Shown here: piece by piece, positions 1 through 64,000 of the stretch
Layout of the letters: each line of letters begins with the position of its first letter
How positions within the stretch are numbered: position 1 is the first letter of the stretch
Source: Saprospiraceae bacterium
Lineage (GTDB): Bacteria > Bacteroidota > Bacteroidia > Chitinophagales > Saprospiraceae
Assembly (NCBI GenBank): GCA_020850225.1
Contig: JADZFD010000074.1
Location: 1 to 64,000 of the forward strand
Length of the DNA stretch: 64,000 nucleotides
Direction: 5' to 3'
Made by a program: the position numbers and the translations under genes
The notes under the pieces: model-generated
Told to the model about the DNA's origin: nothing
The model's input: only the letters and a program-made list of their open reading frames with translations
Databases searched by the model: none

Positions 1-110
1 ATCGTAATGTCAAAAGTGCGTCTATCGCAAAAATAGCAGTAAATACAGGAGGATACCACTGTGTGCGATAGAAAAAGCATTTTGACCATGAAGAGAACGG
101 TGCCCCGCAA

Positions 111-219
111 TCGCCTTTTTTGACCTAGACTTTTTGTTTACTTTTTTGGCAATGAAAAAAGTAAAAGCCTAGCCCGCGTTAGCATTCCAAAGGAATAAGT
201 GAGAGCAAAAAAAAGGCGA
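111..219. repeat. Nested inverted-repeat element
   Basis: An outer 11-bp inverted repeat (TCGCCTTTTTT at 111-121 and AAAAAAGGCGA at 209-219, within a longer A-run starting at 207) encloses a perfect 11-bp hairpin (TTTACTTTTTT at 137-147, AAAAAAGTAAA at 155-165, 7-base loop) and a small hairpin (ATTCC at 184-188, GGAAT at 192-196). The arrangement looks like a compact folded intergenic repeat, similar in style to the short palindromic elements scattered in many genomes. It carries no ORF. That it is dispersed elsewhere in the genome is inference. Confidence 0.55.
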
Positions 220-313
220 CAAAATATAATGAAGCAATAAGATTTATAATAAAAGTGCAATTTGTTATACACACGACAACATACTTATTTATATGTTATT
301 CAGAAAATATAAT

Positions 314-321
314 TACTTTTG
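314..321 (+). promoter_or_regulatory. Candidate -7 promoter box (TACTTTTG)
   Basis: TACTTTTG matches the Bacteroidota -7 consensus TAnnTTTG exactly and lies 27 bases before the ATG at 349. No convincing TTTG -33 box is seen at the usual spacing. Confidence 0.5.
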
Positions 322-348
322 TGTCCGTATTTTTTTTAATACTTCCAT

Positions 349-1407
349 ATGAATAGTAAAAAAATAGTCTGGCTGGTCTTTGGCTTAATTTTAATTGGTG
401 GATTTATCTATATTTATCCCACATTGCCTTTTAAGAAGAAGGCTCTGCAATTCAAAGATATTGTTGCATCCAATACAATGAATGAAAAGGTTGCTCATGG
501 TAAGCCATATACTTTTACCCTGAATAAAGACGGACTTAGTGGCCAGGATTCAGTTGTGCTTGTTTTGGACGGAACACGGCTTACGCAGGTTGAGGGAGAA
601 TACTCCATAGAAATACCAACCACATCGCTACCATTGGGATACCACAAAGTAAATATCACAGCATACCGGGGAGATAAAAACAAAACCGTAGAGCTCATTT
701 TCTATGTAGTCTCTGATATCCAGCCGGAACAGATGGTACATGCTGTTACGCAGGTCATCAACCGGGATACTGAAGCCTACACACAGGGACTCGAGATACA
801 CAATGGCATCTTGTATGAAAGCGGTGGACAAACTGGTCAATCGCTTATCAGAAAGGTTAATCCAAATAATGCACAGGTATTAAAAAAAATCAAATTAGAC
901 GGTGAGTTATTTGCTGAAGGTCTTACAATACTGAATGACAAAGTATATCAACTGACCTGGCAGAATGGTATATGTTTAATATATGACCTTGAACTCAATC
1001 AGCTAAAAAAAATAAATTTCAAATCTTCCAACGGTGAAGGCTGGGGTTTGTGTCATGATGGGAAAAGCCTGATCATAAGTGACGGTTCCAACAAACTTAC
1101 ATACGTCAACCCTGAAACATTTGCCATAGAAAAAACCATATCCGTTTATGCGGGTGACAGGGATGTTCAGTATCTCAATGAACTGGAATATGTAGATGGC
1201 TTCATCTATGCCAATGTATATACAACCAATCAGATAATCCAAATAGAAGCGTCTACAGGCAAGGTATTAAAGGTAGCCGACTTCAGTGATCTGGACAAGG
1301 GCAACCCCAAAGCTGATGTACTTAATGGCATAGCCTGGAATCCGGCATCTCAAAACTTTATCCTTACCGGTAAATATTGGGGAAAGCTGTATTATGTAAA
1401 AATGTAG
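349..1407 (+). CDS. Glutaminyl-peptide cyclotransferase, membrane-anchored
   Basis: Glutamine cyclotransferase-family protein (352 aa), which converts N-terminal glutamine of peptides to pyroglutamate. The N-terminus has one hydrophobic segment (about residues 7-27) with no lipobox cysteine, so it is probably a signal anchor holding the enzyme on the periplasmic side. A roughly 100-residue linker or Ig-like part follows. The C-terminal two thirds carry the beta-propeller family signatures, including DTEAYTQGLE, ESGGQTGQS, LFAEGLT and the WGL motif after GEGW. The ATG start is supported by the hydrophobic N-terminus and the TACTTTTG box upstream. It stands alone: more than 500 bases separate it from the next gene. 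Family assignment is firm; the natural substrate is unknown. Confidence 0.88.
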   Translation: MNSKKIVWLVFGLILIGGFIYIYPTLPFKKKALQFKDIVASNTMNEKVAHGKPYTFTLNKDGLSGQDSVVLVLDGTRLTQVEGEYSIEIPTTSLPLGYHKVNITAYRGDKNKTVELIFYVVSDIQPEQMVHAVTQVINRDTEAYTQGLEIHNGILYESGGQTGQSLIRKVNPNNAQVLKKIKLDGELFAEGLTILNDKVYQLTWQNGICLIYDLELNQLKKINFKSSNGEGWGLCHDGKSLIISDGSNKLTYVNPETFAIEKTISVYAGDRDVQYLNELEYVDGFIYANVYTTNQIIQIEASTGKVLKVADFSDLDKGNPKADVLNGIAWNPASQNFILTGKYWGKLYYVKM

Positions 1408-1502
1408 TACAAAGTATTTAAAAAATTAAAGTTTTGGAGTTAAGTTTGATCAACAACAGGAGTGTATCAGTATAAACTCCCTGTTAACAAAATATAAAAA
1501 AA

Positions 1503-1676
1503 CAAGGTAATAAAGTATAGCTATTAAGGTAATAAGGTTACGGTTTCCATATCAAATGATATATAATATTGAACTTAATACCTTAATATAAATCAAACAA
1601 TCATCACACGTTCAACAACCTTATTCCTTTTATAGCATCACGTAATCATCATACACTCATATACCTTATTACCTTG
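1503..1676. repeat. AAGGTAATA-type direct and inverted repeats in a 518-base spacer
   Basis: The gene-free stretch 1408-1925 holds repeated short words. CAAGGTAATAA (1503-1513) and AAGGTAATAAGGT (1526-1538) are followed by inverted copies: TACCTTAATA (1579-1588, pairing with 1522-1531) and ACCTTATTACCTT (1663-1675, a perfect 13-bp match to 1526-1538). Alternative stem pairings are therefore possible. An imperfect hairpin around 1454-1486 may end transcription of the upstream gene. No ORF is supported. Confidence 0.5.
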
Positions 1677-1925
1677 GTAAAAACTCTTGACTGAGCCAAA
1701 CTCTATTTATTTACCGCCTTATAATATTAATTTAACTAATTATACTGTAATTTAAACTTTCACATTACTTAGGTAAATATGAAAGCAAAGAACTCCATAT
1801 CAATAAAAAAATCGTAAGTATATATCAGAAAACACTAAATAAATGCGTTATATGTTGTGATTTAAGGTTTTTATGAACAATTTTGCATCCAAATTTTTAT
1901 CATTGAAATATTTTTACAGAACAGG

Positions 1926-3599
1926 TTGATACATAAGATTGTAAATATCATAACATATGCAGTGATGCTGACAGGCATTTGCGGATTGGTGTCATGTGCC
2001 AACACAGGAAGGATATCAGGTGGAAGTAAGGACATCAATCCACCGGTGCTGGACACACTGCTGTCCTCACCTGACAAGCAAACCAATTTTAATCCACGAC
2101 AACTGGTGTTTTTTTTTAATGAATTTGTTGAAGTAAGAGATCCGGCAAAACAGATTCTCGTTTCACCACCACTGACATATATACCATCCGTCAAATCAAG
2201 GGGAAAAAAAGTTGTTTTTACGCTGGATGAAAAGGAAGTACTTCGGGATAATGCAACCTATACCATTAACTTCGGTGAGGCCATAGTTGATTTTCACGAA
2301 GGTAACAAACTTCATAACTTCAATTATGTTTTTTCAACAGGTGATTATCTGGATAGCCTCAGTATTTCAGGCAAGATATACAATGCCAAAACCGGAGATC
2401 CGGAACAGAATATGATTGTAGTACTCTATGACATATCAGAGGATTCTATAGTTAGCAGGGAAAAGCCTTTTTATTTTACAAAACCGGACAGAAACGGCAA
2501 TTATATATTCAAAAATATCAAATCTGATACATTTAAACTCTTTGCACTCAAGGACGAAAACCTCAATTACAGGTATGACCTGGAGACGGAGATGATTGCA
2601 TTCCACAATGAACCCATCATACTGACTGGCAGATCCATTGACAGTGTGTTGCTCAGGTCTTCACTACCTGTCCCAGCATTGAAACTAAAAACCAAAAACA
2701 TCAAAAATTACGGCAAAGCAACATTAAAATACAATACTGATATTAAAGGAGATTTGCCTATAGCTATTCAACCGAAAGAGATACTGCATTACACAGAAGT
2801 ATTGGGTGATTCATTAGGTATTTACTACGAAACACCTTTGGATTCATTTTTCATATTTGCCGGAAGAGATACAGTGAAAGTATTGCCCAAAGGCAAAAAA
2901 GAATGGATGTCCAAATCCAGATTAAAAGCCGTAAGTCCGGTACATAAGAAGAAAATTCACCCTTCAGACTCCGTCACTATTGTATTTAACTATCCGGTTG
3001 AGTCCTTGGATTTTAATCAATTCCATGTATCAGATACGATTGGTCTGCTGGAAAATGTACTATTCAGATCTGATGATTTACATAAGACAGTTATTATCAG
3101 CTATCCATGGGAATTGGGACAAATGTATACTATTGAATTGGACAGCGGAACTATCAGCAGTATGTACGGACATTTAAATGAAAAAGTAAAGGTGGAATTT
3201 TCAGCACTCAGCTTAGGTAATTCAGGTTCTCTACTCATTCATATTGACGAGTTGGACAGTACAAAAACCTATGCAGTACACATCCATAAGGATAAACAAC
3301 CACTGTATGGATATACATTTAAGCAGGTAGCAGATGCAAACATTGAGTTAGACCTTCTGGAACCTATGAAATATAATATTGAAATCATTCAGGATGACAA
3401 TGAAAACGGCGTGTGGGATCCGGGAGATTACTACAATCACAGGCAACCAGAATGGGCCTTTTTGTACAAGGGAGACATCCTGAAGATAAACAGAGAAAAC
3501 AAAGTACATATCTCCTGGAAGAAATCCCTTGAGTTTTTGCTGGAATCCAGGGATGCCGGCAATGATAAAATTAGTAACCCTTTCGAAAATAGAAAATGA
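1926..3599 (+). CDS. Ig-like-domain lipoprotein (Big_5 type)
   Basis: Large predicted lipoprotein (557 aa) of a family common in Bacteroidota and found near cell-envelope genes. The signal peptide ends in a lipobox with the acceptor Cys at residue 24 (GLVSC). Residues about 35-140 form a bacterial Ig-like domain of the Big_5 type (the PPVLD start and the motif around [14 protein letters not shown]), and a second similar segment follows near residues 335-430. Translation most likely starts at TTG 1926: the frame is open upstream to a stop near 1863 but offers no ATG, and the first internal ATG (1965) would leave too short a signal peptide. Its stop overlaps the lptB start by four bases (ATGA), so the two are probably co-translated. 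Function is unknown; a role in the envelope is inferred from the lipobox and from lptB. Confidence 0.8.
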
Positions 3600-4345
3600 A
3601 ATTCAGGTCAGAAGATTTAAATAAATTTTATGGTAGCAGACAGGTCGTAAAGAATGTTTCCATTAATGTGGAACAAGGTGAAATCGTCGGGCTGCTGGGA
3701 CCAAACGGAGCCGGCAAAACAACTACATTTTACATGATGGTCGGCTTTATTCAACCCACTTCCGGGCATGTATACCTCGATAGTACAGATGTAACGAGTG
3801 ATGCAATGTATCGGAGGGCACAGAAAGGAGTGGGTTATCTTCCCCAGGAACCCAGTGTCTTCAGAAAATTGTCAGTCGAAGATAATATCAAAGCAGTACT
3901 GGAAATGACAAAACTGGGTAAGGCAGAACAAAAAGAAAAATTAGAGACGCTTATAGCCGAATTCAGACTGGACAAGGTCCGTAAAAATTCCGGAGATTCT
4001 TTGTCAGGAGGTGAGCGTAGAAGAACAGAAATCGCTCGATCGCTGGCTTCAGATCCCAAGTTTATATTACTTGATGAGCCCTTTGCAGGAATTGACCCGA
4101 TAGCTGTTGAAGATATACAGTATATCGTAGCCAAACTAAAAACCAAAAATATCGGCATACTCATAACTGACCATAACGTACAGGAGACTCTTTCTATTAC
4201 AGACAGAGCATACCTGATGTTTGAAGGAAGCATCCTTCGAACAGGAACTGCTGAAGAACTGGCTGAAGACGAAGTGGTACGAAGGGTTTACCTGGGCAAA
4301 AACTTTGAATTGAAGAAAAAAACACTTGATTTCGATGACAAGTAG
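3596..4345 (+). CDS. lptB: LPS export ABC transporter ATPase LptB
   Basis: Cytoplasmic ATPase (249 aa) that powers extraction of lipopolysaccharide from the inner membrane as part of LptB2FG. All ABC landmarks are present: Walker A GPNGAGKT (35-42), Q-loop (Q84 in YLPQEPS), signature LSGGERRR (136-143), Walker B FILLDEP (156-162) and the switch His193. The [12 protein letters not shown] stretch is typical of LptB rather than of amino-acid importers. The extension after residue 235 is short. The gene overlaps the preceding lipoprotein gene (ATGA), and the next small lipoprotein gene begins inside its 3' end. The permease genes lptF/lptG are not in this window. Confidence 0.93.
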
Positions 4346-4601
4346 GATAACTTATATAATGGGTTGTTGCTTGATGATATTTTCTCTATCCTGCGATAAT
4401 GATCCGGCTGCTATGTCTGCAGAAGAAAGATATGCCGCCGATACGTTATTTACCCGACAGTTTCCCAAATTGAGGGAAAAAACAGATTCATTGTGTCAGG
4501 TAGCCAGTGATACCATGTATCAACATATTGTTGATTCACTTACGGGTGCATATATGAAAGAAATTGATTATTTGCTTAAAGATCATATTATACAAGAATG
4601 A
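4335..4601 (+). CDS. Small lipoprotein, unknown function
   Basis: Short predicted lipoprotein (88 aa from the ATG at 4335). The signal segment ends at a lipobox with Cys20 (FSLSC), and the mature part is about 68 charged residues, probably helical. An upstream TTG (4326) would also give an open frame, but the ATG makes a better signal peptide. It overlaps the end of lptB by 11 bases and the next gene by four (ATGA), so it belongs to the same coupled operon. I do not recognise the family. Position suggests an envelope role. Confidence 0.7.
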
Positions 4602-4927
4602 GAATAGAGGTTGCTATAATATTGATAATGCTAAGCGCATGCAACAATGCCGTAACGGATTATAGCGAAAATAATCCGCTGATCAAAGCTGAATTGGATC
4701 AGCGCAGATCTGCATATCAACTAAAAAAGCTAAAAGAATGCAGAGCTGCCACTATAGATCGTGCAAAAATGTATGTTGACTCCTTAATATCAGCCCGGAT
4801 AAGTTATCAACTGTCAGATTCTATTGTGTTTCCGCCCAAGCCAGAAAAACCGTCATTTCCCGGGCCTATCGTCATTCAGGATACTGTCAGGTCAAAGCCA
4901 TTTATAATATCAGATACTGAAAAATAA
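4598..4927 (+). CDS. Small lipoprotein, unknown function
   Basis: Predicted lipoprotein of 109 aa with a textbook lipobox (MLSAC, Cys15). A helical middle section is followed by a proline-rich segment at about residues 78-90 (PPKPEKPSFPGP) that could act as a linker. It is the last gene of the coupled run Ig-like lipoprotein, lptB, small lipoprotein, small lipoprotein; its ATG sits in the previous gene's stop. No family recognised. Like its neighbour it may be a lineage-specific envelope factor, but that rests on context alone. Confidence 0.7.
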   Translation: MRIEVAIILIMLSACNNAVTDYSENNPLIKAELDQRRSAYQLKKLKECRAATIDRAKMYVDSLISARISYQLSDSIVFPPKPEKPSFPGPIVIQDTVRSKPFIISDTEK

Positions 4928-5072
4928 ATATTTCAATTATATAAAAACTGTATATACATAAAAGGAAAATCCAGATTTATTTAGAAAGCCTGATTCCTGA
5001 AAAGATGTATGTCAAAAATATAAAAAGTATATTGTGCACATTGTTAAATAAGAATAGAATATTTATAGAAAT

Positions 5073-5108
5073 AAAAAAGGAATAGTAAATACATACTATT
5101 CCTTTTTT
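5073..5108. terminator. Bidirectional rho-independent terminator
   Basis: A perfect 15-bp stem (5073-5087 with 5094-5108) around a 6-base loop has an A-run on the left and a T-run on the right, so it can end transcription in both directions. It sits between the converging lipoprotein operon (stop at 4927) and rplQ (stop at 5130). Confidence 0.9.
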
Positions 5109-5129
5109 ATTTATACTATTTTTGGATGA

Positions 5130-5642
5130 TTATTCCTCTTCTGATCCTGCTTCATCGGCAACTATCGGTGCTGTTGAAGCTACACCTGTTGCAGCTGCTG
5201 CAACAGTACCTGTATTACCACCAGATTTTCTTCTGCTTCTTCGCGTTGTTCCTTTTGATACTGCTGTTTTGGCTACATAAACATCATTGAAGTCAACCAA
5301 TTCAATCATTGCAGTTTCAGCACCGTCACCTTTTCTGAATCCAGTCTTGATGATTCTGCAATATCCTCCTGGTCTGTCCATAACTTTAGGACCAACAACT
5401 TCGAATAATTCAGTAACAGCCTCCTTATTTTGTAAATCAGCAAAAACCATTCTTCTAGAATGTGTACTGTTGTCCTTAGACTTAGTTAAAATTGGTTCAA
5501 TATACACTCTTAAAGCTTTTGCTTTTGCAAGTGTAGTGTTGATTCTCTTATGAGTAATCAATGAATTGGACATATTCAACAATAGAGCATCTCTGTGTCC
5601 TTTTTTTCTGCCTAAATGGTTAAATTTTTTACCGTGTCTCAT
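5130..5642 (-). CDS. rplQ: 50S ribosomal protein L17 with C-terminal extension
   Basis: L17 of the large ribosomal subunit, beginning [13 protein letters not shown] as usual. At 170 aa it is about 45 residues longer than the E. coli protein. The extra tail is Arg/Ser/Gly-rich, then Ala/Thr-rich, and ends in an acidic GSEEE; such tails are common in this phylum. It is the last gene of the alpha cluster, 108 bases after rpoA, and is followed at once by a strong terminator. Confidence 0.96.
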
Positions 5643-5750
5643 TATTTAAAAATTGTGTACCACTACTGATTGCACCACATATCCGACCTTGGGTTAAGAC
5701 AATCAACGTTTTGTACTTATAATATAATATAATCCTTTGGGTCGAAACGA

Positions 5751-6749
5751 TTATTCTTCATCTAATTTATACTTGGCAAGATCCATACCAAAGGTTAAAC
5801 CTTTCTGTTGCAAAAGCTCTTCTATTTCTACCAGTGACTTCTTACCAAAGTTTCTGAATTTTAATAGTTCATGCATATCGCACTTCACTATCTCACCAAG
5901 AGAATTTATCTTGGCAGCTTTCAAACAGTTGTATGCACGTACAGACAAATCAAGATCTTCAAGATTCGTCTTTAACATCTTGCGCATATGTAAAATATGT
6001 TCGTCAACAATATCATCTTCATGTGTAGTAGCATCATTAAATGTTATGTTGTCATCTGTAATCAGCATTAAGTGCTGAATCAATATTCGTGATGCCTCTT
6101 TGAGCGCAACTTCAGGATGAATAGTCCCGTCAGTTTTCAATTCAATTGTCAACTTTTCATAGTCTGTTCTCTGACCAACTCTTGTACTTTCAACCTTATA
6201 TGCTACCTTTTTAACGGGTGTATATATCGCATCAATCGGAATAACACCAATAGCAGCATCTTTAGGAAGATTTTCATCAGCAGGAACATATCCTCTTCCC
6301 TTTGTTATGGTAAACTCAATTTCCAATGAAACACTTGGTTCCATAGTACAAATATATAAATCAGGATTCATCACCTTAAAGGTGTTTGAATTGGCAACTA
6401 TATCACCAGCTACAAATTTATCTTTACCTGAAACCGTAACATACAATTTCTCTTCCTCAGAATCATCACTTATACCGGTAGGCTTAAGACGGATTTGTTT
6501 AATATTTAGAATTATATCAACAACATCTTCAACAACACCTTTAATAGTAGAAAATTCATGGTCTACTCCAGCAATTCTTATGGCAGAAATAGCGTATCCT
6601 TCAAGTGAAGAAAGGAGTACTCTCCTTAGGGAATTTCCTATTGTTTGTCCAAAACCAGGTTCTAAAGGTTTAAACTCAAATACTCCATCAAAGTCATCTG
6701 CTTTTTGAAGAAGAATTTTATCAGGCTTTTGAAAGTTTAGAATACTCAT
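5751..6749 (-). CDS. rpoA: RNA polymerase alpha subunit
   Basis: Alpha subunit (332 aa), which scaffolds assembly of RNA polymerase. The N-terminal domain holds the typical [18 protein letters not shown] motif (about residues 27-44). The C-terminal domain (about 250-325), which binds UP elements and activators, carries [14 protein letters not shown] and the helix-hairpin-helix [12 protein letters not shown]. It lies between rpsD (59 bases upstream) and rplQ. Complete and ordinary. Confidence 0.97.
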
Positions 6750-6808
6750 TATGATTATTTAGTTTGTATATAGAAAACAATAAGCTATCCCTTAGGATAG
6801 CCCATATA

Positions 6809-7423
6809 TTATTTAGAATATAATTCAACGATTAGCTGTTCATTAATATTCTCAGGTATTTTCTCCCTTTCAGGATAGGCCAGAAAACGACCTTCCATCT
6901 TGTCTCCATTCCACTCAATCCAACCATACGTTCTGTTAATGTCTTTTTTGGCATTAACATTGGATTGAATAACATCCAAATGTTGAGATTTTCCCCGAAC
7001 AGAAACAACTGCACCCGGTTTAAGTAACATGGATGGAATATTGCTCAAAATGCCATCAACTAATATATGTCTGTGTGTTACCAATTGTCTTGCAGCTCTT
7101 CGGGTTTTTGCTATACCCATTCTATAAACTACATTATCCAATCTGGACTCCAACAACTGTAATAAAATCACACCCGTTACACCTGATTTAGCTGCAGCTT
7201 TATCAAATAAATTACGAAACTGTCTTTCAAGTACTCCGTAAGTGTATTTTGCCTTTTGTTTTTCGAGTAATTCGAATGCATAATCGGTTCTTTGCTTACG
7301 CTTTCTCAACTGACCATGCTGTCCGGGAGGAAATTTACGTTTTTCGTAAGCTTTATCATAACCAAATACTGGTTCACCAAAAGATCTTGCCTTTTTTGTT
7401 ACAGGCCCTATATATCTTGCCAT
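6809..7423 (-). CDS. rpsD: 30S ribosomal protein S4
   Basis: S4 (204 aa), a primary 16S rRNA binder that nucleates 30S assembly. It begins [13 protein letters not shown] and includes the KFPPGQHG segment and an S4 RNA-binding domain ([13 protein letters not shown], about residues 94-155). The N-terminal region has no cysteines, so this is the zinc-free form. It lies in the alpha cluster between rpsK and rpoA. Confidence 0.97.
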
Positions 7424-7448
7424 TTCAAATGGATTTTATACCTTTAAA

Positions 7449-7838
7449 TTAAACTCTTCTTTTCTTAGGAGGACGACATCCGTTATGAGGAACAGGTGTC
7501 ATATCCTTTATTTTAGTTACACGAATTCCTGAAGTATCTATTGCGCGGATTGCCGATTCTCTACCAGCTCCAGGTCCTTTCACAAATACTTCTACAGTTC
7601 TTAAACCGGCTTCATAAGCAGTTGCTGCTGCTGAATTAGCTGCCATCTGAGCTGCATAAGGTGTATTTTTCTTACTGCCTCTGAATCCGGACTTACCAGC
7701 AGATCCCCAGGATATAACCTGACCGGTTCTGTTAGTCAATGACACTATTATATTATTAAAAGATGCATGGATAAAAGCCAATCCTTCAGCTTCTACTTTA
7801 ACCACGCGCTTTTTGGTTACTTTTTTACCTTTAGCCAT
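7449..7838 (-). CDS. rpsK: 30S ribosomal protein S11
   Basis: S11 (129 aa) of the 30S platform. The family motifs [27 protein letters not shown] and the C-terminal [13 protein letters not shown] are all present. It follows rpsM by 18 bases in the same transcription direction. Normal length. Confidence 0.97.
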
Positions 7839-7856
7839 AATATACTAACTTAATTA

Positions 7857-8234
7857 TTATTTAGTTGCTTTCTTTTTGTTTGCTACTGTTTTCTTTTTGC
7901 CCTTACGGGTTCTAGCATTTGTTTTGGTGCTCTGCCCTCTTACAGGAAGACCTTTTCTATGTCTTAAGCCTCTGTAACAAACGATATCCATAAGACGCTT
8001 GATACTTAATTGAACTTCGCTTCTTAATTCTCCTTCTACTCTGTATTCATCCTGAATGAATTTTGAGATAAATTTGATATTATCGTCTGTCCAATTCAGT
8101 ACTTTAGTATCTTCAGAGACACCTGCTGCACTTAGAATCTCTTTAGCACGTGTTGGTCCAATACCATATATATAAGTAAGTCCAATAACGCCTCTTTTAT
8201 TTTTGGGTAAATCTACTCCAGCAATCCTTGCCAT
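7857..8234 (-). CDS. rpsM: 30S ribosomal protein S13
   Basis: S13 (125 aa) of the 30S head, which touches the P-site tRNA and forms inter-subunit bridges. It starts [15 protein letters not shown], has the helix-two-turn-helix core, and ends in a basic tail ([19 protein letters not shown]). It follows rpmJ by 12 bases. Confidence 0.97.
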
Positions 8235-8246
8235 ATCTTAAAATTA

Positions 8247-8363
8247 TTAACCTTGTCTTTGTTTAAATTTAGGATTCTTCTTATTGATAATATAAAGTTT
8301 TCCTTTTCTTCTTACGATCTTGCAATCTGCTGATCTTTTTTTAATGGATGCCTGTACTTTCAT
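8247..8363 (-). CDS. rpmJ: 50S ribosomal protein L36 (zinc-free form)
   Basis: A 38-residue protein translated on the minus strand from the ATG at 8363. It begins [14 protein letters not shown] and ends PKFKQRQG, the L36 signature. Zinc-binding L36 has a CxxC plus a further Cys and a His; here only one cysteine (residue 14) remains, so this is the C-minus form. It sits in its standard place between infA and rpsM. Confidence 0.95.
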
Positions 8364-8385
8364 CACAAATGTCTTTTAATATTTA

Positions 8386-8604
8386 TTACTTATATCGGTA
8401 ATTAATCCTACCTCTTGTTAAATCATATGGTGACATTTCAACTGCCACCTTATCTCCTGGTAATATACGGATATAATGCATACGCATTTTACCGGATATT
8501 GTAGCTATAATCAAATGACCGCTTTCGAGTCTGACACGAAACATAGCATTCGACAACGCTTCTTCTATTATTCCATCTAATTTTATTAGGTCTTGTTTTG
8601 CCAT
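8386..8604 (-). CDS. infA: Translation initiation factor IF-1
   Basis: IF-1 (72 aa), a single S1-like OB-fold that occupies the 30S A site during initiation. Sequence [20 protein letters not shown] and the [18 protein letters not shown] core are typical. It is placed between map and rpmJ, the usual order in the spc/alpha region. Confidence 0.97.
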
Positions 8605-8627
8605 TTTTCAAATTGGAGCGCAAATAT

Positions 8628-9437
8628 CTAACAATTTATTGACAAATCCATGATTTCTGGATTATTTTTAACTTCAATGTCTATAATAGAATGATCAGAC
8701 AATATATCGGGACCATTTTTTCGGACAGCAATCGTGTGTTCGTAATGTGCTGAAGGTTTACCATCTCTGGTCAGTATAGTCCATCCATCATCCATTTGCT
8801 TAACATTTCTAGAACCTAGATTAATCATCGGTTCTATTGCTATCACTAAGCCTTCTTTCAGTAATGGACCTCTACCTTTTTGTCCAAAATTGGGGACTTC
8901 AGGTTCTTCATGTAAACTTCGACCTACACCATGCCCTACCAATTCTCTTACTACACCATACCCGTGCTTTCGTTCACAATAATTCTGTATTGCAAAACTA
9001 ATATCTCCGATGCGATTTCCAACCACAGCTTCTTCAATACCTATATTTAAAGAAGATCTGGTTATTCTGAGCAAATTATGTACTTCTTCAGATGTATTAT
9101 TAAATGCAAATGTATAAGCTGAATCTCCATAAAATCCGTTCAAAACTACTCCACAATCGACAGAAATAATATCCGTTTCTAAAAACTCCTTATCAGACGG
9201 TATTCCATGAACAACAGCATCGTTAAATGACATACATAAAGTAGCTGGAAATCCACGATAGCCCTTAAATGCAGGAACTCCTCCATTATCCCGAATAAAA
9301 GTTTCTGCTTCTATATCAATTCTATTTGCAGCTATACCTACTTTTAAATTAGCTGCTATAAAAGCGAGCGTTTTACTAACAAGTAAACTACTCTCTCTAA
9401 TTAATTCAATTTCTTCGGCTGTTTTGTAATAAATCAT
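8628..9437 (-). CDS. map: Methionine aminopeptidase, type I
   Basis: Removes the initiator methionine from new proteins in the cytoplasm (269 aa, type Ia without an N-terminal extension). The metal ligands are visible in order: Asp in VDCG, Asp in YGDSAYTF, His in GHGVGRSLHE, Glu in AIEPMI and Glu in the segment ending YEHTIAV. The gene sits between secY (11 bases upstream) and infA, its conserved place in this phylum. Confidence 0.96.
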   Translation of the reverse strand: MIYYKTAEEIELIRESSLLVSKTLAFIAANLKVGIAANRIDIEAETFIRDNGGVPAFKGYRGFPATLCMSFNDAVVHGIPSDKEFLETDIISVDCGVVLNGFYGDSAYTFAFNNTSEEVHNLLRITRSSLNIGIEEAVVGNRIGDISFAIQNYCERKHGYGVVRELVGHGVGRSLHEEPEVPNFGQKGRGPLLKEGLVIAIEPMINLGSRNVKQMDDGWTILTRDGKPSAHYEHTIAVRKNGPDILSDHSIIDIEVKNNPEIMDLSINC

Positions 9438-9448
9438 TAATGATTTTT

Positions 9449-10813
9449 TTACATACCTGCACCGATAGTAATACCTTGTCCGGTTCTTCCCTGAATTCTT
9501 CCAGACTTAACCAAACCATCATATTTTCTCATCAACAGATAACTTTCAATCATCTGTAATGTATCCAAAACAACACCTACAAGGATCAACAATGATGTAC
9601 CGCCAAAGAAATAGGCAAATGCCTGATTAACTCCTGTGACACTAACAAGTGCAGGTAATACTGCTATAAGTCCTATAAAAATAGCTCCTGGTAATGTAAT
9701 TCGGGTAGTTAAAGTATCTATATAATCTTGCGTATCCTGTCCCGGTTTAACACCTGGTATAAAAGCATTGCTTCTTTTTAAATATTCTGCATACTGTTGT
9801 GGATTTACTATCAACGCTGTATAAACATAAGTAAACAAAACGTTCAATGCAAAAAAGACAACATTATACCAGAATGACATCGGATTATTAAAATTAAGTA
9901 ACAAATCACTCTGAGCACCCGAAGTGCCAACAGCCCACTGAGCTGCTGTCAACGGTAAGAACATTATAGCCTGTGCAAAGATGATAGGCATTACACCTGC
10001 AGCTGTTAATTTTAAATTTATTACGTCATTCGCTGAACTGCTTGCCATTCCTGTACGGCCTACCATTCTTTTGGCTGCCTGAATTGGAATCTTCCTTACA
10101 GCCTGAACAATTGATACAGTACCAATAATAACAAAGAATAATGCAACTAATTCCAGAACAATAAACAAATATCTGTTCTCAGTAATTTGACTGGATAATT
10201 CAGCAACAAACGATTGTGGCAATTTAGCAATGATACCGACCATAATTAAAAGTGAAATACCATTACCTATACCTTTGTCTGTTATTTTTTCACCCAACCA
10301 CATCGCAAAAATTGTTCCTGTGGAAAGAATTATCATATTACTAATCCAAAAAACACTTGGATTAATAGAACCACTAACTACACCAGGCGTTGTTTTAAGC
10401 ATCAATAAATAACCACTTCCCTGTACTAATGTTATCAGTAAAGTAAGAAACCGTGTTATTTGATTAATTCGCTTCCTACCGGATTCCCCTTCTTTTTGTT
10501 GTAATCTTTGAAAGTAGGGTACTGCAAATCCAAGTAATTGTACAATAATCGAAGCAGTTATATATGGCATGATACCTAAGGCAAAAATAGATCCCTGATT
10601 AAACGCTCCTCCAGTAAAAGTATTTATCAACTGCAAGAGGTCATTGGCTTGTCGTCCGCTAGAACTGGAATTTAAAGCAATGGCATTGACTCCCGGAAGT
10701 ACAATATAAGTACCAAGACGGAATACACCTAAAACCATGAAAGTAAAAAGAATCTTATCCCTAAGTTCTTTTATACTCCATATATTCTTTAATGTTTCGA
10801 AAAACTTATTCAT
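9449..10813 (-). CDS. secY: Protein translocase subunit SecY
   Basis: Central channel of the Sec translocon in the inner membrane (454 aa, ten predicted transmembrane segments). It starts with the amphipathic SecY N-terminus (TLKNIWSIKELRDKILFT), has the plug region after GVNAIAL, and the cytosolic loops with QRLQQKEGESGRK and KRSNAFIPGVKPG. It lies 11 bases after rplO in the spc cluster. Confidence 0.97.
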   Translation of the reverse strand: MNKFFETLKNIWSIKELRDKILFTFMVLGVFRLGTYIVLPGVNAIALNSSSSGRQANDLLQLINTFTGGAFNQGSIFALGIMPYITASIIVQLLGFAVPYFQRLQQKEGESGRKRINQITRFLTLLITLVQGSGYLLMLKTTPGVVSGSINPSVFWISNMIILSTGTIFAMWLGEKITDKGIGNGISLLIMVGIIAKLPQSFVAELSSQITENRYLFIVLELVALFFVIIGTVSIVQAVRKIPIQAAKRMVGRTGMASSSANDVINLKLTAAGVMPIIFAQAIMFLPLTAAQWAVGTSGAQSDLLLNFNNPMSFWYNVVFFALNVLFTYVYTALIVNPQQYAEYLKRSNAFIPGVKPGQDTQDYIDTLTTRITLPGAIFIGLIAVLPALVSVTGVNQAFAYFFGGTSLLILVGVVLDTLQMIESYLLMRKYDGLVKSGRIQGRTGQGITIGAGM

Positions 10814-10824
10814 CTTTATTGTTA

Positions 10825-11271
10825 TTAAGCGTTAACTTTTCCTCCTGCTGCTTCAATCTTAGCTTTTGCACTAGCTGAATAACTATCTACATGAACGTTC
10901 AATTTGGAAGTTAATTCTCCGTTGCCCAGAATCTTAACTTTTTCACCCTGATTAATAATTCCTTCATTGTATAAAGTTATCTTGTTGATTTCAGTTAATC
11001 CGTAATTATCATGAATCTCCTGTAGTCTGGATACATTTATAACAGTATATGTTACATTATTGATATTCTTAAATCCTCTTTTGGGAAGTCGCATCTGAAT
11101 CGGCATTTGTCCACCTTCAAAAGCTCTTTTCTCATTATAACCTGCACGTGACTGAGCACCTTTATGACCTTTTGAAGAAGTTCCTCCGGAACCACTTCCT
11201 TCACCACGACCAAGACGTCCTTTTGCCTTTTTAACTGATCCGGGAGCAGGTGTTAAATTATGTAACTTCAT
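10825..11271 (-). CDS. rplO: 50S ribosomal protein L15
   Basis: L15 (148 aa), a late large-subunit assembly protein. The glycine-rich N-terminal half (GRGEGSGSGGTSSKGHKG) and the EGGQMPIQMRLPKRGF motif identify it. It is positioned between rpmD and secY. Confidence 0.97.
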   Translation of the reverse strand: MKLHNLTPAPGSVKKAKGRLGRGEGSGSGGTSSKGHKGAQSRAGYNEKRAFEGGQMPIQMRLPKRGFKNINNVTYTVINVSRLQEIHDNYGLTEINKITLYNEGIINQGEKVKILGNGELTSKLNVHVDSYSASAKAKIEAAGGKVNA

Positions 11272-11306
11272 TGTGATACTTTTACAATTTAAAAATAAAG
11301 ATAATT

Positions 11307-11486
11307 TTATATCTCTTCGACAATAATTAAATGCCGGACTTTAGCTACCATACCCATAATCTGAGGAGTAACTTCCTTAACCACTGAATGATTCAATTTT
11401 TTGATTCCCAACGCTGCTACAGTAGCTTTCTGGCGTTTAGTTTTGTCAATGGTACTTTTAACTTGTGTTATTTTAATACTTGGCAT
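11307..11486 (-). CDS. rpmD: 50S ribosomal protein L30
   Basis: A 59-residue protein read on the minus strand from the ATG at 11486 (MPSIKITQVKSTID) to TAA at 11307. The LGIKKLNHSVV and MVAKVRHLI segments are typical of the short bacterial L30. It lies between rpsE and rplO, the expected place. Confidence 0.95.
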   Translation of the reverse strand: MPSIKITQVKSTIDKTKRQKATVAALGIKKLNHSVVKEVTPQIMGMVAKVRHLIIVEEI

Positions 11487-11497
11487 TATTTGAAATT

Positions 11498-12013
11498 TTA
11501 TTTGCCATCAAATACTTTACTTAATGAAACTCCCCTTTCTTTAGCAACTTCGTTTGCTCCTCTCATTTTAGATAGTGCATCAATGGTTGCTTTAACCACA
11601 TTATGTGGATTGGAAGATCCTTGGGATTTACCCTGAACATTATGATAACCGGCCATTTCCAATACAGCCCTCATCGTACCTCCTGCTATCAAACCTGTAC
11701 CGTCAGCTGCTGGTTTAATCAATACTTTTCCTGCACCATACTTGCCTTTTTGTTCATGTGGAACGGTACCTTTATGAAGTACAATTTGAACCATATTTTT
11801 CTTTGCATCCTGTACAGCCTTCTGAATAGATTCGGAAACATCCAGTGCTTTACCTAATCCATGACCAACTTTACCATTACCATCACCTACTACTACTAAA
11901 GCAGAGAAACTGAATGTACGACCTCCTTTTGTAACTTTAGCAACTCTGGAGAGATTTACTAGCTTCTCTTTATATTCCGGTTCTGCCTGATTGACTTTTA
12001 TTGGTGTTGACAT
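11498..12013 (-). CDS. rpsE: 30S ribosomal protein S5
   Basis: S5 (171 aa), located at the mRNA entry channel and important for decoding accuracy. The double-stranded RNA-binding domain ([20 protein letters not shown]) and the [15 protein letters not shown] motif are intact. Spc-cluster position between rplR and rpmD. Confidence 0.97.
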
Positions 12014-12025
12014 ATTATTAATTTT

Positions 12026-12370
12026 TTAAAAATTTAAACCACCTTCTCTGGCACCATCCGCCAAAGATTTGACTCTACCATGAAACAAATAGCCACCTCT
12101 GTCAAAGACTACAGATTCTACACCTACGCTTTTAGCTTTAGATGCGATCAACTTACCTACTTCAGTGGCAATATTTTTCTTTTCACCCTGAAGTGATAAT
12201 CCCTTGGATGAGGCACTTGCTAAGGTTACACCATTAATATCATCAATCAACTGGCAATAAATCTGCTTATTGCTTCTGAATACAGATAATCTAGGCTTTG
12301 TAGCTGTACCGCTGACTTTCTTTCTGATGCGGTATTTAATTCTGGTTCTATTATATAATTTATTATCCAT
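12026..12370 (-). CDS. rplR: 50S ribosomal protein L18
   Basis: L18 (114 aa), which binds 5S rRNA. The [18 protein letters not shown] segment and the C-terminal [20 protein letters not shown] are the family hallmarks. It is 24 bases downstream of rplF. Confidence 0.97.
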
Positions 12371-12394
12371 CCTGATATAATTTGGATTTTAATA

Positions 12395-12952
12395 TTATTT
12401 CTTGGATGCTGTTTTACCAGCTTTTCTTCTAAGGATTTCTCCTGCAAACTTGATACCTTTACCCTTATATGGTTCAGGTTTACGATATGCACGTATCTTG
12501 GCACATACCTGGCCTAAAAGTTGATTGTCATAACTTTCCAGTATAATAGTAGGGTTTTCACCTTTTTCCATTTTTGTAGTAACCTTTACTTCATCAGGCA
12601 ATACAAAATAAACAGGGTGAGCAAATCCAATGGTCATTTCCAGCAAATTATCAGTATTGGCAACTCTGTATCCAACTCCAATCAATTCCAATGTTTTTGT
12701 ATATCCTGTAGAAACTCCAGTCACCATATTATTAAGTAGTGCCCGCGTCAATCCGTGAATTTCTCTGTGACGTTTTTGATCAGTTGGTCTTTCAACACTT
12801 AAAACACCATCTTCCAAACTAATCTTCATATCCGCATCCATTTGTGAGGACAATGTACCTTTTGTACCTTTAACAGTAACAAAATTACCTTTTGATACAT
12901 CGACAGTAACTCCTCCGGGAACGTTTATTGCAGATTTACCTACTCTAGACAT
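12395..12952 (-). CDS. rplF: 50S ribosomal protein L6
   Basis: L6 (185 aa) near the factor-binding site of the 50S subunit. It starts MSRVGKSAINVPGGV and contains two tandem L6 folds; the C-terminal RAYRKPEPYKGKGI motif is complete. Usual position between rpsH and rplR. Confidence 0.97.
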   Translation of the reverse strand: MSRVGKSAINVPGGVTVDVSKGNFVTVKGTKGTLSSQMDADMKISLEDGVLSVERPTDQKRHREIHGLTRALLNNMVTGVSTGYTKTLELIGVGYRVANTDNLLEMTIGFAHPVYFVLPDEVKVTTKMEKGENPTIILESYDNQLLGQVCAKIRAYRKPEPYKGKGIKFAGEILRRKAGKTASKK

Positions 12953-12974
12953 TATTTCTGATTTTTAAATTCAA

Positions 12975-13379
12975 TTAATAAATGTAACAAAGCACTTCAC
13001 CACCTATATTCAATTCACGTGCTTTCTTATCCGTCATAACACCCTGTGAAGTTGAAATAATAGCTATTCCTAAACCGTTAATTACACGAGGTAATTCTTT
13101 AACACCGGAATATTGACGTAATCCTGATCTGGAAACACGTTTTAATTCACGAATAACCGGTTGTTTGGTCATAGGATTATACTTCAAAGCAATACTGATT
13201 ACACCCTGCTTGCCAGCAGCATCATCAAATTTGTACTTCAAGATATATCCCTGATCATAAAGTATCTCAGTAATAGCCTTCTTCATATTTGAAGACGGTA
13301 TTTCTACGACCTTATGTCCGGCCTGTTGTGCGTTTCGCAGTCGGGTAAGATAATCTGCTATTGGATCTGTTACTATCAT
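12975..13379 (-). CDS. rpsH: 30S ribosomal protein S8
   Basis: S8 (134 aa), a primary 16S rRNA binder; in E. coli it represses the spc operon by binding its mRNA. The [14 protein letters not shown] start and the C-terminal [13 protein letters not shown] motif are present. It follows rpsN by 25 bases. Whether autoregulation exists here cannot be told from sequence. Confidence 0.97.
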
Positions 13380-13404
13380 TTTAAAAAAATATCTTATTTT
13401 ATAA

Positions 13405-13674
13405 TTACCAGCTTGCTTTAGTTACTCCTGGTATTAAACCTTCGTTGGCCATTTTACGGAACATTACCCTATTGATACCAAATTTCCTCATATATCCTTT
13501 AGGTCTTCCCGTCAATTTACATCTGTTATGCAGACGTACTTTTGAAGAATTACGTGGCAATTTGTCCAAAGCCTCATAATCACCTTCTTCTTTCAATTTC
13601 TTTCTAAGATCAGCGTATTTAGCAACTAACTTTTCTCTTTTAATTTCTCTTGCTATTATTGATTTTCTTGCCAT
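13405..13674 (-). CDS. rpsN: 30S ribosomal protein S14 (zinc-free form)
   Basis: S14 of the long, zinc-free type (89 aa). The [15 protein letters not shown] core keeps a single cysteine instead of the paired CxxC motifs of the zinc form. It is located between rplE and rpsH. With rpmJ, which also lacks zinc ligands, it suggests a ribosome with a low zinc need. Confidence 0.96.
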
Positions 13675-13680
13675 TTGAAC

Positions 13681-14238
13681 TTAGTTCTTTTGATTTTTAA
13701 AAGGTAATCCTAATTCTTTCAACAATGCATATGCTTCTGCATCTGTCTTTGCTGTTGTAACAAAAGTGATATCCATCCCTGTAATCTTGCTTACTTTGTC
13801 AATATCAATTTCAGGAAAGATAATCTGTTCTTTGATGCCCAATGAGTAATTTCCTCTACCATCAAAACTATTATCATTGATTCCCTTGAAGTCTCTTACT
13901 CTTGGTAATGCAACAGTAATCAAACGATCGAGAAATTCCCACATTTGCTTGTCACGAAGTGTAACCCTCGCACCAATAGGCATAAACTCTCGGAGTTTAA
14001 AGTTGGATATAGATTTGGTAGCTTTGGTAGCAACTGCTTTCTGACCCGTTATAGTAGTCATTTCATTTACAGCCACATCAACGAGCTTCTTGTCCTGTGT
14101 TGCGTTTCCAACACCCTGGTTAACACTGATTTTGACCAGTTTAGGAACTTCCATTACAGATTTATAATTAAATTGTTCATTTAATTTTTGAACAATTTCC
14201 TCTTTATACTTGGTTTTAAGTCTAGGTAGGTAACTCAT
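13681..14238 (-). CDS. rplE: 50S ribosomal protein L5
   Basis: L5 (185 aa), a 5S rRNA binder in the central protuberance. The [14 protein letters not shown] segment and the [19 protein letters not shown] region are diagnostic. Its ATG overlaps the rplX stop by one base (TAATG), implying translational coupling. Confidence 0.97.
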
Positions 14239-14570
14239 TACTTAATTATTTCTCCAGATTTTTTAGAATATCTTACTATCTTATTATCAACCACTTTACG
14301 TCCTACTCTCGTTGGATTACCTGTTTTAGGATCAACCAACATCAGATTGGAAATGTGTAATGGTGCTTCAATATCATGTATACCGCCAGGATTTTCCTGT
14401 GTACCTTTTACATGCTTTCTGACCATGTTGACACCTTCGATAAGTGCTCTGTTTTCACTTGGATAAACAGCTTTAACTTCCCCTGTTTGTCCTTTATTAG
14501 AACCGGCAATAACAATTACCTTATCTCCGGTTTTTATTTTTAATTTGGGTGCAAAACGTTTAGTTGCCAT
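14238..14570 (-). CDS. rplX: 50S ribosomal protein L24
   Basis: L24 (110 aa), an assembly-initiating KOW-domain protein. The [20 protein letters not shown] motif (about residues 13-32) is the KOW element. It shares one base with rplE and follows rplN by 16 bases. Confidence 0.97.
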
Positions 14571-14586
14571 TTTCTACCTTTTATAA

Positions 14587-14952
14587 TTAAAGCACTTCAG
14601 GTGCCAATGATACAATACGCATATAATCACGATCTCTCAATTCACGAGCTACAGGTCCGAAAATACGGGATCCTCTTGGCTCATCTGCATTATTAAGTAA
14701 TACTACCGCGTTATCGTCAAATCTGATATAAGAACCATCCTTTCGTCTGATTTCTTTTTTTGTCCGTACGATAACAGCTTTAGTAACTGTACCTTTCTTA
14801 ATACCCGTTGGTGTTGCAGATTTGACAGAAACGACTATCTTATCTCCTATTGAAGCATATCTTCTTCTAGTACCTCCGAGTACTCTGATACATAATACTT
14901 CTTTTGCTCCACTATTATCAGCTACTTTTAATCTTGATTCTTGTTGGATCAT
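14587..14952 (-). CDS. rplN: 50S ribosomal protein L14
   Basis: L14 (121 aa), at the subunit interface. It starts [20 protein letters not shown] and contains the [13 protein letters not shown] motif; both are close to consensus. First gene of the classical spc group, 23 bases after rpsQ, with no promoter box seen in that gap. Confidence 0.97.
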
Positions 14953-14975
14953 GACTATAAATTTTTAAAATATGA

Positions 14976-15233
14976 TTATTTTGCTCTATCTATTATTTCG
15001 ACCAGTTTCCAGGTCTTATTTTTACTTATCGGACGAGTTTCAGTAATTTTTACTGTATCACCTTCATTGCACTCATTATTTTCATCATGAGCGAAAAATT
15101 TTCGTGATTTCTTTACAAACTTTCCATAAATAGGGTGCTTCAACTTACGTTCAATAAGCACTGTTATTGTCTTGTCCATCTTATTCGATGCAACAGTTCC
15201 AATTCTTACCTTTTTAAATACATTATCACTCAT
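14976..15233 (-). CDS. rpsQ: 30S ribosomal protein S17
   Basis: S17 (85 aa), an OB-fold 16S rRNA binder. The core [19 protein letters not shown] and the [19 protein letters not shown] ending are typical. Last gene of the S10 group, 21 bases after rpmC. Confidence 0.97.
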
Positions 15234-15254
15234 AGGAGTATACTTTTATAATGA

Positions 15255-15509
15255 TTATTTTCTTCTTAATCTTATTTTAGAGCGTTTGGCCAATTGTTCA
15301 GCACTCATGTCTTTGATCTCACGGGATCGGATCTCAGTTGCCAATCTTGCCACTTCTTTCTTAAGGTCGCGTAACTCATTTGGATCCTGTAATCCTTTTG
15401 AATTGTGGTCAAACTTTAATTGAACCAAATTAGATTTTGCTTGAGTTAACTCTTCCTTTAGTGTCTCTGCACTTAAACTCTGAAGTTCTAAATATCTTTT
15501 TGATGCCAT
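15255..15509 (-). CDS. rpmC: 50S ribosomal protein L29
   Basis: L29 (84 aa) at the polypeptide exit tunnel. The two-helix fold is visible, with the family motif QLKFDHNSKGLQDPNELRDL. A short basic C-terminal extension (KRSKIRLRRK) makes it about 20 residues longer than the E. coli protein. It is 15 bases after rplP. Confidence 0.95.
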   Translation of the reverse strand: MASKRYLELQSLSAETLKEELTQAKSNLVQLKFDHNSKGLQDPNELRDLKKEVARLATEIRSREIKDMSAEQLAKRSKIRLRRK

Positions 15510-15524
15510 TTTAGCTAAAATTTA

Positions 15525-15944
15525 TTATTCAACGTAATCGGTTCTTGTTACCGTTCTGGTTAAAACAGGTAATTTCTGTGCTGCTAACCTGAGTGCTTCT
15601 ACAGCAATATCTGAAGGTACACCGTCGATCTCAAACATAATCTTTCCTGGTTTAACTACAGCGACCCAATGATCTAAAGCACCTTTACCTTTACCCATAC
15701 GCACTTCCTGAGGCTTCTTAGTTATCGGTTTGTCAGGAAATATTCTTATCCAGACTTTACCTTCTCTCTTCATGTATCTGGTCATAGCAATCCTGGCAGA
15801 TTCCAATTGCCTGTTAGTTATTCGACCGATTTCCAAAGATTTGAGCGCAAATGTACCAAAGGATATAGTGCTACCTTTTACTGATATACCCTTAGGGTTC
15901 ATCTTATGTTGCTTCCTGTACTTCGTTCTTTTTGGCTGTAACAT
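15525..15944 (-). CDS. rplP: 50S ribosomal protein L16
   Basis: L16 (139 aa), which contacts A-site tRNA. It begins [14 protein letters not shown] and carries the [10 protein letters not shown]-like segment ([17 protein letters not shown]). It is separated from rpsC by 77 bases, an unusually wide gap for this operon, and that gap holds a promoter-like box. Confidence 0.97.
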
Positions 15945-15992
15945 AACTTGTTATCAATTTTATAAAAATTACCTTATTCTACAAAAAGTGCA

Positions 15993-16000
15993 CAAAGGTA
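15993..16000 (-). promoter_or_regulatory. Candidate internal promoter box before rplP (TACCTTTG)
   Basis: On the minus strand the 77-base rpsC-rplP spacer contains TACCTTTG, identical to the boxes before rpsL and rpsJ and matching TAnnTTTG. It lies about 50 bases before the rplP ATG. If active, it would let rplP and everything downstream be transcribed independently of the S10 promoter. Confidence 0.5.
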
Positions 16001-16021
16001 ATACAATTTATTTAAATCCTA

Positions 16022-16828
16022 TTAATTTCTTTTATTTCCACCTGATCTTCTGTCGCCTCCGCCACTTCTTCTGTCTCCACCTGATCTTCTGTCTCCACCG
16101 CCGCTTCTTCTGTCTCCACCTGATCTTCTGTCGACTCTATTAAACTGATCTCCGCCATCTGCATTGGATTTACTTACTCCTGCATTAGGTGAAAGATCTC
16201 TAGCTTCCAAGACCTCTCCCTTACAAATCCAAGTTTTAATACCCAACTTACCATAGACTGTCAGTGCTTCCTTTATGGAATAATCAATATCTGCCCTGAA
16301 AGTATGCAGAGGTGTTCTACCTTCTTTAAATTCTTCACTTCTAGCCATTTCTGCACCATTCAAACGACCACTGATTCTGATCTTAATACCTTCGGCACCA
16401 GCTCTCATTGCAGACTGCATTGCCATTTTGATGGCTCTTTTATAATTTACCCGAGATTCTAATTGCTTGGCTATTGTTTCACCAACTATAGCAGAGTCTA
16501 TTTCAGGTTTTCTAATTTCAATAATATTAATCTGAACATCTTTAGCAGTTAGTTTCTTGAGTTCTTCTTTTACTCTATCAACTTCCTGACCACCTTTTCC
16601 AATGATTATACCTGGTCTGGATGTGTGTATTGTTACAGTTACACGCTTTAGTGTTCTCTCGATTACAATCTTGGATATACCACCTTTTTGGATTCTTGCA
16701 TTCAGGTATACTCTGATTTTCTCATCTTCGACAACTTTTTGACCAAAGTCTTTACCTCCATACCAACTGGAATCCCATCCTCTGATGATTCCCAGTCTAT
16801 TACCAATTGGATTTGTCTTTTGACCCAT
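16022..16828 (-). CDS. rpsC: 30S ribosomal protein S3 with repetitive C-terminal tail
   Basis: S3 (268 aa) at the mRNA entry site, part of the ribosomal helicase centre. It begins [20 protein letters not shown]. The KH domain is at about residues 40-110 (GIIGKGG-like [13 protein letters not shown]) and the S3 C-terminal domain covers about 120-215. Compared with E. coli (233 aa) it carries a tail in which DRRSGG or DRRSGGG is repeated five times (residues 233-264) before NKRN. The tail is Arg/Gly-rich and probably disordered, and may bind rRNA or mRNA. It follows rplV by 26 bases. Confidence 0.97.
16037..16132 (-). repeat. Tandem repeat encoding the S3 DRRSGG(G) tail
   Basis: Five in-frame units alternate between 18 and 21 bases (encoding DRRSGG and DRRSGGG), giving a 39-base higher-order period repeated about 2.5 times. 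The unit DNA is nearly identical between copies, as expected for recent expansion by slippage or unequal exchange. Copy number is likely to vary between strains. Confidence 0.85.
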
Positions 16829-16854
16829 TGAAATTATTATTTAATGTATTTATT

Positions 16855-17211
16855 TTAATCTTTGATTTCAATCTTGTTTTCAACGATAACCGTTACATGA
16901 TTCAAACGTTTTCTGATACGGTTAGCTCTACCATGAGGAGCCGGTCGGAATCGTTTCAATGATGTACCACCATCAACAAAAGCCGTTTTAATGAATAGTT
17001 TAAAGTCTTCCGGATTATCCGTATCGGATTTTACAACCCAGTTGGATATAGCTGACAGTACCAATTTTTCTAACCAAACGGCAGATTCTCTGTTAGTATA
17101 CTTCAATATATTCAAAGCATCATCTACGGATTTGCCTCTGATATTGTCAACAACCAATCTCATTTTTCTGGCTGACATCGGGCAATTCTTTAATTTCGCA
17201 ACTGCTTCCAT
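16855..17211 (-). CDS. rplV: 50S ribosomal protein L22
   Basis: L22 (118 aa), whose beta-hairpin lines the exit tunnel near the macrolide site. MSARKMRLVVDNIRGKS and the hairpin region LKRFRPAPHGRANRIRKR are present. The start gives a short N-terminus as in E. coli. It is preceded by rpsS with a 40-base gap. Confidence 0.96.
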   Translation of the reverse strand: MEAVAKLKNCPMSARKMRLVVDNIRGKSVDDALNILKYTNRESAVWLEKLVLSAISNWVVKSDTDNPEDFKLFIKTAFVDGGTSLKRFRPAPHGRANRIRKRLNHVTVIVENKIEIKD

Positions 17212-17251
17212 TTCTTATTATATTTATCGTTATTCCTTACGTTATTAACTA

Positions 17252-17515
17252 TTATTTTTTACCGCTATGTCCCTTGAAAACACGTGTTGGTGAAAATTCT
17301 CCTAATTTATGTCCTACCATGTTTTCTGTAACAAACACCGGTACAAAGGTTTTACCATTATGTACAGCTATGGTATGCCCAATCATATCCGGTATTATCA
17401 TGGAAGCTCTTGACCATGTTTTAATTACAGACTTTTTATTGGAATCATTAGCTTTAACTACTTTTTCCAGTAATTTATGAAATACATAAGGTCCCTTTTT
17501 TATAGATCTAGCCAT
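17252..17515 (-). CDS. rpsS: 30S ribosomal protein S19
   Basis: S19 (87 aa) of the 30S head. It begins [11 protein letters not shown] and has the [20 protein letters not shown] and [14 protein letters not shown] motifs. It follows rplB by 8 bases. Confidence 0.97.
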
Positions 17516-17523
17516 CTGTGATA

Positions 17524-18345
17524 TTACTTACGTTTTGAAATAATTAATTTACTTGAAGACTTCTTGACATTTCTTGTCTTTTGTCCTTTTGCCATTATAC
17601 CTGTTCTTGATCTTGGGTGACCTCCGGATGCTCTACCTTCACCACCTCCCATCGGGTGATCTACAGGGTTCATGGCTACACCTCTTACCCGTGATCTTTT
17701 ACCCAACCATCTGGTTTTACCAGCTTTACCCAATACTTCCTGCATATGATCCGGATTGGATGCACGACCGATAACTGCCTTACATGTCAGAAGTATACGT
17801 CGTATTTCTCCGGATGGCAATTTAATAATAGCATACTTACCTTCTCTTCCCATTAGCGTACCGTAATTACCAGCACTTCGGGCTAAAGCTGCTCCTTTAC
17901 CAGGTACCATTTCTATAGAGAAAATATCTGTTCCTAAAGGTACAGAAGATAAAAACATAGCATGTCCCAGGTCAGGCTGTGCTTTTGCTCCGGACATAAT
18001 GATATCTCCTACTTTTATCTTATCAGGTGCTATAATATATCTTTTTTCACCATCATTATACACTACCAAAGCGATAAAAGCTGATCTGTTAGGATCATAT
18101 TCTAATGATGCTATCTTTGCTGGTATACCGTCCTTATCTCTCTTAAAGTCAATAATCCTGTATTTTCTTTTTGCACCACCACCTAACTGTCTCATTGTCA
18201 TTTTACCAGAGTGATTTCTACCACCTGATTTAGTAATACCAACAGTTAGTGATTTTTCCGGCTTCGATTCAGTGAGGTCAGCATAACTGACTGTCACTTT
18301 TTGTCTGAGCCCCGGTGTAACCGGATTATATTTTCTAATAGCCAT
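17524..18345 (-). CDS. rplB: 50S ribosomal protein L2
   Basis: L2 (273 aa), essential for subunit association and peptidyl transfer. The RNA-binding domain and the C-terminal [17 protein letters not shown] loop, which contains the conserved functional histidine, are intact. It is positioned between rplW and rpsS. Confidence 0.97.
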
Positions 18346-18371
18346 TGTTTAGCAATTTAAAATTAATCTAA

Positions 18372-18674
18372 TTATTCTTCAACTTTTCCGTAAATATCCA
18401 ATTCCTCTCCTTCAGCAAGTGTAACGAATGCTTTTTTATAAGCACTTATGCGTCCTTTTACTACACCTGATTTGGTGTTTCTTGATTTTAACTTTGCCGG
18501 TGAAATTGAAGTGTTAACTTCAACTACAGTAGTTCCAAACATGGTTTCTACAGCTTTTTTAATTTCAAGTTTATTTGCTTTCTTGTCTACAATAAATGTA
18601 TATCTATTGAGTTTGGATATATCTCTTTCAGATTTTTCTGAAACTATAGGTTTTACTAAAATATTCCTGGTCAT
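18372..18674 (-). CDS. rplW: 50S ribosomal protein L23
   Basis: L23 (100 aa), the docking site for trigger factor and SRP at the tunnel exit. LVKPIVSEKSERDIS and the FIVDKKANKLEIKKAVE helix are typical. It lies 15 bases after rplD. Confidence 0.96.
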   Translation of the reverse strand: MTRNILVKPIVSEKSERDISKLNRYTFIVDKKANKLEIKKAVETMFGTTVVEVNTSISPAKLKSRNTKSGVVKGRISAYKKAFVTLAEGEELDIYGKVEE

Positions 18675-18689
18675 TTCCTTCGAATTTAA

Positions 18690-19316
18690 TTATTGTTCGT
18701 AAACTGCTTTTATCTGATTCACTGAATTCTCAGAAATAATCAGCACATCAGCTTTTACAATGTCATATGTAGTAGCATTATGTACGGCATGTGTTGACGC
18801 CTTAGGTAAGTTTCTACCTGACATATAAACATTACTATTATGATCAGCAGTAAGTAATAATGATTTTCCCTGCACTTTAAGATTTGATAGCATATTTTTA
18901 TATGCTTTTGTGCTAGGGTTATCAAAGTTAAAATCCTCAACAACTATTATAGCTCCATTGGCATATTTGTGTGCATATGCAGAGTTTCTAGCTAATTCTT
19001 TCACCTTCTTATTCAGTTTGAATGAATAATTGCGTGGTCTTGGTCCGAATACACGTCCGCCACCTCTGAAAACAGGAGATTTCATAGAACCTGCTCTGGC
19101 AGTACCAGTACCTTTCTGTCTTTTCAATTTTTTGGTAGTACGTGCTATTTCATTCTTCTCTTTAGCTTTATGAGTTCCCTGACGTTGAGCAGCATTATAC
19201 TGTTTAACAGCAAGGTAAACAGCATGTGCACTTGGCTCTATACCGAATATTTCTTCTGGTAATGAGATACTTCTACCTGTATTTTCTCCTTTAATATTTA
19301 ATACATCGAGTTTCAT
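18690..19316 (-). CDS. rplD: 50S ribosomal protein L4
   Basis: L4 (208 aa). The tunnel loop is visible in the KLKRQKGTGTARAGSMKSP and FRGGGRVFGPRPR segments (about residues 60-95). In E. coli L4 represses the S10 operon; no matching leader can be recognised here. It follows rplC by 6 bases. Confidence 0.97.
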   Translation of the reverse strand: MKLDVLNIKGENTGRSISLPEEIFGIEPSAHAVYLAVKQYNAAQRQGTHKAKEKNEIARTTKKLKRQKGTGTARAGSMKSPVFRGGGRVFGPRPRNYSFKLNKKVKELARNSAYAHKYANGAIIVVEDFNFDNPSTKAYKNMLSNLKVQGKSLLLTADHNSNVYMSGRNLPKASTHAVHNATTYDIVKADVLIISENSVNQIKAVYEQ

Positions 19317-19322
19317 ATAAGC

Positions 19323-19943
19323 TTACTTTTCAATGATTACAAATGAACCTTTATGACCTGGAACAGATCCCTGAATCAAAATCAGATTCTTTTCAGGTAA
19401 AAGTTTTACAATCTTTAAATTTTTTGTTTTTACTCTTTCATTACCCATTCTTCCGGACATACGCATACCTTTTACTACACGTGAAGGCGTAGCAGATGCA
19501 CCGATTGAACCTGGAGCTCTGAGTCTGTTGTGTTGTCCAAGTGTTGCCTGTCCTACTCCGGAAAAATTGTGTCTCTTAACAACACCCTGATATCCCTTTC
19601 CTTTAGAAGTACCAATAGCACTTACTTTATCGCCTTCAGAGAAAATATCAGTTAATACAATTTCATCACCCAGCTTTTTATCCAACGTAGCATTTCTAAA
19701 TTCTGCAACTTTACGCTTAGGCGTAGTATTGGCACATTTAAAGTGGCCAATCATAGCGGATGATGTATTTTTAGCCTTAGCTTCCCCGTAACCCAATTGT
19801 AAAGCATCGTAACCGTCCGTCTCGTTGGTTTTCACCTGCGTAACGATATTAGGTTGTGCTTCGATAACAGTGCATGCTATATTTTTGCCATTGCTATCGA
19901 AGATACTAGTCATACCAATCTTCTTTCCGATTAATCCGTTCAT
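19323..19943 (-). CDS. rplC: 50S ribosomal protein L3
   Basis: L3 (206 aa), an early assembly protein close to the peptidyl-transferase centre. It starts [16 protein letters not shown] and carries [14 protein letters not shown] and the [18 protein letters not shown] loop. A 78-base gap with a weak 6-bp hairpin (AGATGT/ACATCT around 19963-19981) separates it from rpsJ. Confidence 0.97.
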
Positions 19944-20021
19944 GATTAAATTTTTAACTATTAGATGTCATTACAACATCTTACTATTTTCAGAATCTAA
20001 AAATAAAATAAAATCCAGTGA

Positions 20022-20330
20022 TTATGTTAGCTTAACCTGGATATCCACACCACTTGGCAATTCTAATTTTGCCAGAGCATCAACTGTCTTTTGAGTGGGT
20101 GTAAAAATCTCGATTATGCGCTTGTGTGTCCTTAATTGAAACTGCTCACGAGATTTTTTGTTTACATGCGGGGATCGCAATACTGTATAAACTTCTTTCT
20201 CTGTTGGCAGCGGAATCGGACCAGACACAACAGCACCGCTGTTTTTAACCGTCTTAACAATCTTCTCTGTACTTTTGTCTACCAGATTGTGATCGTAAGA
20301 ACGGAGTTTAATTCTGATTTTTTGATTCAT
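20022..20330 (-). CDS. rpsJ: 30S ribosomal protein S10
   Basis: S10 (102 aa), also a transcription antitermination factor (NusE). It begins [20 protein letters not shown] and has [20 protein letters not shown]. It is the first gene of its transcription unit: a terminator for fusA and a TACCTTTG box lie just upstream. Confidence 0.97.
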
Positions 20331-20369
20331 AACCTATTTTTTAATTATCTCTGATTTCTTAAGAGGCCG

Positions 20370-20377
20370 CAAAGGTA
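20370..20377 (-). promoter_or_regulatory. Candidate S10-operon promoter box (TACCTTTG)
   Basis: TACCTTTG on the minus strand, 40 bases before the rpsJ ATG, fits the -7 consensus TAnnTTTG and is followed by GCGG as at the rpsL promoter (GCG). It lies just downstream of the fusA terminator. Confidence 0.65.
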
Positions 20378-20410
20378 ATACTCTTTTTTGAAATCTAAAA
20401 ATTATTAATA

Positions 20411-20449
20411 AAAAAAATAAAAAAAAAGGTCACAATTTGCAACGTGACC
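20411..20449 (-). terminator. Rho-independent terminator after fusA
   Basis: Read on the minus strand, a 6-bp stem (GGTCAC/GTGACC at 20428-20433 and 20444-20449) with a 10-base loop is followed directly by a run of nine T and further T-rich sequence. It starts 9 bases past the fusA stop codon. Confidence 0.8.
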
Positions 20450-20457
20450 AATAAATA

Positions 20458-22620
20458 TTATGAAGCCTTTGCTCCTTTTGCTTTTTCAATAACTGCCTCA
20501 GCTATACTCTTAGGTGCTGGCGCAAAGTGTGAAAATTCCATGCTACTACTAGCTCTGCCTGATGTAATCGTACGCAACTGAGTAACGTAACCAAACATTT
20601 CAGCTAAAGGAACTTCTGCAGAGATAGATATTGCTCCACCACTTCTACCTTCCTGGCCTTTAGGCAATCCTCTTCTTCTGTTAAGGTCTCCTATTACGTT
20701 TCCTACATATTCATCCGGACTTACCACCTCAAGCTTCATGATTGGCTCCATCAATACCGGATTACATAATTTAGCTGCTTCCTTAAATCCTTCCTTAGCA
20801 CATAATTCAAATGCCAAAGGTTTTGAATCCACAGAGTGTGTCTGACCGTCGAATAATCTAACTTTCATACTGTCAATATTATATCCGGCCAGGATACCGT
20901 TACCCATCATTGAATTAAATCCCTTGATGATGGATGCAAAGTATTCCTTCGGTACTGATCCTCCAAAGATATCATTAACGAACTGTAATTTAGTTTTACC
21001 TGAGGTAAATTCTTCAGATTTAAGAAATTCTTCATCAGCAGGTCCTAATTCAAACGACATCTGTGCAAATAAACCTGAACCTCCTGATTGCTTTTTCAAT
21101 CTTTCAGTATGCTCAACACTTGACGTTAATGCTTCTTTATAATTAACCTGTGGTGCTCCTTCATTTACCTCTACTTTGAATTCCCTTCTCAATCTGTCAA
21201 CAATTACCTCTAAGTGTAATTCTCCCATTCCACTGATAACCGTTTGATTGGTATCTTCGTCGTACTTCACTCTGAATGTAGGATCTTCCTCTGCTAATTT
21301 ACCCAAAGCCATGCCTAATTTATCCAAATCCTTTTGTGTCTTTGGTTCAATAGCTATACCAATCACCGGATCCGGGAATACCATACTTTCAAGTACGATT
21401 GGATGGTTTTCGTCACATAAGGTATCACCTGTTCTGATATCTTTAAATCCGACACCTGCAGCGATATCACCAGCTTCCAAACGCTCAATAGCTTTCTGGT
21501 TATTCGCATGCATCTGATATATTCTAGATATACGCTCTTTATTGCCTGTTCTTGTATTCAGCACATATGATCCAGCTTCCAGAATACCCGAATATGCTCT
21601 CATAAAAGACAATCTACCAACATATGGGTCTGTTGCAATTTTGAAAGCTAATGCCGCAAATGGTTCGTTAACTGAAGGTTTTCTTTTTTCTTCCTTATCT
21701 GTCTTAGGATTAATTCCTTCTATGGCTTCAACGTCAACAGGGCTAGGTAAGAAAGCGCATACTGCATCCAACACAGCCTGTACACCTTTGTTTTTGAATG
21801 AAGATCCACATAAAACAGGCGTAAATGCCATATCAATAACTGCCTTTCTGATAGCTGTTCTGATTTCATCTTCTGATATTGAATCCGGATCTTCAAAGAA
21901 TTTTTCCATCAACTCAACATCATATTCTGCAACCGCTTCAATAAGTTTTGTTCTTGAATCATGTACCAAATCAACCAGATCCGCAGGAATATCTATAACT
22001 TCATAAGTCATTCCTTTATCCTCTTCGTTCCAAACTATGGCACGATTCTTAATTAAATCTACAACACCCTTGAATTTTTCTTCTGCTCCGATAGGAACTT
22101 GTAAAGGTATTGCATTTGCTCCCAATTTTTCTTTAATATCATTAACTACATTAAAGAAATCTGCTCCTGACCGGTCCATTTTATTTACGAAAGCGATACT
22201 TGGAACTTTGAACTTTTCAGCAAGACGCCAGTTTGTTTCAGATTGAGGTTCTACTCCATCTACTGAGCTGAATAAAAATACCAATCCATCCAATACCCTG
22301 AGCGAACGACTTACTTCCACAGTAAAATCCACGTGACCGGGAGTATCGATTATATTAAAATGATACTGTTTTGTTATATCAGTTGGATTTCCCTGTGATG
22401 TAGGATAATTCCAATTACATGATGTAGCAGCTGAAGTAATGGTAATACCGCGCTCCTGTTCCTGCTCCATCCAGTCCATTGTAGCACTCCCTTCATGTGT
22501 TTCTCCAACTTTATGGTTTACACCCGTATAATAAAGGATACGTTCTGTTGTCGTTGTTTTACCAGCGTCAATGTGGGCTGCGATTCCTATATTTCTTGTA
22601 TATTTTAGATCTCTTGACAT
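20458..22620 (-). CDS. fusA: Elongation factor G
   Basis: GTPase (720 aa) that drives translocation and, with RRF, ribosome recycling. Motifs in order: G1 [11 protein letters not shown] (15-25), G2 in the [12 protein letters not shown] switch, G3 DTPGH, G4 NKMD, then domains II to V with [18 protein letters not shown] and the C-terminal [15 protein letters not shown] 13-residue loop ([13 protein letters not shown]) between switch I and G3 makes it slightly longer than E. coli EF-G. There is no tuf gene after it, unlike in proteobacteria. A terminator follows at once. Confidence 0.97.
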
Positions 22621-22688
22621 ATTATATAACTATAAAGATGATTATCTTTAAAAAAAATTAGTAAATAAAAATAGAAAATAAAGTTATC

Positions 22689-23156
22689 CTATGCTTTGAA
22701 GTGAGCAAAAGCTCTGTTGGCTTCAGCCATTCTATGTGTATCTTCTCTTCTTTTCACAGCGGCTCCTTCACCTTTACTGGCTGCGATAATTTCAGCAGAC
22801 AATTTTTCTGCCATACCTTTACCACTTCGAGCTCTGGAAAATCTGATCAACCACTTCATACCTATGGATAGTCTTCTTGCAGGACGAATCTCAGTTGGAA
22901 TCTGGAATGTTGCTCCACCAATTCGCTTACTTCTGACTTCTACAGCCGGCATAACATTTTCAAGTGCTTTCTTCCACAATTCATGTGGATTCTCACTTGT
23001 TTTGGTTTCTATTATATCCATAGCATCATAGAAAATAGTAAAGGCGGTACTTTTCTTACCTTCCCACATTAGATTGTTAACAAACTGAGTTACCAATACA
23101 TCACCATATCTTGAATCCGGAACGATAACTCTCTTTTTTGGTTTTCTTTTTCTCAT
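22689..23156 (-). CDS. rpsG: 30S ribosomal protein S7
   Basis: S7 (155 aa), which organises the 30S head. It starts [19 protein letters not shown] and has [20 protein letters not shown]. In E. coli it represses str-operon translation. It lies 34 bases after rpsL and 68 bases before fusA. Confidence 0.97.
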
Positions 23157-23190
23157 CTTTCGATAATATTAAAATATTCTATAAGTTAAT

Positions 23191-23565
23191 CTATTTCTTA
23201 GGAGCTTTAGCACCATATTTGGATCGGCTCTGTAATCTCTTGGCAACACCTGCCGTATCCAAAGCACCTCTAACTATTGTGTAACGAACTCCAGGAAGGT
23301 CCTTCACTTTTCCTCCTCTTACCAATACTATAGAGTGTTCCTGAAGATTGTGTCCTTCACCTGGTATATAGGCGATAACTTCAATACCATTTGTCATTCT
23401 TACTTTTGCGACTTTTCTAAGTGCTGAGTTAGGCTTCTTTGGAGTAGTAGTATATACTCTGGTACAAACGCCACGCTTCTGAGGACAACCATCCAAAGCT
23501 CTTGCTTTACTTTGATAAACTACCTTCTCTCTACCTTTTCTTACTAATTGATTAATAGTAGGCAT
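23191..23565 (-). CDS. rpsL: 30S ribosomal protein S12
   Basis: S12 (124 aa) at the decoding centre. The two loops where streptomycin-resistance substitutions arise, [15 protein letters not shown] and [13 protein letters not shown], both have wild-type residues (including Lys in PKKPNS). It is the first gene of the str operon; a TACCTTTG box is about 70 bases upstream. Confidence 0.97.
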
Positions 23566-23937
23566 ATAACTTTTTTTATCTATTTTTACATATACTAAAT
23601 ACAGAAGAAAGCAAACCCTTCTTCAAAAAGAGACGCAAAGGTAAGGTTTTATTCATAATCTAGTATAGAAAATGATAATAATTTTGTAATAATTTATTGA
23701 AATATAATAGTTTTCGAAATTTAAGCACTTTATATATTCACTTTTTTAATAATTAATTTAAAAAAATGTCAGTTTTAATTTTTCATACATAATACCAAAA
23801 AATAAGTATTGATAATTTTTAATCTTATGTATATCATTATATAGATACATTGTATTGTCGATTTATAAATTTATCTCTTTGATTGTTTTAAGTATAAAAA
23901 AAAATGATTAAATAAATATATTCGGATAATAAATAAA
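23566..23937. other. Divergent intergenic region, rpsL / ATP-grasp gene
   Basis: A very AT-rich 372-base spacer between diverging genes. It holds the candidate rpsL promoter (23636-23643). On the other side no exact TAnnTTTG box is seen before the ATP-grasp gene, only a loose TATATTCGG about 20 bases before its ATG. No ORF or RNA gene is recognised. Confidence 0.5.
23636..23643 (-). promoter_or_regulatory. Candidate str-operon promoter box (TACCTTTG)
   Basis: TACCTTTG followed by GCG on the minus strand, about 70 bases before the rpsL ATG, matches TAnnTTTG and is identical to the rpsJ box. Confidence 0.65.
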
Positions 23938-25248
23938 ATGTCTATTTTTGAGACTTATAAAAACACCCCTTATATGGCACATACCTCATTAAATATTTTA
24001 TGTATTTCACGCTTTTTTAAAGGTGGGGATTTCATGACAGGTGCTAAAGCAGCAGGTCATCATGTATATCTATTGACCAGCAATCAGTTAGACAAGTCTC
24101 CATGGCCATGGGAGAGCCTCGAAGATGTATTTTATATGGTTGAAGATAGTCACGGACTTTGGAATCATGAACATCTGATTGCCGGACTTGCTTATAAAAT
24201 GCGTTCTATCAAATTTGACATTTTAGTTGCTCTTGATGATTTTGATGTTGAGCACGTTGCCTTTCTCAGGGAGTACTTCAGAATACCAGGTATGGGAGAA
24301 ACAACAGCCCGCTACTTCAGGGACAAACTTGCAATGCGGATCAAGGCACAAACAGAAGGTATAAACGTACCAGCTTTTACACCCTTGTTTCACGATGCAG
24401 ATATTCATAGTTTTGCTGAAAGAGTTGCACCGCCCTGGATTGTAAAACCCAGGATGCAGGCTTCAGCAGCAGGGCTCAAAAAGATTTATTCCGTTGATGA
24501 ATTATGGAAACATCTGAAATACTTAGGCGAAGACAGACATGAATATCTCATGGAAAAATTTACACCTGGTGATGTGTACCATGTTGATGCACTTACTGTA
24601 GATGGAAAAGTAGTTTTTGCATCTGTAAGCGGGTATCTGGATACGCCGTTCGAAGTCGCTCATGGAGGTGGTATTTTCCGTTCAGTTACGCTCGACAAAA
24701 ACTCAGCTGACTATAATGAGTTGAAAAGAATAAATGAACACGTTATGTCTGCCTTTGGTATGCAGTACAGTGCATCACATACTGAGTTTATCAAAGGTAA
24801 GGAAGACGGCAAATTCTATTTTCTGGAAACAGCTTCCCGGGTAGGTGGTGCACATATAGCTGAAATGGTTGAATTTGCTTCAGGAATAAACCTCTGGAAA
24901 GAATGGGCAAGAATCGAAATAGCTTCCAAAACAAATAAGCAATATAAACTTCCTAAAGTTAAAGATAATCATGCGGGAATAATTGTATCCCTTTGCAGAT
25001 TTAAAAATCCTGACACAGCCGAATTTAATGATAAGGAAATCGTGTGGAGATTAAAAAAAGAACATCACATTGGATTGATTTTACACTCAAAGGACAGAAA
25101 TCGGATTGCTACTTTATTAACCGCATATACTGAACGCATAAGAAAGGATTTTCACGCCAGTGCACCAGCAAAAGAAAAACTGGTAGGCGAGTCACATCAT
25201 GAAATAAGTCATGGAGAACATGATGAAAACTGGTATAGCAAAGACTAA
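23938..25248 (+). CDS. ATP-grasp domain protein (biotin carboxylase-like ligase)
   Basis: Predicted ATP-dependent ligase of the ATP-grasp superfamily (436 aa). The N-terminal part (about 18-110) resembles the Rossmann-like pre-ATP-grasp domain. The ATP-grasp core covers about residues 130-330, with PPWIVKPRMQASAAG contributing the conserved nucleotide-binding Lys, EYLMEKFTPGDVYHVDALT as the central strand region, and FYFLETASRVGGAHIAEM holding the metal-binding Glu and Arg. The last 40 residues are basic and His-rich (SHHEISHGEHDEN) and could bind a metal. Relatives are often annotated as carbamoyl-phosphate synthase large-subunit-like or carboxylate-amine ligases; substrate is unknown. No partner gene is adjacent, so it is probably monocistronic. 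Confidence 0.82.
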   Translation: MSIFETYKNTPYMAHTSLNILCISRFFKGGDFMTGAKAAGHHVYLLTSNQLDKSPWPWESLEDVFYMVEDSHGLWNHEHLIAGLAYKMRSIKFDILVALDDFDVEHVAFLREYFRIPGMGETTARYFRDKLAMRIKAQTEGINVPAFTPLFHDADIHSFAERVAPPWIVKPRMQASAAGLKKIYSVDELWKHLKYLGEDRHEYLMEKFTPGDVYHVDALTVDGKVVFASVSGYLDTPFEVAHGGGIFRSVTLDKNSADYNELKRINEHVMSAFGMQYSASHTEFIKGKEDGKFYFLETASRVGGAHIAEMVEFASGINLWKEWARIEIASKTNKQYKLPKVKDNHAGIIVSLCRFKNPDTAEFNDKEIVWRLKKEHHIGLILHSKDRNRIATLLTAYTERIRKDFHASAPAKEKLVGESHHEISHGEHDENWYSKD

Positions 25249-25390
25249 CCCGATATCATATGTAAACTTAGTTTATTGACACAGCGTTATAGCCGGGAAT
25301 GCTCTAATGGAAAAAGTGAAAAATAGAATTGATAATAACCTTGCTTAAAAAAATTCCAATATCCAAATAGAAATGGATGATGTGTTTGTG

Positions 25391-26839
25391 TTATTTTTTC
25401 ATAATAATTTCAATCACTTCACTTTTAGCAATATCAGAATTAAGTGTTATAAGTTGTTTCTTACCTTTATACATATATGAGAGTGCAATTGTAGCAGGTG
25501 GTTGCTTACCCATATCATCAGCATGTAGTAATAAGAAGTTTTTACCTTCTTCATTTACCTGAATTTTAAATTCATATGGTTTTTCACTGATCTGATATTT
25601 TTCAACCAGCCAATCACCGTTAAAGCTAATGGATACAATATCTCCATCAATTATCTTGTGGTCATACATCTGGAAAACAACTACAGAGCTATCAATAAAA
25701 ATCGTATGGTCTGCCAATACTACACTTCGCCCCCTTACGGTAGAAGGCAGTACATTTATAACAGGATCCGAAGATGCCAGTATGTCGGTTTTAGCAAGAG
25801 ATTTAGGATATATAACTTTAAAATAATGCGGCATCTCAAAATAACGGGGTACAGGTATACCCAGATAATCGACGATTCTGTTCATTTCATACACAATACC
25901 ATTACCGTATCTGTTAAATTTATTGATTACCGAGATATTATAGTAATAATAGTATTTATCATATAATTTAAATTCCTGAGGAATATTTTCAGATTCCATG
26001 AATTGCTTTTGAGCATTCAAAGATTCCGAAAATTGCCTTATAATATTGCCCCAGTAAGTCTGTACTTTTGAATTTATTAAACGTGTACTATTGTAGTCTG
26101 TCAGGTTGATTTTTTTAAATCTATCCAGTGCTGCTGTTTCTTTATTGTATATATCGCGGAAGTTGTCATCTTCCCTGAAATAAAGTGCATTCAAAGCCTC
26201 CCGATTGGATGAATAAACATCTGACATTGCTTTAATAACCTGAGGAAATTGTATTTCATCCTTATTTACAGTCAATGTGGCATAATATTTACTGATATTA
26301 GCTTCCAATTCTTTTTGATAGATATAAAAGTCCTTATACCATGTTACAGCCTCTTCCAGCTTTTCATAAACTGTTACCAGATTATCTCTGTTAGTCAAAT
26401 CTAATGTATTGATCTGGCTTTCAAGATCGAATCTGACATTATTGATATTTGTGATAATAGATTTCATTTTATTGGCAGATGCCAATAGATTTACTTCAGT
26501 TGCAGTTGGCAAGACACCTTTGTTTAACATGATTTTATTATACCAGGTATTCGGAGAAACTTCGTAAAACCAGTTTTCAGGATCTTCAAAAATGTCCTTA
26601 GGCAAATCTTTATTGGAATAAAAATTAATCTGCTGATCCGGCAAATCAACATATTTATTAATATTTTTATTAAAATTCTCCAATAATCTATGGACTATCA
26701 GCAATCCGTGCGTACTTTCATTGGAAAAATTAACATAATTATTAAGTGCTTTTACTTTATCTGAATTATCAGTGGCAGCTACTCCGGAAATCGTAGAAAA
26801 TGAAATTAATAGAGCAAAGAAGAATCTTATATAAGGCAT
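25391..26839 (-). CDS. Secreted protein with a Bacteroidota C-terminal beta domain, unknown function
   Basis: A 482-aa protein with a clear Sec signal peptide (PYIRFFFALLISFSTISG, cleavage likely after VAA). The frame is open further upstream to 26890, but the ATG at 26839 gives the natural signal peptide. Residues about 25-330 are helical, rich in Asn, Lys and Tyr, with coiled-coil-like stretches and no family I recognise. The last about 110 residues resemble a beta-rich domain seen at the end of many secreted Bacteroidota proteins: a strand ending in a short turn with IDGDIVSISFNGDW, then LLLHADDMGKQPPATIALSYMYKGKK. It is monocistronic, converging with the ATP-grasp gene and diverging from a TPR gene. 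Probably periplasmic or surface-associated. Confidence 0.7.
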   Translation of the reverse strand: MPYIRFFFALLISFSTISGVAATDNSDKVKALNNYVNFSNESTHGLLIVHRLLENFNKNINKYVDLPDQQINFYSNKDLPKDIFEDPENWFYEVSPNTWYNKIMLNKGVLPTATEVNLLASANKMKSIITNINNVRFDLESQINTLDLTNRDNLVTVYEKLEEAVTWYKDFYIYQKELEANISKYYATLTVNKDEIQFPQVIKAMSDVYSSNREALNALYFREDDNFRDIYNKETAALDRFKKINLTDYNSTRLINSKVQTYWGNIIRQFSESLNAQKQFMESENIPQEFKLYDKYYYYYNISVINKFNRYGNGIVYEMNRIVDYLGIPVPRYFEMPHYFKVIYPKSLAKTDILASSDPVINVLPSTVRGRSVVLADHTIFIDSSVVVFQMYDHKIIDGDIVSISFNGDWLVEKYQISEKPYEFKIQVNEEGKNFLLLHADDMGKQPPATIALSYMYKGKKQLITLNSDIAKSEVIEIIMKK

Positions 26840-27312
26840 GATAATCCGATTATTTTGTATTTCTAGCTTTTCAAACTGCAAATATCGCAATATTTTTTCA
26901 ATTGAAATTCAATTATATGTATTTAACCAAATATTAAGAATGCTATTTCAATAAATATGATAAAAGTAAACATTAACCCTAATGTCTCATTCTGCTCGAA
27001 AAAATATAATATATATCATCTTTGTTTTTTTATTGCACTCTATATAGTGGATGTAAAAGTATATTCTCTTTAGGAGTTCTATTTTGTTAAATGCAATATA
27101 AAAATCTTATATAGTAACCATTTTAATAAATTTGTATTTATATACTATATTTCAGTCTATTATATCCTATTACATGCTAAAACCGAACTATCTGAAATTA
27201 TTTTTTTTGTTTAAATGGCTGAAATTTATTTTTTTGGCAAAGAAGTTGATATTTTAAGTATTAAGAAAAATAATTCCCATTTGAACCGTGAGTAACAATA
27301 GTAAGACGAATA
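26840..27312. other. Divergent AT-rich intergenic region
   Basis: About 470 bases separate the secreted-protein gene and the TPR gene. The stretch is strongly AT-rich with many short TATA-type runs, as expected for divergent promoters, but no exact TAnnTTTG box was found on either side. No ORF, tRNA or clear hairpin is supported. Confidence 0.4.
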
Positions 27313-28329
27313 ATGTATTATAAGACAATCATACAAGGCAGATTAGAGTTTGGCACACAGAAAAGTTATGATAGTGTCACTAAAATGTTTATTCAAAGAC
27401 TTGAAACTTACTATAAATCCGATGTTTTTCTGAAATTTGAAGATATCTTTCACGAGGACGAGTTGTCACTTGAGATACCCCGTTATGTAGGACAAGTGAC
27501 TGATAAAGCTTTTCGGGGCACTACAAGTCTTTTGGCATATTGTGCCCAATTTGCAATAGCCGGTTCCATAAGAGGTTGGCTGATATATGAAGGTGACATA
27601 TTGCATTATGAGATTATGGAACCCACCGGTGATAAAGGTGCCGTTCAGTCGTTTGTAAAGGGAAGGAAGCTTGTCAAAATGAAGGGTAAGGAAAATGAAG
27701 CACTTACTGCATTAACCAAAGCTATAGAAAAGTATGACAGGCACGCTCAGGCATATGAAAGAAGAGCCAAGGTTAACTTTATTATGAAGAACTATCATGA
27801 AGCCATGCGGGATTATAACAAATGTATAGGAATCGACCCGACCATCCCAACTGCGTACTACGGGAAAGCCAAACTACATATGATGAAGCAAGAATGGGAG
27901 GATGCTATTATTAATTTAGAGGAATCCATAAAAAAATCAATAGCTCATCAACCCGTCTACTGGAAGTCCAGAAAATTAAAGGCAGAATGTCATATTGAAC
28001 TCAAGCAATGGGATAAGGCGGCTTTCGATTTGCAATTATTTACAAACCGGTCTTTTAAAGATGACGATCCAAATAAATTCTGGAAAAGATGGGCACTGTA
28101 TACTTATGGCTTTGTTCTTGTAGAACAGGAAGCTTATGCCGAAGCTATAAAAGTTCTCGATAAAGCTGCTGCATTGCCCGATATTCAGGATAATGTATCG
28201 GAATCCGATATCCTTACTCTAAGAGGTGAAGCAAAACAAAAATCAGGTAAAAGCGGGTACGCCAAAGATCTGAAGGATGCTGCTTCCAAAGGCAGTATAC
28301 GGGCAGCAAATCTATTGAAAAGGATATAA
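27313..28329 (+). CDS. TPR-repeat protein with an N-terminal domain of unknown type
   Basis: Cytoplasmic protein (338 aa) without signal peptide. The N-terminal about 120 residues form a separate alpha/beta domain I do not recognise (it contains AFRGTTSLLAYCAQFAIAG and a strand-rich GWLIYEGDILHYEIMEP). From about residue 128 on there are tetratricopeptide repeats: KENEALTALTKAIEKYDRHA, YHEAMRDYNKCIGIDPTIPT, WEDAIINLEESIKKS, then degenerate repeats with WDKAAFDLQLF and YAEAIKVLDKAAALP. TPRs mediate protein-protein contacts, so this is likely an adaptor. Neighbours give no clue to partners. Confidence 0.75.
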   Translation: MYYKTIIQGRLEFGTQKSYDSVTKMFIQRLETYYKSDVFLKFEDIFHEDELSLEIPRYVGQVTDKAFRGTTSLLAYCAQFAIAGSIRGWLIYEGDILHYEIMEPTGDKGAVQSFVKGRKLVKMKGKENEALTALTKAIEKYDRHAQAYERRAKVNFIMKNYHEAMRDYNKCIGIDPTIPTAYYGKAKLHMMKQEWEDAIINLEESIKKSIAHQPVYWKSRKLKAECHIELKQWDKAAFDLQLFTNRSFKDDDPNKFWKRWALYTYGFVLVEQEAYAEAIKVLDKAAALPDIQDNVSESDILTLRGEAKQKSGKSGYAKDLKDAASKGSIRAANLLKRI

Positions 28330-28599
28330 ATCAGTTGATTTACCTATTCCAACCCGTAATAAATCAATAAATACATTTCTACATTAAAGCAATATATAAA
28401 TTTGTTTAATAGCATTTTTATATCTCTAACACAATATAATAATCCGATAATACACAAAGCACGAATGATTATTATGGAATCTGAAGAAAATGTTCAAGTC
28501 TTAAATAATTACAAAAAAAGAAAATCTCATAAAAATAGTTTTTAAATATAAAAAAAACTATACTTTTAACTCCTGAATTTTAAACAAAAAAACAACTTT

Positions 28600-30288
28600 A
28601 TGAGTACAGCAAATGCACAGGGTCATCCAAGAGGATTGTACCTGTTATTCTTTACTGAGATGTGGGAGCGATTCAGTTATTATGGTATGCGCGCCATATT
28701 TATCCTATTCATGACCAAAGCTTTATTGATAGCTACTGATCAGGCTTCAATCATCTATGGTAGTTATACAGGCTTAGTTTACCTGACACCTTTATTGGGA
28801 GGATATCTTGCAGACAGATACTGGGGTAATCGTAAAAGTATCTTTTTGGGTGGAATAATCATGGCAATTGGTCAGTTTCTAATGTTTTTAAGCAGTTCAT
28901 TCTATCAGGAGCAGGGTTTCGCCATCACCATGATGTGGGGAGGGCTTACCTTTCTGATTGTTGGAAACGGATTTTTCAAGCCAAATATATCGACGATGGT
29001 TGGCCAGTTATATACAAAGGAAGACCGACGGGTAGACAGTGCCTTCACCATATTTTATATGGGAATCAACTTAGGTGCTTTCTTTTCTCCTCTAATATGC
29101 GGTGGTTTGGGTGATACCGGAAACCCTGCTGATTTCAAATGGGGCTTTTTAGCGGCTTGTATCGGTATGATTATCAGTGTCATTTCATTTGAATTACTTA
29201 AAAACAAGCATCTTAACGGACCTGATAATCAAGCAATAGGTACACAGGTTAAGAAAACAGACTTTAAAGTTCTGGGTCTGGTTATCGGGGCTATTGCGCT
29301 GATTTTTTTCCTGATGAACTTCAAATCTATTTTCAATACAGATTTTGATATCGTATTTTATCTGATTGTATTTTCATTTATTGCTTCTCCATTGGTGATA
29401 CTTACTGACAAATCTATCACATCCATCGAAAGAGACAGAATCTTCGTCATTTTTATTCTGGCATTCTTTGTTATATTCTTCTGGTCGGCTTTCGAACAAG
29501 CAGGAGCATCACTCACGCTTTTTGCTGAGGACAATGTAGATCGTAATGCACCTTTTACTATTAATAAATACATCATCTTTTTAGTAATTTCATTAATCGT
29601 ATTCTATCTGATGAAGTTTCTTGAGTGGTTTTTCGAATGGAAAGAAAATACATATATTAAAGTATCCGGTGTGATAGTGACAATACTTTTGGTTCTGCTA
29701 TTCATGGGAAAAATCGAATCTTTTTCCAAAGACGTAATCCCTTCCAGCTGGTTCCAGTCTGTCAATCCATTGGTTATCGTTACTTTTGCTCCTATTATGT
29801 CATGGTTATGGACCAAGCTGGGAGACAAACAACCATCAAGCCCTACTAAAATGGCCATAGGTCTGCTGCTCGTTAGTGTAGGTTATATGGTTATAGCTTT
29901 TGGTGTAAAAGGCGTTGATTCTACGATTAAAGTAAGTATGATTTGGCTACTTTCATTGTATTTTATTCACACAATCGGAGAACTATGTCTATCCCCCATC
30001 GGGCTATCCATGGTATCCAAACTGTCTCCTCTCCGGTTTTCAAGCTTACTAATGGGTACCTGGTTCCTTGCCAATGCACTGGCTAATAAGTTTGCAGGTA
30101 CATTGAGCAGCCTGTTACCTCCAAGTGCAGGTGCGGATGTTACTGCTCAAGCCAAGAGTATATTGGGATTCCAGATTAATTCGCTATATGACTTTTTCTT
30201 TGTATTTATTGTTATGGCTGGCTTTGCGGCGTTAGTCCTGTTTGTATTGTCCAGAAAATTACAGAAAATGATGCATGGCATCAACTAA
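28600..30288 (+). CDS. POT/PTR-family proton-coupled peptide transporter (copy 1)
   Basis: Inner-membrane di/tripeptide-proton symporter of the major facilitator superfamily (562 aa). The ExxER motif that couples proton and peptide binding is at residues 20-24 in TEMWERFSYYG. Other POT signatures follow: GGYLADRYWGNRKS, GNGFFKPNISTMVG, FFWSAFEQAGASLTLFA on helix 7, and GELCLSPIGLSMVSKLSP on helix 10. Two extra hydrophobic segments lie between helix 7 and the PSSWFQSVNP motif of helix 8. First of three tandem paralogs, but closed by its own terminator, so probably transcribed separately from copy 2. Confidence 0.93.
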   Translation: MSTANAQGHPRGLYLLFFTEMWERFSYYGMRAIFILFMTKALLIATDQASIIYGSYTGLVYLTPLLGGYLADRYWGNRKSIFLGGIIMAIGQFLMFLSSSFYQEQGFAITMMWGGLTFLIVGNGFFKPNISTMVGQLYTKEDRRVDSAFTIFYMGINLGAFFSPLICGGLGDTGNPADFKWGFLAACIGMIISVISFELLKNKHLNGPDNQAIGTQVKKTDFKVLGLVIGAIALIFFLMNFKSIFNTDFDIVFYLIVFSFIASPLVILTDKSITSIERDRIFVIFILAFFVIFFWSAFEQAGASLTLFAEDNVDRNAPFTINKYIIFLVISLIVFYLMKFLEWFFEWKENTYIKVSGVIVTILLVLLFMGKIESFSKDVIPSSWFQSVNPLVIVTFAPIMSWLWTKLGDKQPSSPTKMAIGLLLVSVGYMVIAFGVKGVDSTIKVSMIWLLSLYFIHTIGELCLSPIGLSMVSKLSPLRFSSLLMGTWFLANALANKFAGTLSSLLPPSAGADVTAQAKSILGFQINSLYDFFFVFIVMAGFAALVLFVLSRKLQKMMHGIN

Positions 30289-30305
30289 TTACAAATTATT
30301 ATATT

Positions 30306-30354
30306 AATTTAAAAAGGCTGATTGAGGTAATCCTTCAATCAGCCTTTTTAAATT
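30306..30354. terminator. Rho-independent terminator after POT copy 1
   Basis: A stem of about 20 bp (30306-30325 with 30335-30354, perfect over its length) and a 9-base loop, with GGCTGATTGA in the stem and a T-run on the 3' side (A-run on the 5' side). It begins 18 bases after the stop codon of the transporter gene. Confidence 0.9.
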
Positions 30355-30491
30355 TGTAAGCTTAAAATTGCTCAACTATTGTGTACTATTTTCAATAAAT
30401 CTGCAATGATATTCAAACAGACATCAAAATTTTATGGATTATTCTAATCGGATTTATATTTTTACACTTCCAATATAATTAATCAAGGACC

Positions 30492-32024
30492 ATGACAGTG
30501 CATACACATCAACTCACCTTAAAGGAAATACACGAATTTAAAGGAAAATATCCAAGACAGATCTGGTCACTTTTCTTTTCAGAGATGTGGGAAAGATTCA
30601 GTTTTTACGGTATGCGCGGCATGCTGGTTTTTTTTATGATTTCTCAACTGAATCTGCATGAGAAAGATGCCAATCTACAATATGGTGCTACACAGGCATT
30701 TGTTTATGCTTTTACCTTCATTGGCGGCTTATTTGCTGATAAAATACTGGGGTTTCGGAAATCCCTTTTCTGGGGCGGACTCATGATGATAACCGGCAGT
30801 TCGCTGTTGGCTGCAGATCCGCATAATTTCTTTTTTACGGGACTTGCTTTTATCATCATTGGTACAGGTTTTTTTAAGCCCAATATTTCAACCATGGTTG
30901 GCGAATTGTACAGTGAAAAGGATGATAGAAGAGATGCCGGATTTTCCCTGTTTTATGCAGGTATCAATCTCGGAGCTTTTCTGGGTGGTTACATATGCGT
31001 AGCTATAGGCAAGGGATATATGCTGAGTGGAATGATACCTGAAAACATGAGGTGGAACGTTGCATTCGGACTCGCTGCAATTGGAATGGTAGTAAGTCTG
31101 ATCAACTTTTATTTCACACAACGACATCTCGGACCGATAGGTCTGCAGCCCGGACATCCGGATGCACTGGTTCAGGTAAAAGCTAAACCTAAATGGGTGG
31201 AATACCTGGTATATGCAGGAACGCTGTTCGCTATACCTCTGATTGACCTGATGGTGTCCAGCCCTGAATATACAGACTACTTTATGTATACTATCGGACC
31301 ACTTGCACTTCTGTATTTATTTTACGAAATGAGTAAAACCACGATCAGTGAAAGAAAAAAACTATGGGCAGGCCTGATTTTTATCTTCTTTTCCGTCTTA
31401 TTCTGGGGTATTTACGAGCAAAGCGGAGGTTCACTCAGTATTTTTGCTGCCAAGAATCTGAATGACAACCTGCTTGGTTTTACTATGGATCCCAATGGTG
31501 TCAATAATTCTGCTGGTGCATTTTTCATTATCGGATTGGCTCCGCTTTTTGGTTTGATGTGGATATGGATGGCCAAACGTAAATTTGAACCCAATACGAT
31601 TATAAAATTTGGGCTTGGATTTATATTTCTGGGTCTGGGATATTACGTACTTTTTGCAACTAAGTTTTTTGCCAGTGTCCAGGGAATAGCGCCACTGGAT
31701 ATATTTACAACAGCATTGCTCGTAATCACTATTGGTGAATTATGTCTTTCACCTATCGGTCTGTCAATTATGACCAAACTCTCACCCGCAAGAATGCAGG
31801 GAATCATGATGGGTATGTGGTTTCTGGCATCTGCTTATGGTCAATATGTAGCAGGAATAATAGGAGCAGGATTGGCAGATGCCGACGAAAACGCACCGGC
31901 TGTCACACGGCTGATGAATTATACGGAAGGATATAAGATGCTCGGAATCTATGCTTTAATAGCAGGTCTCGTGCTTATAGCTTTATCACCCTGGATTAAA
32001 AAACTGATGCAGGATGTCAGGTAA
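30492..32024 (+). CDS. POT/PTR-family peptide transporter (copy 2)
   Basis: Second paralog (510 aa), the most compact of the three and close to the usual bacterial size. ExxER is at residues 31-35 (SEMWERFSFYG), followed by GTGFFKPNISTMVGELY, the helix-7 motif FWGIYEQSGGSLSIFA (Tyr where the others have Phe) and GELCLSPIGLSIMTKLSP. It has a 20-residue cytoplasmic N-terminal extension before helix 1. The extra pair of helices between helices 7 and 8 seen in copy 1 is absent. It probably imports peptides for nutrition, but may have a different side-chain preference from its neighbours; this is inferred from duplication only. Confidence 0.93.
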   Translation: MTVHTHQLTLKEIHEFKGKYPRQIWSLFFSEMWERFSFYGMRGMLVFFMISQLNLHEKDANLQYGATQAFVYAFTFIGGLFADKILGFRKSLFWGGLMMITGSSLLAADPHNFFFTGLAFIIIGTGFFKPNISTMVGELYSEKDDRRDAGFSLFYAGINLGAFLGGYICVAIGKGYMLSGMIPENMRWNVAFGLAAIGMVVSLINFYFTQRHLGPIGLQPGHPDALVQVKAKPKWVEYLVYAGTLFAIPLIDLMVSSPEYTDYFMYTIGPLALLYLFYEMSKTTISERKKLWAGLIFIFFSVLFWGIYEQSGGSLSIFAAKNLNDNLLGFTMDPNGVNNSAGAFFIIGLAPLFGLMWIWMAKRKFEPNTIIKFGLGFIFLGLGYYVLFATKFFASVQGIAPLDIFTTALLVITIGELCLSPIGLSIMTKLSPARMQGIMMGMWFLASAYGQYVAGIIGAGLADADENAPAVTRLMNYTEGYKMLGIYALIAGLVLIALSPWIKKLMQDVR

Positions 32025-32201
32025 TAGGCCTGGCTATTGGGGTTTGGTTATAATACTACTTTTATAAAATTTACTACCAAAGCAGATTCTGATATTATCG
32101 GTATCTTCATTTCCTTATATTTCTTAATATGTGATAAATATTCAGCTATTTGAATTGTATCTCAGAAATATTTTATACTTTGGCAGTTTAATTACGACAT
32201 T

Positions 32202-34238
32202 ATGCAACAACCAACAGCTAATAATCCATTTTTTGACAGACAGGTTTTAGGCCATCCGGCAGGATTGTTTGTTTTATTCTTTACAGAAATGTGGGAACGC
32301 TTCTCCTTCTACGGGATGCGTGCCTTGTTGGTTTTGTTTTTGGTAAGTGCCGTCGGTATAGGTGGCTGGGATTGGCCCCGTGAAAATGCACTTGCACTTT
32401 ATGGCACGTATATCTCAATGCTGTATCTGACACCCATCATAGGTGGCCAATTGGCTGACAGATATCTGGGTTATCGCAAAGCCATCATCATTGGTGCCGT
32501 AATCATGACCTTAGGCCATGCAAGTATGGCCATCGAAACGCCTTTCTTTCTGTACCTTGGATTATTACTTCTTATAGCCGGAACCGGATTTTTCAAGCCC
32601 AATATGACATCATTCATTTCAGTATTGTATAAAGATCATCCTGAAAAGAAAGATGGTGCGTATACTATTTTCTATATGGGTGTTAATTCGGGAGCATTTC
32701 TGGGTATCATGCTCTGTGGATATCTGGGAGAAACTATGGGATGGAGCTGGGGATTTGGTCTTGCCGGTATCTTTATGTTACTGGGATTGCTGCAATTTAC
32801 CCTTGCACACAATATATTCGGAGATGTTGGTCTCGCACCTGTAAAAACAAATAACCAGAATTCATCAGCACAAACTGTAACTCATGACGAAGAGCCACCC
32901 AATCCTTTTACATTTACTGATAAATTAATTACTTTTATAGTAGCCATAAGTGGTTTGATATGGGCAGTCAACGACCCACTGTCAAAAATAACACATATCA
33001 ACCTGTTGAAATTCGGGGATACTGACCTGTCCGGAAAAACCATACTTATAGCCTTACTGCTGTTTATTTATCTGTTGGTATCGAGAGTAATGCGTTTCAG
33101 TAAGATCACAAGAAACAGGATGCTGGCTGTCATGATGATTGCATCATTCATCATATTCTTTTGGGCAGCTTTCGAGCAAGCAGGAGGATCCATGAGTATA
33201 TTTGCCAAGGACTATACCAACCGGGTTTTGTCGGGCAATGCTGCACTTATATTCAATATAGTGGATATCATCATCACTGTAGTTCCGGTAGCGATTATAT
33301 CATATGTATTGTTTTTATTATTCCGTCAGACATACAAGGATTATTTGGCTTCCAATCTTGTTCTTGCATCCAGTTTTGTCATTATCTGGGGATTGATCTT
33401 CTGGAAAATATATGCCAATTTCAATACATATTCCTATGAAATCAGCTATCCTGCATTTGAGCAGATAAAAACAGGTGCTGATGGTCTGGAAAGCCGGAAG
33501 ACAGTAGCCGTCAATGCATTGAATGTACCAGGAGCCAATGATGCTATCATAGAAAAAACAACAGTCATCCGTGCATTGAGTGATTTTCAACCCAATCATA
33601 CTGTCAATATCGTTGACTTGGACAAGAAGGGCAGTAATTTCAAAATGATAGATCCTATGAAAGCTTCAGGGATACAGGAAAGTATCGAAGCGAAGGTATT
33701 AAGAAAAAAAGAAAATGAAATTGAAATTCCCGCAACGTGGTTCCTGATTTTGAATTCACTGTTTATTATAGCACTGGCACCGTTATTCTCCAAATGGTGG
33801 GAAAGTAAGTTCAATCCGTCACTCGCAGGAAAGTATGCTATTGGCTTGTTTTTCCTTGGTATCGGGTTTGCCTTTCTGGCTTATGGAGCGAGTGACATCA
33901 CACAAGGTGCCAAAACAGCTTCTGTAAGTCTTGTCTGGTTAGTACTGGCCTATCTTTTCCATACTATGGGTGAACTTTGTGTACAACCGGTTGGATTATC
34001 CTATGTAAGTAAGCTGGTGCCTCCGCGAATGATTGCATTCATGTTTGGAGTATGGTATCTTGCACTGGCGATAGGCAATAAAACTTCGGGAGTATTGGGT
34101 CAGCAAATAGACAATATCACGGCTCAGTACAATCTGTCCACCTTCTTTTTGATATTCACGGTAGTGCCATTTATAATAGGTGTCATAGCGATAATAATGA
34201 ATGGAACACTAAAGCGGCTCATGCATGGCGTAAAGTAA
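32202..34238 (+). CDS. POT/PTR-family peptide transporter with periplasmic insert (copy 3)
   Basis: Third paralog (678 aa), much longer than typical bacterial POTs. ExxER is at residues 29-33 (TEMWERFSFYG). Helix 7 has FFWAAFEQAGGSMSIFA and helix 10 GELCVQPVGLSYVSKLVP, where QP replaces the usual SP. Between helix 7 and the IPATWFLILN start of helix 8 there are two extra membrane segments, then about 100 polar residues (about 407-506), expected on the periplasmic side. This insert has no motif I recognise. The gene is followed convergently by apaG with only 29 bases between. Confidence 0.92.
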   Translation: MQQPTANNPFFDRQVLGHPAGLFVLFFTEMWERFSFYGMRALLVLFLVSAVGIGGWDWPRENALALYGTYISMLYLTPIIGGQLADRYLGYRKAIIIGAVIMTLGHASMAIETPFFLYLGLLLLIAGTGFFKPNMTSFISVLYKDHPEKKDGAYTIFYMGVNSGAFLGIMLCGYLGETMGWSWGFGLAGIFMLLGLLQFTLAHNIFGDVGLAPVKTNNQNSSAQTVTHDEEPPNPFTFTDKLITFIVAISGLIWAVNDPLSKITHINLLKFGDTDLSGKTILIALLLFIYLLVSRVMRFSKITRNRMLAVMMIASFIIFFWAAFEQAGGSMSIFAKDYTNRVLSGNAALIFNIVDIIITVVPVAIISYVLFLLFRQTYKDYLASNLVLASSFVIIWGLIFWKIYANFNTYSYEISYPAFEQIKTGADGLESRKTVAVNALNVPGANDAIIEKTTVIRALSDFQPNHTVNIVDLDKKGSNFKMIDPMKASGIQESIEAKVLRKKENEIEIPATWFLILNSLFIIALAPLFSKWWESKFNPSLAGKYAIGLFFLGIGFAFLAYGASDITQGAKTASVSLVWLVLAYLFHTMGELCVQPVGLSYVSKLVPPRMIAFMFGVWYLALAIGNKTSGVLGQQIDNITAQYNLSTFFLIFTVVPFIIGVIAIIMNGTLKRLMHGVK

Positions 34239-34267
34239 AACGCACGACTAAAAAGCAACCGATACTG

Positions 34268-34672
34268 TTAATTCAGGATAAAATCAGAGTGTAGCCTGAA
34301 TTCAGGAATGACAACTTCAAAAGGCTGATTATTATCCATATTCAGGAAGATATATGTTCCATACATTTTGCCCACGGATGTTTGCAGAAGACACCATGAA
34401 GTGTATTCGAAGGATTCATTCTGTGCTAATTCAGGCTGTTTGCCGACAACGCCATCGCCTTCAATCTCTCGTATGGATGTATTGGAATCGACTATATACC
34501 AGTGTCTTGATAATAATTTGACAGGGTCAAGTCCCAGATTGGTAATGACAATGTTATATGAGAATATATTTTTTCCGATTGCGGGATTGGACTCTGCACT
34601 TACATATTGAGGCTGTACTGTGATGCTGATATTGTTAGTCACCTCATTATATACATTGCTCTTGTCTGTCAT
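34268..34672 (-). CDS. apaG: ApaG-family protein
   Basis: Small Ig-like beta-sandwich protein (134 aa), the ApaG family, historically linked to cobalt/magnesium efflux and to diadenosine tetraphosphate levels but of unsettled biochemical role. The motifs HWYIVDS, EIEGDGVVGKQP and FEYTSWCLL are characteristic. Its ATG overlaps the gmk stop by four bases, so it is coupled to the yicC-gmk unit. Cytoplasmic, no signal peptide. Confidence 0.92.
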   Translation of the reverse strand: MTDKSNVYNEVTNNISITVQPQYVSAESNPAIGKNIFSYNIVITNLGLDPVKLLSRHWYIVDSNTSIREIEGDGVVGKQPELAQNESFEYTSWCLLQTSVGKMYGTYIFLNMDNNQPFEVVIPEFRLHSDFILN

Positions 34673-35259
34673 GTCTTTGATATTCCGTACAAAAATGTTT
34701 CAATTATATGTTCAGCTTCCATCAAGGAAATCTCCAATACATCATTAACAAGTACGATGTCAAAACTGTTTTCATACTCCATCTCTGCTTCAGCCTTTAA
34801 TATGCGTTTATTCAGACTTGCTTCTGTTTCCGTATTCCTGTTTATCAAACGCTCTTTTAATATTCCGAATGATGGTGGTCTGACAAAAACAGACATACAT
34901 CTTGGGCCATACAGGGATTTAATGTTCATTGCACCTTTTACATCTATATCAAAAACGATATGTTTGCCAATCTTCCAGATACGGTCGACCTCGGATTTTA
35001 GCGTACCATAATACTGGTCTTTATAAACTTCCTCCCATTCGACAAAAGCATCCTGATCAATTTTGTGCCTAAATTCATCGACACTCATAAAATAATAATC
35101 CCTTCCATCCACTTCATGAGGCCTGCGTACTCTGGTAGCTGCAGAAACTGAAAACTCCAGTTCACTGTATCTTGCCAAAAGATGCTTAACAATCGTTGTC
35201 TTGCCTGCTCCGGATGGTGCCGTAAAAACAAACATCTTACCTGTCATAATATCCGTCAT
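34669..35259 (-). CDS. gmk: Guanylate kinase
   Basis: Phosphorylates GMP to GDP (196 aa). The P-loop APSGAGKTT is at residues 14-22, followed by the GMP-binding SAATRVRRPHEVDGRDYYF and the lid region. Translation could begin at the ATG at 35259 or at a second one four codons later; both fit. It lies 17 bases after yicC and overlaps apaG. The yicC-gmk order is widely conserved. Confidence 0.96.
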   Translation of the reverse strand: MTDIMTGKMFVFTAPSGAGKTTIVKHLLARYSELEFSVSAATRVRRPHEVDGRDYYFMSVDEFRHKIDQDAFVEWEEVYKDQYYGTLKSEVDRIWKIGKHIVFDIDVKGAMNIKSLYGPRCMSVFVRPPSFGILKERLINRNTETEASLNKRILKAEAEMEYENSFDIVLVNDVLEISLMEAEHIIETFLYGISKT

Positions 35260-35276
35260 ATAGCTTATATGATGTG

Positions 35277-36152
35277 TTATAATATATTGGAAAGTTGCTC
35301 TTTTAATTTTTCAAGTTCATCTTTCATCATGACTACACATTGCTGTACATCAGAGTCATTGGCTTTGGCACCTATCGTATTGATTTCCCTACCCATTTCC
35401 TGAGCGATAAATGACAGTTTTCTTCCTTTTTGTTCGTCAGCTCCCTTCATTTCTTCCCTGAAATAATTACAATGTTGTCCCAGTCTTACCTTTTCCTCAT
35501 TGATATCGAGTTTTTCTATATAATACAGGATTTCCTGTTCATATCTGTTTTGATCCACCTGTTGTTTTACAGCGAATTCTTCCATGTTTTTACGGAGTCT
35601 CTCTTTGATTCTATCCAATCGTTGTGCTTCAAAAGGTTCAATACCTTTCAGATACAATTCTATATTACTTACACGAAGCAATAAATCTTCAGCCAATATC
35701 CGCCCTTCGTCCTGTCTGAATTTTTTAATATTTACAATAGCCTCATCTATGACACTGTTTACAATTTCCCACTCTTCATCTTCGGCAAGGCCCTCATTTT
35801 GTCCGATTACATTGGGTATCCTGAGTATAGATTGCAAAATATCACCGTCAGCAATATTCAATTCCCGGCGAATGGAATTCAATTCCTGATAATACTTAAT
35901 AAAAGCATCTCTGTTGATAAAGGAATTTTCTTCATCCGAAAAACCATCCAATGTAATAACCAGATCAAATTTGCCTCTCTGCAATGCATCAATTACTTTC
36001 TTGCGCAAATCAATTTCTCTGTCTCTGTATATGCTTGGTAGCTTACATCTGATTTCTGTAGATCTTGCATTTAGCGATTTAACTTCTACGCGTATTATTT
36101 TTCCGCTCATTTCGGCTCTGGCATGTCCGAATCCTGTCATGGATAATATCAT
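35277..36152 (-). CDS. yicC: YicC-family endoribonuclease / RNase adaptor
   Basis: YicC-type protein (291 aa). It starts MILSMTGFGHARAE, the N-terminal signature, and has the C-terminal domain with QEMGREINTIGAKAND. Family members in E. coli act as an RNA endonuclease or RNase adaptor affecting small-RNA stability. It is the first gene of the yicC-gmk-apaG unit and has a promoter box just upstream. Confidence 0.94.
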   Translation of the reverse strand: MILSMTGFGHARAEMSGKIIRVEVKSLNARSTEIRCKLPSIYRDREIDLRKKVIDALQRGKFDLVITLDGFSDEENSFINRDAFIKYYQELNSIRRELNIADGDILQSILRIPNVIGQNEGLAEDEEWEIVNSVIDEAIVNIKKFRQDEGRILAEDLLLRVSNIELYLKGIEPFEAQRLDRIKERLRKNMEEFAVKQQVDQNRYEQEILYYIEKLDINEEKVRLGQHCNYFREEMKGADEQKGRKLSFIAQEMGREINTIGAKANDSDVQQCVVMMKDELEKLKEQLSNIL

Positions 36153-36177
36153 ATAACCGTTCTACTGATTTTGGACA

Positions 36178-36185
36178 CAAAGATA
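36178..36185 (-). promoter_or_regulatory. Candidate promoter box for yicC-gmk-apaG (TATCTTTG)
   Basis: TATCTTTG on the minus strand, 26 bases before the yicC ATG, matches TAnnTTTG and is followed by TG as at other boxes in this window. Confidence 0.6.
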
Positions 36186-36385
36186 AACCCTAAATAGATA
36201 TAAATAAGAGTCTATTTAACAAATTAAATTAAAATATTGTAAATGAATAACTTAAATTGCTCTATTTTTTAATTTACAAAGAAAAAAAACTAAAAATAAT
36301 TTTCTTAATTACAATATTTTACGAACTTTGCGGCTCTTTACTTGAAACGAAATCAATTTTAAAATAAAATAAAAATATTGAAGCA

Positions 36386-36700
36386 ATGCGAAAGGCTGAT
36401 TTGGTTAATATTATTACAGAAAAAACAGGTGTGCCAAAAGTGGATGTCCTGGTGACTTTGGAAATGTTTTTTAAGGAAGTAAAAAACTCATTGTCTGAAG
36501 GAGAAAACGTTTACGTTCGTGGATTTGGTTCATTTATTATAAAGAAAAGAGCCAAAAAAATTGGTAGACACATCAAAAAGAATAAATCGATTGAAATTCC
36601 TGAGCATTTTATACCATCATTCAAACCTGCAAAAGTTTTTGTTGATCAGGTAAAATCCAATGTCACTTCCCTACCTGAAGATGAGGGCGAAGAAGATTAA
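36386..36700 (+). CDS. HU-family DNA-binding protein
   Basis: Histone-like protein (104 aa) of the HU/IHF fold: two N-terminal helices (KADLVNIITEKTG) and the beta-arm signature VYVRGFGSFIIKKRAKKIGR. It is about 14 residues longer than HU, with an acidic end (LPEDEGEED). A divergent spacer of 233 bases upstream contains ACGAACTTTGCGG, a near match to the -7 box. In Bacteroidota this gene often precedes the TPR / COX24 / RNase G genes, as here. Confidence 0.92.
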   Translation: MRKADLVNIITEKTGVPKVDVLVTLEMFFKEVKNSLSEGENVYVRGFGSFIIKKRAKKIGRHIKKNKSIEIPEHFIPSFKPAKVFVDQVKSNVTSLPEDEGEED

Positions 36701-36731
36701 TTGAATTATGTTATGTTTGCCTGTATAATAC

Positions 36732-37514
36732 ATGAATAAGCAACAAATAATAGCTTTAGGTGCAGCGTCAGTATTGTTTTTAATTTTGTTTTTTGGATTT
36801 GATATAATCCCTGAAAAACAAAAAGAACTTGAAAAGTCAAGAATGCTGAAAATTGAATCGACCAGTGTTGACAACCTGATAAAAGCTGCGTTTAAGGAAT
36901 TGGATAAATCCAAGTCATCCATGATTGAAGCAATGAATCATGATTTGGAAAAAACAGGAACCGACACAATCAAAAGAATTGAATTGCTCAAATCTATATC
37001 CGGTATCTGGTATGAATCAAAATTTCCGGCGATAGCAGGTTCTTATGCCCAGGAGATTGCAGAACTGGTAAAATCAGAGGAGTCCTGGTCCATAGCTGGA
37101 ACAACCTATGCTATTTGTGTTAAAAATGCAACAGAGGAAAAGACTAAAGAGTTTTGTTCCAAAAGAGCAATCCAATCATTTGAAAAGGCCATTTCTTTGG
37201 CTCCGGATGCAATTGAGCCCAGAATCAATTTGGCGATTTGCTATGTTGATAATCCGGACAAGGATAATCCCATGCAGGGTATTCTGATGTTAAGAGATCT
37301 GAATAAACAGCATCCAAAAAATGTTACTGTTCTGAACCAGCTAGGAAGACTGGCGTTGCAGACAAAACAATATGATAAAGCACTGGAGCGACTGGAAGCA
37401 GCCATTCAACTGGAACCCGACAACAAAAACACCAACTGCCTGTTAGCTACTGTATATCAGGAAACCGGTAATCAGGCTAAAGCAGATGAATACAATAAAA
37501 AATGTGTTAATTAA
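36732..37514 (+). CDS. Membrane-anchored TPR protein
   Basis: A 260-aa protein with one N-terminal membrane segment (about residues 5-24), a charged helical middle, and C-terminal tetratricopeptide repeats (about 140-258; for example KAISLAPDAIEPRINLAICY, NVTVLNQLGRLALQTKQYDKA, LERLEAAIQLEPDNKNTNCLL). It lies 31 bases after the HU gene and 20 before the COX24-like gene, so all three are probably co-transcribed. The family is conserved at this locus in Bacteroidota; function is unknown. The TPR part is predicted to be periplasmic if the anchor is uncleaved. Confidence 0.82.
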   Translation: MNKQQIIALGAASVLFLILFFGFDIIPEKQKELEKSRMLKIESTSVDNLIKAAFKELDKSKSSMIEAMNHDLEKTGTDTIKRIELLKSISGIWYESKFPAIAGSYAQEIAELVKSEESWSIAGTTYAICVKNATEEKTKEFCSKRAIQSFEKAISLAPDAIEPRINLAICYVDNPDKDNPMQGILMLRDLNKQHPKNVTVLNQLGRLALQTKQYDKALERLEAAIQLEPDNKNTNCLLATVYQETGNQAKADEYNKKCVN

Positions 37515-37534
37515 CTTATTAAAAAATTTTGAAT

Positions 37535-37624
37535 ATGCCTTGTGGTAAAAAAAGAAAACGTCATAAGATCTCTACGCATAAGCGTAAAAAAAGATTAAGA
37601 AAAAACAGACATAAAAAGAAATAA
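37535..37624 (+). CDS. AURKAIP1/COX24-domain protein (mS38-like), 29 residues
   Basis: A tiny, extremely basic protein: MPCGKKRKRHKISTHKRKKR followed by nine more mostly basic residues. It fits the AURKAIP1/COX24 domain, whose mitochondrial member mS38 is a ribosomal protein of the small subunit; Bacteroidota carry short versions. More than half of the residues are Lys, Arg or His, as expected for an rRNA-binding peptide. It lies 20 bases after the TPR gene, in the conserved HU-TPR-COX24-RNase G order. The assignment rests on sequence and context; the ribosomal role is inference from the family. Confidence 0.88.
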   Translation: MPCGKKRKRHKISTHKRKKRLRKNRHKKK

Positions 37625-38112
37625 ATTTGTCTGAAAACAGGACCAGTCTGTTATATGAATTATCTTACAGGATAGTCATATAACAGATTGGATATTGGCA
37701 ATCATGTCGCGGTAATTTATACGTAAAAGCATAACAAACTACTACCCAAAACTCCGGATTGAAACCATAAAAAAATAATAGTACAGAGATACTATCGTTA
37801 ATAATATACGAATTCTTCTGTATTTATCCCAGGTAAGACATTTATATAAATTTTCTGTCGTTTTACCTACAAATCGATCATATATCTGCTTTTACTCATC
37901 TACAACTTTTCGTGACATCATACTTCAGACTGTGTTTCTGTAGCTGCAGAAGATGTTTCTTCAGTTATGTCATTCTTATACAACAGTGTTTGAATTACAT
38001 TCAATTCATCATTAAGTATCATGACATGATAAATGCAATCTGTTTGTATTGCTGATTTCCTTTTAGGTTTAAAGTGAATACATAATACAAATAAAATGAC
38101 ACTTAATTAGTT
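37625..38112. other. 488-base gene-free leader before the RNase G gene
   Basis: No supported gene lies here. The strongest feature is a long hairpin at 37643-37691. The rest is AT-rich with short T-runs. If the HU-TPR-COX24 transcript reads through, this would form an unusually long intercistronic leader for the RNase G mRNA. A minus-strand frame of 34 codons (37918-38022) is too weak to call. Confidence 0.5.
37643..37691 (+). other. Long hairpin downstream of COX24-like gene
   Basis: A 16-bp stem (37643-37658 with 37676-37691) pairs completely, with a single G-U wobble, and the loop contains a further TATC/GATA pairing. It begins 19 bases after the COX24-like stop. No T-run follows, so it is not a typical intrinsic terminator; it could protect the upstream mRNA 3' end, attenuate, or be a processing site. 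Confidence 0.65.
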
Positions 38113-39663
38113 GTGGAAAAAGAATTAGTAATAAAATCATCCGTCGGTGAAGTAGAAATAGCACTGTTGGAAAATGGCCGGTTGGTTGAAATTCACAAGC
38201 AAAAAAATAATGACAACTCTACTGTAGGTGACATATTCCTGGCTAGTGTCAAAAAACTTATGCCGAGTTTGAATGCGAGCTTTATGGATATCGGCCACAG
38301 AAAAGATGCATTCCTGCACTATACTGACTTAGGTCCACAAATCAAATCCGTTGTAAAATACACCAAGGCTGTAATGAATGGTCAGTACAATCAGCCGTTG
38401 CTGGATGGTTTTGATCTGGAGCCTGATAATCCTAAAACAGGAAAGATTGATCAGGTTTTTAGTAAAAACGACCATGTTTTGGTTCAGGTACTAAAAGAAC
38501 CCATATCAACCAAAGGACCCAGGCTGAGTTGTGAACTGGCACTCGCAGGGCGTTATTTGGTTTTAACTCCATTTTCCAATATTGTTGCTGTTTCCAAAAA
38601 AATATCTTCATCAGAAGAAAGAAAAAGATTAAAGGTGTTGGTAGAAAGTATCAAACCTAAAAATTTTGGGATAATTGTACGTACAGCAGCAGAAGGAAAG
38701 AAGGTAGCCGATCTGCATCATGACATTAAGGAACTAGAGGTTAAATGGACATCTATACATACCCAACTCCTTCAGAAAAAAAATCCGGACAAGGTACTTA
38801 GTGAGATTGACAAAACTTCTACTATTCTCAGGGATATCCTGAATGACAACTTCAACAGAATCACCGTTGACAGCAGGGAACTCTATCTATCCATTAAAGA
38901 CTATCTCAATAGTATAGAACCGGATAAGGTCAAAATACTACAGCAATATAAGGGTTCCCGGATGATATTTGACCACTATGATATCAACAGGCAAATCAAA
39001 GCATCATTCGGAAAGACCTTTACTATGTCAAGCGGTGCCTACGTGGTCATCGAACACACGGAAGCCATGCATGTAGTCGATGTCAACAGTGGACCAAAAA
39101 TGATCAAAAGGGAACAGGAAGAAGCAGCCATGTCCGTCAATCTGGAAGCTGCTGAGGAAATAGCCAGGCAATTAAGACTCAGGGATATTGGCGGCCTCAT
39201 CGTCATAGACTTCATAGATATGCGAAATTCTGAAAATAAGGTCAGCCTGTATAACAAAATGCGTGACTTCATGTCAGGAGACAGAGCCCAGCATACGATT
39301 TTACCACTGAGTAAATTCGGATTGATGCAGGTTACAAGACAACGTACACGTCCCGAAGTACATATCGACACTTCAGAAGTATGCTATACCTGTAATGGAA
39401 CAGGCAAAGTAAATGCTTCCATATTAATACTGGACAACATCGAAAGAGACATTGACTACATATTACAGTCGAGGCCAAAAAGCAAAATTAAAATCCAGTG
39501 CAATCCGTTCATTTATGCTTACCTGAGAAGTGGATTACCAAGTATTCAGATGAAATGGTTGTTAAAAACCAAAAAGTGGATATCACTCACTTCCAATACA
39601 AGCTATCATCTGAATGAATATAAATTCTTTGATGAGTCTGATGACGAAATCAGATTCTCTTAA
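38113..39663 (+). CDS. rng: Ribonuclease G/E family endoribonuclease
   Basis: Single-strand endoribonuclease (516 aa) for mRNA turnover and rRNA processing. N-terminal S1 domain at about residues 38-100 (GDIFLASVKKLMPSLNASF), RNase H-like catalytic part with the Asp residues of VVDVNSG and IDFIDMR, and the Zn-link CYTCNGTGK that joins subunits. Length matches RNase G (489 aa in E. coli) rather than RNase E; there is no long C-terminal scaffold. The only in-frame start after the upstream stop codon at 38104 is GTG 38113, and no Shine-Dalgarno is present. Confidence 0.94.
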   Translation: MEKELVIKSSVGEVEIALLENGRLVEIHKQKNNDNSTVGDIFLASVKKLMPSLNASFMDIGHRKDAFLHYTDLGPQIKSVVKYTKAVMNGQYNQPLLDGFDLEPDNPKTGKIDQVFSKNDHVLVQVLKEPISTKGPRLSCELALAGRYLVLTPFSNIVAVSKKISSSEERKRLKVLVESIKPKNFGIIVRTAAEGKKVADLHHDIKELEVKWTSIHTQLLQKKNPDKVLSEIDKTSTILRDILNDNFNRITVDSRELYLSIKDYLNSIEPDKVKILQQYKGSRMIFDHYDINRQIKASFGKTFTMSSGAYVVIEHTEAMHVVDVNSGPKMIKREQEEAAMSVNLEAAEEIARQLRLRDIGGLIVIDFIDMRNSENKVSLYNKMRDFMSGDRAQHTILPLSKFGLMQVTRQRTRPEVHIDTSEVCYTCNGTGKVNASILILDNIERDIDYILQSRPKSKIKIQCNPFIYAYLRSGLPSIQMKWLLKTKKWISLTSNTSYHLNEYKFFDESDDEIRFS

Positions 39664-39687
39664 TATTTTTTATAAATTTATCCCTTT

Positions 39688-40725
39688 ATGGGGTTGAGCA
39701 GATACAACGAAGATGCACTAAAAACCTGGTTCTCAGCTGATGATGTAGTGCTGGTAGCACCATTGAACTGGGGATTGGGTCACGCTGTACGTTGTATTCC
39801 CATAATCAGATGGCTTACAGGACATTGTAAATCCGTAATAATTGCTTCAGATGGGGCAGCACTTGATTTTCTAAGAAAAGAATTTCCCAATCTGCCTTAC
39901 GATGTTTTACCAGGCTATAATATTCGCTACACATATAACAATATTGTCCTGAATCTTATTATGGGTGCGTACCACATCATATCAGCAGCCATAAAGGAAC
40001 ATCTGCTACTAAAAAAAATAGTCCGTAAGCATCAAATCTCAGTTATTCTTTCTGATAACCGACTCGGGATGTACAATACTACAACTAAAAGTATTTACAT
40101 CACTCATCAGGTCAATCTGCTGCATCCTGTCCAATGGATCAGCCGTACAGGTACACGGGTACACCGATGGTTTATCAGCAAGTATGATCACTGTCTGATT
40201 CCGGATTTCGGAGGAGACGCTGCACTTTGTCCTGCGTTGTCACATGGCCTTCATACAAACTGCACCTTAATTGGACCGGTTACAGAAATCAAAAAACTTA
40301 ATATACCTCAAGTAACAGATATCCTTATTATTTTGTCCGGGCCGGAACCGCAAAGAACTATTCTGGAAAAATCATTGTTGATAAATCTTGTTGTATTAAC
40401 TGAATATAAAATTAAATTAATACGCGGGACGGATGAACTCTTGAAATACGATACGGATAACACCCCGCATATCAGCATAATAAATACAGCCTCCAGAAAG
40501 GAAGTCGAATATTACCTTAACAGTTCCCGATTATTGATATCACGCCCGGGATATACTTCCGTCATGGACGTATCAAATCTGGACATTAAAGCCATCTGGA
40601 TACCTACTCCCGGACAAACAGAACAGGAATATCTGGCAGATAGATTATCATATTCAGATAAATACTCAATTGTCAGACAAAATGAAATAAATAATTTGAT
40701 AAAGCATATAAAATTAATGATTTAA
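39688..40725 (+). CDS. MurG-like glycosyltransferase family protein
   Basis: GT-B-type glycosyltransferase-like protein (345 aa). The N-terminal domain begins with a strand and glycine-rich loop (VLVAPLNWGLGHAVRC, about residues 21-36) as in MurG. The C-terminal domain contains ILIILSGPEPQR and the donor-site segment SRPGYTSVMDV with downstream PTPGQTEQEYLA, comparable to the MurG nucleotide-sugar site. It is not MurG itself: the N-terminal G-loop GGTGGH is replaced. The acceptor is unknown, possibly a lipid or surface polysaccharide. It lies 24 bases after rng and 36 before the helicase gene, all on one strand. Confidence 0.75.
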   Translation: MGLSRYNEDALKTWFSADDVVLVAPLNWGLGHAVRCIPIIRWLTGHCKSVIIASDGAALDFLRKEFPNLPYDVLPGYNIRYTYNNIVLNLIMGAYHIISAAIKEHLLLKKIVRKHQISVILSDNRLGMYNTTTKSIYITHQVNLLHPVQWISRTGTRVHRWFISKYDHCLIPDFGGDAALCPALSHGLHTNCTLIGPVTEIKKLNIPQVTDILIILSGPEPQRTILEKSLLINLVVLTEYKIKLIRGTDELLKYDTDNTPHISIINTASRKEVEYYLNSSRLLISRPGYTSVMDVSNLDIKAIWIPTPGQTEQEYLADRLSYSDKYSIVRQNEINNLIKHIKLMI

Positions 40726-40761
40726 TTACAAAATTTGCAGTTTGCCCTTTATATTACGTAC

Positions 40762-43700
40762 ATGAGTAGTCAGAATAGTCAAAAAATTGATATCTTAAAA
40801 TTATTCAGTAAGGAAAATATCCAAAACCTCTACAATGAATATGTTGTACCCTTCAAAGATAATCCGGAAATACAACACCCCATCCAACCACGCAGAATGA
40901 TCGGAAGATATCTTACCTATCTCGACGACAGTAGTCCCAAAAATATTTCTGTCATGATTAATCTGCGTTCCAATGAACCTACTGTAAATTGTGATTGTAA
41001 GGAATACGCCCAATATAAGAAGTGTTATCATGTAGCCCGAGTAATACATTCATTGAATGAAGACTTTAACACAGCTATAAACAAAGCAGAAAACATATCT
41101 GAAACAAAAAACAAAAAAACAATCCTTACCTTACCTGATAAGGAGTCAAAAATTAAGATAAAATATACAAATTCTAACGAAAAAAAAACAGCTTCTGCCA
41201 ATACTACCTCAGGGGTTTTTAAAATTGAAAATGCTGCTAAATTTACATATTTTGATCTGAGATATTTATTTAAAGAAACAAATCAGATTCAACTGAGTAA
41301 TAAAAAAATAAAATATACAAAAAAATATGAGAACGGCTTCTCTGTATTAAATAATACATCGGGTATCAACCATACTGTAACATTTATGGTCGACAAACGG
41401 GATGATTTGCTTGTATCCTGCGATTGTGGAAAAACTACAGAAACAGCACTCTGCCCTCATGCTTTTGAAACAACCTATGTTCTAGTCAATTATAAAGGTG
41501 AAAATCTGTTTGCACCTTATCTTAATAGAATACACGAAAAAAACGAACTCCTGGCTGAATATGGCCTAACAGTTGATGATCCGGAATCAGAAGCCTTTGT
41601 TTTTAAAACTACAGTTGATAACAGAATTACAATAACCAAAATTCCCCGAAATATAGGTTCTGTCAGTGATATTATTTCCTTCACCAAGTCGTTGGATAGC
41701 AACACCTTATATAATCCAAGTAAATACATACAAAATGTACATGGTATAGGCTGGTTTTTACATTTAAACGTTGATATAGAATCAAATTTTCCTATAAAAA
41801 TGAATGCCTACAGCATTGAAAATGAGGGAATAAAAACGGAAAAATACCTAAAATTAAACATTGATGCTGATGACAATCTGAACAAATTATCAGTATTACC
41901 ACAAGAAGAATTTGACATTTTAATGGATTTTAGCTTTCTGAAATATAAATATCATCTTCAGAATGCTATATCAAATTATACATATAATTATCTGTCTTCC
42001 TACAGTACTCCGATATTCAAACGGGCATATACACACTATTTTTTTCAAAAACTGGAACAACACTGGAGTTTCTATTGTAACCAGGGCCCGATGCAGATAC
42101 TGGATGGAAAAACATTTTCAAAATCCAATTTAATATCAGTTGATTTGTATCCTGATGCGATACATGCTGACATTGTTGTTGAATATACACCCAGATTTAT
42201 TTATCTGAAAACCCGGTTTAAAGACAATGAAGATCAGGTGATATTGCATCAGAATGATGACAAGAGGATAATATCAGGCAGGATGGTCTACCAAAAAGAA
42301 ACCTTATACCTGATTAAAGATAGTCCTTTAACGGAACTGATAAAATCCATGCCTGAAGGTATATTGTCATTTCCGGCAAAGTTGGAAAATAAGATATTAA
42401 CAGAGATTTTATTTCCTTTATCTCAAAAATTTGGCATTGAATTACCTGATAATTTATCGGTCAAATACCACGAATATCCTTTTACACCGGTTGTTTATCT
42501 CAAGGAGTTTCAAAACAACTCCTTAATAGTACAACCCTATTTTTATTATGGAGACCATAAATTTGATTTGTTGGATCAAAGAAATTATGTGGTTGAAAAT
42601 GATAATCAAAAGTACTATATCAAGAGAAACCGGACTGAAGAAAAAGCATTTATTGAATTTATTCAGTCAGCACACAGTCATTTCAGAAATCAAAATTTTA
42701 TGCATTATTATACACTACCTTTTGATTTGGTGATGAAAAATGCATGGTTTATAGAATTTACCAGAAATCTCATGAATCTCGGTATAAAAATCATGGGATT
42801 CAACGAACTCAAAAAGTTCCGCTATAATACAAGCGATCCAACATGGGATATGAAAATCAGCAGTGGTATAGATTGGTTCGATGTCAAGGTAAAAGTACAA
42901 TGGGGTGATCAGGAAATTTCCCTCAGGGATATAAAAAAGGCGATACTCAATAATCAGGATTTTGTAGTACTGGACGATGGCAGTATCGGTGTTCTTCCCA
43001 GGGAATGGATCAATAAATACCTCAAATTATTCAAATTTGGTACTGAAGAAAACGACAATCTGAAAATATATAAGAAACAATTCAATATAGTTGAATTACT
43101 CTTTGATCAGATAGATGATCAACAAATCGTCAATGAAATCAATGAAAAGAAACAAAAACTCTTACACCTAAATAATATTGAAACAAAGCCCGTTCCCGAT
43201 TCGATTCAGGCTGAACTCCGGCCTTATCAGGAAACCGGGTATCAATGGATGCAGGTGCTGGATGAGATATCCTGGGGTGGTTGTCTTGCTGATGATATGG
43301 GATTAGGCAAGACACTGCAAACGATTACCTTTCTGACCTATATAAAAGATAAATACGACCATCCAACCAGCCTGATTGTATGCCCTACTTCACTGATATT
43401 CAATTGGGAAAATGAATTGAAAAAATTCGCTCCATCATTAACTTATATGATCTTCTATGGTTCTGACAGAGCAATGGAAATCAGCGATTTCAGCGAATAT
43501 GACATCATCATTACTTCCTATGGTGTAGTGAGAAGTGATATAGAGCGGTTAAGTAAATTTAACTGGGAATATGTCATTCTTGACGAAAGTCAGGCTATCA
43601 AAAATCCGCAGGCATTATCTACCAAAGCTGTTCAATTACTCAATACAAGGAATAAATTCATACTGAGTGGTACACCATTGCAAAACAATACTTATGATAT

Positions 43701-44604
43701 CTATGCACAGTTTAACTTTCTGAATCCCGGCTTACTGGGAAACAAAGATTTTTTCAAACAGGAATTTGCCAATCCTATTGACAAAAATGCTGATGCAGAT
43801 GCCGGGCAAATGTTGCGCAACCTGATCAAACCATTTATGTTGAGGAGAACAAAAGCCGAAGTAGCTGTCGATCTTCCTGAAAAAACCGAAACGATCCTTT
43901 GGTGTCAGATGGAGGACAGACAGAAACAGTTGTATGATGAATATAAGGAATTCTACCGGCAATCCATTATGGAAAAAATAGACAATCAGGGTATGGCCAA
44001 ATCCGGTATTTATATCCTCGAAGGATTACTGAGACTCCGTCAGATTTGTGACGATCCCCGACTGGTCAAAGATGCAGAACATCAAACGCACAAAGGCATT
44101 AAAATAAAAGAACTCATGCGGGAGATTGACGAAAATACCGGAGATCATAAGATGCTGATATTTTCTCAATTTACAGAAATGCTGGCTTTAATCCGCAGTG
44201 AATTTGATAAAAATAATGTACCGTATTGCTATTTGGACGGTAGTACTAGTGCGCAGGAACGCAACAATCAGGTTGAAATATTCCAAAACAATAAAGAAAT
44301 CAAGATATTTCTGATTTCATTGAAAGCCGGAGGCGTGGGACTTAACCTAACAGAAGCGGATTATGTTTATCTGGTAGATCCATGGTGGAATCCGGCAGTA
44401 GAACAGCAAGCAATTGACAGAACACACCGTATCGGACAAAAAAACAAAATATTCGCTTACAAAATGATATGCAAGGATACTGTTGAGGAAAAAATCATAA
44501 AACTCCAGGAGAAAAAACTGAACTTATCCAAAGAAATCATTCAGGAGGATAAAGCCTTCTTTAAAAGCCTCAACAAGGAAGATATTCAGTTTTTATTTAG
44601 CTGA
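40762..44604 (+). CDS. SNF2-family helicase with two SWIM zinc fingers
   Basis: Large Swi2/Snf2 ATPase (1280 aa). Two SWIM zinc fingers of identical spacing CxCx8CxH occur near the N-terminus: the first at Cys77/79/88-His90, the second about 140 residues on (CDCGKTTETALCPH). A long central region of unknown fold precedes the motor: motif I DDMGLGKT (844-851), motif II DESQ (941-944), SGTPLQNN, and motifs V-VI AGGVGLNL and QAIDRTHRIGQ. A TTG nine codons upstream is also open, but the ATG at 40762 is preferred. SWIM-SNF2 proteins are thought to remodel protein-DNA or RNA polymerase complexes; the target here is unknown. Confidence 0.92.
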   Translation: MSSQNSQKIDILKLFSKENIQNLYNEYVVPFKDNPEIQHPIQPRRMIGRYLTYLDDSSPKNISVMINLRSNEPTVNCDCKEYAQYKKCYHVARVIHSLNEDFNTAINKAENISETKNKKTILTLPDKESKIKIKYTNSNEKKTASANTTSGVFKIENAAKFTYFDLRYLFKETNQIQLSNKKIKYTKKYENGFSVLNNTSGINHTVTFMVDKRDDLLVSCDCGKTTETALCPHAFETTYVLVNYKGENLFAPYLNRIHEKNELLAEYGLTVDDPESEAFVFKTTVDNRITITKIPRNIGSVSDIISFTKSLDSNTLYNPSKYIQNVHGIGWFLHLNVDIESNFPIKMNAYSIENEGIKTEKYLKLNIDADDNLNKLSVLPQEEFDILMDFSFLKYKYHLQNAISNYTYNYLSSYSTPIFKRAYTHYFFQKLEQHWSFYCNQGPMQILDGKTFSKSNLISVDLYPDAIHADIVVEYTPRFIYLKTRFKDNEDQVILHQNDDKRIISGRMVYQKETLYLIKDSPLTELIKSMPEGILSFPAKLENKILTEILFPLSQKFGIELPDNLSVKYHEYPFTPVVYLKEFQNNSLIVQPYFYYGDHKFDLLDQRNYVVENDNQKYYIKRNRTEEKAFIEFIQSAHSHFRNQNFMHYYTLPFDLVMKNAWFIEFTRNLMNLGIKIMGFNELKKFRYNTSDPTWDMKISSGIDWFDVKVKVQWGDQEISLRDIKKAILNNQDFVVLDDGSIGVLPREWINKYLKLFKFGTEENDNLKIYKKQFNIVELLFDQIDDQQIVNEINEKKQKLLHLNNIETKPVPDSIQAELRPYQETGYQWMQVLDEISWGGCLADDMGLGKTLQTITFLTYIKDKYDHPTSLIVCPTSLIFNWENELKKFAPSLTYMIFYGSDRAMEISDFSEYDIIITSYGVVRSDIERLSKFNWEYVILDESQAIKNPQALSTKAVQLLNTRNKFILSGTPLQNNTYDIYAQFNFLNPGLLGNKDFFKQEFANPIDKNADADAGQMLRNLIKPFMLRRTKAEVAVDLPEKTETILWCQMEDRQKQLYDEYKEFYRQSIMEKIDNQGMAKSGIYILEGLLRLRQICDDPRLVKDAEHQTHKGIKIKELMREIDENTGDHKMLIFSQFTEMLALIRSEFDKNNVPYCYLDGSTSAQERNNQVEIFQNNKEIKIFLISLKAGGVGLNLTEADYVYLVDPWWNPAVEQQAIDRTHRIGQKNKIFAYKMICKDTVEEKIIKLQEKKLNLSKEIIQEDKAFFKSLNKEDIQFLFS

Positions 44605-44612
44605 TATTGTCG

Positions 44613-45038
44613 TTAATTATGTCCAGTCTGAATGGATTGCATCCATCTGAAAATGCCTGATCCGATAATGGCTCCTGCAGTGTTGACTATGATATCAAGT
44701 ACTTCAAATGCACGTCCGCTACGCATCCAGTATTGACCCGTTTCCATAGCAACACCAAAGCTTATGGCAAAAATGATTACCATCAGCATTCTATTCTTTT
44801 TTCTGGAGATGGTCATACACCATAAAAAACTGAATACAATATAAAAAACAGTATGGGCTATCTTATCCAATCCGGGTAGGTTCCAGAAATGCATTGACGA
44901 TAATGTTTTTGCTGAAACCAAAGAAAGATACAACGTAGTAACCGTCCATATCAGTGCAATATAAAAATAAGCATAACTGTCTACCCTGAACAGCAACTTC
45001 CCTATCCCTGCAATAACTTTATTGAATCTCAAGTTCAC
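44613..45038 (-). CDS. VanZ-like membrane protein
   Basis: Small inner-membrane protein (141 aa) with four predicted hydrophobic segments (about 22-42, 60-78, 83-103, 115-135) and the VanZ-family signature LDKIAHTVFYIVFSFLW, with Glu in GVAMETGQYW. VanZ relatives give low teicoplanin resistance in enterococci, but most family members have unknown roles, so resistance should not be assumed. It follows icmF by only 9 bases and may share its mRNA. Confidence 0.82.
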   Translation of the reverse strand: MNLRFNKVIAGIGKLLFRVDSYAYFYIALIWTVTTLYLSLVSAKTLSSMHFWNLPGLDKIAHTVFYIVFSFLWCMTISRKKNRMLMVIIFAISFGVAMETGQYWMRSGRAFEVLDIIVNTAGAIIGSGIFRWMQSIQTGHN

Positions 45039-45047
45039 GGATAAGGC

Positions 45048-48000
45048 TTACATATTTCTTCGGTATTTTCCTCCAACTTCAAATAAAGCATGCGTTATCT
45101 GTCCTAAAGTACAAACCTTAACGGTTTCCATCAGTTCTTCAAAAATATTGTTGTTGCTGATTGCCTTTTTTTGCAATACCTCCAGTGCTGCATTGGCTTT
45201 ATCTCCCGAACTTTGTGTCAGATTTTCAACTGTCTTAATCTGAGCTACTTTTTCTTCTTCGGTAGCCCGGATAACCTCTTCCGGAATTATCGTCGGTGAT
45301 CCTTCATTGGAAAGGAAGGTATTAACCCCAACAATCGGATACTCTCCGGTGTGTTTGAGGCTTTCGTAATACAGAGATTCTTCCTGAATCTTAGATCTCT
45401 GATACATGGTTTCCATAGCTCCCAGCACACCGCCTCTTTCAGTTATACGGTCAAATTCACTCAAAACAGCTTCTTCAACCAAATCCGTCAATTCCTCAAT
45501 AATAAAAGATCCCTGATTCGGATTTTCATTTTTTGCCAGTCCCAGTTCCTTGTTTATGATAAGCTGGATCGCCATTGCTCTGCGCACACTCTCTTCTGTT
45601 GGTGTCGTAATCGCCTCGTCATATGCATTGGTGTGAAGAGAATTACAATTGTCGTATATGGCATACAATGCCTGTAATGTTGTCCTGATGTCATTGAATG
45701 CTATTTCCTGAGCGTGCAAAGAACGTCCTGAAGTCTGTATATGATATTTAAGCATTTGCGACCGGGCGTTGGCACCATATTTATATTTCATCGCCTTAGC
45801 CCATATCCTTCTGGCAACTCTCCCAATAACGGCATATTCGGGATCTACACCATTGCTAAAGAAAAAAGAAAGATTTGGTGCAAAATCATCTATATGCATT
45901 CCTCTGTTGAGGTAATACTCCACAAATGTAAATCCGTTGGATAGCGTAAATGCCAGTTGTGAAATGGGATTTGCTCCGGCTTCAGCTATATGGTACCCCG
46001 ATATGGAAACTGAATAGAAATTCCGTACATTTTGCCGGATAAAATAATCTTGTACATCACCCATGATTCTCAACGAAAATTCTGTGCTGTAAATACAGGT
46101 ATTCTGTGCCTGGTCTTCCTTGAGTATGTCTGCCTGAACCGTACCCCGAACAGACTGGAGTGCCCGCTCTTTTAATGTTAAGTAAATTTCAGGATTCAAT
46201 ATCTCATCTCCGGTTACTCCCAAAAGCAATGTACCAAGTCCGTTATTGCCTTCCGGCAAATCACCCTTATACTGGGGTCGCTGCAACCCTTTAACATCAT
46301 ATTTTTCAACAAGCTTTTGTTCTACGAGGTGTACTAGATTATGTTCTTTAATATATTTTTCGCATTGCTGATCTATGGCAGCATTCATAAAAAACGCACA
46401 CATAGCCGACGCAGGGCCATTAATCGTCATGGAAACTGAGGTCGCCGGATCACAGAGGTCAAATCCGGAATAGAGAATTTTTGCATCATCCAGACAACAG
46501 ATACTTACTCCTGAATTTCCGATTTTACCATAGATGTCGGGTCTGTAATCGGGATCTTCACCATATAGTGTCACCGAATCAAAGGCAGTTGACAATCTTT
46601 TGGCCGGCATTCCCAGAGATACATAGTGAAACCGCTTATTGGTTCTTTCCGGACCTCCTTCACCTGCAAACATACGGGTCGGATCTTCGCCCTGTCGCTT
46701 GAACGGAAAAACACCGGCAGTATAGGGAAATTCTCCCGGTACATTTTCCTGAAGATTCCACTTCAGAATATCACCCCAATCCTTGTATCCGGGAAGTGAT
46801 ATTTTGGGAATCCGGGTTCCTGACAAGGATGTAGTGTATGGCACTACTTTTATGTCTTTATCACGCACCTTATAGACAAAATAATCAGATTCGTAATTTT
46901 TTTTCTTTATGTCCCACTGATCGAGCATACGCTTATTTTCGCCATTCAGATCTTCCCATACACGGGACAGTTCCTGCTCTACGGATAGCCGGACATTCTG
47001 ATCACTTAAGATTTCCTTTGTTCCGTTCAGTAAGTATGCTTTCGTTGCCAGAGCTGCCTGTTTAAGAACTGATTTATCATAATTTCGGTTATTCTCTGAT
47101 ATTTCAGACAAATATCTTACCCGGTTGGGTGGGATGATGTATACCTTTTCGGCTTCACCCAGGGGTAAGGTTAAGGTGGAAGTAAAATGGCTGCCTGTCT
47201 TATCATTTAATAATTGGATCAGTCTTTTATACAACGTATTGGTTCCCGGATCATTAAATTGAGATGCTATTGTACCGAAAACGGGCATTGTATCCGTAGG
47301 TTGATCGAACAGCTGATGGTTGCGCTGATATTGTTTCCTCACGTCTCTCAACGCATCGGCGGCACCTTTTTTATCAAATTTATTGATGGCTATAATATCA
47401 GCAAAATCCAGCATGTCTATTTTTTCCAATTGACTTGCTGCTCCATACTCGGGTGTCATGATGTACATCGTCATGTCTGAATGGTCAACAATTTCCGTAT
47501 CTGCCTGCCCAATACCCGAAGTTTCAAGAATAATCAGATCAAAACCAGCTGATTTTAATACGGTAAGTGTATCTTTAACGTATCTGGAAAGTGCAAGATT
47601 GGACTGACGTGTCGCAAGAGAACGCATATAGACACGGTCATTATTGATGGCATTCATACGAATCCTGTCTCCCAAAAGAGCACCTCCTGTCTTTCTTTTA
47701 GACGGGTCCACAGATACTATAGCGATATGTTTGTCTTTGAAATCCATCAGAAACCTCCTGACCATTTCGTCTATCATACTGGATTTTCCGGCACCACCTG
47801 TTCCGGTAATTCCCAGTACGGGCACATCCTGAGATTGTAAAGTATCGAGTAAACCCTGGTGTAAGTCTGGAAAATTCTCTACTGCTGAAATTACTCGGGC
47901 GATAGCATGCTTGTTATGTTTCTGTATCTGGTTCAGTTCATCTTTCAATGTTTTACCTACCGGAAAATCGCACTGTTTCAATACATCATTGATCATCCCC

Positions 48001-48398
48001 TGCAAGCCCATACTCCTTCCATCGTCCGGAGAATAGATTCTTACAATACCGTATGCCTGTAATGCTTCAATTTCTGATGGTAGGATTGTTCCGCCACCGC
48101 CGCCAAATATTTTGATGTGTCCACAACCTCTTTCCTGTAATAAATCGTAGATATATTTAAAAAATTCGTTGTGGCCGCCCTGATACGAAGTTATGGCTAT
48201 ACCTTGTACATCTTCCTGTATTGCTGTTTCGACTATCTCACTTGCTGATCTGTTATGTCCCAGATGAATAATCTCAGCACCTGACTGTTGAAGAATCCTG
48301 CGCATGATATTGATAGCTACATCGTGTCCGTCAAAAAGAGAACCGGCTGTTACAATTCTTACTGTTTGTTTAGGCGTATAAATGTCGGATTGTATCAT
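45048..48398 (-). CDS. icmF: Fused isobutyryl-CoA mutase (IcmF)
   Basis: Coenzyme B12-dependent mutase that interconverts isobutyryl-CoA and n-butyryl-CoA, fused to its own G-protein chaperone (1116 aa). Domain order is that of IcmF: B12-binding domain first (about 10-145; [15 protein letters not shown] contains the cobalt-ligand His), then a MeaB-like GTPase (P-loop GTGGAGKSS at 199-207, plus [20 protein letters not shown] and NKFDKKGA), then the TIM-barrel mutase (from about 520). [19 protein letters not shown] in the substrate-binding barrel resembles IcmF rather than methylmalonyl-CoA mutase. The chaperone presumably loads and repairs B12. A promoter box lies 30 bases upstream. Confidence 0.95.
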
Positions 48399-48427
48399 TA
48401 TAACTTACTATTTTTGGAATGTAAATG

Positions 48428-48435
48428 CAAAAATA
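48428..48435 (-). promoter_or_regulatory. Candidate icmF promoter box (TATTTTTG)
   Basis: TATTTTTG on the minus strand, 30 bases before the icmF ATG, matches TAnnTTTG and is followed by CA. Confidence 0.55.
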
Positions 48436-48512
48436 GCGAATAATGACCATTATTACACTAAAACAGAGCAATTTATGACCAATTCAACCGTAAAGAGGTA
48501 CTTAGAGTATAA

Positions 48513-50990
48513 TTAAAAGTCGTCAAATATATTGGATCTATCGTTGTTTTCTTCTTCAGAAGATGGTGTGATGTTTTCATACTTACTGCAATCCATCTCA
48601 ATAAATTCATCTTCCGGCTTCATAAAAACAGAGTTTTTACCAAAATTCAATCTGTTGTCTGCTTCCAGCTTAGAAAGGAATTTAACAAAAAATGGCCTTG
48701 CCATTACTGCTCCCTGACCATCAGCCAAAGTAGTAAAACGTATAAATTCCTGATCACCACCGACCCAGGTAGATATTACAATATCCGGACTAAACCCAAC
48801 AAACCATCCATCTTTATAATCGTTGGTCGTACCGGTTTTTCCTCCAACCTGGCTTTTTACTTTATTCTTTATCGGATCAGCAACATATTGCAGCATATTA
48901 ACCATCACATAATTGTATGCCGGGTTGATTGCGCGCTTTTGTTCAGGTACTGACGAATATATCACCTTACCATTTTTATCCTCAATCCTGGTTACAAAAA
49001 TAGGTTTGGTTACTATACCATCATTGGCAAAAGCTGTATAGGAAGTAGCCATATCCATCGCTGACAGTTCCGGCGTTCCCAAACAAATGGATGGGTAATC
49101 CGGAATTTTGTCTTTATTGATACCCAGATTGCCCATCAGATTTTTAACACTTTGTACATTACCTATTTCTTTCATCAGATAAACGGAAACAGAGTTTTTG
49201 GATTCCTTCAATGCCTGTCTTAGTGTGTATTCCTGACCTGAATATTTATTGTCGGCATTGTTGGGACACCAGGTCTTGGATAGATTAAAATTAGGATCAT
49301 TTGCCTGTATACACTGTCTTTCATCCTTTACTTTAAAACATGGAGACATGGCGTTTTCTATAATAGCCGTTGTATAGATAAATGGTTTGATTGTTGAACC
49401 TATCTGACGATTGGAATTGACGTGGTCGTACTGAAAATACTTGTGATTAACGCCTCCGACCCATGCCAGAATATTACCACTCTTGGGATCAACAGCGACC
49501 GAACCCAACTGTAAGTGTTGCAGAAGATATTTGATTGAATCCATCGGTGTCATTTCTACTACTTTCTCACCTATGTCATTATAGTCAAATATACGCATTT
49601 TTACTTTGGTGTTAAAGGATTTGTTGACTGCATTCTGCATTTTCTTCCACTGGGATTTAAGCTCAGGCCAAAACTCACCTTTCATTATTTGAATACATTT
49701 ATCTGCATCAGCCTGTGACAATGACTTATTTTTGACCAATTTGGCTATATGACCCGGATGGCTATCCTCCTCAAACATTCGGAATATATCATTATCAGTG
49801 AGTTGTAGATTATTATCGTGATTATTGATATCATTCATAATATTACTCATAAAACTTGCCCGAATCAGTTTGTACCTGTCAGATTCTTTCATCATCTGGG
49901 TAAGTTGTGCTTTACGGATATTCTGTTTATCCTTATCAGCCTGATAAGTCAAAAAATCCCTGCCCTTCCATACATTGAAATATTTAGCTTGTAATTGAGA
50001 CATATGTTCATACATCGCTTCTTCGGCATATTTTTGTATTCTCGTATCTATCGTAGTATATATTTTCAATCCATCTGTATAGAGATTATACTTGCTACCA
50101 TCGGGCTTTCGGTACGCATCTTCATCAAGCAGGTTTTTTACCCACTTGGTTAATTCTGCTCTGAAATAGGGAGCTATGCCATCATAATGAACTTCACGCT
50201 TGAAGTTACTCATACTAATGGCTTTAACTCTTTTATTCAGATAATCATTTTCGCTCAGAAAATCGTTTTTTACCATTTGCTTGAGGACTACATTTCTGCG
50301 TCTGAAGCTGTTTTCCGGAAATATTTTAGGATTATATACCCTTGGATTCTTAAGCATTCCAATTAAAACAGCTGCTTCCTCTACAGTAAGTTCTTTTTGA
50401 TCTTTACCAAAATAGGTTTTTGATGCTGCTCCAATACCTACAGCATCATACAGAAAGTCACTTTTATTCAGATACATGGCAAGAATTTCTTCTTTGGTGT
50501 ACCGTTTCTCAAATTCGATGGCGATAACCCATTCCTTGAGTTTTTGCCAGACTCTCTTGACAAATGAAGGTGAACGTTGTGTAAAAAAGAGCTTGGCCAG
50601 CTGTTGGGTTATCGTACTGGCTCCTCCTTTTTTACCCATAAAAAAAACGGCTCTTGCGGTACCGCGCATATCTATACCTGAATGACTAAAAAAACGTTCG
50701 TCCTCAGTAGCGACCAACGCATTCACCAATACAGGATTTATATCTTTATAATCGAGCCATTCTCTGTTAAATTTAAATACTTTTCCATAAATCTGATTGT
50801 CCGATGATATAAATTGTGATGCAATCTCATATTTGGGATTTTCGAGCTCTTCTGTGTCGGGCAAGAGCATTTTGGAAATATACAAAAAGGTTAATGCAAT
50901 CAGTACCACTCCCGATAATGTGATAAAAACCAAATATCTGAAGTAGGGACTGCTGAATAAACTCTTTTTAGATGCTGATTTTTTGGACAT
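48513..50990 (-). CDS. Penicillin-binding protein 1A (bifunctional)
   Basis: Class A PBP (825 aa) that polymerises and cross-links peptidoglycan. One membrane anchor (about 18-40). The glycosyltransferase-51 domain has the catalytic Glu96 in ATEDERFFSHSGID and the STITQQLAK motif (125-133). The transpeptidase domain has Ser532 in GSTIKPF, an SKNSVSV box, and KTG at 718-720. The C-terminus is acidic. Between the two catalytic domains is a long helical linker (about 330-480), longer than in E. coli PBP1a. It is transcribed alone from a box just upstream. Confidence 0.95.
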   Translation of the reverse strand: MSKKSASKKSLFSSPYFRYLVFITLSGVVLIALTFLYISKMLLPDTEELENPKYEIASQFISSDNQIYGKVFKFNREWLDYKDINPVLVNALVATEDERFFSHSGIDMRGTARAVFFMGKKGGASTITQQLAKLFFTQRSPSFVKRVWQKLKEWVIAIEFEKRYTKEEILAMYLNKSDFLYDAVGIGAASKTYFGKDQKELTVEEAAVLIGMLKNPRVYNPKIFPENSFRRRNVVLKQMVKNDFLSENDYLNKRVKAISMSNFKREVHYDGIAPYFRAELTKWVKNLLDEDAYRKPDGSKYNLYTDGLKIYTTIDTRIQKYAEEAMYEHMSQLQAKYFNVWKGRDFLTYQADKDKQNIRKAQLTQMMKESDRYKLIRASFMSNIMNDINNHDNNLQLTDNDIFRMFEEDSHPGHIAKLVKNKSLSQADADKCIQIMKGEFWPELKSQWKKMQNAVNKSFNTKVKMRIFDYNDIGEKVVEMTPMDSIKYLLQHLQLGSVAVDPKSGNILAWVGGVNHKYFQYDHVNSNRQIGSTIKPFIYTTAIIENAMSPCFKVKDERQCIQANDPNFNLSKTWCPNNADNKYSGQEYTLRQALKESKNSVSVYLMKEIGNVQSVKNLMGNLGINKDKIPDYPSICLGTPELSAMDMATSYTAFANDGIVTKPIFVTRIEDKNGKVIYSSVPEQKRAINPAYNYVMVNMLQYVADPIKNKVKSQVGGKTGTTNDYKDGWFVGFSPDIVISTWVGGDQEFIRFTTLADGQGAVMARPFFVKFLSKLEADNRLNFGKNSVFMKPEDEFIEMDCSKYENITPSSEEENNDRSNIFDDF

Positions 50991-51017
50991 GAATCAATAA
51001 TAGCCTTTAATTGAACG

Positions 51018-51025
51018 CAAAGATA
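51018..51025 (-). promoter_or_regulatory. Candidate PBP1A promoter box (TATCTTTG)
   Basis: TATCTTTG followed by CG on the minus strand, 28 bases before the PBP1A ATG. Exact match to TAnnTTTG. Confidence 0.6.
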
Positions 51026-51260
51026 CTAAAAATATAAAAAAAATAAATATATATAACGTTGGCGTGAATAAAGACGCTTCTGATACCACATTAATATATA
51101 AGTATTCCTGTTAATTTATGATGTAAATGTGAAGTTTGAATTTATTACTTATATAATGCTATCAGTATAAAAAAAATTATTTAGTTTGTGCTCAATTTGT
51201 AAAAGATATACAGAAACAATACTTTTAAATACATAAATTTTCTGGTTACAGCGCATTTGC

Positions 51261-51938
51261 ATGAAAGACAGCAAAAGAATTATTAAAGAAAAGACCATTA
51301 TTGATGCTTCAGAAGCAGTATTTGGAGAAGTTGGGTTTAAGAATGCCAAGATGGAAGATATTGCCAGAAAAGCCGGAATCACCAAGGTGACACTTTACTC
51401 TTATTTTCAATCCAAGGAAAACCTGTATCTCGCCTTGACTTACAGGGCTATGCAACAGCTAACTGACAGGTACTATGAGATAATGGATCGCAATAAGGAC
51501 AAATCCGGTTTGGAAGCTGTACTGGCTATTCTGGAAGGATTTATGACTTTCTGCGAACAAAATTTTCTGTATTCAGAAGTTATGCTGGATTATTTTTCAC
51601 TGGTACGGTCGACTTCCGATGGAAGCAATGAAGCCAAGCTGACTGAAGCCGTCAAAGAAAGTATATATTACGTGAAAATTCAGGACATCCAGAATCTTCC
51701 ATTCAAACTGACAGTCAAGGAAATTGAGCGCGGAAAACGCGATGGGAGTATCATAATACCAATTGATTCCATGCTGATCACGCTTTATGGCTGGTCAATA
51801 GTAGTTGGATATGTCAAGGTAATAAGTGCATCCGGTAAAAGTGCTACACCTTTATTTCATGTGCGACTCAGTGACTTAAAAGAGCTCAATCTCAATATCG
51901 CCAGAAATTTGTTCACATCTAAATCTTTTGCAGGATGA
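51261..51938 (+). CDS. TetR/AcrR-family transcriptional regulator
   Basis: TetR-type regulator (225 aa). The N-terminal helix-turn-helix is clear (GFKNAKMEDIARKAGITKVTLYSYFQSKENLY, positions about 25-57). The larger C-terminal ligand-binding domain is helical and of unknown specificity. The stop overlaps the nadK start (ATGA), so the two are coupled; an autoregulated TetR-nadK unit is possible. The upstream 270-base spacer, shared with the PBP1A gene, could hold its operator, but no clear palindrome was picked out. Confidence 0.9.
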   Translation: MKDSKRIIKEKTIIDASEAVFGEVGFKNAKMEDIARKAGITKVTLYSYFQSKENLYLALTYRAMQQLTDRYYEIMDRNKDKSGLEAVLAILEGFMTFCEQNFLYSEVMLDYFSLVRSTSDGSNEAKLTEAVKESIYYVKIQDIQNLPFKLTVKEIERGKRDGSIIIPIDSMLITLYGWSIVVGYVKVISASGKSATPLFHVRLSDLKELNLNIARNLFTSKSFAG

Positions 51939-52819
51939 AGGTATTTATCTATGGTCGTACCATAAGCAGTCAGGAAGAATTTGACTATATTGCAATAACA
52001 TTAACCTCTTTGGAGGAACGCAAAGTTCAGGTTTTTACCAATAAAAGATATTATGAGGATATTGCTGCCTATTCCGATAAGTTTACATTTATCCAGATTT
52101 TGACATCCTATGAAGAATTTGGAACTTCCAATCTTGATTTTGCCATAACTTTGGGTGGCGACGGCACCATACTGGAGTTTATGACCCTGATGAGAGACAA
52201 AAAACTACCCATCTTAGGCATCAATTTAGGCAGATTGGGTGTGTTGGCAACGGTTGAAAAAAAGATAATCAAGAAGGCAGTCAATCAACTTCTGAAACAT
52301 GAGTACAGGATAGTAGAAAGATCCGTATTGAAAATATCCAGCAATAAACCAATTTTTAAAGACTTCCCTTATGGACTAAATGATTTTACGATTTATAAAA
52401 GGGATACTTCATCCATGATAACCATTCACGCTTATGTTGACGGTATCCTGCTTAATTCATACTGGGCAGATGGTCTTATCATAAGTACGCCAACTGGTTC
52501 GACAGGTTATTCACTGAGTTGTGGAGGACCAATTGTGTTTCCGAGCAGTAATAATTTTATTATCACACCCATCGCTCCACACAATCTTAACGTCAGACCG
52601 ATAGTATTACCCGATAAAAAAATAATTTCGCTTAAAGTCGAGGGAAGATCTGACAATTTTATGTGTACACTCGACTCGAGATATGAAACTGTTACCAATG
52701 ACCATTCAATTGAAATTTCACGCGGAGAGTTTAATGTGCAATTCATCCAGCTCACCGGACATCACTTTTTGAAAACCTTAAATGAAAAATTACTTTGGGG
52801 TTTGGATAAGAGAAATTAA
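51935..52819 (+). CDS. nadK: NAD kinase
   Basis: ATP-dependent phosphorylation of NAD to NADP (294 aa), the only route to NADP. GGDG motif at 74-77 (TLGGDGTIL), an ND pair at 149-150 where most members have NE, and the nucleotide-binding TPTGSTGYS at 185-193. ATG overlaps the TetR stop codon. A terminator facing the other way (for tatA) follows. Confidence 0.96.
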   Translation: MKVFIYGRTISSQEEFDYIAITLTSLEERKVQVFTNKRYYEDIAAYSDKFTFIQILTSYEEFGTSNLDFAITLGGDGTILEFMTLMRDKKLPILGINLGRLGVLATVEKKIIKKAVNQLLKHEYRIVERSVLKISSNKPIFKDFPYGLNDFTIYKRDTSSMITIHAYVDGILLNSYWADGLIISTPTGSTGYSLSCGGPIVFPSSNNFIITPIAPHNLNVRPIVLPDKKIISLKVEGRSDNFMCTLDSRYETVTNDHSIEISRGEFNVQFIQLTGHHFLKTLNEKLLWGLDKRN

Positions 52820-52940
52820 AAATTTCACTCAAATCAAATAAGACTATTATTAATGCAGTATGAAAATCAGGGTTGGAATATCTGCAGACGCTAATTACTA
52901 CTATTAGCAAATATTCAGCCTGAATGCTCTGTGTATCTTT

Positions 52941-52990
52941 ATAAAAAACAAAAAAACTGCACGATACTTACATTGTGTAAGTTATCATGC
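52941..52990 (-). terminator. Terminator after tatA
   Basis: On the minus strand an imperfect hairpin (stem segments 52959-52973 and 52977-52990, one bulge and one mismatch, CTTACA/TGTAAG at the tip) is followed by a T-rich tract (seven T, G, six T). It is located about 35 bases after the tatA stop. Confidence 0.65.
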
Positions 52991-53022
52991 AATAATATAT
53001 CCTGATTCGAAAAAGATAATAT

Positions 53023-53223
53023 TTATTTCTTTTCTTTTTCGATTTCTCTCATATTGTCTTTGATTTCAGTTTCAATATTGTTTTTGGCATTATTGAATTC
53101 ACGGATACCCGATCCAAGACCTCTCATCAGCTCAGGAATCTTTCTTCCACCAAAAAATATTAAGAAAAGGATAGCTATCAAAAGTACTTCCTGTCCTCCC
53201 AGATTGAATAATAAATTAAACAT
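53023..53223 (-). CDS. tatA: Sec-independent translocase subunit TatA
   Basis: Twin-arginine translocase pore-forming subunit (66 aa): one membrane helix (about 5-24), the FGGRKIPEL hinge (24-32) and an amphipathic helix with a charged tail. The short tail favours TatA over TatB. No tatC is adjacent. It exports folded proteins with a twin-Arg signal. Confidence 0.93.
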   Translation of the reverse strand: MFNLLFNLGGQEVLLIAILFLIFFGGRKIPELMRGLGSGIREFNNAKNNIETEIKDNMREIEKEKK

Positions 53224-53257
53224 TTAATCGATTATAATTGATAAATTAATATTACTG

Positions 53258-53265
53258 CAAAGATA
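53258..53265 (-). promoter_or_regulatory. Candidate tatA promoter box (TATCTTTG)
   Basis: TATCTTTG followed by CAG on the minus strand, 35 bases before the tatA ATG, matches TAnnTTTG. Confidence 0.6.
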
Positions 53266-53339
53266 CTATGAAATATGCATACTGTGTATCAAATCATATG
53301 TTAACTGTGTATTAAAAGTATTTATACATTGCGTTAATA

Positions 53340-54368
53340 CTATTTCTTTTGAGGTTTGTATTTTGATTTTTCTAAAAATTGCTGACTGTCCGTCATCCTA
53401 ATGAGTTCCTCAATGGTTGTTTCAGGATAGCGGTTCATATATGCTTTTACGATTTGATAACCAATAAAGTTGCCTGTACGGCCGGGTGCTGCATCCGGCA
53501 TATCAGGACTTTTAGGTGCCGGAAAAATATACTTTCCTATCTTTTTAAAATTGGATTCATAAAATAATTTCTGATCCAGGAAAAATGACCACATCTGCAA
53601 TTCATTTGCATAGCACCAGTCCATCTGTTCTTTTGTGTACTCATGAATAATAGTATCGTTTTTCTCAGGTAGTAGCAGGCTGGTTATATACAGACCTTTC
53701 CCGTTATGAATCATGTAATCGAGCAATCTGTGTCCTGGTGATTCCCCGTTTATTTCTTCCAGATACAGATCTGCCACCTTTTTGACTATAAAGGGTTTAC
53801 TCCAGGAACGTGTCAGGTAATCCGAAAAATTGGTATTGTCCGGAAAAATTTTTTTATACGGTATTTCAGGTGAAAGGAACATATCCAGTCCGATTCCTAT
53901 AGCATCACTTTGCTTTTCATCTTCAAATATAAAAGTTTGATATCCAAATCCCGATATCAGCGTATATATGTTGGGAACCTCAAATCTGTTTGGGAAGTAA
54001 TATTGCAAATATTTAAATAATGACTCCAAATCTTTATGCAAATCTTGCAAAGAATTATATTTTCTATCTGTCAGGTTATAGGTAGATATAATCATTGAAT
54101 CTGACATAAATTCCTGCAAATCAGCATACATCGTATCTGGATTTTTACTGGTATTCATTCCGGTTATTTCATTGAAAAACAAGCTATAAAAAGCAGGATG
54201 TTTTTGATAAATACTGTCTAAAGATGCTTTTGAATGTACATTTTTCAATTCAACATCTGTTCTTATTATTTCAAAATCTGCATGAATATCAGAAACATCG
54301 GGTGCTGAACTTTGCTTACAGGATATAATGAAGATGGATAAGGCTAGCAGTGATAATAATTTATGCAT
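53340..54368 (-). CDS. GldB-like lipoprotein
   Basis: Predicted lipoprotein (342 aa, lipobox IISC with Cys17) of the GldB family. Typical features are the N-terminal FEIIRTDVEL segment, FPNRFEVPNIYTLISGFGYQ, the IGIGLDMFL segment and the C-terminal FIGYQIVKAYMNRYPETTIEEL. In Flavobacterium GldB is needed for gliding and is part of the type IX secretion/gliding machinery; homologs also occur in non-gliding Bacteroidota. No other gld or spr genes are in the window, so motility should not be concluded from it alone. Its own promoter box precedes it. Confidence 0.85.
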   Translation of the reverse strand: MHKLLSLLALSIFIISCKQSSAPDVSDIHADFEIIRTDVELKNVHSKASLDSIYQKHPAFYSLFFNEITGMNTSKNPDTMYADLQEFMSDSMIISTYNLTDRKYNSLQDLHKDLESLFKYLQYYFPNRFEVPNIYTLISGFGYQTFIFEDEKQSDAIGIGLDMFLSPEIPYKKIFPDNTNFSDYLTRSWSKPFIVKKVADLYLEEINGESPGHRLLDYMIHNGKGLYITSLLLPEKNDTIIHEYTKEQMDWCYANELQMWSFFLDQKLFYESNFKKIGKYIFPAPKSPDMPDAAPGRTGNFIGYQIVKAYMNRYPETTIEELIRMTDSQQFLEKSKYKPQKK

Positions 54369-54404
54369 TTAATATAAGTGATTGATATTAATTTATAAAA
54401 AACA

Positions 54405-54412
54405 CAAAGGTA
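54405..54412 (-). promoter_or_regulatory. Candidate gldB-like promoter box (TACCTTTG)
   Basis: TACCTTTG followed by TG on the minus strand, 37 bases before the ATG of the GldB-like gene, identical to the ribosomal-operon boxes. It lies in the 93-base gap after nadD. Confidence 0.6.
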
Positions 54413-54461
54413 ATACGAATTTTTATTTATTAAAGGGGCGTGCTCAACAAGTGTCTCCTGA

Positions 54462-55037
54462 TTACCTGTATATATTGTATTCAGTAAGATATTCATATAC
54501 CTTCTCCGGAACGAGATATTGTATTGATTTTCCCTCTTTTAAAGCCTGACGTATAAATGTTGCTGATATATCCAACAAGGGTACGTTGTCTACGATATGT
54601 ATGCGTGGGTTGTCCTCATATTTTTCCAGATCATATCCAGGTCTGTTATATACATATATATCATAATGCTCGAGAAGGATATGATAATTTTTCCACTTTT
54701 CTATAGTCGCAAGGTTGTCACCACCCATAATCAGACAAAAGGATTTGGATGGATATTTCTCTTTCAGATAGGTAAGTGTATCAATAGTGTAGGATGGAAC
54801 GGGCAGTGAAAATTCAATATTGGAAGCACGTAAAGCATGATTATCCCCTATAGCCAACTGTACGAGATAGTATCTGTCATTGTTGTTGGCCAGAGATGCT
54901 TTATTTTTCAAAGGATTCTGAGGGCTGACTACCATCCATACCTCATCCATATCTGTGTACTGTATCATATGATTTGCAATAATCATATGACCTATATGTA
55001 CAGGATTGAATGATCCGAAAAAAAGCCCCGTTTTCAT
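54462..55037 (-). CDS. nadD: Nicotinate-nucleotide adenylyltransferase
   Basis: Makes deamido-NAD from nicotinate mononucleotide and ATP (191 aa). The nucleotidyltransferase motif GSFNPVHIGH is at 8-17; the second motif ISATFIRQALKEGKS lies near the C-terminus. It follows dnaN by 47 bases. With nadK in the same region, two NAD(P) steps are encoded within 4 kb, though on opposite strands. Confidence 0.96.
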   Translation of the reverse strand: MKTGLFFGSFNPVHIGHMIIANHMIQYTDMDEVWMVVSPQNPLKNKASLANNNDRYYLVQLAIGDNHALRASNIEFSLPVPSYTIDTLTYLKEKYPSKSFCLIMGGDNLATIEKWKNYHILLEHYDIYVYNRPGYDLEKYEDNPRIHIVDNVPLLDISATFIRQALKEGKSIQYLVPEKVYEYLTEYNIYR

Positions 55038-55084
55038 ATATTAATCCGATGTGTTGATCCTGAATACAGGCTATTCACGCAAAA

Positions 55085-56197
55085 TTAGTTACCCATCATG
55101 ATAGGCATAATCAACATGAGCAATGTCTCGCCCGGCTCATCTTCAATGGGAACCAGCAAGCCTGCACGACCTGGAGTAGACAACTGTAGTTTGATTTCTT
55201 CATTTTCAAGAATATTGAGCATCTCACCCAAAAACTTAGCGTTAAATCCAATCGTCATAGCTTCACCTGTAAAAAAGCAATTCATCTGCTCAGTGGCTTC
55301 ATTGGAAAAATCGAGATCCTGAGCAGAAATAGTCATACTTCTTTCTGTAAGGCTCAAAATTACCTGATTGGTGGTTTTATTGGCATAAATAGCAATCCGC
55401 TTCATCGAATTGAGAAAATCTTTTCTGTTGATGATTGCTTCATATGGGTTCTCAACCGGAATAACTGCATTATATTCAGGATATTTAGCATCGATAAGCC
55501 TGCAGACAATCTTGGTTCCTCCAAAAGAGAAAAAGATATTTGCCTTGTTAAAACTGATGGTTACATCGGTTTCTTCAGAAATGGCATTTTTTACAAGATT
55601 CAATCCTTTTTTGGGTACGATTATAGATTTGGTTATATCTGTATTCAGGTTGCCTACTGTGTATTTTACCAGCTTATGTGCATCTGTACCTACAAAATGT
55701 ATTTTGGTAAAATCAATATGAAACAAAACACCAGTCATAGCCAAACGTAGTTCATCAGAACTCGTCGCAAATACGGTATTGGTAATTCCTTTAAGTACTC
55801 TTTTGGATGGAATTACGAAAGTTTCAACGTTGTCTTCAATCGGTGATTCTGGAAAATCGTCAGCGAGTTCGCCTGAAATCTTATATACACCAAAGGTCGA
55901 CAGGATTTTTATTCCGTTATTTTCATCGACTGTAAAAGTAATCGGTTGCTCTGGTAAAGCCTTTATTGTTTCCAGCAGGATTTTTGCAGGTATAGCGATT
56001 GCACCTGAACTATCTGCTGTGACATTAAGTCGGGTAATAATGGTTGTTTCGAGATTGGTAGAGGTAATAGTTAATACATCATCTTTGATACTAAACAGAA
56101 AATCTTCCATTATGGGCAGTACCGGATTATTATTAATGGCGCCTGAAGCAATAGTTAGTTGTCTGAGTAATTCTGATGAAGAAACTTCAAATCTCAT
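55085..56197 (-). CDS. dnaN: DNA polymerase III beta sliding clamp
   Basis: Processivity clamp (370 aa) with three similar domains, beginning MRFEVSSSELLRQLTIASGA and ending ETLLMLIMPIMMGN (the clamp C-terminal LMPM-type peptide). No dnaA or recF is next to it, as often in Bacteroidota where dnaN is not at the origin. A promoter box lies 58 bases upstream. Confidence 0.96.
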   Translation of the reverse strand: MRFEVSSSELLRQLTIASGAINNNPVLPIMEDFLFSIKDDVLTITSTNLETTIITRLNVTADSSGAIAIPAKILLETIKALPEQPITFTVDENNGIKILSTFGVYKISGELADDFPESPIEDNVETFVIPSKRVLKGITNTVFATSSDELRLAMTGVLFHIDFTKIHFVGTDAHKLVKYTVGNLNTDITKSIIVPKKGLNLVKNAISEETDVTISFNKANIFFSFGGTKIVCRLIDAKYPEYNAVIPVENPYEAIINRKDFLNSMKRIAIYANKTTNQVILSLTERSMTISAQDLDFSNEATEQMNCFFTGEAMTIGFNAKFLGEMLNILENEEIKLQLSTPGRAGLLVPIEDEPGETLLMLIMPIMMGN

Positions 56198-56254
56198 GGG
56201 TTAACTTATTTTAAAATTATTATTGTCCGTAACGGATTTATCTAGTTTGAGCCA

Positions 56255-56262
56255 CAAAAATA
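56255..56262 (-). promoter_or_regulatory. Candidate dnaN promoter box (TATTTTTG)
   Basis: TATTTTTG followed by TGG on the minus strand, 58 bases before the dnaN ATG, matches TAnnTTTG. Confidence 0.55.
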
Positions 56263-56403
56263 ATATTATTCAACTAATTTCCTAAAGATATTCCATTATA
56301 TACGTATTTATGACGTTAAATTGATTAATACATTCATATATGAACGTACAATTTTACAAATAACAAAAACTTGTACATCACAATAAATTATATAATTAGA
56401 TTG

Positions 56404-56411
56404 TACTTTTG
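56404..56411 (+). promoter_or_regulatory. Candidate promoter box for the M16-fold gene (TACTTTTG)
   Basis: TACTTTTG followed by CAAT, 22 bases before the ATG at 56434, matches TAnnTTTG. Its position inside the longer open frame supports the ATG at 56434 as the true start. Confidence 0.6.
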
Positions 56412-56433
56412 CAATCTTAAAAAAATAATAAGT

Positions 56434-57711
56434 ATGCCGGATAGAAAGAAAGGCGTTTTAATAAAACCTGTACAACAACTGTATATTCCTCCTATAGAAA
56501 TTTACTTTTTAACTAATGGAATCAAAGTATATGAAATAAATCTGGGAAGTCAGGATATTATAAAAATGGAAATCATCCATGAAGCCGGAAGAAGTACAGA
56601 GCATCAAAAGTTAATCTCCAAAGCTACTGCTTCTCTAATGCGTGAAGGAACTGATTTTAAGTCATCTTCTGAGATAGCCGACGAGATTGATTACTATGGA
56701 TCCAGTATTAAAACTGCTTCAAACATGGACTTTTCATACTCAACTTTATATAGTTTGTCAAAATACGCCGGCAAAGGCATCCGGCTTATGCACGAGATAT
56801 ATACTCAACCTACTTTTCCTGAAGATGAAATTGAAAAATTTAAAAAACTCAATATACAAAAGTTAAAAGAGGAATTGGGTAAGAACGAGGTGCTTTCTTA
56901 CCGTCAAATAACTGATGAAATATTTGGCAAAGACCATGCATATGGATACAACAGTACTGAAGAAAGTTATAAACTCATCACACGTGAAGAAATAATACGT
57001 CATTATACCCAGCGATACGGCACCAATAACTGTACAATCATCCTAAGTGGAAAAATTACGGATACAATACGCAAAGAAGTAATCAATCTCTTTGGCAGCT
57101 TCGATAAACCTATTACAGATCCTGTATATACTCCTGTGACCACGTCTGAAGTCGGAAGAAAAGTACAAATTTACAGTAAAAACGAACATCAAAATGCAAT
57201 TAAAACCGGATTCAGGTTATTCGATGTTAATCATACTGATCAGTCTGCATTTTATCTTACAAATGCTATCCTCGGCGGATACTTTGGCTCAAGACTTATG
57301 ACCAGTATCAGAGAAGAATCAGGATATACTTATGACATATACAGTACTGTGGATCAGATGCTTCATGACGGATGCTTTTATGTAAGTACCGAAGCAGCAC
57401 CGGAATACACGGAGTCCATATTAAAAGAGGTTTTACATCAAATGGATGTATTAAAAAACGAGCCGGTTACTTCAAAGGAATTGAATATGGTCAAGAATTA
57501 TCTGATGGGTAATTTTATGAATGTACTCGATGGTCCTGTAAATGTATCTTCATTTGTCAAATCTATGTTGTTTCTTGGCAGAGAACCTACTGATTTTTTA
57601 AGCTTCTCTGACGAAATTATGCAAATTACTTCTGACACAATAATGCACACCGCACAAGAATACTTTAAGGAAGAAAATATGATTGAAGTGATAGTTGCTT
57701 CTACTGAATAA
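56434..57711 (+). CDS. M16-fold peptidase-like protein lacking the zinc motif
   Basis: Protein of 425 aa with the two-domain M16 (pitrilysin/MPP) fold. The first domain aligns with M16B peptidases, but where active members have HxxEH this protein reads TASLMREGTDF, so zinc ligands are absent. The second domain keeps the paired Arg/Tyr region (GSRLMTSIREESGYTYDIYS) that completes the active site of a partner subunit. It therefore looks like the non-catalytic chain of a heterodimer. No active M16 gene is next to it. The frame extends 21 codons upstream, but the promoter box and initiator context favour ATG 56434. No signal peptide is seen, so it may be cytoplasmic. Confidence 0.85.
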   Translation: MPDRKKGVLIKPVQQLYIPPIEIYFLTNGIKVYEINLGSQDIIKMEIIHEAGRSTEHQKLISKATASLMREGTDFKSSSEIADEIDYYGSSIKTASNMDFSYSTLYSLSKYAGKGIRLMHEIYTQPTFPEDEIEKFKKLNIQKLKEELGKNEVLSYRQITDEIFGKDHAYGYNSTEESYKLITREEIIRHYTQRYGTNNCTIILSGKITDTIRKEVINLFGSFDKPITDPVYTPVTTSEVGRKVQIYSKNEHQNAIKTGFRLFDVNHTDQSAFYLTNAILGGYFGSRLMTSIREESGYTYDIYSTVDQMLHDGCFYVSTEAAPEYTESILKEVLHQMDVLKNEPVTSKELNMVKNYLMGNFMNVLDGPVNVSSFVKSMLFLGREPTDFLSFSDEIMQITSDTIMHTAQEYFKEENMIEVIVASTE

Positions 57712-57780
57712 CAACATATTACAATTATATTTATTTATGAAATCACACCTGTATATATACGTTAAAGTGTAATAATTGCT

Positions 57781-57788
57781 TATTTTTG
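57781..57788 (+). promoter_or_regulatory. Candidate mre-operon promoter box (TATTTTTG)
   Basis: TATTTTTG followed by CG, 64 bases before the mreB ATG, matches TAnnTTTG. Confidence 0.6.
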
Positions 57789-57852
57789 CGCTTTTTATAC
57801 TATTAATTATAATATCCGATACATATCAGGTATTAAAATCATATAAAAATAC

Positions 57853-58884
57853 ATGAAATTTTTCAACTTCTTTACTCAGGAACTTGCCTTGGATTTAGGC
57901 ACAGCCAATACACTCATTATTCAGAATGATAAAGTGGTCGTAGACGAGCCTTCAATTGTGGCCATTAATCGCAATACCAATGAAGTCATTGCAGTTGGTC
58001 ACAAGGCCATGCAAATGCACGAAAAAACACATGACAATATAAAAACAATCCGACCACTGAAAGATGGAGTTATTGCTGATTTTCAAGCTGCAGAAGCACT
58101 CATTCAGGGCTTGATAGGTATGCTGGGTGAAAAAAGAAGATTTTTTACACATCTTAAAATGGTCATCTGTATCCCATCAGGTATAACTGAGGTAGAAAAA
58201 AGAGCTGTTTTTGATTCTGCCGATCACGTAGACTCCAAGGAAACCTACCTGATTCACGAGCCTATGGCCGCTGCATTGGGTATCGGCCTGGATGTGGAGG
58301 AACCTGTTGGACATATGATTGTAGATATAGGAGGTGGAACTACCGAAATAGCAGTAATTGCTCTGGCAGGTATAGTGACTGATCAGTCAATTCGTATCGC
58401 AGGTCATGAATTCACCAATGATATCATAGACTATATGAAAAGAAAGCATAATATCCTGATCGGTGAACGTACAGCAGAACAAATCAAGATCCATGCTGGT
58501 GCCGCAATCGCAGATATTCAGGATCCACCTTCAAAATTTGCAGTAAATGGCAGGGATATGCTCACCGGAATTCCTAAACAGGTATTTACTACACATATAG
58601 AGATAGCTGAAGCACTGGATAAATCCATCGCCAAAATCGAAGAGGCTGTAATAAAAGCACTTGAAGACACACCACCTGAATTGTCTTCCGACATATACAG
58701 AACTGGTATATTCCTTACAGGAGGCGGTGCATTGCTAAGAGGTTTGGATAAGCGAATGTCCGCCAAAACAAAACTCAATGTTCAGGTGGCTGAAGACCCT
58801 TTACGTGCTGTTGTAAGAGGAACAGGTATGGCATTGAAAAATTCTCACAAATATTCATTCCTGATGGATAGGAAAAGCATCTGA
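57853..58884 (+). CDS. mreB: Rod-shape-determining protein MreB
   Basis: Bacterial actin (343 aa) that guides lateral wall synthesis. Phosphate-1 loop LDLGTANTLI (13-22), phosphate-2 region MIVDIGGGTTEIAVIAL and adenosine motif FLTGGGALLRGLDK are present. The N-terminal KFFNFF may be the membrane-binding amphipathic stretch. First gene of mreB-mreC-mreD-mrdA, pointing to a rod-shaped or elongating cell. Confidence 0.97.
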   Translation: MKFFNFFTQELALDLGTANTLIIQNDKVVVDEPSIVAINRNTNEVIAVGHKAMQMHEKTHDNIKTIRPLKDGVIADFQAAEALIQGLIGMLGEKRRFFTHLKMVICIPSGITEVEKRAVFDSADHVDSKETYLIHEPMAAALGIGLDVEEPVGHMIVDIGGGTTEIAVIALAGIVTDQSIRIAGHEFTNDIIDYMKRKHNILIGERTAEQIKIHAGAAIADIQDPPSKFAVNGRDMLTGIPKQVFTTHIEIAEALDKSIAKIEEAVIKALEDTPPELSSDIYRTGIFLTGGGALLRGLDKRMSAKTKLNVQVAEDPLRAVVRGTGMALKNSHKYSFLMDRKSI

Positions 58885-58903
58885 TTTTAAAGTATATTTT
58901 TGA

Positions 58904-59728
58904 ATGTACAATGTCATTCAGCTTCTTATAAAATATGGTGCACACATATTGTTTGTTGTGCTGGAATTCATATGCTTCACACTGATTATTAACAACAATG
59001 ATGCTCAGAAAGATATATTCATCAACTCTTCGAGTATACTTACAGGTAAAATTGAAGAACAGCGAAGTAATCTGATTGAGTATAATAATCTTAAAAACCT
59101 GAATGACAGTCTGCTTAGAGAAAATGCAACGCTGATAGAGAATCTTATCACCATCGATTACAGCAATGATAATATACCACCCGGTGACAGTATACTATCA
59201 CAATATAGTCTGATTCCTTCCAAAATAATCAACAGTACCATTAATCTGCGCAACAACTATTACACACTGAATACAGGTAGTCGGCAAGGTGTCAAACCTG
59301 ACATGGGTGTAGTAAGTTCTCATACCGGATTGATAGGTATAGTGAGAAATGTATCAGAAAATTTTGCTCATGTTATATCAATTCTCAACAGACAAACAAA
59401 AATATCCTGCGCCATCAAAAACAGGGTTGGTCATGGTACCCTGGTTTGGGACGATATGGATCCGTTAAGGATGACGCTCGGATCTATACCCAAGCATGAA
59501 AAAATAGCAATAGGTGACACGATAATCACGAGTGGATATTCAACGATATTCCCCCGTGGAATACTGGTAGGAACCATTGAGTCCTATACTGTTCCTCCGG
59601 GAAGTAACAGTTTTGCTATTACTGTAAAACTTTTCAATGACCTCACAAGTATTAAATACGGATATGTTATTCAAAACCGGTATGCTGAAGAGCAATCCAA
59701 ACTAGAAAAGGAGGTAATAAGTGAATAA
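58904..59728 (+). CDS. mreC: Rod-shape-determining protein MreC
   Basis: Periplasmic scaffold (274 aa) linking MreB to PBP2. One membrane helix (about 11-30), a coiled coil (about 45-85) and a C-terminal beta domain with TGSRQGVKPDMGVVSS and the ITSGYSTIFPRGILVG motif. It starts 19 bases after mreB and overlaps mreD by 8 bases. Confidence 0.95.
   Translation: MYNVIQLLIKYGAHILFVVLEFICFTLIINNNDAQKDIFINSSSILTGKIEEQRSNLIEYNNLKNLNDSLLRENATLIENLITIDYSNDNIPPGDSILSQYSLIPSKIINSTINLRNNYYTLNTGSRQGVKPDMGVVSSHTGLIGIVRNVSENFAHVISILNRQTKISCAIKNRVGHGTLVWDDMDPLRMTLGSIPKHEKIAIGDTIITSGYSTIFPRGILVGTIESYTVPPGSNSFAITVKLFNDLTSIKYGYVIQNRYAEEQSKLEKEVISE
59709..59714 (+). promoter_or_regulatory. Strong Shine-Dalgarno (AGGAGG) before mreD
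   Basis: AGGAGG ends 6 bases before the GTG start of mreD and lies within the last codons of mreC. It supports the GTG start. Such strong sites are rare in this phylum, where the anti-Shine-Dalgarno is sequestered, and most genes in this window lack one. Confidence 0.55.
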
Positions 59729-60242
59729 GTATATCTTTCCTAATATTATACGCATTATTGTCATTTTCCTTGTTCAGGTTTTGATATTCAAGCAAATGAC
59801 TTTCACTGTTGATAATACGATATTTGTTCATTTTCTTATCTATCCTTTGGCTATACTTTTATTTCCTGTAAAAACACCTCGAATCATCCTGATGATAACA
59901 GGATTTATAATGGGACTAGGATTAGATCTGTTCTATGATTCAGTAGGAATTCATGCTGCAACGCTGGTTTTTACTGCTTATATACGCAATATCGTCATTG
60001 CTTTTATCGAACCATTTGACAAATACAATGTCATAGATGTTCCAACAATACGTAACCTTGGAATAGGATGGTTTGTAAGTTATCTGAGCATCCTATTGTT
60101 TATACACATCCTTGTTTACTTTAGTATTGAAGCCTTTTCATTTGTGTATTTTTTTGAAATATTTATCAATACTATCTTTAGTTTTATTGTTTCTTTTATT
60201 ATTATAATGCTTTCCCAACTTATATTTAGACCTAAATTCTGA
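59721..60242 (+). CDS. mreD: Rod-shape-determining protein MreD
   Basis: Small integral membrane protein (173 aa) with about five hydrophobic segments covering most of its length. The MreD signature is weak in sequence but the IMGLGLDLFYDSVGIHA segment and the position between mreC and PBP2 identify it. It starts at GTG, overlapping mreC by 8 bases. Confidence 0.9.
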   Translation: MNKYIFPNIIRIIVIFLVQVLIFKQMTFTVDNTIFVHFLIYPLAILLFPVKTPRIILMITGFIMGLGLDLFYDSVGIHAATLVFTAYIRNIVIAFIEPFDKYNVIDVPTIRNLGIGWFVSYLSILLFIHILVYFSIEAFSFVYFFEIFINTIFSFIVSFIIIMLSQLIFRPKF

Positions 60243-60249
60243 TGTTGTA

Positions 60250-62154
60250 ATGAAAGGACTGGCTAACAGGAGATTCAGCGTTTACTACTTTATTATTCTC
60301 ACATCTGTGGTTTTGATAGCAAGGGTAGCATATTTACAATTGGTATCACTCAAGTATAAAGAACAGGCACAGAGAGTAATACTGGAACGTCAGTTGGACT
60401 ATCCTTCACGAGGTCTGATATTTGACAGAAATGGCAAAACACTCGTATATAACAAACCAATATATGTTATCTATGCTACCTATAGAAAGATAGATCCTAA
60501 AATGGATACTACCTTGTTTTGTAATTTACTCGGAATCGATAAATCAACTTTTATTCACAATCTCAATAAAGACTGGAGCAATCCACAGTTTCATAAATCA
60601 TTACCCTTTGTGTTCCTGTCCAAAGTCAATCCAGATCAGTTCGCTGTATTTAAGGAACACATGTATAAATTTCCAGGATTTACAGCTGTAGAACGAAACA
60701 TCAGAGGCTACCCTCATCATCACGGTGGACATGTACTTGGGTATCTGGGTGAAGTAGATCAGGCCATCATTGACAAATCAGATGGTGTTTATATTCCAGG
60801 AGATTATATCGGTAAAACAGGTTTGGAAATCGCATATGAAAAAGAATTGAGTGGCATCAAAGGAATACATTATATATTGAGAGATAATTTGGGCAGAAGG
60901 ATTGGCCCATATGAAAATGGCAAATTGGATAGTATGGCCATTCCGGGTGAGGACATTAAAATAAGTATTGATCTGGATCTCCAGGCATATGCCGACAGCC
61001 TGATGATGAATAAAAAAGGTGGTCTCGTAGCTATTGAACCCTCTACAGGTGAAATCCTGGCTATGGTAAGTGCCCCGACTTATGATCCTAATTTGCTAAT
61101 CCTGGATGAAAATCGGAATGTGGGTATGACTAAGTTACTACGCGATACCATCAACAGACCATTAAACAATCGCGCAGTAACCAACCGTTTCCCTCCGGGG
61201 TCCATCATTAAACCAATAATTTCACTCATCGCATTACAAAAAGGAGTAACCTGGATCAATAGACCTATGAATTGCTTTGGTGGATTCAGGTTGAGTGCTA
61301 CCAAGAAAATGGGTTGTCATGGTCACGCTCCTATACATAATGTTGCAGAAGCTATACAGCATTCATGCAACACCTATTATCTGCAAATTACCAAGGACTT
61401 TCTGGATCAGTATGGATCCAAATATCCCGGCATTGGGCTGGATACATTAGTTTCCTATTTTCACGACTTTGGACTGGGTTCAAAATTGGGTATGGATTTT
61501 AGTTACGAAGGACAGGGCTTCATTCCCGACAGCAAGTATTATGACAGAGTATATAAAAGAGAAAAATCTGGATGGAAATCCATGTGGGTACTATCAATAG
61601 GAATAGGACAGGGAGAAATGCAGCTGACGACAGTACAAATGGCTAATCTTGCTGCTACTATTGCCAACAGAGGTTACTATATTACGCCTCATTTCATCAA
61701 ACAATATATTTCCGGAAAGCATATTCCTGATCAATATACCCAAAAGCATAAGATGAGAATTGATTCGAAATATTTTTCTCCCGTCATTGATGGTATGGAA
61801 GCAGTGGTGCTCGCCGGAACAGCACGCATAGCCTATGTCCCAGGATTGGATATTTGTGGTAAAACCGGAACTTCACAAAATCCACATGGCGATGACCACT
61901 CAGTATTCTTTGGTTTTGCTCCTAAAAACAATCCAAAAATCGCAGTAGCCGTTTTTATTGAAAATGCCGGATGGGGTGGCGATTGGGCAGCTCCCATCTC
62001 CAGCCTTTTAATAGAAAAATATTTAAACAAGTCTATTAGCCCCACACGTAAATATCTGGAAGAAAAAATGATGAAGGGTTTACTGAATGTTACATCTGAA
62101 AAAATAGTACCGCATAGTGCACAAAAACAGGACTCTGTTCAGTTGACACAATAA
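60250..62154 (+). CDS. mrdA: Penicillin-binding protein 2, elongasome transpeptidase
   Basis: Class B PBP (634 aa) that cross-links peptidoglycan during elongation. One membrane helix (about 10-30), a dimerisation/pedestal domain starting with the RQLDYPSRGLIFDRNGK motif, and the transpeptidase domain with Ser318 and Lys321 (PPGSIIKP), SCN at 372-374 and KTG at 538-540. It begins 7 bases after mreD. RodA, its usual partner gene downstream, is not found; glgB follows instead. Confidence 0.95.
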   Translation: MKGLANRRFSVYYFIILTSVVLIARVAYLQLVSLKYKEQAQRVILERQLDYPSRGLIFDRNGKTLVYNKPIYVIYATYRKIDPKMDTTLFCNLLGIDKSTFIHNLNKDWSNPQFHKSLPFVFLSKVNPDQFAVFKEHMYKFPGFTAVERNIRGYPHHHGGHVLGYLGEVDQAIIDKSDGVYIPGDYIGKTGLEIAYEKELSGIKGIHYILRDNLGRRIGPYENGKLDSMAIPGEDIKISIDLDLQAYADSLMMNKKGGLVAIEPSTGEILAMVSAPTYDPNLLILDENRNVGMTKLLRDTINRPLNNRAVTNRFPPGSIIKPIISLIALQKGVTWINRPMNCFGGFRLSATKKMGCHGHAPIHNVAEAIQHSCNTYYLQITKDFLDQYGSKYPGIGLDTLVSYFHDFGLGSKLGMDFSYEGQGFIPDSKYYDRVYKREKSGWKSMWVLSIGIGQGEMQLTTVQMANLAATIANRGYYITPHFIKQYISGKHIPDQYTQKHKMRIDSKYFSPVIDGMEAVVLAGTARIAYVPGLDICGKTGTSQNPHGDDHSVFFGFAPKNNPKIAVAVFIENAGWGGDWAAPISSLLIEKYLNKSISPTRKYLEEKMMKGLLNVTSEKIVPHSAQKQDSVQLTQ

Positions 62155-62287
62155 ATATCCTGCATTTATTATTTTTTACATTGTATAGAGACTTTGTACT
62201 GTACTCTGCATATTAAAGATTAATAAATTTTATATTTATTTTGGGGTTGTCAGATAATTGCTATAAATTGCTTTCAAATTATAATTG

Positions 62288-64000
62288 ATGGATTCTTCCT
62301 ATGTATTATTCCATACTTTGTTTACTGATTTTGATATATCTCTTTTCAAAACCGGAAAACATTACCGCCTGTACAATAAGATGGGGGCGCATCCTATGGT
62401 TGTAGATGGTGTAGAAGGTTGTTATTTTTCTGTTTATGCACCCAATGCCCAAAAACTGTATGTAGTCGGGGATTTTAACCAATGGAAACAGGAAGGATAT
62501 ATGTTGTACAGCCGCTGGGATGCATCCGGAATATGGGAGGGTTTCATACCTGGTGTTACCGTCGGTACCGTTTATAAATATAAAATCTATCCCTATAATT
62601 TTGGAAGAATCCGAATGAAAGCCGACCCATACGGATACAGAACCGAAAGGCCACCTATGTCCGGCTCAGTAGTTACTTCGCTGGACCACGTTTGGCACGA
62701 TGAAAAATGGATGACCCGGCGCAGAGAATCTTCAGCAATGAACCAACCGGTATCCGTATACGAAATGCATTTTGGCTCCTGGAAATGGAACAAATATGCC
62801 AACAGACCACTGACTTACGTCGAAATGTCGGACGAATTGATACCCTATCTGCTGGAAATGGGATACACACATGTTGAGTTTATGCCATTGACTGAATATC
62901 CGTACGAACCATCATGGGGTTATCAGGTTACCGGTTATTTTGCAGCAACAAGCAGATATGGTCAGCCCAAAGACCTGATGTATCTTATAGACAGGCTGCA
63001 CCAGGCAGGGATCGGCGTTATAATGGACTGGGTACCCGCACATTTTCCTGCTGACGACTATGCATTAGCTACTTTTGACGGTTCCTGCGTGTACGAACAT
63101 CCGGACAAAAGAAAGGGATATCATCCGGACTGGAACACCCTGATTTTTAATTATGACAGGGCAGAAGTTAGAAGCTTTCTGATTTCAAATGCATTCTTTT
63201 GGTTTGAAATGTATCATATAGATGGCATCAGAGTGGATGCTGTATCGTCCATGATTTTTCTGGACTACTCCCGCAATCAGGGTGAGTGGGAACCCAACCA
63301 GTATGGTGGAAGGGAAAACCTGGATGCCATATCTCTCGTACAGGAGCTCAATACTGCACTATACAAAAACTTCCCGGGAGTGCAGACTATCGCTGAAGAA
63401 TCCACGGCACATCCCAAGGTATCCAAACCCGTATTTGAAGGCGGGCTCGGATTCGGTATGAAATGGATGATGGGCTGGATGCATGATAGCAACAAATACT
63501 TTAAACGAGAATTCATATACCGGCGTTATCACCAGAATGATATAACTTTCAGTATCGCATATGCCTTTTCTGAAAATTTTATGCTGGCACTTTCACACGA
63601 TGAAGTCGTACATGGTAAATCATCCATGATCGGCAAAATGGCAGGTGATGAATGGCAGAAATTTGCCAATCTTCGTACTTATTACAGCTATATGTTTACA
63701 CATCCCGGTACTAAACTCCTGTTTATGGGTAATGATTTTGCACCGTATACTGAGTGGAATTTTACAGAAGAATTGGAGTGGGAGTTGCTTCAATACCCAT
63801 CACATAAAGGTATTAACAGCATAGTCAAAGACCTCAATTTCCTGTATCGGAATGAAAGAGCACTCCATCACTATAATTTTGATTCAAAAGGGTTCACCTG
63901 GGTAGATGCTGCTGATAAACTCAATTCCATACTTATCACACAACGATGTTCAGATGTAAAAAATGATGTACTGATGATTGTACTCAATCTGAATACAACG
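62288..64000 (+). CDS. glgB: 1,4-alpha-glucan branching enzyme (partial, runs off the window)
   Basis: Makes alpha-1,6 branch points in glycogen. The ATG at 62288 opens a frame of 571 codons with no stop by the window end. An N-terminal CBM48 domain (VVGDFNQWKQEG, about residues 58-69) is followed by the GH13 barrel: nucleophile Asp317 in DGIRVDAVSS, acid/base Glu370 in TIAEESTAH, and LALSHDEVVHGK near the third catalytic Asp. The first residues are shorter than in E. coli GlgB, which has an extra N-terminal domain. The 3' end, normally a beta domain, is missing only because the window ends. The gap from mrdA is 133 bases. Confidence 0.93.
   Translation, partial: MDSSYVLFHTLFTDFDISLFKTGKHYRLYNKMGAHPMVVDGVEGCYFSVYAPNAQKLYVVGDFNQWKQEGYMLYSRWDASGIWEGFIPGVTVGTVYKYKIYPYNFGRIRMKADPYGYRTERPPMSGSVVTSLDHVWHDEKWMTRRRESSAMNQPVSVYEMHFGSWKWNKYANRPLTYVEMSDELIPYLLEMGYTHVEFMPLTEYPYEPSWGYQVTGYFAATSRYGQPKDLMYLIDRLHQAGIGVIMDWVPAHFPADDYALATFDGSCVYEHPDKRKGYHPDWNTLIFNYDRAEVRSFLISNAFFWFEMYHIDGIRVDAVSSMIFLDYSRNQGEWEPNQYGGRENLDAISLVQELNTALYKNFPGVQTIAEESTAHPKVSKPVFEGGLGFGMKWMMGWMHDSNKYFKREFIYRRYHQNDITFSIAYAFSENFMLALSHDEVVHGKSSMIGKMAGDEWQKFANLRTYYSYMFTHPGTKLLFMGNDFAPYTEWNFTEELEWELLQYPSHKGINSIVKDLNFLYRNERALHHYNFDSKGFTWVDAADKLNSILITQRCSDVKNDVLMIVLNLNTT

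Follow-up and report, generated by a model that had tools for sequence, protein, structure and literature searches.

A Saprospiraceae MITE with ISKra4-type ends and a nested-stem module found also in elements with other ends

The window, meaning the whole stretch of 64,000 nucleotides analysed here (G000:C74:1-64000), is the start of contig C74 in a 3.25-Mb draft genome of a Saprospiraceae bacterium in 113 contigs. It opens with a group of palindromes, followed by a gene (Table 1). The initial annotation had described these palindromes as a nested unit of 109 bases, and its reading of the letters holds: the arms of the outer inverted repeat pair at 11 of 11 positions (TCGCCTTTTTT at 111-121 with AAAAAAGGCGA at 209-219), as do those of the perfect inner hairpin (TTTACTTTTTT at 137-147 with AAAAAAGTAAA at 155-165), a 5-bp hairpin joins ATTCC (184-188) to GGAAT (192-196; read by eye), and 111-219 contains no ORF of 60 or more amino acids, the first listed ORF beginning at 349. 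It was also argued that this much ordered pairing exceeds chance. The pairing alone is modest evidence for this, because 100-230, folded as a single RNA strand (z -2.09), is equalled or bettered by 4 of 200 dinucleotide shuffles; the strong evidence comes from copies elsewhere. Two parts of the initial description fail. The boundaries of the 109-base unit are wrong, as the element extends from the contig start (window position 1, where it is cut) to 274, and the outer 11-bp repeat is present only in a long form of the element and is not its basic pairing. No Rfam family was found for window 1-2000, with one chance match elsewhere (E 0.26).

Table 1. Features at the start of the window, with position, strand and basis of assignment.
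Feature	Position	Strand	Basis or remark
Right ~274 bp of a ~430-bp non-autonomous element (MITE)	1-274	+	Copies read with flanks; left side cut by contig start
3' part of nested-stem module core	1-125	+	Alignments A3, A5 and A6 with pair counts; window letters
Module stem GTCAAAAGTGC / GCATTTTGAC	9-19 / 77-86	+	Alignments and window letters
Module stem CTATCGC / GCGATAG	22-28 / 65-71	+	Alignments and window letters
AATCGCCTTTTTTGACC, with 3' arm of module outer stem	109-125	+	5' arm off contig
Left arm of reported outer repeat, part of 3' arm of module outer stem	111-121	+	Copies
Tail hairpin TTTACTTTTTT-GGCAATG-AAAAAAGTAAA, shortly 3' of module core	137-165	+	
Long-form stretch: ATTCC/GGAAT hairpin and A-run completing outer repeat	171-214 (limits approximate)	+	Copies compared
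Right terminal inverted repeat GTGTGTATAACAAATTGCAC, 0 mismatches	255-274	-	Pattern search
9-bp target-site duplication GACAACATA	275-283	+	Second copy adjoins left end on contig C30
Putative Bacteroidetes -7 promoter box TACTTTTG, 39 bases beyond the element's right end	314-321	+	TAnnTTTG pattern
Downstream gene: glutamine cyclotransferase, 352 aa	349-1407	+	Pfam PF05096, E 1.7e-80

The feature is neither single-copy nor without conservation. The genome search that had been proposed as a check finds 29 places in the own genome that match a 121-base query over the palindromes at E <= 6.2e-17, 13 over the full span and 16 in part, and related genomes hold copies as well. Read with their flanks, the copies extend well beyond 109 bases and have in common a left end GTGTGTATAACAAATTGCACAAAATTTTGATAAT... 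and a right end ...TAATAAAAGTGCAATTTGTTATACACAC. Among those resolved at both ends, five are of a long form of 428-432 bp (L002, L009-L012) and two of a short form of 387 and 401 bp (L016, L018), which has GGCTCGA-type letters where the long form has extra bases with a small hairpin and an A-run. The 29 places divide into 13 long-form, 13 short-form (L020 being counted here from its last two letters), 2 chimeric and 1 right-hand fragment. The reported outer repeat belongs to the long form only, being present at 13 of the 29 places and in one right-hand fragment, and its second arm is altered, by eye, in L006, L010, L011, L012 and L021. Nineteen own-genome copies extend sufficiently to the left to show the stretch with the 111-121 arm opposite an arm of the GGTCAAAAACAAGCGAT type, some 130 bases upstream; in the window this partner is missing, lost at the contig edge. 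With many similar copies and no internal transposase gene, the element is a MITE.

The 20-bp end GTGTGTATAACAAATTGCAC occurs at 55 sites in the own genome with up to 3 mismatches (33 forward, 22 reverse), and the reversed control pattern at 0 forward sites and 1 reverse. The initial annotation had advised looking for target-site duplications, and ten exact 9-mers are common to left and right flanks, the window's own among them; in 3 pairs both flanks lie at a single locus, and the other 7 pairs bridge contig ends. The 46 right flanks compared included some misread ends, of which the ten exact pairs contain none. Registers shifted by 1, 2, 3 or 20 bases gave 0 exact flank matches in all four cases, and matches of 7, 8, 10 and 11 bases numbered 0, 1, 0 and 0. 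Three of the seven copies resolved at both ends carry an exact duplication (L002, L009 and L018), the flanks of L016 match in 7 of 9 letters (by eye), and L010, L011 and L012 are without a matching 9-bp duplication. Many contigs of the draft terminate inside element copies. The window copy most likely continues on contig C30, because its right flank at 275-283 equals the left flank of the element at the C30 end; the left half (C30:13642-13785) was assigned by this common 9-bp duplication, and judging from other copies about 16 bases lie unassembled between the two halves.

Several other arrangements were seen among the own-genome copies. L027 (contig C20) and L028 (contig C49), 91.6% identical over 533 aligned bases, are a chimera of two MITE families, starting with an ISKra4-type left end and the module and finishing in CAGCAGACCCTA, which is the other end type; 111 identical bases common to the two loci may reflect a local duplication. 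Tandem or nested insertions are seen in L035 (contig C36) and L051 (contig C107), each with two left ends 66 bp apart, and in L005 (contig C10), where an element is followed head to tail by part of another. L049 (contig C89) and L006 (contig C105) hold element halves with a common duplication, AAAGACATA, and in both the element sequence stops at about the same point, as if interrupted by another insertion.

A trace of the enzyme that would move these elements adjoins the same end type in the own genome, where a 128-aa C-terminal remnant matches ISKra4-family transposases (E 1.7e-20). A second ISKra4-family remnant is more decayed, and no complete transposase gene was found in the own draft genome. 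With just these two broken remnants in the draft, the family is probably stranded for now; alternatively, its transposase copy has been lost or is missing from the assembly. A search with the remnant gave matches in 7 of 60 genomes (own and relatives, own included), and ends were looked for in four of the other six (L089 and L090 were left out). In L085 (G022) and L086 (G010), perfect 20-bp ends enclose ORFs of 305 and 331 aa, for which ISKra4 is the best NCBIfam match (E 2.5e-49 and 1.7e-48). L086 is flanked by a 9-bp duplication, AGTGAAGAC, and no target duplication was seen at the ends of L085; L087 (G033) has diverged ends, and none were found at L088. The two ORFs span profile positions 121-422 and 114-422 of 422, lacking the first ~115, and score under the curated cut-off of 205 bits. 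Ahead of each lies a shorter ORF in a different frame (67 and 73 aa), and the transposases of L085 and L086 may be frameshifted genes, programmed or broken. The initial annotation had proposed mobilisation in trans. The identical 20-bp ends on ISKra4-family elements in two related genomes support its premise, and we infer that such a transposase would have moved the own-genome copies in trans. Ends of this type also occur on a ~205-bp element with a different interior (L064/L069, G012:C5), whose perfect ISKra4-type ends mark it as a further MITE family and which lies 37 bp from a TAnnTTTG box, and at 17 sites with at most 1 mismatch in G035 (L066, L105, L115, L124, L129). G035 is absent from the list of 8 genomes in which the module was found with model R1, though it may not have been among those scanned.

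The position of the window element relative to the downstream gene also recurs. The consensus of the Bacteroidetes -7 box is TAnnTTTG, and an exact match lies 37-39 bp outward of 13 of 54 own ends and of 12 of 48 same-type ends in other genomes, one L085 end included; on the opposite strand, the same own and other-genome ends have no TAnnTTTG at that offset. With one mismatch allowed the counts become 17 of 54 and 17 of 48, against means of 3.3 and 2.0 over all 3-base windows. Many elements are without an exact box at the fixed distance, and the peak concerns only part of them. In the own genome the box accompanies 10 of 24 right ends vs 3 of 27 left ends (L007 and L019 being counted as right ends by their inward letters), and one of the 3 left-end boxes is inside a neighbouring tandem copy. 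If insertions near promoters were simply those that do no harm, one would not expect a peak three bases wide from their survival alone. TAGGG-type ends, another end type found with the module, have a box at this offset in only 1 of 35 cases, which gives no support to promoter targeting by the module instead of by the ends.

Given the 4-bp -33 box and the spacer of 19-21 bp in a Bacteroidetes promoter, the 38 bp to the -7 box translate into roughly 13-15 bp to the -33 box. This agrees with the predicted sigma-A promoters 13-17 bp from ISKra4-group ends in the available text of Guerillot et al. 2014 (PMC3942029), and promoter proximity is for that reason known ISKra4 behaviour, seen here with another promoter type. 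In the mechanism we propose, an ISKra4-family (prokaryotic Mutator-like, DDE) transposase would recognise the 20-bp ends GTGTGTATAACAAATTGCAC. Its insertions would duplicate 9 bp of target, often fall ~38 bp upstream of the -7 promoter box of a gene, and turn the right end towards that gene more commonly than the left. Its observed basis is the copies, the ends, the 9-bp duplications, the identical ends on transposase-bearing elements and the promoter-box peak. We are highly confident that the window palindromes are the inner part of a MITE, ~430 bp in its long form and ~390-400 bp in its short form, which an ISKra4-family transposase would have moved. The element is in this sense ordinary in kind. 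A promoter-targeting MITE of Bacteroidetes extends Mutator-like transposon behaviour to the phylum's own promoter type, and it shows how elements can adjoin many genes without breaking them.

What lies inside the element is less ordinary. The interior carries a module of ~190 bases in which an outer stem surrounds a second nested stem pair (a core of ~150 nt), followed by a T-rich/A-rich tail hairpin. Between genera the letters of the stems change completely while the pairing is kept, as in the outer stem variants of different lineages (GTTCAAAAAA/TTTTTTGAAC, AGTTTCATTA/TAATGAAACT, CGTCTGCTTA/TAAGCAGACT and GTTTTCATCA/TGATGAAAAC); unpaired stretches, in contrast, are conserved across genera (AGCGATAGTGAACGAAG, GGAATTGCG and GGTGC..GCAATCGCC). 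Two-sided changes occur in 26 of 37 pairs in a model-fitted alignment of 24 copies from 8 genomes and in 27 of 37 in one of 32 non-own copies from 8 genomes, and none of 500 shuffles reached the observed counts. In these alignments 95% (24 copies) and 93% (non-own) of cells are paired vs 36-44% with a slid partner. Because A5 and A6 were fitted to the structure they lean towards it; in the unfitted alignment A3, two-sided changes occur in 6 of 37 pairs, again with 0 of 500 shuffles as high. Further pair types, one of five measures, discriminate weakly, with 9 of 500 shuffles reaching A3 and 170 of 500 reaching A6. The compensatory changes exceed those of both shuffled and slid controls, as for a structured nucleic acid under selection. 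Rfam searches of 7 module loci returned 6 matches at E 0.077 or worse, all under the gathering score and none at the module, a tRNA/tmRNA search of five loci found none, and in the open-access papers, as far as their available text goes, we found no description resembling the element or the module.

In a scan of the genome collection, a 20-base interior motif matched 12 contigs of a MAG labelled Aureispira sp. CCB-QB1 isolate MiH-14oct19-171 (G008). Sharing between genera by way of this MAG was dropped, as G008 belongs to the window's own genus; between-genus sharing rests on G013, G275, G306, G386 and G092. Most of the G008 interior copies read adjoin another end, TAGGG(T/C)(C/T)TGCTGAAAAAG, with AAGCAGGCCCTA-like right ends in three copies (by eye). 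Model R1, built from 11 copies, matched 8 of 248 genomes of the family: the own genome, G006, G007 and G008 of the same genus, and G013, G275, G306 and G386 of other genera. A search of the 395 genomes of the class with model R2, under strict filters, yielded matches in the own genome and G092 alone, and the module is therefore not common. G092 represents another family of the same order, probably Chitinophagales. There the module lies within elements with a third end pair, ACTGAGTATCCGC / GCGGATAGTCAGT; 7 of 8 fetched copies were resolved at both ends (423-482 bp), two of these 7 with an 8-base A+T-rich duplication (by eye). Two copies in G013 tentatively have yet other ends in common, AAGTTTCGGTA (by eye), and hairpins related to the tail hairpin, in other letters, are seen by eye in G013, G275, G306 and G092. 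Among viral contigs, one motif pattern gave 4 matches, none a module by R2 at E up to 1, and a second pattern gave 0.

One copy may have no carrier at all. L134 (G008) and L165 (G007) represent a single copy found in two species: the loci align over 2.2 kb at 79%, both flanks included, with the outer and inner stems unchanged and the inner loop largely replaced. No transposon end was recognised by eye at either locus, and the TAGGG pattern is absent from L134; the module thus appears to stand alone at one orthologous locus in the two species. Because it is found in elements with other ends as well as at this stand-alone locus, the module behaves, judging by its sequence contexts, as a unit of its own that would have been taken up by mobile elements more than once. 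The carriers with TAGGG and ACTGA ends, because their ends differ, would have been moved by different transposases. That related bacteria keep one module inside transposons with quite different ends is unusual. If repeated capture is confirmed, the module would be a transferable trait of transposons and not one family's property, and a candidate for a new class of structured DNA or RNA.

Related arrangements were seen in several genomes. In G007, L254 and L258 carry the module, and L242, L244, L246 and L252 are ~220-300 bp elements with TAGGG-type ends and without it, the same end type occurring both ways. In G008, a series of TAGGG-type elements (L249, L251, L253, L255, L259, L262, L263, L265-L271) keeps the module's outer arm, but the multi-hairpin interior that comes next is a different one, with GTGCAAAGCACCAAAGGCAAAGCCTTTGAC. 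A tail hairpin, GGTTACTTTTTTGGC(A/G)ATGAAAAAAGTAAC, recurs 3' of a different closed stem in L132, L135, L136, L139, L140 and L142 (G273, G021); the outer stems of the G021 loci covary by eye, the G273/G021 loci gave 0 matches to model R2, and they possibly belong to a wider superfamily.

How the module works, if it works at all, can be approached through its pairs. RNA stems usually accept G.U much more readily than A.C. In the 24-copy set, one doubtful pair left out, the 830 cells comprise 783 Watson-Crick, 9 G.T, 7 A.C and 31 other; stems P1, P1b and P3 of the non-own set have 725 Watson-Crick, 4 G.T, 4 A.C and 14 other; and all pairs of the non-own set have 1050 Watson-Crick, 26 G.T, 12 A.C and 67 other, 15 of the 26 G.T falling at one doubtful pair. 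Because G.T in the main stems is no commoner than A.C, unlike in most RNAs, the counts lean to pairing at the DNA level or to arm-to-arm correction. Our preferred reading is that the module acts as folded DNA, not RNA, and would be kept because it helps its carrier elements. We offer it tentatively in its full form, in which a portable nested-hairpin cassette, selfish or symbiotic, would be read as folded DNA and adopted, within this order of Bacteroidetes, by transposons with different ends and presumably different transposases for a fold-dependent benefit, such as access to single-stranded DNA at replication forks, protected transposition intermediates or insulation of neighbouring promoters. 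It is also possible, and we hold this just as tentatively, that the module represents a non-coding RNA, or a domain within one, which is produced by transcription of the element or of an upstream gene and rides in MITEs as a functional passenger. Structured RNAs typically show what is seen here, namely nested stems, numerous two-sided changes and conservation of unpaired stretches; a stand-alone copy is maintained at an orthologous place, and R1 scores 38-171 bits on the same strand in 24 copies and 19-36 bits on the opposite strand in 12 of them (the opposite-strand matches, 12 of 36, being left out by a stricter E-value). Yet complete copies match no Rfam family, G.T in the main stems is as rare as A.C, unlike in most RNAs, and by eye the left arms have no common TAnnTTTG promoter and the tail hairpin no T-run 3' of it.

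Rather more doubtful is a module without function, in which template switching at quasi-palindromes during replication keeps the arms complementary and the module rides in any MITE that contains it. Strict Watson-Crick pairing is what arm-to-arm correction would produce, but correction alone keeps arms alike and does not fix them to one sequence. Own-genome identity (27 pieces; misread, tandem or divergent ends and L049, with a non-element interior, were left out) is 0.98-1.00 in the stems, 0.985 in the tail hairpin and 0.97 in the first unpaired stretch, vs 0.885 in the inner loop and 0.881 in the left arm. Unpaired core stretches are moreover conserved across genera, and the module is found again in elements whose ends differ and at an orthologous locus that has kept the outer and inner stems but not the inner loop. 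We consider it very unlikely that the module is an atypical REP, moved as single-stranded DNA by a Bacteroidetes RAYT of subclass 2.6. Atypical secondary structures do flank subclass 2.6 genes, mostly of Bacteroidetes, in the available text of Quentin et al. 2018 (PMC6006769), and 19 of 20 genomes tested have a Y1_Tnp match; the module, however, lies near only 1 of the 30 Y1_Tnp loci scanned with R2 (of 62 matches in all), namely L226, where it is ~0.3 kb from the gene and behind a TAGGG end, the gene is flanked by palindromic repeats of other kinds in at least 6 of 9 loci inspected (by eye), and G275 has the module and no Y1_Tnp match. With 30 of the 62 Y1_Tnp matches tested, this reading is largely refuted, and of the initial wording, REP- or MITE-like, the second half stands and the first falls, the size and foot of a REP being absent too. 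The flanking repeats are an observation of their own: short palindromes accompany Y1 transposase (RAYT-type) genes in L225-L228, L235 and L236 (by eye), one type, CTGGCGCAAGTTTG..., being common to L226, L228 and L235, with L225, L227 and L236 differing. Least probable by far is a lone intergenic hairpin that would serve the neighbouring gene, perhaps as its terminator or attenuator; the window feature is just upstream of a gene and folds as RNA, but this reading is refuted by the terminal repeats, the target duplications and the occurrence at 29 places whose flanks differ.

Several known systems resemble parts of what we describe. Bacterial MITEs and modular repeats such as Correia, ERIC, BOX and RUP are short, non-coding and multi-copy, with inverted ends, internal structure and more than one length form, and the element here has all of these traits; what sets it apart is that one internal structure is common to elements with different ends. 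The module resembles REPs and their RAYTs (IS200/IS605-like) in being palindromic DNA that possibly acts as a folded single strand. Unlike a REP hairpin of about 21-65 nt, its core is ~150 nt, it has no GTAG-type foot (by eye), and it comes with DDE-type ends and target duplications and is not linked to RAYT genes. Within the same phylum, the available text on Porphyromonas gingivalis (PMC4596501) reports a MITE with an internal minisatellite, which is likewise a MITE with a distinctive interior, although that interior is a tandem repeat and the one here a covarying nested-stem module. A further likeness is to the ISKra4-group elements (p-MULT 4, prokaryotic Mutator-like, with TnGBS/ISLre2), which have the same ends and a promoter peak at a fixed distance. 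The available text of Guerillot et al. 2014 (PMC3942029) places promoters on both sides of ISKra4-group elements, whereas here the right end is more often next to the promoter, and the element differs further from that group in being non-autonomous, in lying near Bacteroidetes-type promoter boxes and in carrying a structured module inside.

Follow-up and report, generated by a model that had tools for sequence, protein, structure and literature searches.

Conserved linkage of the genes for ribosomal protein bS22 and RNase G in Bacteroidia and a putative boxA leader RNA in Flavobacteriaceae-like genomes

Throughout the Bacteroidia sample studied here, the gene for the small ribosomal protein bS22 stands immediately before the gene for RNase G, and in Flavobacteriaceae-like genomes the stretch between the two holds a boxA motif followed by covarying hairpins. 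We consider it somewhat probable that the cluster around this gene pair is a ribosome-production neighbourhood, the linkage of which serves shared expression with ribosome output, coupled through boxA in the Flavobacteriaceae, and does not reflect a protein complex; a putative role of the cluster in rRNA maturation is plausible. Newly found are the depth of the synteny, an apparently older unit of HU, TPR and bS22 genes and, outside the window, the boxA leader. The window is the whole stretch of 64,000 nt of a Saprospiraceae genome that was analyzed, the genes of which were searched against Pfam and NCBIfam.

The four-gene row and its products

The genes for HU, a TPR protein, bS22 and RNase G are consecutive on the plus strand between positions 36386 and 39663 (Table 1), in complete agreement with the row of four described in a first-pass annotation of this DNA. 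The source genome belongs to the Bacteroidota, and by RNase G its closest named match is a Saprospiraceae MAG (77%). A scan for Bacteroidetes promoters upstream of HU and of RNase G gave no match. The genes for YicC and guanylate kinase occur as divergent neighbors of HU only in the window's own family.

Table 1. Features of the bS22–RNase G locus and its surroundings in the window
Feature	Position	Strand	Basis
Guanylate kinase, divergent from HU	34669..35259	-	
YicC endoribonuclease, divergent from HU	35277..36152	-	PF08340 1.5e-37, PF03755 5.6e-34
HU-family DNA-binding protein, 104 aa	36386..36700	+	PF00216 1.2e-23
Membrane-anchored TPR protein, 260 aa	36732..37514	+	several TPR models; TM helix at residues 3-21
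bS22, 29-residue small-subunit ribosomal protein	37535..37624	+	phmmer and profile matches
bS22–RNase G intergenic stretch, without the boxA/hairpin leader of Flavobacteriaceae-like genomes	37625..38112	+	
Strong 22 bp hairpin just 3' of the bS22 stop, terminator- or stabilizer-like	37643..37691	+	folding
RNase G (Rne/Rng family), 516 aa, GTG start	38113..39663	+	TIGR00757 2.2e-131

The mini-protein, MPCGKKRKRHKISTHKRKKRLRKNRHKKK, is read from an ATG at 37535 to a stop ending at 37624 and has exactly 29 residues. A phmmer search against PDB sequences returned three matches only, 7jil_5 (2.5e-9), 9i5v_10 (4.4e-9) and 8fmw_V (7e-8), all of them ribosomal or carrying the family name and each aligned end to end; these are labeled as S22 or L38 of the Flavobacterium johnsoniae ribosome, as an AURKAIP1/COX24 protein and as Borrelia bS22, respectively. 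Residues 1-29 thus cover the full length of 7jil_5, a chain solved in the ribosome, and a bS22 profile found the protein as its sole match in the genome (2.8e-15). Judged by these alignments, the mini-protein is bS22, the mS38 analogue and an already known ribosomal protein, which bears out its earlier description as COX24/mS38-like. It resembles bS22, mS38 (AURKAIP1, COX24) and eL41 in length, sequence and basic composition and itself shows no notable difference from them, the novelty lying in its fixed gene neighborhood. None of the Pfam and NCBIfam models matched it, and such models may not suit proteins of 29 residues, so that annotation with those models alone would miss bS22. The protein, analogous to mS38 and eL41 and earlier seen in mycobacterial and Bacteroidetes ribosomes, occupies a pocket formed by h2, h27, h44 and h45 and contacts H68, a placement established in the ribosomes of Borrelia and F. 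johnsoniae (PMC10618245). By analogy, bS22 of the window would be a small-subunit protein filling the h2/h27/h44/h45 pocket of 16S rRNA.

Membership of the downstream gene product in the Rne/Rng family is evident from scores well above the cut-offs for TIGR00757 (438.6 vs. 325.95 bits) and PF10150 (320.4 vs. 25.5 bits) and from the conserved aspartate motifs, DVNSG (323) and DFIDM (366), and the CxxC zinc link, present as CYTC (424). It is the sole Rne/Rng copy found in the window genome and differs from E. coli-type RNase G in scoring below the NCBIfam equivalog cut-off. RNase G of E. coli produces the mature 16S 5' end (PMC3985665), and by analogy the trimming of rRNA, at the 16S 5' end beside h1/h2 among other places, and the initiation of mRNA decay are the most likely functions of the enzyme encoded in the window. 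The CxxC motif is found in none of 43 RNase G proteins from Flavobacteriaceae-like genomes, and among 125 other RNase G proteins 22 lack it, mainly members of the same order.

For the TPR protein, an AlphaFold model (pLDDT 94.5) shows the TM helix at residues 3-21 followed by a TPR-type helical solenoid, and structure searches, including a fold search of the PDB, returned generic TPR folds only and indicated no function. The protein matches the CcmH/CycH TPR family, a periplasmic family, above cut-off. Among 95 TPR proteins the N-terminal flank of the TM helix is more positive than the C-terminal flank in 70 and less so in 10, and several of the TPR proteins encoded upstream of bS22 outside the Bacteroidia start with zinc ribbons that precede the TM helix; the corresponding part in Bacteroidia comprises only a few residues. 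The charge bias and the zinc ribbons of the outgroups argue for an N-terminus in the cytosol and a TPR part outside, i.e., by prediction on the periplasmic side. Of the 40 class genomes, 13 lack the TPR gene and retain HU, bS22 and RNase G; the gene has been lost in Flavobacteriaceae-like genomes, where 35-134 nt separate HU and bS22. The best explanation is that the protein is an envelope-facing, dispensable accessory. The first-pass annotation had included it in the conserved pairing; a link between TPR and bS22 genes is real and looks older, on the other hand constancy of the TPR gene does not hold.

The gap between bS22 and RNase G measures 488 nt in the window and varies between about 115 and 1100 nt in its family. 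The stretch from 37626 to 37720 folds with -31.1 kcal/mol (z -5.25), and the relatives likewise fold strongly just after bS22 (mean z -3.0 vs. -1.1 beside RNase G, from mononucleotide shuffles). The hairpin looks like a terminator or a stabilizer. With a gap of this length and a hairpin of this strength the four genes need not form one transcript. A search of the window-family intergenic stretches for conserved sequence found none and no boxA, and Rfam gave chance matches only for the stretch of the window and its relatives.

Synteny across the Bacteroidota

In an even draw of genomes of the phylum, 40 loci stem from the class Bacteroidia. Directly or just upstream of RNase G, these feature bS22 in 40, HU (itself upstream of bS22) in 39 and TPR in 27 cases. 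A set of 80 named loci comprised Saprospiraceae, Chitinophagaceae, Sphingobacteriaceae, Cytophagales and Bacteroidales; one of them is cut at RNase G, and bS22 directly precedes RNase G in all 79 that could be evaluated, in four of these under a looser pattern only. The same adjacency was observed in 28 of 29 further loci of the window family (the remaining locus holds only 1.5 kb upstream), in 58/58 loci of the Flavobacteriaceae order and in all seven small genomes of 0.3-1.9 Mb, with some loci shared between these sample sets. Five endosymbiont-sized genomes (0.34-0.63 Mb; L277-L281) retain bS22 30-65 nt before RNase G; in the smallest of them HU is gone from the locus. The similarity of the mini-protein to structurally solved ribosomal proteins, together with the recurrence of the gene order in 40/40 class genomes, shows that the cluster is not a product of chance, and the pairing of mini-protein and ribonuclease, claimed as conserved at the outset, proved to be so.

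In 20 loci from other classes of the Bacteroidota, RNase G had neither HU nor bS22 as a neighbor. Conservation of gene order across the phylum, which the first-pass annotation had proposed to check, applies to bS22–RNase G throughout the Bacteroidia sample and fails beyond it (0/20 loci). A search of 20 genomes from these other classes located bS22 elsewhere in 19, preceded by HU in 13/19 loci and by a TM-plus-TPR protein in at least 10/19, with orthology of the latter assigned by position and domain order and not by a tree. The loci L305-L311, L314, L317, L319 and L322 have the TM-TPR gene before bS22 and mostly HU further upstream. Since HU and TPR precede bS22 without RNase G outside the Bacteroidia, HU–TPR–bS22 looks like an older unit, which RNase G probably joined in the ancestor of the Bacteroidia and then stayed with.

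A boxA leader RNA in Flavobacteriaceae-like genomes

In one family, designated f5 and called Flavobacteriaceae-like because its bS22 matches the F. johnsoniae chain, the motif GTTC[AT]TTGA[ACT]A was found between bS22 and RNase G in 46/46 loci (L056, L058-L067, L219-L253) compared to 8 of 8600 shuffled copies. Its distance is 27-85 nt from the upstream bS22 gene and 101-293 nt from the start of RNase G, and nine of its positions are invariant, with variable flanks. The motif recurs in three genomes of the family 114-148 nt before 16S rRNA, with 0-1 mismatch, and as an exact copy in the 16S-23S spacer. For comparison, the deletion of boxA in E. coli covers -147 to -133 (PMC10250234), and the E. 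coli consensus, GYTCTTTAANA (PMC5725501), has its free position at the same place as the family motif, GTTC[AT]TTGANA. By these sequence likenesses the leader motif is an rRNA-type boxA. Among 12 exact sites in genome G029, four belong to rRNA, one to the RNase G leader and five to coding sequence; the other two lie in a tRNA-tuf operon and in an intergenic stretch near a tRNA-Leu on the other strand. In the Flavobacteriaceae-like locus L287, the motif is present around position 2001 between tRNA-Thr and tRNA-Tyr of a tRNA-tuf operon. A misread -7 promoter box (TAnnTTTG) was rejected as an explanation, given the difference at the first two bases, the occurrence of A at position 5 and the presence of the motif within the rRNA spacer as well. 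Other families of the Flavobacteriaceae order lack the motif at 23/23 loci.

Downstream of boxA, three helices can be formed. RNAalifold, when applied to the raw leader alignment, yielded one helix only; the three-helix model was written by hand and then counted, and its choice of helices leans on the sequences of the very alignment from which it was drawn. With this model 74.5% of cells pair, helix 1 being the weakest with 63%. Two-sided changes occur in 20 of 25 pairs (98 cells vs. 40.5 in shuffles) and covariation amounts to 0.354 vs. 0.200 in shuffles, values from an alignment made without structure, the related sequences of which are not independent; every version with a slid helix scores lower. 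A model of the leader, R1, had one matching site, in every case immediately ahead of RNase G, in each of 12 genomes out of 13 from the family, including G310, G275, G279 and G170 from outside the set used for building it. It had no match in six genomes of other families, among them that of the window, and the window itself contains neither an R1 match nor the Flavobacteriaceae-type motif. The window family's own rRNA boxA could not be read, as a search for 16S rRNA in 61 of its genomes found none. Rfam, rne leader families included, gave no match for the leader of the Flavobacteriaceae-like genomes, which, on the evidence of boxA and covarying hairpins, appears to be a new leader RNA.

The leader can be compared with two known systems. 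Genes of the Nus factor complex that are controlled by boxA, suhB of E. coli and putatively rpsJ in other species (PMC5725501), are likewise tied to ribosome production and have a leader with a boxA of the rRNA type. The differences are the gene concerned (RNase G), the phylum, the conserved hairpins after boxA and the distance of 101-293 nt from the start, compared to the 50 bp covered by the survey in PMC5725501. With the RNase E 5' UTR elements, rne5 and others, it shares a long structured leader before an Rne/Rng-family gene, and it differs from them by its boxA and by the missing Rfam match.

Explanations for the conserved neighborhood

The first-pass annotation had suggested that mini-protein, RNase G and TPR protein share a role in rRNA maturation or ribosome surveillance at the membrane. 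On this reading, the TPR protein would anchor RNase G, together with ribosomes that carry bS22, at the membrane. Such an arrangement appears very improbable: although TPR domains bind proteins, the TPR–bS22 link looks older than that to RNase G and the N-terminal zinc ribbon of some outgroups could bind nucleic acid, the TPR part is predicted to lie outside according to flank charge (70/95), outgroup zinc ribbons and the CcmH/CycH match, few residues before the TM helix are available in Bacteroidia, Flavobacteriaceae-like genomes have dispensed with the TPR gene and kept the others, TPR–bS22 exists without RNase G outside the Bacteroidia and bS22 is set apart from RNase G by a strong hairpin. 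A membrane complex between the TPR protein and RNase G is not supported. Frozen synteny, in which descent or common promoters keep the genes together with bS22 and RNase G functionally unconnected, is unlikely to a lesser degree. It would fit the variable, often long gap with its strong hairpin in the window family and an HU protein without an obvious role in rRNA trimming, but the adjacency persists class-wide and in genomes of 0.34-0.63 Mb, gene order normally decays across such distances, and the boxA leader of one family is specific to RNase G.

The third alternative concerns the leader alone. In E. coli and Synechocystis, RNase E exerts feedback on its own gene through the leader (PMC10989929), and with this precedent the Flavobacteriaceae leader may be an element of RNase G autoregulation, cut by the very enzyme encoded downstream as in the rne 5' UTR of E. 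coli, in which boxA only keeps the polymerase going. The hairpins, flanking a conserved A/U-rich stretch around TAATCC, are in line with this possibility, the lack of any Rfam match, even to rne leader families, is not, and we regard it as somewhat doubtful. It is compatible with linkage to ribosome output and does not exclude it.

If linkage for shared expression with ribosome output is the correct reading, Bacteroidia would keep bS22 and RNase G together so that both track ribosome output. Gene order can, however, also persist for reasons other than shared expression. In the window, the hairpin that follows bS22 probably terminates or attenuates transcription from upstream ahead of RNase G and so counts against simple co-transcription of the two genes; boxA, where present, is located past this hairpin and hence cannot relieve it. 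BoxA recruits NusB-S10 (PMC10250234), and Nus factors repress E. coli suhB via a boxA in its 5' UTR (PMC5725501). In the Flavobacteriaceae, NusB/S10 on the boxA of the RNase G leader could correspondingly tune RNase G synthesis to rRNA transcription, with either activation or repression as the direction of the effect. We tentatively propose, as a possibility short of an even chance, that this leader is a new regulatory RNA on which NusB-S10 sets the level of an rRNA-trimming enzyme, within a bS22 cluster kept class-wide. If true, rRNA synthesis and rRNA processing would be joined by direct feedback in the Flavobacteriaceae, and bacteria other than Proteobacteria would have an enzyme of rRNA processing under the control of the antitermination signal for rRNA, a claim that is testable. 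Few studies seem to have dealt with rRNA maturation in Bacteroidota, and a limited search of an open-licence library found no paper on it.

The fixed neighbors of bS22 also provide a clue to its control. Proteins of the bS22/mS38 type are short and easily missed, and a constant neighbor, RNase G in Bacteroidia and HU–TPR elsewhere in the phylum, helps to find bS22. A different neighbor was seen in one genome from outside the Bacteroidia (L323), in which a Rho-like gene is located directly upstream of bS22.
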